Shown: piece after piece, positions 1 through 21,818 of the stretch | How positions within the stretch are numbered: the stretch's first letter is position 1 | Layout of the letters: each line of letters begins with the position of its first letter | DNA from: a virus | Reading direction: 5' to 3' (one strand) | Length of the DNA stretch: 21,818 nucleotides | Virus record (IMG/VR): IMGVR_UViG_3300027754_000493 | Coordinates: 1 to 21,818 of that record | Notes under the pieces: generated by a model | The model's database searches: none | What the model was told of the DNA's origin: nothing | What the model saw: the letters and a program-made list of their open reading frames with translations, nothing else | Translations under genes and position numbers: made by a program

Positions 1-2279
1 CGCAACTGATTGGTGGCGTCGCCATTCCGCAGCGACCCATGCTCAGTATCCCGAGCCTCGACCATCCCATTCAGTTGGTGCTGAACGCCGAAAAGGCCGC
101 GCATCTAGGCGTCAGTGTGCATCCGTTGTCGGACGAAGCCAGCGACGACACCGCTGAAGTCATTCAGGGGCTGTATCGGCGCATTGAGGTGGAAAGCCGT
201 GCGGGGCTGGCGCGGAGTTGGGCGTTTGAACGCGCCGTCAAGGCGGGCCGTGGCTATTACCGCGTCATTACCGAGCCGGACCCGGACAGCGACGACGCTT
301 TTGACCAGCGCATCATCATCAAGCGCATTCTCCAGCAAGGCAGCGTGGTGCTGGACCCGTTCTCGCAAGAACCGGACTACTCGGACGGGCAGTGGGCGTT
401 CCTGACCAACGATATGCCGTGGGACACCTACAAGCGGAGGTATCCCCACAGCCAGATGGCAAGCTATTCCGAGGAGGAACTGTCCACTATCGGCACGACC
501 ACGCAGCATTGGGTGTCAGGCAGCGAAGGCGCAGCCCGTGCGGTACGTGTGGCCGAGTATTACCGGCTGGAATACGAGACGAGCCGCAAGGTGCTGCTCG
601 ATGACGGGTCGGAATCGATGGAGGACGCGATTCCCGAGGGACGCACCGCCAGAACCGGCGCAGATGCCCGCGTCAAGGTGGAAAAGAAGCCCATTCTGTA
701 CTGGTCCACCATCAACGCCGTCGAGGAGTTGGAACCCAAGCAAGCGATGGACGGGCGCTACATCCCGATTATTCCGGTGGTGGGTCGCGAACTGATTCCG
801 TTTGAAGCCGAACGGCGCTGGGTCGGCATGATTGAGCCAAACAAGGACGCCGTGCGGCTGCTGAACTACAGCGCGTCCAGTGCCGTGGAAATGGCAAGCC
901 TTGAAACGAAGGCACCGTACACGATGGTCGAAGGCCAAGAAGAAGGCCACGAGCAAGAATGGCAACTGGCGAACGTCCGCAACTTCCCGTATCTGCGCTA
1001 CCGCAACGTCAGTCTGAACGGCACCCCTGCGCCCCCGCCGCAACGCACCCAAGTCGATACGTCGCGGCTGGGTCCGAGCATGTTGCTGTTGCAGCAAGCG
1101 CGAGAGTTTATCCATGAGGGCACGGGCGCGTATGAGTCCGCGCTGGGGCAGCAAGCGACCAATGCCAAGAGTGGCCGCGCCGTGCTGGCGCTCCAGAACC
1201 AGCACACCGCCGGGTCCAGTCATTTCCTTGACAACCTTGCGGAAATTAGCCTGACGTACGAAGCCAAGGTGGTGCTTGACTTGATTCCGTTCATCTATGA
1301 CCGACCCGGTCGCGTGGCCCGCATCCTCGACCGCGAGGACAACGCCAAGACGGTCATGCTGAACCAACCGTTCACGATGAATCCGCAGACCAAGCGCCCA
1401 ATGGCCGCGATGCCCACGCCGCAGCCCCCAGCAGCCCCGCAAATGGGCATGGGGATGCCGCCGCAAGGCCCGCCTATGGGGATGCCCGGAATGCCCCCTG
1501 CGCCTCCGCAGCGTCCGCAAGGCAAGGTGCTGCATTACGACCTGAAAAAGGGCCGCTACGGCGTGGTGGTCAGTATTGGCAAGTCGTACAAGAGCCGCAA
1601 CGAAGAAGGCGCGGACGAGATGGGCAATCTGTTCCAAGCGAACCCGAGCCTGTTCCCGATTCTGGGCGACATCTACCTGAAGTTCCGTGACTTCCCCGGT
1701 CATCTGGAAGCCGCCGAGCGTGTGAAGAAGATGCTGCCGCCGCCGCTGCAAGCGAAGGACGAGGGACCGGATCCGCAGCAATTGCAGCAACAGTTGCAGC
1801 AAGCCGGACAGATGGTCGAGCAGTTGACCAAGGCGCTGGACGAAAAGACCAAGTTGCTGGAGATGGACGGACAGAAACTCCAGATGCAGGCGCAGACGGC
1901 GCAGAGCGACCAGCAAGCCAAGCTGGAAATCGAGCGGATGCGGAACGAGACGCAACTGGCCATTGCCGAAATGAAAATTCGGGCTGACCAATCTAGCGCC
2001 ATTTACCAAGCGGAGATCAACCGCGTGGGCATGGGCGCACAGCAACAGCATCAACAGCAAATGGCGGCGATGCAAGCGGGTCACGCGCAGGAACAGTCCG
2101 CGCAAGACCACATCCAAGACCAGCAGATGGGTCAGCAGCAAGCCATGCAGATGCAAGAGCAGTCCGCGCAAGACCGGCAGCAAGATGCGGCATTGGCGGC
2201 ACAAAACGGCGGCAAGGACATGGAAGGCAGTCCTGAGGACAGGGCCGCAGACGCGCAACAAACGACTGGGATTGTGTAA
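1..2279 (+). CDS. Portal protein, P22-like (5' end outside window)
   Basis: The portal forms the dodecameric ring at the capsid vertex through which DNA is packaged and ejected. The frame is open from base 3 through the ATG at 39, and residues before that Met (GGVAIPQRP) continue the family pattern, so the true start lies upstream. The segment starting PSLDHPIQLVLNAEKAAHLG and the YYRV and VVLDPFSQEPD motifs are typical of P22-type portals. Counting from the Met at 39, residues about 450-495 are Pro/Met/Gln-rich and about 575-735 are a Gln-rich predicted coiled coil with EQSAQD repeats, which fits the C-terminal barrel helix of this portal class. P22 portal is 725 aa; this one is at least 758. 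The stop overlaps the next ATG (TAATG). Confidence 0.9.
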   Translation, partial: QLIGGVAIPQRPMLSIPSLDHPIQLVLNAEKAAHLGVSVHPLSDEASDDTAEVIQGLYRRIEVESRAGLARSWAFERAVKAGRGYYRVITEPDPDSDDAFDQRIIIKRILQQGSVVLDPFSQEPDYSDGQWAFLTNDMPWDTYKRRYPHSQMASYSEEELSTIGTTTQHWVSGSEGAARAVRVAEYYRLEYETSRKVLLDDGSESMEDAIPEGRTARTGADARVKVEKKPILYWSTINAVEELEPKQAMDGRYIPIIPVVGRELIPFEAERRWVGMIEPNKDAVRLLNYSASSAVEMASLETKAPYTMVEGQEEGHEQEWQLANVRNFPYLRYRNVSLNGTPAPPPQRTQVDTSRLGPSMLLLQQAREFIHEGTGAYESALGQQATNAKSGRAVLALQNQHTAGSSHFLDNLAEISLTYEAKVVLDLIPFIYDRPGRVARILDREDNAKTVMLNQPFTMNPQTKRPMAAMPTPQPPAAPQMGMGMPPQGPPMGMPGMPPAPPQRPQGKVLHYDLKKGRYGVVVSIGKSYKSRNEEGADEMGNLFQANPSLFPILGDIYLKFRDFPGHLEAAERVKKMLPPPLQAKDEGPDPQQLQQQLQQAGQMVEQLTKALDEKTKLLEMDGQKLQMQAQTAQSDQQAKLEIERMRNETQLAIAEMKIRADQSSAIYQAEINRVGMGAQQQHQQQMAAMQAGHAQEQSAQDHIQDQQMGQQQAMQMQEQSAQDRQQDAALAAQNGGKDMEGSPEDRAADAQQTTGIV

Positions 2280-4012
2280 TGGCTGATCCACGCGGTATTG
2301 CCATCAACATCTCCAGCCGCCGGCCCGTGTACACGGACGACCCAGAGTACGACAAACTACTGCTGGCGCTCCACGCCGAGCAGCCCGACGCGTTGCAAGC
2401 CGATGAACTGGCGCACGTCCAGACATTGCTGCCGGCCAATTTCCAGTCGCAGAATGACCCGGTCGCTGACCGGGCGCGGTTGGGCGTGCCGGATGGTAAC
2501 CCGTACACGTCAACCCTTGAGCAGTTCCTTGGCCGGCAAGCACCGGTCAACTTGAAGCAAGCCGTCGAAAACACGGTATTTGCGCCGGCTGTGAACGCGG
2601 TGTCCAGTGTGTTTGGGGCGCTTGATCGGCCACCGACATCGGGGTATCCAAAAGGCGTCCCGTACACATCGCCGTTGCGGTTGATCAGCGCGGCGGGCGC
2701 AGCCGTGCCGGCCACTGTCGGCGTGTTGTACGATTTGCTGCGAGGCGTGCCAACCCCGGCGGAGGCCAGCGTGGTCGATCCGATGCGTGCGCCGGAAGAC
2801 CAAGCGACGTTCCAGAGCGAAACGGCCAAACGCGGCGGCGGCACGGTCGCGCAAACATTGGGCACGCTTGCAGATTTGTTTGTCGGTCCTGAGCACGGAT
2901 TACAAGCCGTGGGCGCGGCACTGCCACTAGTATTGGGCGCTGGCAAAATGGCAAAAGCGGTGCGAATGAGTCGCGCTGAAGCCGAAGCGGCTGGACTATG
3001 GCATAAAATTGGGTTAGGCAAAAAGTTGTCGCGCCCAATTTCAGAGATGTCATTCACGCAGGAAGCGGTAGGCAAACTTTTGCCTCCTGCGACCAATATC
3101 AACTTGTCCGACCTTGAAGGCGCAGCAATTATCCCAGCGTCGGGAGATAGGACTGCCGCCGGTCGTCAACTCACGCAGATTGGTGACATCAAATTTGAAA
3201 CCCCAGTCGCCTTGCAAGGCGGTCCAGATTTCATGCGGACGCATACAGGCGAAGGCGCAGTCTGGGCGTCTGACTTCGGGGCCACGAAGAAGATTGTTAA
3301 TAAGGCAATCGAAGCCGGCGACCTTGGCGACGGGCGTGTATACATGGTCTACATGCCGATGGCGCATGGCGCAACAGACTTCTCAGCCATGATGTCAGAC
3401 GCGTTGCTTGAACAAATCAAGCAAACCGGCATCTCAAGAGATGGGCGTCGGTTCCTAGACGAAACAATCCGAAAAATGCGCCCAGAATGGGTAGGCATTA
3501 ACAGCCCGAATGCAAAGAAACAACTGAGCAAATCAGGCGAACTACGTCACGCGTTTGTCGAATCTATGAAAACGCAAGCCGCAGGAGGTTACGGATTCCC
3601 CGACTTGACAACTACACGCGCTGCTATCACAGAACCGTCGCTGCTCGACACCACCGCATATTCCGGTGGGCAATCTGTAGGCGAAGTCATTGGCCGAGCC
3701 GGAGTGATTACAGAGCCTGTGACGCCACACGGCACGTATAACACGCAGATACCGGGCCGGTACACAGGTAAGTTCGCGAAAGACGTACCGCTTCAGACGT
3801 TGTTCCCAGATTTTATTAAGGGCAGACGCGCCGAAAGGAAAGACCCGACCAAAGACTTGCGGTCATTTATGTTGAGCAATCCCATCCAAATAGCAACACC
3901 ACAGTGGATTGACTCCAACATGAAGTATCTCAAAGCAATGGGTGCCGTCGTAGCGCCCGTTGCCGCGAATTCCGTGTTAGACGCGATGCAAGACGATGAC
4001 GGAACGTCTTAG
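2279..4012 (+). CDS. Large virion-associated protein with a polyvalent-type phage domain
   Basis: A 577-aa protein between portal and scaffold, start overlapping the portal stop (TAATG). Residues 1-270 are Pro/Ala-rich with hydrophobic patches near 138-152 and 208-222. From about residue 272 (NINLSDLEG) to about 460 it matches, from memory, a module recurring in large polyvalent phage proteins: LSDLEG, then DRTAAG, LQGGPDFM, VWAS, a run like PMAHGATDF, and later PEWVGINSP. The biochemical role of that module is not known to me. The position suggests a virion protein, possibly co-ejected with DNA. The 3' half looks less GC-rich than the 5' half and the flanking genes, which hints at separate origins. 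It converges on the minus-strand gene at 4009-4203 and their stops overlap. No enzymatic motif was identified. Confidence 0.6.
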   Translation: MADPRGIAINISSRRPVYTDDPEYDKLLLALHAEQPDALQADELAHVQTLLPANFQSQNDPVADRARLGVPDGNPYTSTLEQFLGRQAPVNLKQAVENTVFAPAVNAVSSVFGALDRPPTSGYPKGVPYTSPLRLISAAGAAVPATVGVLYDLLRGVPTPAEASVVDPMRAPEDQATFQSETAKRGGGTVAQTLGTLADLFVGPEHGLQAVGAALPLVLGAGKMAKAVRMSRAEAEAAGLWHKIGLGKKLSRPISEMSFTQEAVGKLLPPATNINLSDLEGAAIIPASGDRTAAGRQLTQIGDIKFETPVALQGGPDFMRTHTGEGAVWASDFGATKKIVNKAIEAGDLGDGRVYMVYMPMAHGATDFSAMMSDALLEQIKQTGISRDGRRFLDETIRKMRPEWVGINSPNAKKQLSKSGELRHAFVESMKTQAAGGYGFPDLTTTRAAITEPSLLDTTAYSGGQSVGEVIGRAGVITEPVTPHGTYNTQIPGRYTGKFAKDVPLQTLFPDFIKGRRAERKDPTKDLRSFMLSNPIQIATPQWIDSNMKYLKAMGAVVAPVAANSVLDAMQDDDGTS

Positions 4013-4203
4013 TTTTTGACAACGCCAATGATGCGTTTGCGCGTCACAAACGATAAAGATGGCCGCGTCCCGCTATCGGAACGCAATGTCAACCCGTCAA
4101 CTTTCCGGTTTGCTATAGCGGCTCGCGCTTCTTTTGGCGTATCGGCGTCTATGCAATAAGTCGCGGTGACAAACAGGCGAACAGTTACGTCGTAACAGGG
4201 CAT
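4009..4203 (-). CDS. Small hypothetical protein on the minus strand
   Basis: A 64-aa reading frame running against the late operon. The start is set by the ATG whose complement is at 4201-4203: on the minus strand it is preceded by AAAGGA with a spacing of about 7, one of the better ribosome-binding sites here. The protein starts MPCYDVTVRLFVTATY, has a helix-like DTPKEARAAIANRK, and ends SFVTRKRIIGVVKN, a beta-alpha-beta pattern of a compact soluble protein. A longer frame extends upstream to 4572, but that part is the shadow of the + strand genes. Its stop overlaps the stop of the convergent gene by four bases. No family was recognised. It could be an independently transcribed accessory (moron-like) gene. 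Confidence 0.6.
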   Translation of the reverse strand: MPCYDVTVRLFVTATYCIDADTPKEARAAIANRKVDGLTLRSDSGTRPSLSFVTRKRIIGVVKN

Positions 4204-4290
4204 GAAGCAATCCTTTGGTTGTGTCGGAGTTTGGTTTTTATTGTACGTCCGGGCACGTCTGACACGCCTTCTATTAGCGTAAAGATACAC
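4204..4290. promoter_or_regulatory. Divergent intergenic region with a possible minus-strand -10 box
   Basis: An 87-base, relatively AT-rich gap between two divergent small genes. On the minus strand TACAAT (complement of 4240-4245) lies about 36 bases ahead of the 4203 start and could be a -10 box for the 64-aa gene. No convincing -35 was found at 16-18 bases, and no clear + strand promoter. The call rests on position and a single hexamer. Confidence 0.3.
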
Positions 4291-4446
4291 ATGATTAACC
4301 GCAGCACGTTTGTGTGCCCGTTTTGCGATTCTGCGGACACCGAGCGAGACGGCGCGTTGTCCGTGTGCAATTGCTGTGCGCGAGCATGGCTGGGGCCGAA
4401 CCCTGTGCCCAAAAAGGGCACCGTTCCAGAAAGCGAGACGCCATGA
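4291..4446 (+). CDS. Small zinc-ribbon protein
   Basis: A 51-aa protein starting MINRSTFVCPFC. Four cysteines form two CxxC knuckles, C9/C12 and C26/C29, separated by 13 residues, the layout of a single structural zinc ribbon; the C-terminus is Pro/Lys-rich and polar. The ATG at 4291 is preferred over an in-frame ATG at 4219, because the extra 24 residues are unlike protein and would overlap the divergent promoter region. The stop overlaps the next ATG (ATGA at 4443-4446), evidence that it is a real gene coupled to the one downstream. Its partner (DNA, RNA or protein) is unknown. Zinc-ribbon microproteins of this size are common among phage accessory genes. Confidence 0.6.
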   Translation: MINRSTFVCPFCDSADTERDGALSVCNCCARAWLGPNPVPKKGTVPESETP

Positions 4447-4736
4447 GTGCCGCGTGGACGCGCAAAGAAGGCAAGAACCCCAAGGGCGGCTTGAACGCCA
4501 AGGGCCGCGCCTCGTACAAGGCGGAAACCGGCGGCACCCTGCGTCCACCGGTGAAGTCTGGCGATAATCCACGCCGCGCCAGCTTTCTAGCCCGGATGGG
4601 CAACATGCTGGGACCCATGACCGAGCCGGACGGTGACCCGACGCGGTTGGCGCTGTCGCTTAAGGCATGGGGCGCGTCGAGCAAGGAAGACGCACGGGCG
4701 AAATCGGCGGCTATTCAGGCACGAAACAAGAAATAG
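4443..4736 (+). CDS. Conserved phage protein, DUF6321-like
   Basis: A 97-aa basic protein. The start at 4443 is set by the ATGA overlap with the zinc-ribbon gene; an in-frame ATG at 4314 lies inside that gene and gives an implausible N-terminus. The pattern WTRKEGKNPKGGLNAKGRAS, then PPVKSGDNPRRASFLARMGN, then LSLKAWGASSKEDARAK is what I recall for a small family usually annotated as DUF6321 in phages. It is rich in Lys, Arg and Gly, suggesting nucleic-acid contact or an extended virion peptide, but no role is established. Its position just before the scaffold gene is consistent with capsid assembly. The TAG stop abuts the palindrome at 4736-4749. Confidence 0.65.
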   Translation: MSAAWTRKEGKNPKGGLNAKGRASYKAETGGTLRPPVKSGDNPRRASFLARMGNMLGPMTEPDGDPTRLALSLKAWGASSKEDARAKSAAIQARNKK

Positions 4737-4749
4737 TCAAATATTTGAC
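4736..4749. promoter_or_regulatory. 14-bp perfect palindrome (operator candidate)
   Basis: GTCAAATATTTGAC is a perfect inverted repeat in the gap before the scaffold gene. It begins on the last base of the preceding stop codon and overlaps the TTGACA hexamer at 4745-4750. It is AT-rich in a GC-rich genome, so chance is less likely. Its length and symmetry suit a dimeric DNA-binding protein, but no such protein is identified here. Confidence 0.35.
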
Positions 4750-4775
4750 ATACAATACACGCACGTTCCGATTAT
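4745..4775 (+). promoter_or_regulatory. Possible sigma70-type promoter ahead of scaffold and coat
   Basis: A perfect TTGACA at 4745-4750 is followed after 19 bases by GATTAT (4770-4775, four of six to consensus). TACAAT at 4751-4756 is an alternative -10 but has no good -35. The 65-base gap is one of the few in the operon, and the site would drive scaffold and coat. The 19-base spacing is long and late phage genes often use other signals, so this is tentative. Confidence 0.35.
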
Positions 4776-4801
4776 TGGGCAGTTACCCTATCTAGAGGCA
4801 T

Positions 4802-5692
4802 ATGACGACAGACGCAGGACAGGTCACGGACGGCGATATCACCATCGACAGCAATCATGAGACTGCCGAGCAGATTAGTGCGGCCTTTGACACAGACGAC
4901 GCGCCCGTTGCTGAGACTGCGCCTGCCGAACCGGTAGCCCCTGTTGAGAAACGCCAGAACCGTCGCGAAAGCGCCACGGAAGCGGTGTCGTCTGCTGTCG
5001 GTAAGCAACGGGCCGCAGAACGCCGTGCGGAAGCCGCCGAAGCCCGCATTGCCGAACTGTCGCGTCAGCCTGAGCCGGAACCTGCGTCGGCCCCCGCCGG
5101 CAGCGAATGGGCACGGTTTAAGGCCATGCCCGGTGTGCCGACCGTTGACCAGTTTGACGCCTACGAAGACTACTCGATGGCGATGGCGACCTTTGTCTCG
5201 GATGTCCGCGACGAGGAACGCCAAGCGCAGCGACAAGAACGCGACGAGCAGTCCCGCGTCCAGCGGTATCAGGCCAGTCTCGATACCGCATGGACGGACC
5301 GGTTGACGGCGGCGCGTGACAAGAATCCGAATCTGGATGCCGAACTCAACCCTGACACGCCGATGAGCTTGCCCATGCAACATCTGGTCAAGGACTCGCC
5401 GCTGGGGATTGAGTTGCTGCAATGGCTGTCGGCACATCCTGATGAATCTCAGCGACTCTCCACGCTGCACCCGGCAGATACCTACCGGGAAATGGGGAAA
5501 CTCGAAGGCCGACTCGAAGCTGCTTCTTCTCCTCGCGGCTCAGCCCGAGTCGTCAGTTCCGCGAAAGCGCCCATTAAGCCGTTGGGTACTTCGCCCCCCG
5601 TATCTGACCCGTTTGAAATCAACGACGACCTATCGATGGATGAGCATTTCCGTCGCATGAACGCCGTAGACCGTCAAGCGGGTCGTCTGTAG
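4802..5692 (+). CDS. Scaffolding protein
   Basis: A 296-aa acidic, highly charged protein directly upstream of the coat gene, close in length to the P22 scaffold (303 aa). It would direct coat assembly into the procapsid and then leave. Residues 1-50 are acidic and disordered, 50-90 form a charged helix (KQRAAERRAEAAEARIAEL), 95-200 are helical, and the C-terminal third carries AKAPIKPLGTSPP and DPFEINDDLSMDEHFRRM, an ending I recall from scaffolds of P22-like environmental phages. The basic C-terminal residues may be the coat-binding helix, as in P22. The start at 4802 has AGAGG only three bases upstream, an unusually short spacing. Confidence 0.8.
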   Translation: MTTDAGQVTDGDITIDSNHETAEQISAAFDTDDAPVAETAPAEPVAPVEKRQNRRESATEAVSSAVGKQRAAERRAEAAEARIAELSRQPEPEPASAPAGSEWARFKAMPGVPTVDQFDAYEDYSMAMATFVSDVRDEERQAQRQERDEQSRVQRYQASLDTAWTDRLTAARDKNPNLDAELNPDTPMSLPMQHLVKDSPLGIELLQWLSAHPDESQRLSTLHPADTYREMGKLEGRLEAASSPRGSARVVSSAKAPIKPLGTSPPVSDPFEINDDLSMDEHFRRMNAVDRQAGRL

Positions 5693-5708
5693 CACAGGAT
5701 TACCATTC

Positions 5709-5805
5709 ATGGCTAATACGCTCGCAACCCCCTCGTGGACGACCAAGGAAGTCGCCCGAGGCTTCATCAACAAGCTGGTGTTCCTCGCGAACGTCAACCG
5801 CACCT
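5709..5805 (+). CDS. Major coat protein, exon 1 (residues 1-32 and first base of codon 33)
   Basis: ATG at 5709 after the scaffold stop, with AGGA about ten bases upstream. It encodes MANTLATPSWTTKEVARGF through FLANVNRT, the N-terminus expected of P22-type coat proteins. The frame then hits TAA at 5805-5807, which spans the exon-intron junction (T of the exon, AA of the intron). Joining base 5805 to 6532 gives TAT (Tyr) and continues into exon 2 with no change of frame: 97 + 1139 = 1236 nt, i.e. 411 residues plus stop. Short-ORF filters would discard this exon. Confidence 0.85.
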
Positions 5806-6531
5806 AAACTTCATGGGCGCGTAATATGCTGTGAACTCGGTGGAACCCTAACGAACGTAACGTTCCATGGCAATACCGAGCCAAGACTTGATGATGAAAA
5901 CATGCACCAAATGCGGCGTCGAGAAGGGACTCTCAGAGTTCCCAATCCGTCGCGTGAATAACGGCAAACCGTGCGATCCATTTGCCAACCCAGAATGCAA
6001 GGGTTGTGCATGTGCGCGTGCAACGGCTTGGCGCAAGGCGAATCTTACCCGAGCGGTCATGGACCGATACAATGAAGCGGGTAAACAGAAACGCCAACGT
6101 GTCAGGGATGCGGTGTTCGGTGCGTATGGCGGCTATCGCTGTGCGTGCTGTGGTGAGACTGAGCGGAAATTTTTGACGCTCGATCATGTGTCGAACGACG
6201 GGGCTGCAATGAGACGCGAGACTTTTGGGTCACGTTTTGCTGCTGGTCACCGGACATATGCATGGCTGCTGAGGAAGTCCTTTCCTGTGGGGTATCAAGT
6301 GCTTTGCATGAACTGCAATCACGGGAAGCGGATGAACGACGGCGTGTGTCCACATCAAGTAAGGTCTAACGACTATCCCCTTGTGGGAGTAGAGCCAAGC
6401 GGCTCCAAGCGCAGCACCCCGGTGATTCGTCTTGTCGGGTGAAGATATAGTCTCGTCTGCAATGAAAGTTGCAGTTGTCTGGCTTATGCTAGGCGGGTTG
6501 GTTGTTGCGACACCAATCGAAGAACACAATG
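5806..6531 (+). ncRNA. Group I intron (IA2, td-like) in the major coat gene
   Basis: A 726-nt self-splicing intron read from structure. P1: exon 5799-5805 with guide 5815-5821 (U5805-G5815 wobble, one A-C mismatch). P3: GCUGUG 5828-5833 with CGCAGC 6410-6415. P4: CUCGGU 5836-5841 with ACCGAG 5875-5880, enclosing a P5 hairpin. P6a: ACUUGAUG 5886-5893 with CAUCAAGU 6353-6360. P7: GACUAU 6371-6376 with AUAGUC 6447-6452. P7.1: 6377-6379/6385-6387. P7.2: 6392-6396/6401-6405. P8: 6415-6419/6437-6441. P9: 6457-6462/6469-6474. Further 3' hairpins lie at 6479-6492 and 6496-6518. The intron ends in ACAAUG with terminal G6531, as in T4 td. P7.1/P7.2 and the AAGAUAUAGUC core are hallmarks of class IA. 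The shared use of base 6415 by P3 and P8 means one of them is a base pair shorter. Confidence 0.9.
5891..6442 (+). CDS. Intron-encoded HNH homing endonuclease
   Basis: A 183-aa protein from the ATG at 5891; starts at 5867 (inside P4/P5) or 5894 are alternatives. Residues 5-41 hold a zinc motif (C5xxC8, C36xxC39). Residues 84-150 are an HNH nuclease fold: zinc ligands C84xxC87 and C139xxC142, the catalytic LDH at 97-99, and NCNHGKR at 141-147. It would cut intron-less coat genes and drive homing of the intron. The body lies in the P6a loop, and the start codon is the 3' end of the P6a 5' strand. The ORF does not stop in the loop: residues 161 onward are encoded by P7, P7.1, P7.2, P3 and P8, and it stops at 6440-6442 just before the P7 3' strand. 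The late start inside a stem suggests translation is repressed in folded RNA. Confidence 0.88.
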   Translation: MMKTCTKCGVEKGLSEFPIRRVNNGKPCDPFANPECKGCACARATAWRKANLTRAVMDRYNEAGKQKRQRVRDAVFGAYGGYRCACCGETERKFLTLDHVSNDGAAMRRETFGSRFAAGHRTYAWLLRKSFPVGYQVLCMNCNHGKRMNDGVCPHQVRSNDYPLVGVEPSGSKRSTPVIRLVG

Positions 6532-7670
6532 ATTCTCAATACGAAATTGCTGGCGCGAAGGTCGGCAATACCGTGAATGCGCGTCTGCCCCAGCGGTTCA
6601 CGGTGACTGATGGTCAGGCTCTGCAACTCCAGAACCTGTATGACCAGACGGTCCCGATTTCGCTGACCAACCAGAAGAACGTCGCGTTTGGCTACAGCAG
6701 CCAGCAGGCGACGACCGAACTTGACAACATCCGCACCCGTTACGTTGAGCCGGGGTCCGAAGCCCTTGCCAACGCGGCTGAAGTGCTGGCGTTTCAAGCG
6801 GTCTACCGCGACATCTACAGTGCCGTCGGCACCCCCGGCACCACGCCAAGCACGACCCTGACCTACCTTCAGGCGGGCGTCAAGCTGACCGACCTTTCGA
6901 CCCCGCTGAAGGGCCGTGTGGCGGTGCTGGACCCGCTCGCCATGTCCACGCTCGCGAACACCACCAGCAGCCTGTTCAACCCCACGGCCATCATCTCTGA
7001 GAACTACGAAGAGGGGATGTTTGGGCGTCGGCAGCTTGGCGTCGATAAGTGGCTGCAAGACCCGGTGCGTCCGACGCACACGACCGGCACGTTCACCGCT
7101 TCGACTCCGCTGGTCAACGGCGCGAACCAGACCGGTAGCACCATTGCGACGGATGGCTGGGCGTCGGGTGCGTCGTCCCTCAAGAAGGGCGACATCTTCA
7201 CCATTGCGGGCGTGAACTCGGTCAACCCGCTGTCCTACTCGTCGACCGGTCGTCTCCAGCAGTTCGTCGTCACGGCGGATACGTCGGATTCGTCGGGTGC
7301 GATGGCGACCCTGCCGATCAGCCCGTCGATTGTGACCTCGGGTCAACTGCAGACGGTGGATGCCTCGCCTGTCGACAACGCGGTCATCACCGTGCTGGGC
7401 GCAACCTCGGCGTCGTCTGGGACGCTCGCGACCACGACCTCGCCGCAGTCGTTTGTGTATCACCCGGACGCCTTTGCGTTCGTCATGGCCGACCTGATGA
7501 AGCCCGGTGCGGGCGCAGAATCGACCACGGTGCGGAGCAAGGCCCTCGGCTTCTCGATCCGCATGGTCGAGCAGTATCAGATTGGCACGGACCAGAACCC
7601 GAGCCGTCTCGACATTCTCATTGGTGCGGCAACGATTCAGGCGCGCCTTGCAGCGCGGGTGTGGGGTTAA
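6532..7670 (+). CDS. Major coat protein, exon 2 (P22-type coat)
   Basis: Exon 2 supplies residues 33-411 of the spliced major capsid protein. After the joined Tyr codon it reads SQYEIAGAKVGNTVNARLPQ, the conserved continuation of NRTY in P22-type coats. Later motifs are GVKLTDLSTPLKGR, DPLAMSTLANT, ISENYEEGMFG and LGFSIRMVEQYQIG. The spliced length (411) is near the P22 coat (430), which has an HK97 fold with an inserted domain; Ser/Thr-rich residues about 180-320 probably hold that insertion. An ATG at 6432 in the same frame would give a 412-aa protein, but its first 33 codons are intron P8-P9 sequence, so that start is rejected. Only four bases separate the stop from the next gene. Confidence 0.88.
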
Positions 7671-7673
7671 GTT

Positions 7674-8306
7674 ATGGCGTTTGCAACGACGACACTGACG
7701 AGTGCGGTAGCGGTGACGGATGTCTCGATTGTGGTCGCGTCGGCCACATCGGTCTCCGCTGGCCGTCTGGTCTTGGTGGATCAGGAAATGATGAAGGTCG
7801 GTCAGAGCTACGTGTCTGGTCTGACCGTGCCGGTGCAGCGTGGCATTGACGGCAGCGCGACTCTGGCGCACAAGGTGACGGCGAACGTCACGCACGGGCT
7901 GGCGAGCGACTTCGCCGTTCCGGCCCCGCAGACTGCCGTGACTTATCCCGCGTCGCGGGCGGTGGTCATTCAAAGCATCACGGCGACCTCGACGCTGGCG
8001 CTGCCGCTGGCGGGCACCGATGTGCGCGTCATCCTCAACGGCACCTCGGTCATTACGCTGACCATCCCGGTGCCGACCAAGGACATGGACGGCTGTCTCC
8101 TGACGATTGTTGGCAACGGCGCGGCGGCGCATGTGCTGACGTTCACGGGCGGGCTGTCCGGCGCGGGCACGTCTTACGACGTTGTCACGGTCAACGCGAC
8201 TGCGCCCATTGCCATGCAGGCGATGGCCTGTAACGGGCTGTGGACTTCGTTCACGGCGGTCCCAATTGCGGGCACTGTGACCAACATCACCGGCACCGTC
8301 GCGTAA
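7674..8306 (+). CDS. Coat-adjacent structural protein, unknown family
   Basis: A 210-aa protein starting three bases after the coat stop. It is almost all beta-type sequence, rich in Ala, Val, Thr and Gly, with few charged residues. Residues 1-70 (TLTSAVAVTDVSIVVA, then VLVDQEMMKVG and VQRGIDGS) resemble a small beta-barrel seen in phage head or tail decoration proteins; residues 90-210 form a second beta-rich unit (LPLAGTDVRVILNGT, HVLTFTGGLSGAG). Direct coupling to the coat gene suggests a high-copy virion protein, perhaps capsid decoration or stabilisation. This is inference; no family name can be given. It is the last gene before the hairpin at 8317-8350. Confidence 0.6.
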   Translation: MAFATTTLTSAVAVTDVSIVVASATSVSAGRLVLVDQEMMKVGQSYVSGLTVPVQRGIDGSATLAHKVTANVTHGLASDFAVPAPQTAVTYPASRAVVIQSITATSTLALPLAGTDVRVILNGTSVITLTIPVPTKDMDGCLLTIVGNGAAAHVLTFTGGLSGAGTSYDVVTVNATAPIAMQAMACNGLWTSFTAVPIAGTVTNITGTVA

Positions 8307-8316
8307 TTTCTTTTCA

Positions 8317-8350
8317 GAGGCAGGGGCGCAGTTAATCGCGTCTCTGCCTC
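8317..8350 (+). terminator. Long stem-loop downstream of the coat module
   Basis: Bases 8317-8329 pair with 8338-8350 in a 13-bp stem with two G-U wobbles and an 8-base loop. It sits in a 65-base gap, one of the few in the operon. The bases after it are ACTTTCC, so there is no strong U-run. It could be a weak or factor-dependent terminator that lowers tail-gene expression relative to coat, or an mRNA-stabilising or processing hairpin. Confidence 0.5.
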
Positions 8351-8371
8351 ACTTTCCGAAGGCATGGGCAG

Positions 8372-8842
8372 ATGGCAATTATTCACAACCCGGACAGCGA
8401 GTACTCCCGCGAAATGCAGCAGTGGAACACCCAGAAGCGTCATGGCGGCAAGAACGCCAACGGCTTTGAAGCGTTCCCAACCATGCTCTACAAGGCGTTT
8501 GCCCGTGAGAACGGCAAGGTTATGTGTGGCGACCCGCTTGCCGCTGTCGGCGATGCGGTGGGTGAAGCATTTTCACGGTCGTGCCAGTTGATTGTGCAGA
8601 ACGAGTACGAACGCGACAACGCCGTGCGAGATGGGTGGTCGCTGGACCCGAATCTGGCGATGGCGAAGTACGAACACGATATGCGCGGCATTGCCGAAGT
8701 GACGGCACAGCGGCACTATGCCGATCAGGGCATGGGCGAACTGGCCCGTGCGGAAGCCAAACAGGCAGACGACGCCACGCATGAACAGGTGCCAGCGGTG
8801 CCGGTGAAGCGTAAGGCCGGTCGTCCGCGAAAGGTCGTCTAA
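8372..8842 (+). CDS. Hypothetical phage protein with basic C-terminal tail
   Basis: A 156-aa hydrophilic, mostly helical protein starting MAIIHNPDSEYSREMQQWNT. GAAGG lies about nine bases before the ATG; an ATG at 8364 is in another frame. It has no signal peptide or membrane segment. Residues 88-140 are charged and probably helical (LAMAKYEHDMRGIAEVTAQ). The last residues, KRKAGRPRKVV, contain the GRPRK core of an AT-hook, a DNA minor-groove binder, but one copy at a disordered tail is weak evidence. It is the first gene after the hairpin, between head genes and tail accessory factors, so a head-completion or DNA-contact role is possible but unproven. Confidence 0.6.
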   Translation: MAIIHNPDSEYSREMQQWNTQKRHGGKNANGFEAFPTMLYKAFARENGKVMCGDPLAAVGDAVGEAFSRSCQLIVQNEYERDNAVRDGWSLDPNLAMAKYEHDMRGIAEVTAQRHYADQGMGELARAEAKQADDATHEQVPAVPVKRKAGRPRKVV

Positions 8843-9121
8843 ATGGCGCAACTGAGCAATACCTACAACGACGCGGTCCTCATTACCAAGAGCGACACCG
8901 TCAACTTTGACGGCAGCACGTATTCGGCCAGCGCGGCGACCAAAGCCATTCCTGCGGACGCCATCTTTGTGGGCGGGGCCGGTATCGTGGTGGCGGTGTT
9001 TGAAGACGGGTCGAATGCACAGTTTACGGTGGCGGCTGGCACCATTCTGCCGTTGAAGTGCATCCGCGTGAACAGCACGACGACGACCGCCACGTTGATG
9101 AACGCGCTGTATCAGGTGTAA
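8843..9121 (+). CDS. Small beta-rich structural protein, spike-base-like
   Basis: A 92-aa protein whose ATG directly abuts the preceding stop. The sequence is a short beta-sandwich type: NDAVLITKSDTVNFDGSTY, then DAIFVGGAGIVVAVFEDGS, then AGTILPLKCIRVNSTTTTAT and a terminal ALYQV. The pattern of a polar strand, a glycine-rich FVGGAG strand, and a closing LP.(K/R)..RV..T..TAT strand resembles the small proteins annotated as spike base or baseplate-spike proteins in other phages. The match is from memory, so the family call is tentative. Its place just before the gp4-like gene supports a role at the head-tail vertex. Confidence 0.6.
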   Translation: MAQLSNTYNDAVLITKSDTVNFDGSTYSASAATKAIPADAIFVGGAGIVVAVFEDGSNAQFTVAAGTILPLKCIRVNSTTTTATLMNALYQV

Positions 9122-9127
9122 CGGCTG

Positions 9128-9862
9128 ATGACCGTCAGCGAACTGATTACGGCGGCGATGCAGGATTTGCGGATTCTGCAAATGGGAGAGACGGCGTCCG
9201 CGAATGATGCGGCGTATGCGCTGGCGCGTCTTAACGACTGGATCAATAGCATGGCGACCGAAGGGTTGACCATCTACGGACAGGCGCGGACGCTATGGAC
9301 GATTACCGGGGCGACCAACTACACGATTGGCGCGGGCGGCACCATCAATTGTGCGCGTCCAACCGGCCCGATGGGCATCACCAACATTGGGTTTCAGGAC
9401 ACCAGCGTCAGTCCGACCATTGAGTACAACCTCGGCACCGCGCTGACCGAAGACGCATGGGCCGGAATTGCTCAAAAGGGCTTGACCTCGGTCTATCCGC
9501 AAGCGGCGTATTACAACCCGTTGTTCAATGCAGGACTGGGGTTGATCTACCTGTGGCCGTTGCCGACCAGTGCCACGTTGCAGGGGGTCATTTATACGCC
9601 AGTGCCCGTGTCAGAGTTTACGGCCATCACGGATACCATCAGTCTGCCTCCGGGCTATCGTCGCTTCCTGCGGACGGGGCTGGCGAAGGAGATTGCGGCG
9701 GCGTTTGACGCGCCGTTGACGCCGGACTTGCAGCAAGCGGCGATGGAGAGCAAGGCCGACATCAAACGCGCCAACCAACGCTTGAGCGACTTGTCGAGCG
9801 GCGTGGCTGGGCTGTTGTTTGGGGGCGCGGGTCCGCACTACAACATCTATTCGGACACTTAA
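9128..9862 (+). CDS. Tail accessory factor / head completion protein, P22 gp4-like
   Basis: A 244-aa protein. P22 gp4 binds beneath the portal after packaging and extends the DNA channel. The N-terminus MTVSELITAAMQDLRILQMG followed by AYALARLNDWINSMATEGL is the characteristic helical opening of the gp4-like superfamily. The middle (residues 60-165) is beta-rich with a YLWPLPTSATLQGVIYTPV segment, and residues 170-220 are a helical closing domain starting ISLPPGYRRFLRTGLAKEIA. At 244 aa it is longer than P22 gp4 (166 aa), as is usual for environmental members. It precedes the gp10-like gene as in P22. No strong ribosome-binding site was seen. Confidence 0.78.
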   Translation: MTVSELITAAMQDLRILQMGETASANDAAYALARLNDWINSMATEGLTIYGQARTLWTITGATNYTIGAGGTINCARPTGPMGITNIGFQDTSVSPTIEYNLGTALTEDAWAGIAQKGLTSVYPQAAYYNPLFNAGLGLIYLWPLPTSATLQGVIYTPVPVSEFTAITDTISLPPGYRRFLRTGLAKEIAAAFDAPLTPDLQQAAMESKADIKRANQRLSDLSSGVAGLLFGGAGPHYNIYSDT

Positions 9863-9863
9863 C

Positions 9864-11333
9864 ATGGGCCAGTATCCGGGCTTTGTCTACGGGTCGAACG
9901 AGTCGCAGAGTCCGTGGGCGGACCTTGAACGGACGATGAACTGGTATCCCGAACCGATTCAGGCGGCGGCGTCTCCGTATGCCGCTGCCCTGTATCCGTG
10001 TCCGGGTCAAGAGGACTACGTCACGGTCAGTGACATCAACTGCCGCGCCTTGTTTGCGATGGCGGGACGGTGCTACGCCGTGATGGGGGCCAGTGTGTAC
10101 CAAGTCTTTGCCACGAATAGCGCGGCCATTGTCACGGGCGGCACGGTCACGAATGCCCCTGAGATGGCGAGCATTGCGAGCAACGGCGCGGCAGGCGGAG
10201 AACTGCTCATCGCGTCGGGCGGCAACGGGTATCTGCTGACGATTGCGACGAACACGTTGGCAGCGGTGTCGAACCTTGCTGGCATCACCGACAGCGTGGG
10301 CATGATTGACGGCTACTTCTTGGCCTTTGATGCGGCCACCTCGACGTTCTATATCAGCGAACTGAACGACGGGGCGACGTGGGATTTGACGCAGTATGCC
10401 CAGCGGAGCATTGCGCCAGACCCGTGGGTGAGCATGACGGTCGATAGCAATCGGCAGATTTGGCTGATTGGCGAACAGACCGGCGAAGTCTGGTATGACG
10501 CGGGCACGTCGCCGTTTCCGTTCCAGCCGGTGCCGGGCAGTGTCTTTGGCTATGGCACCTGTGCGCCAGCGAGCGTCAAGCTGGTGGGCAGCAGCATGAT
10601 GTGGCTGTCGCAGAACTCGAACGGTGCAGGGCAAGTCATTGCGGCCAATGGGTTGGTGCCGGAACGTGTTAGCACGTACGCCGTCGAGACGGCCATTGCG
10701 GGCTATGCGCGGACGGTCGGCATTACGGACGCCGAAGCGGTGACGTACAGCGACCAAGGGCACACGTTCTACTGCCTGACGTTTCCTGCGGCCAACGCCA
10801 CATGGGTCTACGACCTCACCACGCGGCTCTGGCATGAGCGGGGCGTGTGGGATACGGCGACGGGCAGTTATGGCTTCTGGGGGCCGCGCAACCATGTCTA
10901 CGCCTTCGGCAAGCATCTGGTTGGCAACCGCGAAAGCGGCATGTTGTGCGAGATGGATACGTCGTTCACCACTGAGTGCAACGGCGACCTGATTCGACGG
11001 TTGCGTATCCCGCCGCCGCTGTGGGTGGACCCGCAGTCGCGCCGCATGTTTGTGTCGCGGTTCCAACTCTTGATGGAACCCGGTCTTGGCACGGTGTCGG
11101 GACAAGGGTCTGACCCACAAGTGCTCTTGCGGACCAGCACCAATTTGAAGACGTGGAGCAGCAGCCAATCCGTGACGGCAGGCGTGTTGGGCGCGTACAG
11201 CACCAACGTCTACTGGACACGGTTGGCGAGTTCGACGCAGATGTGGGTGCCGGAGATTGTGGTGACGGACCCGATTCCGTGGCGCATTGTGGGCGCACTC
11301 GTTGATGGCCGTAACTTCCAAGGGCAAGCCTGA
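9864..11333 (+). CDS. Packaged-DNA stabilisation protein, P22 gp10-like
   Basis: A 489-aa protein. P22 gp10 (472 aa) binds below gp4 and plugs the portal-tail channel to hold DNA in the head. The start at 9864, one base after the gp4-like stop, gives MGQYPGFVYGSNESQSPWAD and then RTMNWYPEP, the typical N-terminus (a Gly-Phe-Val motif and an NWYPE-like motif). An ATG at 9819 lies inside the gp4-like gene and is rejected. The rest is repeated beta-strand units (GGELLIASGGNGYLLT, DSVGMIDGYFLAFD, DSNRQIWLIGEQTGEVWYD, WVYDLTTRLWHERGVWD), consistent with a beta-propeller-like fold. The stop overlaps the next start (TGATG). Confidence 0.78.
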   Translation: MGQYPGFVYGSNESQSPWADLERTMNWYPEPIQAAASPYAAALYPCPGQEDYVTVSDINCRALFAMAGRCYAVMGASVYQVFATNSAAIVTGGTVTNAPEMASIASNGAAGGELLIASGGNGYLLTIATNTLAAVSNLAGITDSVGMIDGYFLAFDAATSTFYISELNDGATWDLTQYAQRSIAPDPWVSMTVDSNRQIWLIGEQTGEVWYDAGTSPFPFQPVPGSVFGYGTCAPASVKLVGSSMMWLSQNSNGAGQVIAANGLVPERVSTYAVETAIAGYARTVGITDAEAVTYSDQGHTFYCLTFPAANATWVYDLTTRLWHERGVWDTATGSYGFWGPRNHVYAFGKHLVGNRESGMLCEMDTSFTTECNGDLIRRLRIPPPLWVDPQSRRMFVSRFQLLMEPGLGTVSGQGSDPQVLLRTSTNLKTWSSSQSVTAGVLGAYSTNVYWTRLASSTQMWVPEIVVTDPIPWRIVGALVDGRNFQGQA

Positions 11334-11815
11334 TGCTGTCCCTTGCACCGGTCCCAGCGGTTATTGTGGAAACGCCTGTCCTCAACACCAGCATCACTGG
11401 GCGTGTGACGCAAGCGATGCGCTACTGGCTGCTGTCGCTGATTGACCGCATCAACGCCGGACCACAGACCGTGTCGTCAGTCAGCCTGACCACGCAAGCG
11501 GCGTCGATCACGACGACGGCACTGCCCATCCTGTCGGTGCTGCCGGGCGTCTATCGCGTGTCGATGACGACGCAAGTGACGCGCGTGGCGACGACCAGTT
11601 CGTCGCTGATCGTGACGTTTGGCTGGACATCGGGTGTCACGTGTACGCTGAGTAGCGCAGCGATGACGGGCAACACGTTGGCGACGACGACCTCGCTGTC
11701 GGCCATTATCAGCGTGGATGATGCGACGACCATCACCTATGCGACGACGTATGCCAGTGTCGGGGCGACGACGATGCAGTATCGATTGGACGTGGTGTGC
11801 GAGCAACTGATTTGA
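11333..11815 (+). CDS. Hypothetical structural protein in the tail-factor cluster
   Basis: A 160-aa protein, start overlapping the gp10-like stop (TGATG). Residues 20-45 are helical (GRVTQAMRYWLLSLIDRINA) and the remainder is a Thr/Ser/Val-rich beta domain with almost no charge (VYRVSMTTQVTRVATTSSS, AIISVDDATTITYATTYAS). This layout, a short N-terminal helix followed by a beta-sandwich ending in a YRLDVVCEQL strand, is seen in small phage fibre-associated or head-binding proteins, but no family was recognised. Translational coupling to the gp10-like gene suggests a virion role at the tail. Confidence 0.55.
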   Translation: MLSLAPVPAVIVETPVLNTSITGRVTQAMRYWLLSLIDRINAGPQTVSSVSLTTQAASITTTALPILSVLPGVYRVSMTTQVTRVATTSSSLIVTFGWTSGVTCTLSSAAMTGNTLATTTSLSAIISVDDATTITYATTYASVGATTMQYRLDVVCEQLI

Positions 11816-12186
11816 CGACACGCCGATTGCCGCCTGACGAATGGCCGAAGCTGGCAGGGACGTTGCTGGAGTCGGTCTGGCCGTCGCTGCATCCGACGGA
11901 TGATGTGGTGGTGGTGGTGGAGTCTAACGGCGTCATTGTGGGTTGCACGTCGTTCTTGCGGGTCTGGCACATGGATGGTGCGTGGATTCGCGAGGCAGAC
12001 CGTGGTCGAGCCTCTGTAGCGAGGGCACTCCGTGACGCGATGCGACACACGACGCAGGTGCTGGGTGCGAATGAGGTGTGGATGATGGCAACCAACGAGG
12101 AGTCGCGCCGATTGTGTGAACACGTTGGCGCACAGGCCACGCATCTGGCGTGTGACCATTTTGCCGTGCAGTTTGGAGCGTCCTAA
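11812..12186 (+). CDS. GNAT-like acetyltransferase-fold protein
   Basis: A 124-aa protein if it starts at TTG 11812, which overlaps the preceding stop (TTGA); GTG at 11797 is an alternative adding five residues. The plan fits a small GNAT domain: an N-terminal helix (PDEWPKLAGTLLESVWP), strands around VVVVVESNGVIVGCTSFL and HMDGAWI, a turn RGRASVARALRDAM where the acetyl-CoA loop and helix would be, then EVWMMATNEESRRLCEHVGA, a typical late strand plus helix. The canonical Q/RxxGxG/A loop is degenerate (DRGRAS), so it may bind but not catalyse. Small GNAT-like genes are found between tail factors and ejection proteins in related phages, as I recall; the substrate is unknown. Confidence 0.5.
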   Translation: MTTRRLPPDEWPKLAGTLLESVWPSLHPTDDVVVVVESNGVIVGCTSFLRVWHMDGAWIREADRGRASVARALRDAMRHTTQVLGANEVWMMATNEESRRLCEHVGAQATHLACDHFAVQFGAS

Positions 12187-12776
12187 TGCGTAATTTCTTT
12201 GGTGTGATGGAGCCGCTGCATCAAACCGGTGGCGGTGGAATCGGTCCTGACGTGACGTTTGGCATTGGTGCTGGGTTGCAAGGCATCGGGTCTATCTACT
12301 CGGCTAAGAAGCAAGCCGACGCGGCGAAATATTCAGCGCGTCTCCAATCGGATGCGGTCAAGAAAGCGGCAGACATGCAGGACGCCGCCGCCAAGCGGTC
12401 GCTTGGCTTTACGCAGCACCAGTCGTTCCTTGACCAAGTGCGAGCGAATGCGGCGGCGAAGGCGCAGTACGGCGCGGATGTGGCCGGGAGCCAGAACGCC
12501 TACAACATGGCAGGCGACAATGCGTTTAACCAGCGGGCCGAGTTCAACTCGCTGGGGCAGACCAACAGCAAGGTGCTTGGGCAAAAGACCAACCAGATGA
12601 ACTACCTGCGCGACCTGCTGGGCTACGGTCAGCCGCAAGAGTCGCTGGATACGTTTGTGGCCCCTGAGGCGTTGCGTCAAGCCGGGTTGATCATCCCGAA
12701 AGAGATGGAATACGGCGCTGACCCTGTGGATGACAGCCTTGCGCTTATTGACCCTGTAACCGGAAAACCGAGGTAG
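12186..12776 (+). CDS. Internal virion / ejection-type protein, small
   Basis: A 196-aa protein coupled to the GNAT-like gene (TAATG at 12184-12188). The N-terminus is glycine-rich with a mildly hydrophobic stretch (TFGIGAGLQGIGSIYS). Residues 35-140 are a long Ala/Gln/Lys-rich helix (KKQADAAKYSARLQSDAVKK, AAKRSLGFTQHQSFLDQVRA) and the tail is less ordered. The pattern of a Gly-rich start followed by long Ala-rich helices is typical of the proteins ejected with DNA by podoviruses to build a trans-envelope channel (P22 gp7, gp16 and gp20 are the analogues). The specific counterpart is not clear. It is the first of four consecutive genes of this kind. Confidence 0.6.
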   Translation: MRNFFGVMEPLHQTGGGGIGPDVTFGIGAGLQGIGSIYSAKKQADAAKYSARLQSDAVKKAADMQDAAAKRSLGFTQHQSFLDQVRANAAAKAQYGADVAGSQNAYNMAGDNAFNQRAEFNSLGQTNSKVLGQKTNQMNYLRDLLGYGQPQESLDTFVAPEALRQAGLIIPKEMEYGADPVDDSLALIDPVTGKPR

Positions 12777-12781
12777 GTGTA

Positions 12782-14524
12782 ATGGGCATTGAATACGATC
12801 AAGATGGCAATCCGTATTACACGGACGATGCTAGCCAAAACCAAAACCAAGAGTCCAACACGTCAACGTCAAAGCTTCGGTCAGACATTGCCGACTTGTA
12901 CAAACAGTTCCTGAAGCGAGATGCATCAGAAGCTGAGATTGATGAAGCCGCACGGTCAAACAGTGCCGATGCCGTCAAAGCAGGCATTCTTGCGAGTCCT
13001 GAATACAAGTCGCTTCAACCAAAAACTGACGACAAGAAGACGACGCCCGGTAATGGTTACAACCTTGAGAAGCTGAAAGCCGCATGGCTTGGCGCGGCGG
13101 GTCGATACGAGCCAAACGCCGCTGGCCTTGCCCAGTTCGTGAAAGACAACAGTGGGCCGGGTGGTTTTGCCGAAGGCGTGACGGTCGGCGGGTCTAAGAA
13201 GAACAAGCTGTATCTGGGCAATGAGTCTGGCGGGACGTTTCTTGCCGATGTCATTCGCGGCACCAGCAGTTCTAACCCCGCGCATGATTGGGATACGAAC
13301 ATCGGTGGCGGGTCAAATCCTACACCAACAGCGTCAACGCCGACAGCGGCGTCTACGGCAGAAACCCCAGCCCAACGGTCGGCACGTCTGGCGTCGTTTG
13401 GCCTTGGCCCGGAAGGTTTGCAGAGCCAGCGACCCGGCGCACCACCGCCACGTCCCGGTCAAATGGGAGACATGATGGGTCGTCGTCAAGTACAGAAGCC
13501 GCCCTATGATCCGTCTGGTGGTCGGGGGTTCGTTGGACCCGACCAAGGTGGTCGTCGTCGTCAAATGCCTGATCAGCAGCCGTATGACCCGTCTGGTGGT
13601 CGAGGGTTCGTTGGACCTGACCAAGGCCAAGGCCAGAGCGAAGGACCGATCGACGACACTCGTCAAGTACGGAGGCCGCCCTACGATCCGTCTGGTGGCC
13701 GAGGGTTCGTTGGACCTGACCAAGGTGGTGGATATCGACCGGTTGAAGACCCCGGCATGTATACGCCCGGCGAGGCCTATCAAGCCCCGGAGTACCGTGC
13801 GCCGGACCCCTATCAGCAAGCGACTCCGTTCTCTAGAGACGAGTATCAAGCGGCAACGCCGTTTGCCAGAGACGAGTATCAAGCCGCCACTCCGTTTGCG
13901 GCCCCGACAGCGTCGGACATGGCGCAAGACCCCGGGTATCAGTTTCGTCTGAGCCAAGGCCAGAAGGCGTTGGAACGGTCTGGTGCAGCGCGTGGGGTCA
14001 CGAATACCGGTGGCACGCTTAAAGGACTGCTCGACTACGGGCAACAAGCGGCGTCTCAAGAATACGGCAACGTGTATGGCCGCAACTTGAACACGTACAA
14101 CACCAATGAAGCCAACCGGGCGTCTGCGTACAACACGAACTACGGCAATGCGCTAGGTGCTTACAACACCAACGAAGCTAACCGGGCTGGCGCGTATCAG
14201 ACCAACTACGGCAATGCGTTGACGGCGTACAACACGAATGAAGCCAATCGGGCTGGTGCGTATAACACCAACGCGAACAACGCTTATCAGCAATACACGA
14301 CCAATGCGCTGGCCAAAAACGCCTACAACCAAGAGACCGAGTCGCGACGGTCTGGCGCGTTTGCCACGAACAGCAACCTGTATCAGCAGCGGCAACAGGA
14401 CGCATACAATCGCTCACAGCAAGCCTACAATGATGCGATGGCGGAGTATCAGTCGGGCATCAACAACCAGCGCAACTACGAGCGTGACCGCATGAGCGAC
14501 TTGTTCAGAGTGGCGGGCATCTAA
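12782..14524 (+). CDS. Ejection-type virion protein with tandem repeats and DUF4214-like segment
   Basis: A 580-aa protein. Residues 30-78 (KLRSDIADLYKQFLKRDASE to ILASPEYKSL) resemble the short helical DUF4214 unit. Residues 90-180 (LKAAWLGAAGRYEP to the VGGSKKNKLYLG and DVIRG motifs) form a module seen in related phage proteins. Residues 240-316 carry three PPYDPSGGRGFVGPDQG repeats, 343-373 three YQxATPF repeats, and about 380-440 hold DPGYQFRLSQGQKALERSGA and GGTLKGLLDYGQ, a pattern I recall from DNA-transfer proteins of P22-like phages. Residues 439-501 are three 22-residue YNTNEANRAG repeats, and the C-terminus is Gln/Tyr-rich. It is probably ejected into or across the envelope. The stop overlaps the next start. 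Confidence 0.65.
   Translation: MGIEYDQDGNPYYTDDASQNQNQESNTSTSKLRSDIADLYKQFLKRDASEAEIDEAARSNSADAVKAGILASPEYKSLQPKTDDKKTTPGNGYNLEKLKAAWLGAAGRYEPNAAGLAQFVKDNSGPGGFAEGVTVGGSKKNKLYLGNESGGTFLADVIRGTSSSNPAHDWDTNIGGGSNPTPTASTPTAASTAETPAQRSARLASFGLGPEGLQSQRPGAPPPRPGQMGDMMGRRQVQKPPYDPSGGRGFVGPDQGGRRRQMPDQQPYDPSGGRGFVGPDQGQGQSEGPIDDTRQVRRPPYDPSGGRGFVGPDQGGGYRPVEDPGMYTPGEAYQAPEYRAPDPYQQATPFSRDEYQAATPFARDEYQAATPFAAPTASDMAQDPGYQFRLSQGQKALERSGAARGVTNTGGTLKGLLDYGQQAASQEYGNVYGRNLNTYNTNEANRASAYNTNYGNALGAYNTNEANRAGAYQTNYGNALTAYNTNEANRAGAYNTNANNAYQQYTTNALAKNAYNQETESRRSGAFATNSNLYQQRQQDAYNRSQQAYNDAMAEYQSGINNQRNYERDRMSDLFRVAGI
13499..13729 (+). repeat. Three spaced copies of a 17-18 residue PYDPSGGRGFVGPDQG coding repeat
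   Basis: Copies at 13499-13552, 13577-13627 and 13676-13729 encode an almost invariant P(Y)DPSGGRGFVGPDQG. The linkers between them differ in length and sequence. Nucleotides are close but not identical (for example ggtcgg, ggtcga and ggccga), so the protein motif is being kept while the DNA drifts. Confidence 0.85.
14096..14284 (+). repeat. 66-nt tandem repeat, three copies (YNTNEANRAG units)
   Basis: Units start at 14096, 14162 and 14228, exactly 66 bases (22 residues) apart. Each encodes YNTNEANRA(S/G)AY(N/Q)TN then YGNAL or a variant. The 22-residue period fits a repeated helix or helix-turn unit in the ejection protein. The last unit degenerates after NTNANNA. Confidence 0.88.
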
Positions 14525-16449
14525 TGGCGTTTAACTTTCAGGCGTATCGGAACCCGTACGTCAGCACCATTGCGGAACTCTTGAGCCGTGGCGAAGACGC
14601 CAAGGCCAAGGCGCTGGTCGATGTCGCGAATGCCCAAGCGCGAGCCGCAGAAGTGCGCGGACAAGCGTACGGCGGGGCCGTGCAGAACATTGGCCAGATT
14701 GCCGCCAAGGCATTGACCGACTACACCACCGAGAAGCGCAACGCGCCCATTCGTGCCGCAGAAGCTGACGCCCGCAAGGCGCAAGGCGAGCAAAACATTT
14801 TTGCTGCCGGCCAACGCGCACGAACGCTTGCGGAACAAAGCCGTGGAGACACGGCACGCCAGATATACAACGACGCCATGGGCGGTGGGTCGTCATCGCC
14901 GCAAGCCGCAGACGTGGATGGGACAAACCGTCCCCCGTCTACTGCCGACCAAGACGCACATCCCTATATCGTCAAAGTCAACGGGGCGTCGTTGTTTGAC
15001 GTAGACAAATTCCGACGAGCGAACGCCGCTGCTGGCGTGGGTGTCGAAGGTGCCCCGTTTGTCGAAGAGATGCAAAAGCAGAACGAGTTCCGCCAGCGGA
15101 CACAAGCCGAAGCGCAACTGCGAGCGCAAGCGCAAGCGGGACTCTTGCTGGGGATGCCTGACGACCAACTGATGCAACACGCTCCAGCCGCTGTGGCGGC
15201 GTTGCGGGGGTTGTACAACGATGACGCGCTCAACGCGTTTATGGACATCCACAACACGGGTGATGTGCAACGTGTGCGGGCGGCGCTTGGGCAGTTGGCC
15301 GGCGCAAAGTATGACAAGGCCGTTGTGCCGGGCGCAGTGATGCAGAGCCAATTTGGCGATACGCGCAAGAATCCGGGGACGCCTCCTGTGAAAATGGAAG
15401 GCAACCCCGTCTCGATGTTGGAAAACGGGAAACCTGTGTCCGTTGTCCGCGTGACCACGCCGAACGGTGGCAACGCGTTCCAGCACGTTGATGGAAGCCC
15501 TGTGACCGGCACGCTGACAGGGGTGCCCGACTTTGAATACGTCACCCGCAACGGGCGGGTCATGTCCATCCCGAAGGGCACTCGGATGCCCACAGACACG
15601 CAAGCGCCTGCGCCACGCGTGTCGAGTATGCCGGGGTCTATCGGAGCCGCGATTGACGACGGGCGCGTCGGGGACGATGCGCTGAAGGGGCTTCCCGCGT
15701 CCACGCAGGCGTTGCTCAAGAAGATTGCAAATTACGAAGCGGACATCACCAGCATTCCCACGCGGAACGGAGAGCGGGAACGCGTGGCTGGGATTGTCAG
15801 TTTGTATGACCCGTCATGGGACCAATCGCAATACAAATCGCGGTCAGCATTGCGTCAGAATTTCACCAGCGGAGATAAATCAAAAAACATCGGCACGTTG
15901 AATACGGCAGTGGCCCACATTGGCGAACTGCAAGATGCCATTGGCAAACTCAACAACACATGGTCCGATACGTACAACTCCATTGCAAATTGGGCGTCTA
16001 CAAAACTTGGGCACGCGGACACGCTCAACTTCCGAACCGCCGCCAACGCGGTAGCTGCGGAGTTGGCGTCGTTGTACAAGGGTGGGTCTGCCACCGACCC
16101 TGAAATTGAAAAATGGCTGTCTGGTATCAACAGTTCCGAGTCTCCCGAGCAACTGCAAGGGTTTGTGAACACGGCAGTCAATCTGTTGCGCGGACGGCTG
16201 GGGGCCATTGAGGATTCATGGACGGCTGGCATGGGCAAGCCACGCAACTTCTCGATTTTGTCGCCAACATCACGCGCCACATTGACCAGAATCGGACAAG
16301 ACGCAGCCGCTGTGGATACGTTCTCGCCAACAGGCACGCCGACAAACCCGACGGGCATGGTGGTCGTCACTGCGCCCGACAACACCAAGCATGAGTTTGC
16401 AACGCAGGCGCTTGCGGACGAGTTTAAACGACAGATTGGGATGAACTAG
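14524..16449 (+). CDS. Large ejection-type virion protein
   Basis: A 641-aa protein coupled by TAATG to the repeat protein. Residues 1-120 are helical and Ala/Arg/Glu-rich (AKALVDVANAQARAAEVRGQ), 180-330 helical with GLLLGMPDDQLMQHAPAAVA, 330-430 a Gly/Pro-rich linker with NGGNAFQHVDGSP, and 450-590 a conserved-looking domain (GDKSKNIGTLNTAVAHIGEL, FRTAANAVAAELASLYKGGS, GFVNTAVNLLRGRLGAIEDS, FSILSPTSRATL) that I recall in large podovirus internal proteins. There is no clear transmembrane segment, signal peptide or lytic transglycosylase motif. By position and composition it is probably an internal or ejection protein (P22 gp16 or gp20 analogue). The exact match is unknown. Confidence 0.6.
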   Translation: MAFNFQAYRNPYVSTIAELLSRGEDAKAKALVDVANAQARAAEVRGQAYGGAVQNIGQIAAKALTDYTTEKRNAPIRAAEADARKAQGEQNIFAAGQRARTLAEQSRGDTARQIYNDAMGGGSSSPQAADVDGTNRPPSTADQDAHPYIVKVNGASLFDVDKFRRANAAAGVGVEGAPFVEEMQKQNEFRQRTQAEAQLRAQAQAGLLLGMPDDQLMQHAPAAVAALRGLYNDDALNAFMDIHNTGDVQRVRAALGQLAGAKYDKAVVPGAVMQSQFGDTRKNPGTPPVKMEGNPVSMLENGKPVSVVRVTTPNGGNAFQHVDGSPVTGTLTGVPDFEYVTRNGRVMSIPKGTRMPTDTQAPAPRVSSMPGSIGAAIDDGRVGDDALKGLPASTQALLKKIANYEADITSIPTRNGERERVAGIVSLYDPSWDQSQYKSRSALRQNFTSGDKSKNIGTLNTAVAHIGELQDAIGKLNNTWSDTYNSIANWASTKLGHADTLNFRTAANAVAAELASLYKGGSATDPEIEKWLSGINSSESPEQLQGFVNTAVNLLRGRLGAIEDSWTAGMGKPRNFSILSPTSRATLTRIGQDAAAVDTFSPTGTPTNPTGMVVVTAPDNTKHEFATQALADEFKRQIGMN

Positions 16450-16451
16450 CG

Positions 16452-18302
16452 ATGGCGCAACCCATTGATTACGCCGCCATCGCGGCCAAGGTGCGGCAAG
16501 GCGCTGCGCCTGCGCCAAATGCCAGTGGCGGCGTGACGCCTATTGATTACGCAGCCATGGCTGACAAGGTGCGACAGGGCACGCCAGCGCCAGCGCCACC
16601 GTCGCCGCCGGTACAGCCAGACGACGCCAATACGTTTGGCACGTATGTGAAGCATCTGTGGTCCGGTGTCAACCCTGTGCAGATTGGGCAACTGTTGCCG
16701 TTCCCCAAACTGCTTGGGGGGTCCGGTATGGATAACCCGCTAAACCCCATCACCATGTTGCGCGGGCTGAACACGGTGCGAGCGGACGCCGACGCCCGGA
16801 TGCAGCGTGGCGATTACCCCGGCGCACTGGCAAAGTATGTGGAGTCGGTGGTCCCAGTCATTGGTCCGTTGGTGTCGCACATGGGCGACGAAGCGGAGCA
16901 GGGTAAGTGGAGCGCCATGCTGGGTGATGCCACGGCACTTGCGGCGCAGATGGCAAGCGGGAAAATCAGCGAACTACCGAACATGCGTGTACGCGTGCCC
17001 GCATTGATGCGGAACAAGAACCCTGTGCAAGCGGCGGCAGTTCGCGCCGGCATGGACGCAGGCATCCCAGTTGACCTTGCCACGGCCAGCGGAAGCCCTA
17101 TGGTCAGAGCGGTGCAGCAAGCCAACGAATTCACGCCTGTGGGCGCGATGGCTGAGTACTTTGCCAAACCCAAACGCGAAGCCGCACTCACAGCGGAAAC
17201 CACGCGGTTGTCGGATGCCGTATCACCGACTCGATACGACCCTGCCGATGTCGGCACGTCGGTTGTAGCGACGACGCAGAAGGCCATCGACGCCCTGACA
17301 GACACCGCAGACACGCAGTACGCCACGTTCCGCGCGGTGGGCGGCACACAGCCCGTGGATGTTGCTGCCGCGCAAGCGCAACTGGAACCGCTGTACCAAC
17401 GGATGGTCCGCGAATCGAAACTGGCCCCACCGATGGGTGCGGACGCAGCCAATCTGCGTGCGCTCGACCGGTTTATGCAATTCACGCCAGACACGGCGAC
17501 ACTGGCCGATGTGGATCAGGCGCTGAGTGGGCTGAAGAAACTGGCGCGTGAGAACGGAGGCGCGGCGCGGTTGCAAGTGCGTGCCATCGAAGCACAAGTG
17601 CAAGCGGCGGCACAAGCCGCAGGGCAACCGGCGGTGGATGCGTTGCAAGCGGGACGTGACGCCATCAAGGCACGCGTGCCGTTGCAAGACACGCTGGATC
17701 AGTTTACGAAAGGCGGGGGTACCTTTGAGCCGGCTAACGCGTATCGGAAACTGGTTCGGAAGGATGATACGGGACTGGCGTTTTTGCAGGCCATTGAACG
17801 CGTAGACCCAGACTTGCCTAAGCAAGCTGGGCGTGCGTGGCTTGAGACGCATCTCGACCCTGTCACCAGCGGTGGAGGATTTGAACACGTCGATAAACTG
17901 GTGTCCGAATGGAACAAAGTTGGACCGTTGAGCAAACCCATTTTGTTCGGTGGGCCGGCAAACGTGCAGGCGCTTGACCAACTGATGCGACTTGCCAAAG
18001 AACTCAACACCGCGCACAACAAGTCTGGCACGGCCACGATGCAGATGGCGGCGGGGTCATTGGCCGTAACCGGAGGTGGGTTGATTGCTGCGCCCGGGCT
18101 TACCGTGCTGGGATTGCTGGGGTCAGGGGCGCTGACGGCGATTATGAAGAATCCGGCAGCGGTGCGTCTGTTGACGCAAGGCATGAGCAAGCTCATTGGC
18201 CCGGGGCGAAGCGCCGCGCCGGCACTGGCGAAAGCCGCGCAAGCCGCCGCAACGGCGAATATTCTCTCTGCGCGTAAACTTGCGGGCGTTGAGGAACAAT
18301 AG
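16452..18302 (+). CDS. Large ejection-type virion protein with C-terminal hydrophobic segment
   Basis: A 616-aa protein starting two bases after the preceding stop. Residues 4-17 and 30-43 are a near-exact duplication, PIDYAA(I/M)A(A/D)KVRQG. Residues 60-150 are Pro/Gly-rich, 175-450 long Ala-rich helices (ADVDQALSGLKKLARENGGA, RLQVRAIEAQVQAAAQAAGQ), and 534-560 a hydrophobic, Gly-rich segment (SLAVTGGGLIAAPGLTVLGL and following) that could insert in a membrane. The tail is Ala-rich and basic. A soluble helical protein with one membrane-active stretch is what is expected of an ejected channel component. No catalytic motif was found. It is the last of the four ejection-type genes before the fibre. 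Confidence 0.6.
   Translation: MAQPIDYAAIAAKVRQGAAPAPNASGGVTPIDYAAMADKVRQGTPAPAPPSPPVQPDDANTFGTYVKHLWSGVNPVQIGQLLPFPKLLGGSGMDNPLNPITMLRGLNTVRADADARMQRGDYPGALAKYVESVVPVIGPLVSHMGDEAEQGKWSAMLGDATALAAQMASGKISELPNMRVRVPALMRNKNPVQAAAVRAGMDAGIPVDLATASGSPMVRAVQQANEFTPVGAMAEYFAKPKREAALTAETTRLSDAVSPTRYDPADVGTSVVATTQKAIDALTDTADTQYATFRAVGGTQPVDVAAAQAQLEPLYQRMVRESKLAPPMGADAANLRALDRFMQFTPDTATLADVDQALSGLKKLARENGGAARLQVRAIEAQVQAAAQAAGQPAVDALQAGRDAIKARVPLQDTLDQFTKGGGTFEPANAYRKLVRKDDTGLAFLQAIERVDPDLPKQAGRAWLETHLDPVTSGGGFEHVDKLVSEWNKVGPLSKPILFGGPANVQALDQLMRLAKELNTAHNKSGTATMQMAAGSLAVTGGGLIAAPGLTVLGLLGSGALTAIMKNPAAVRLLTQGMSKLIGPGRSAAPALAKAAQAAATANILSARKLAGVEEQ
16461..16580 (+). repeat. Duplicated 14-codon unit at the start of the 616-aa protein
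   Basis: Copies at 16461-16502 and 16539-16580, 78 bases apart, encode PIDYAA(I/M)A(A/D)KVRQG. Several codons differ only at synonymous sites, so the peptide is conserved more tightly than the DNA. It may be a short binding motif used twice. Confidence 0.8.
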
Positions 18303-18310
18303 GGATATCT

Positions 18311-21160
18311 ATGGCAGGCACACTTACTCCCACTCCCTACCAGACCGTATTGGACGCCGATGGCGTGTCCGTGTCTGGCGCACTGATTTACACCTATACC
18401 GGCGGGACGACGACGCTGGCCTCGACGTACACGACCTCGGCGCTGACTGTCGCCAACGCGAACCCTATTGTGGCCGACTCAGCGGGGCGATACGTCGCCT
18501 ACCTACCAGCCGGGTCGAACATGAAGTTCGTGTTCAAGACCGCAGCGGGGGCGACCATTCGCGAGCAGGACAACATCCTGTCGGTGCCCGGTGCGGCAGT
18601 CAACCTCGACATCGAGGGCACGGTTGGCGTGGCCGTGACGGCAGGACAGGTCTGTTATCTGTCGTCGGGGCTAGAGTCGCCGGCCCTGACGGCGGGGATG
18701 TGGTATCTGGCTGATGCGGACTTCGCGGTCAGCAGCACGACCTGTCAGGCCATTGGTGTGGCGGTGAGTGCGATCCCGATCAACACGGCGGGGACCATTC
18801 GTCTGGCAGGCGTAGTGACTACAGCCTCGGCGGTGGTGACGGGCAGCACCTACTACGTGTCGGCGACGGCGGGGGCGTTGACGACCTCTGTGCTGGCCTT
18901 GAACCGCACGGTAGGTATTGCCAACACGACCTCCACACTGCTGCTGGCCGCGACCACGGCAGTGGTGGCGACGATTCCAAACCCGATTGTGCAAGACTTG
19001 CTGTTTGTCGATGCGACCTATGACATCGGCAAATCGGGCGCAAGCCGACCGCGTGACCTGTTCCTGAGCCGCAATGAAACGGTGGGCGGCACGTTGGGTG
19101 TGACTGGTGCGGCCACGCTGTCGTCCACAGTCGCAACGGGTGCGCTTACTGTCACGGGCAACGAAACCGTGTCTGGCACGTTGGGTGTGACTGGTGCGGC
19201 CACGCTGTCGTCTACGGTGGCCACAGGTGCGCTGACTGTCACCGGCAATGAAACGGTGTCTGGCACGCTAGGAGTCACGGGCGCAACAACGTTGTCGTCC
19301 ACAGTCGCAACTGGGGCATTGACGGTCACGGGCAATGAAACCGTGTCTGGCACACTGGGCGTGACTGGCGCAACGACGCTGTCCTCAACAGTCGCAACGG
19401 GTGCGCTAACGGTCACGGGCAATGAGACGGTGTCTGGCACACTGGGTGTCACGGGCGCAACGACGCTGTCGTCAACGCTGGGCGTGACCGGCGTGACCAC
19501 GGTAGCGGCGGGCAGTGCGGCAGCTCCCGCCGTGGTGTCTGTGACCGGCACGTCTGACACCGGGGTGTTCTTCCCGGCGGCGGATACGGTTGCGTATAGC
19601 ACTGCCGGTACCGAGCGTTTGCGGATTAGCTCCGCTGGCAACGTCGGCATTGGGACGTCAAGTGCAACAAACGTGCTTGAGGTAAAGGCCGACACCTCAC
19701 GTTTTTACTGTGCGACGAACCCTACCACGAGTCTCACAGCGAAACAAATCAGCATCGGAGAAAGCAGCAACAATGCTGCGTATCGCCTTCAGTTGGGCTA
19801 TTTCACCGACGGCTCGTATAAAGGGTCGATACAATCTCTGGAAAATTCTGTCGGCTCATATTTAGCAATTAATGCGGCTGGCGGCAACGTCGGCGTTGGG
19901 ACGGCGAGTCCGACGTATCAATTACAGGTAAGTGGAACAGGTCAAACGACCGCTGCATTGACAGACGCTGGTAATAAAGGCGGATCGTTGTATCTCAATG
20001 ATGCCGGTATCAATGTTTCTGGTGCGGGTGGCGCTATTTTGTTCGGCTCGAGAGCGGAGCCGGTTACACCGTTTGCTGCGATGAAAGGGTTGTTGAATAA
20101 CGGCGCCGGGCAAACGGCAGGTGATCTTGCAATCAGCACACGCAATGCCACTGGGGATGTGGCGCTGACTGAACGAATGCGGATTACCTACGCTGGCAAC
20201 GTCGGCATTGGGACGTCGAGTCCAGTGGCAAAGTTAGATGTTGCGGGATCCGCCGGAGCGGTTGCGGCAAATATCAATTGCGTCAACGGGCCAGCGCTTC
20301 CGACGATTATCAACGTCAACGGAAACTCTGCGTTGGCCATTTCTGCCAATCGGTCTGGCGGTCAAAGCGAACTCAACCTCATTAATACCAACTACGGAGC
20401 GGCTGGCGCTGGAGGTATTTGGTTTGAACAAGCGACAGGAGCGGCTGCTGTTGCTACGCGAATGGTTATTGATAAGAGCGGTAACGTTGGCATTGGGCTA
20501 ACAGGACCAGTCTATCAACTGCAAGTCAACACCGACTCGGCTGGTAAGCCCGGTGTCGGTGGCGTGTGGACGGTGGTGTCCGACGAACGCATCAAGACCG
20601 ACATCGTCCCAGCCGACCTCGACCGCTGCTACGAGATTGTCAAGTCTGTGCCGCTCAAGCATTTTGGCTTTGCGCCCGGTGTGTATACCGACGAGCAGAT
20701 TCAGGACAAGCATTCGCTTGGCTGGATTGCCCAAGACGTGCAGCAGGTGTTCGCGAAGGCCGTCTCGGTCAAGCCGTTTACGCTGCACACGGATATCCCT
20801 GACGGCACCGAAGACTACGAAGAACAAGACTTCACGCTAGACCATGTGGAGACAACGACGACCAGTATTCAGATTATTGACGGCAAGCCGGTGCAGGTCT
20901 CTAAGACAGAGACAGCAGAAAACAAAGTGCTGCTCTTCGACACTGTAGATGTGCTGGACGAATCAGGTGCGGTGGTCATGGACGGCGACATGCCGTTGAC
21001 CTACCAAATGCCGCGTATGGTGACAAAGACGAGACCAAAAGTACGTCATGAAACCATCGATGACTGCCTTGACCTGAACGGCGGACAGATGATTGCCGCG
21101 CTGTATGGGTGTGTGCAAGCGTTGATGGCGAAGGTTGAGGCGCTAGAAGCCCGTGGATGA
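18311..21160 (+). CDS. Tail fibre with C-terminal S74 intramolecular chaperone
   Basis: A 949-aa receptor-binding fibre. Residues 1-90 (TLTPTPYQTVLDADGVSVSG, then AGRYVAYLPAGSNMKFVFK and REQDNIL) are a virion-anchoring N-terminal type common to podovirus fibres and spikes. Residues 95-225 are beta-rich. Residues 255-399 are 29-residue repeats. Residues about 430-740 contain four GNVGIG or GNVGVG modules, each followed by a short strand (LEVKA, LQVSG, LDVAG, LQVN), typical of beta-prism or beta-helix fibres. From residue 755 the S74 chaperone begins with SDERIKTDI: Ser757 and Lys762 match the Ser-Lys pair that cleaves the chaperone off after trimerisation. It ends in a coiled coil (ALYGCVQALMAKVEALEARG). 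The stretch 19700-20500 looks lower in GC, suggesting exchange of the receptor-binding part. Confidence 0.85.
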   Translation: MAGTLTPTPYQTVLDADGVSVSGALIYTYTGGTTTLASTYTTSALTVANANPIVADSAGRYVAYLPAGSNMKFVFKTAAGATIREQDNILSVPGAAVNLDIEGTVGVAVTAGQVCYLSSGLESPALTAGMWYLADADFAVSSTTCQAIGVAVSAIPINTAGTIRLAGVVTTASAVVTGSTYYVSATAGALTTSVLALNRTVGIANTTSTLLLAATTAVVATIPNPIVQDLLFVDATYDIGKSGASRPRDLFLSRNETVGGTLGVTGAATLSSTVATGALTVTGNETVSGTLGVTGAATLSSTVATGALTVTGNETVSGTLGVTGATTLSSTVATGALTVTGNETVSGTLGVTGATTLSSTVATGALTVTGNETVSGTLGVTGATTLSSTLGVTGVTTVAAGSAAAPAVVSVTGTSDTGVFFPAADTVAYSTAGTERLRISSAGNVGIGTSSATNVLEVKADTSRFYCATNPTTSLTAKQISIGESSNNAAYRLQLGYFTDGSYKGSIQSLENSVGSYLAINAAGGNVGVGTASPTYQLQVSGTGQTTAALTDAGNKGGSLYLNDAGINVSGAGGAILFGSRAEPVTPFAAMKGLLNNGAGQTAGDLAISTRNATGDVALTERMRITYAGNVGIGTSSPVAKLDVAGSAGAVAANINCVNGPALPTIINVNGNSALAISANRSGGQSELNLINTNYGAAGAGGIWFEQATGAAAVATRMVIDKSGNVGIGLTGPVYQLQVNTDSAGKPGVGGVWTVVSDERIKTDIVPADLDRCYEIVKSVPLKHFGFAPGVYTDEQIQDKHSLGWIAQDVQQVFAKAVSVKPFTLHTDIPDGTEDYEEQDFTLDHVETTTTSIQIIDGKPVQVSKTETAENKVLLFDTVDVLDESGAVVMDGDMPLTYQMPRMVTKTRPKVRHETIDDCLDLNGGQMIAALYGCVQALMAKVEALEARG
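19073..19507 (+). repeat. 87-nt repeat array in the fibre gene (four full units plus a truncated one)
   Basis: Units begin at 19073, 19160, 19247, 19334 and 19421. Each encodes NETV(S/G)GTLGVTGA(A/T)TLSSTVATGALTVTG (29 residues). The fifth breaks into an 11-residue partial copy, STLGVTGVTTV. Codon choice differs widely at third positions between units while the protein hardly varies. The array would form a repetitive beta shaft in the trimeric fibre. Confidence 0.9.
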
Positions 21161-21371
21161 TCATCAGCGTCTGTTGGATGAACGTCACGCCGCCGTGATG
21201 GCGGCGATTGCCAGCATCGTCGACCGGCTCGACATCCTGAATGGCAGGACACGCGCCTCAGAGAAAGAGATTGCGGTGCTGGCCGACCGTAGCAGTCGCG
21301 CTACGACCATCTCGCTCTCGACGCTGTCTGCTGTCTGTGCAGCGGCGTTGTACTGGATCACGCATCGCTAA
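21153..21371 (+). CDS. Small membrane protein, holin/XhlA-like
   Basis: A 72-aa protein with a GTG start at 21153, overlapping the fibre stop by eight bases; no in-frame ATG gives a sensible start. Residues 1-48 are a charged predicted coiled coil (HQRLLDERHAAVMAAIASIV, DRLDILNGRTRASEKEIAVL) and residues 52-70 are one hydrophobic segment (TISLSTLSAVCAAALYWIT) ending in HR. A polar helix plus one C-terminal membrane span resembles the XhlA/hemolysin-like group and single-span holin partners. Position between the fibre and the DUF5675 gene fits a lysis cassette. Whether it forms holes or merely anchors another protein cannot be told. Confidence 0.6.
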   Translation: MDDHQRLLDERHAAVMAAIASIVDRLDILNGRTRASEKEIAVLADRSSRATTISLSTLSAVCAAALYWITHR

Positions 21372-21805
21372 TGGAACTGCTACTGACGCGGACGACACTA
21401 ACCCCGGACGAGACGCATGGCACCCTGTCTATCGACGGGGTCCATGCGTGTTGCACGTTGGAAGACACGGTGCGCCCACCGGGTGTCAAGATTCTGCATG
21501 AGACGGCCATCCCCGCTGGGCGTTACGCGGTGACCATCACCAAGTCGCAGCGGTTTGGCGTCATGCTGCCGTGGGTGGATGTGGGACAGGGCTGGACGGG
21601 CGTCCGTATCCACGCCGGGAATACCACGGCAGACACGTCTGGGTGTATTCTGGTCGGCCTGTCCCACACGGAGCATACGATCCTCTCCAGCCGCTTGGCG
21701 TTGGCGAAGGTGCAAGGCGCACTGGCGCAGGCGCTGTCGAAGGGTCAGCCGTGTTGGATGACCATCGTGAACCCCACACCGAAGGAGCCACATGTCTTGG
21801 TTTAG
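21371..21805 (+). CDS. DUF5675 family protein (possible lysis enzyme)
   Basis: A 144-aa protein coupled to the membrane protein by TAATG. Hallmarks of DUF5675 as I know it: a start of the MELLLTRTTLTPDETHGTL type, CTLEDTVRPPG, TAIPAGRYAVTITKSQRFG, and VRIHAGNTTADTSGCILVG. The IHAGNxxxDTxGCILVG element has a conserved His and Cys arranged like the HxxxxSHGCxR active site of L,D-transpeptidases (YkuD), which suggests a peptidoglycan-acting enzyme; this is inference from motif similarity. The placement right after the holin-like gene supports an endolysin role, but DUF5675 has no proven activity known to me. The last residues overlap the next gene's start at 21792. Confidence 0.72.
   Translation: MELLLTRTTLTPDETHGTLSIDGVHACCTLEDTVRPPGVKILHETAIPAGRYAVTITKSQRFGVMLPWVDVGQGWTGVRIHAGNTTADTSGCILVGLSHTEHTILSSRLALAKVQGALAQALSKGQPCWMTIVNPTPKEPHVLV
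21782..21787 (+). promoter_or_regulatory. Strong Shine-Dalgarno AAGGAG for the gene starting at 21792
   Basis: AAGGAG, four bases before the ATG at 21792 and inside the end of the DUF5675 gene. It is the best ribosome-binding site in the window. Confidence 0.7.
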
Positions 21806-21818
21806 TCGTCTGCTGGCC
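21792..21818 (+). CDS. Partial gene starting at the window edge
   Basis: The ATG at 21792 follows a strong AAGGAG and opens the frame MSWFSRLLA, continuing past the window. It overlaps the end of the DUF5675 gene in another frame by 14 bases. An amphipathic or hydrophobic N-terminus at this place in a lysis cassette suggests a small membrane protein, but nine residues are not enough to call a family. Confidence 0.55.

Follow-up and report, generated by a model that had tools for sequence, protein, structure and literature searches.

An HNH endonuclease reading frame that runs through the catalytic core of its own group I intron in a phage coat gene

A group I intron in the P22-type coat gene of a phage carries an HNH endonuclease ORF whose body lies in the P6a loop and whose frame continues through the catalytic core of the same intron. 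We consider it highly probable that the C-terminal tail encoded there is mainly ribozyme RNA that is incidentally translated (“core creep”), with stop codons supplied by the core, because the RNA of this region is conserved whichever frame, or none, is translated. Taken alone, this intron adds a further case to a known type of overlap. More is to be learned from its family, a single endonuclease-intron lineage that has switched repeatedly between two frames in which the core is translated and a third that the core closes with a UAA of its own. Core creep was put forward on the basis of few examples, and the family offers a natural set on which to test it; a simple rule also suggests itself, namely that stop codons in the conserved core limit the reach of the ribosome.

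The DNA analyzed, referred to here as the window, is a 21,818-base IMG/VR virus record with portal, scaffold and P22-type coat genes, and the related loci compared with it are designated by L-numbers (L001, L252 etc.). Elsewhere in the window, a large ORF at 18311-21160 contains many near-identical repeats of approximately TLSSTVATGALTVTGNETVSGTLGVTGA and perhaps encodes a tail fibre.

The interrupted coat gene and its intron

The interrupted gene and the reading frame within its intron comprise the following features:

5709-5805, + strand: exon 1 of the P22-type major capsid (coat) gene, contiguous with exon 2 in relatives that lack the intron, and ending in the P1 pairing
5806-6528, + strand: group I intron of 723 nt, from comparison with the empty site
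6529-7670, + strand: exon 2 of the coat gene (P22_CoatProtein; Pfam PF11651, E 1.9e-30; phrog_283, E 4.4e-63)
5867-6442, + strand: HNH homing-endonuclease ORF, 191 aa from ATG 5867, with ATG 5891 or 5894 as alternative starts
6368-6439, + strand: C-terminal extension NDYPLVGVEPSGSKRSTPVIRLVG, read through P7 5', P7.1, P7.2, P3 3' and P8
6440-6442, + strand: stop TGA, from the core sequence GGG-UGA-AGAUAUAGUC, overlapping the P8 3' strand

The gap between the two exons measures 726 in the window and 3, by the same measure, in relatives that span the site, which gives an insertion of 723 nt. All relatives among L016-L094 that span the site lack the insertion, and the exon 2 protein of empty-site relatives is up to 98% identical to that of the window. 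In L001-L004, whose coat genes are diverged, introns occupy the same position. The 5' splice site follows T5805, with a U.G pair at the splice site in P1. A length-preserving boundary makes A6528 the last intron base; exon 2 then begins with AUGA, which can pair with a UCAU adjoining the guide sequence. A terminal G is the norm for group I introns. The nearest usable G that keeps the frame is G6531, and its use would remove an Asp codon from exon 2. The intron of L001 presents the same non-G problem, those of L002 and L003 end in G, and a search for intronless relatives of L001 that might fix the 3' splice site found none. Compared with the intronless L017, the coat gene differs at positions -2, +1, +4, +7 and +10 and nowhere else from -97 to +111, all five differences being synonymous third positions, and this cluster is likely the co-conversion footprint of a recent homing event.

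The ORF product matches the phrog_2255 HNH endonuclease profile (E 4.5e-17) and has homologues in L001-L004; the protein gave no match in Pfam. Invariant among the HNH proteins are C13, C16, C44, C47, C92, C95, C147 and C150, together with the DH at 106-107. The profile match, the paired Cys motifs, the presence or absence of the intron and the converted flanks qualify the ORF, at the level of sequence, as a putative homing endonuclease gene. The original prediction began the ORF at 5886, which proves to be the first base of P6a and not a codon; the frame starts at one of the three ATGs listed above. With ATG 5867 as the start, P4 3' and P6 5' also lie within the ORF, which then touches P5 3'. 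By eye, no clear Shine-Dalgarno sequence was seen for the ORF starts.

The core elements of the intron are as follows:

5799-5805, + strand: P1 exon strand CGCACCU, pairing with the internal guide sequence at 5815-5821 with one A.C mismatch and U.G at the splice site
5815-5821, + strand: P1 internal guide sequence GGGCGCG, pairing with 5799-5805
5827-5833, + strand: P3 5' strand TGCTGTG, pairing with 6410-6416; covaries and appears in the unconstrained fold
5886-5893, + strand: P6a 5' strand ACTTGATG, containing the alternative start ATG 5891
6353-6360, + strand: P6a 3' strand CATCAAGT, encoding the conserved ..CPHQ.. with which the HNH domain ends
6371-6376, + strand: P7 5' strand GACTAT, pairing with the P7 3' strand at 6447-6452
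6376-6388, + strand: P7.1 hairpin, from the predicted fold
6392-6405, + strand: P7.2 hairpin GAGCC AAGC GGCTC (strands 6392-6396 and 6401-6405), with covariation
6410-6416, + strand: P3 3' strand CGCAGCA, with pairing and covariation in the tail-coding group
6415-6441, + strand: P8, CACCC 6415-6419 with GGGTG 6437-6441, read by eye and absent from the unconstrained fold
6447-6452, + strand: P7 3' strand ATAGTC, pairing with 6371-6376
6457-6474, + strand: P9 hairpin, from the predicted fold

The group I core set of P3, P4, P6, P7 and P8 is thus accompanied by P7.1 and P7.2, and given these two modeled helices the intron is of predicted IA type. The Rfam group I model (RF00028) scores 28.1 bits (E 5.9e-05), below its gathering score of 50, so that Rfam at the gathering threshold returns no match for the intron. 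An unconstrained fold of the intron minus the ORF body recovers P3, P4, P5, P6a, P7.2 and P9. Equivalents of P1 with other bases can be read by eye in L001-L004, and P7 of L003 is GACCAT/ATGGTC, a two-sided change relative to the window. This anatomy confirms the original placement of the ORF body in the P6a loop with its frame passing through its own core, namely the P6a 3' strand, P7 5', P7.1, P7.2, P3 3' and P8. The stop, predicted to fall a few bases short of the P7 3' strand, lies 4 nt before it, and the predicted tail of about 23 codons likewise holds: 24 codons from AAC 6368 to GGG 6439, or 23 counted from GAC 6371 at the start of P7. P6a pairs an in-frame ATG, the alternative start, with the CPHQ codons of its own protein, and folding could therefore mask that start.

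Reading frames and stops among related introns

A search with a profile of the HNH proteins yielded 80 loci; with earlier loci included, 58 distinct HNH domains had a recognizable downstream core, and frames were assigned relative to the conserved AACGAC of that core. The frame of the window is used by 18 of the 58 ORFs (tail ND[Y/H]...) and the other coding frame by 12 (tail often TTIP...). In the remaining 28 the core's own UAA (“UAACGAC”) is in frame, and 27 of them end at it, the other ending earlier. The positions of the stops range from before P7 through P7 5' (L004), P7.1-P8, J8/7 (the window, L003, L101 and others) and P7 3' to P9 or beyond (L001, L002, L098, L100, L106, L112, L136 and L007), with the ORFs of L001, L098 and L100 extending past P9. 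Adding the J8/7, P7 3' and P9 classes, 22 distinct introns are read about as far as the window or further. On a maximum-likelihood tree of the HNH domain, from which the tail was left out, at least 9 changes of frame and at least 21 changes of stop class are required. A further intron, L252, was found by its core motif; its HNH domain resembles the UAA-stopped type, yet it uses the window's frame and stops at a UAG in P7. It lies in another P22-type coat gene (match at 6513-6535, minus strand), apparently at a nearby but different insertion site. One related locus, L096, came from a scan of genome contigs. There are several hundred additional relatives (523 reported). Named phages matched the DNA of the window in the 3' core region only, with nothing near its upstream genes.

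Comparison of ORF length and tail conservation in homologous introns had been proposed as a check on the original prediction, with tail-less homologues counting against it. Such relatives exist: L004, L252 and the 27 ORFs stopping at UAA. The length of the extension thus varies between related ORFs, as core creep leads one to expect. The commonest form in the family ends at the UAA in J6/7, at the edge of P7, and this is what one would also see if the window's longer frame were the product of a frame-shifting sequencing error near 6350, a concern raised with the original prediction. We give this explanation virtually no credence, since L001, L002, L003, L098, L100-L102, L104 and others, independently sequenced and diverged, share the frame, L001-L003 and others share the tail as well, and the P6a, P7 and P3 pairings of the window are intact.

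Under core creep, the most probable course is as follows. A mobile group I intron of predicted IA type in a phage coat gene carries a putative HNH homing endonuclease in its P6a loop, with the endonuclease domain finishing at a conserved “CPHQ” that already lies within the P6a 3' strand. Small indels in the few nucleotides between CPHQ and P7 would shift the ribosome into another frame on entry to the core; we infer this route from the frame switches among the sequences. The conserved core then provides the stop: the UAA of “UAACGAC” in one frame, and in the others the UGA of “GGGUGAAGAUAUAG”, the UAG that closes “AUAUAG” or, now and then, a UAG within P7, P7.1 or P7.2. The frame used in the phage of the window misses the UAA and continues for some 23 codons to the UGA. 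A ribosome on the ORF would have to unfold P6a to P8, and endonuclease synthesis and splicing would consequently compete in time.

RNA and protein constraint on the tail

The original prediction held that the overlapping sequence must satisfy both RNA folding and the C-terminal codons. The RNA half of this claim stands. Within the group that translates the core in the window's frame, 100% of cells in P3 are paired with double changes in 4 of 7 pairs, and in P7.2 96% are paired with double changes in 4 of 5 pairs; these values were reached by none of 500 shuffles, which ignore relatedness. P7.1 was left out of the covariation analysis on account of misplaced columns, the P6a columns are misplaced for at least L001 and L002, and P7 is too invariant among the relatives for a covariation test. 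The frame groups agree in how variable each column of the core is (Spearman 0.88, 0.58 and 0.61). In the group of the window, entropy averages 0.726, 0.569 and 0.765 at the three codon positions, without a clear excess at the third. Read in the frame of the window, the core stays open up to J8/7 in 19 of the 28 UAA-group introns versus 15 of the 18 in which it is translated; since untranslated cores are open nearly as often, the open tail alone is not beyond chance.

The protein half of the claim fares less well: as a preserved tail, the 23 codons are contradicted by homologues that use another frame, stop earlier, stop in P7 or run past P9. In a rival reading, the tail serves the endonuclease, contacting DNA for instance, and the sequence is under true dual selection on RNA and protein; some observations are consistent with this. 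Over about 18 codons of related sequences, own-frame pN/pS of the tail in the window's frame group is 0.39 (0.30-0.51), below both readings of the same columns used as controls (0.71, 0.51-1.06, in the UAA-stopped group; 0.85, 0.52-1.40, in the other coding frame), and the window-frame tail is retained in several diverged relatives. The low ratio is a weak hint of some amino-acid constraint on the tail; in the second coding group, pN/pS is not clearly below its controls. A functional tail nevertheless seems to us quite improbable, given relatives that use another frame or end earlier across those frame and stop switches, the ends of L004 and L252 inside P7, and tail residues in P7.2 that vary widely (E/G/Q/R, P/A/S/T, G/A/E/D/V) in step with the helix. 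We also regard as unlikely a more restricted form in which an accidental tail has begun to serve the protein in the window-frame lineages, placing the core there under real dual coding (overprinting).

Translation, splicing and known systems

Incidental translation of the core may still have consequences for splicing. The original prediction that translating ribosomes would melt the ribozyme has a precedent in the td/I-TevI system of T4, where a translating ribosome disturbs splicing and occupancy of the core lowers it (PMC2988022, PMC3073962). By analogy, translation and splicing likely compete in the intron of the window as well; that the intron is spliced and its ORF translated in this phage is itself presumed. 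To call the two processes mutually exclusive on one RNA, as originally proposed, goes too far. The intron contains the ORF in its entirety, and translation could thus follow excision; passage of a ribosome, moreover, would be transient. In the short ORFs of the family, P6a is already covered and the stop falls at the border of P7, terminating the ribosome there, and the tail therefore adds little interference. Competition would be shared by the family at large and would not be peculiar to the window's tail.

The overlap could instead be an adaptive switch, selected to make splicing and endonuclease synthesis mutually exclusive. The lowering of td splicing by ribosome entry in T4 (PMC2988022, PMC3073962) is compatible with such a role, and starts in or beside the predicted P5 and P6a helices (ATG 5867 adjoins P5 3' and ATG 5891 sits in P6a 5') could restrain translation while the intron is folded. 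We find selection for a switch very unlikely, as tail length is not conserved, the commonest form stops at the edge of P7, and an excised intron that keeps the whole ORF could be translated later, leaving exclusivity unforced.

A full-text literature search pairing the phrases “ORF overlaps” and “catalytic core” returned no match. Overlap of intron ORFs with core elements is documented all the same, and the original premise that td-like ORFs are usually confined to one peripheral loop is not borne out: in td, 20 nt of the I-TevI ORF form part of P6a, P6.0 and P7, and Table 1 of PMC3073962 lists other intron ORFs with overlaps of 56 and 81 nt. The td intron resembles that of the window in being a phage group I intron with an ORF in the P6/P6a region whose 3' end contributes to P6a and P7, whereas I-TevI is a GIY-YIG and not an HNH enzyme and its overlap is only 20 nt. 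Its ribosome binding site is sequestered by a mapped hairpin, while the starts in the window merely lie in or beside predicted P5/P6a helices. In the nrdF intron of Bacillus thuringiensis, a P6a ORF likewise overlaps P6a/P7/P7.1, by 56 nt (PMC3073962), but it encodes a GIY-YIG endonuclease and its overlap is shorter than that of the window. The precedent for an ORF running through the core is the LSU rDNA intron of Synechococcus lividus, with 81 nt of overlap across P6/P7/P3/P8/P9.0/P9 (PMC3073962); that ORF, however, is of the LAGLIDADG type, is inserted in P8 and resides in an rRNA host gene. Edgell, Chalamcharla and Belfort (2011) proposed core creep as a growth of intron ORFs into the core that follows invasion and leaves them with variable and dispensable ends (PMC3073962). 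In that account a stop is lost by point mutation, whereas in the family of the window the changes are apparently for the most part frame shifts, and the stops come from conserved motifs of the core.
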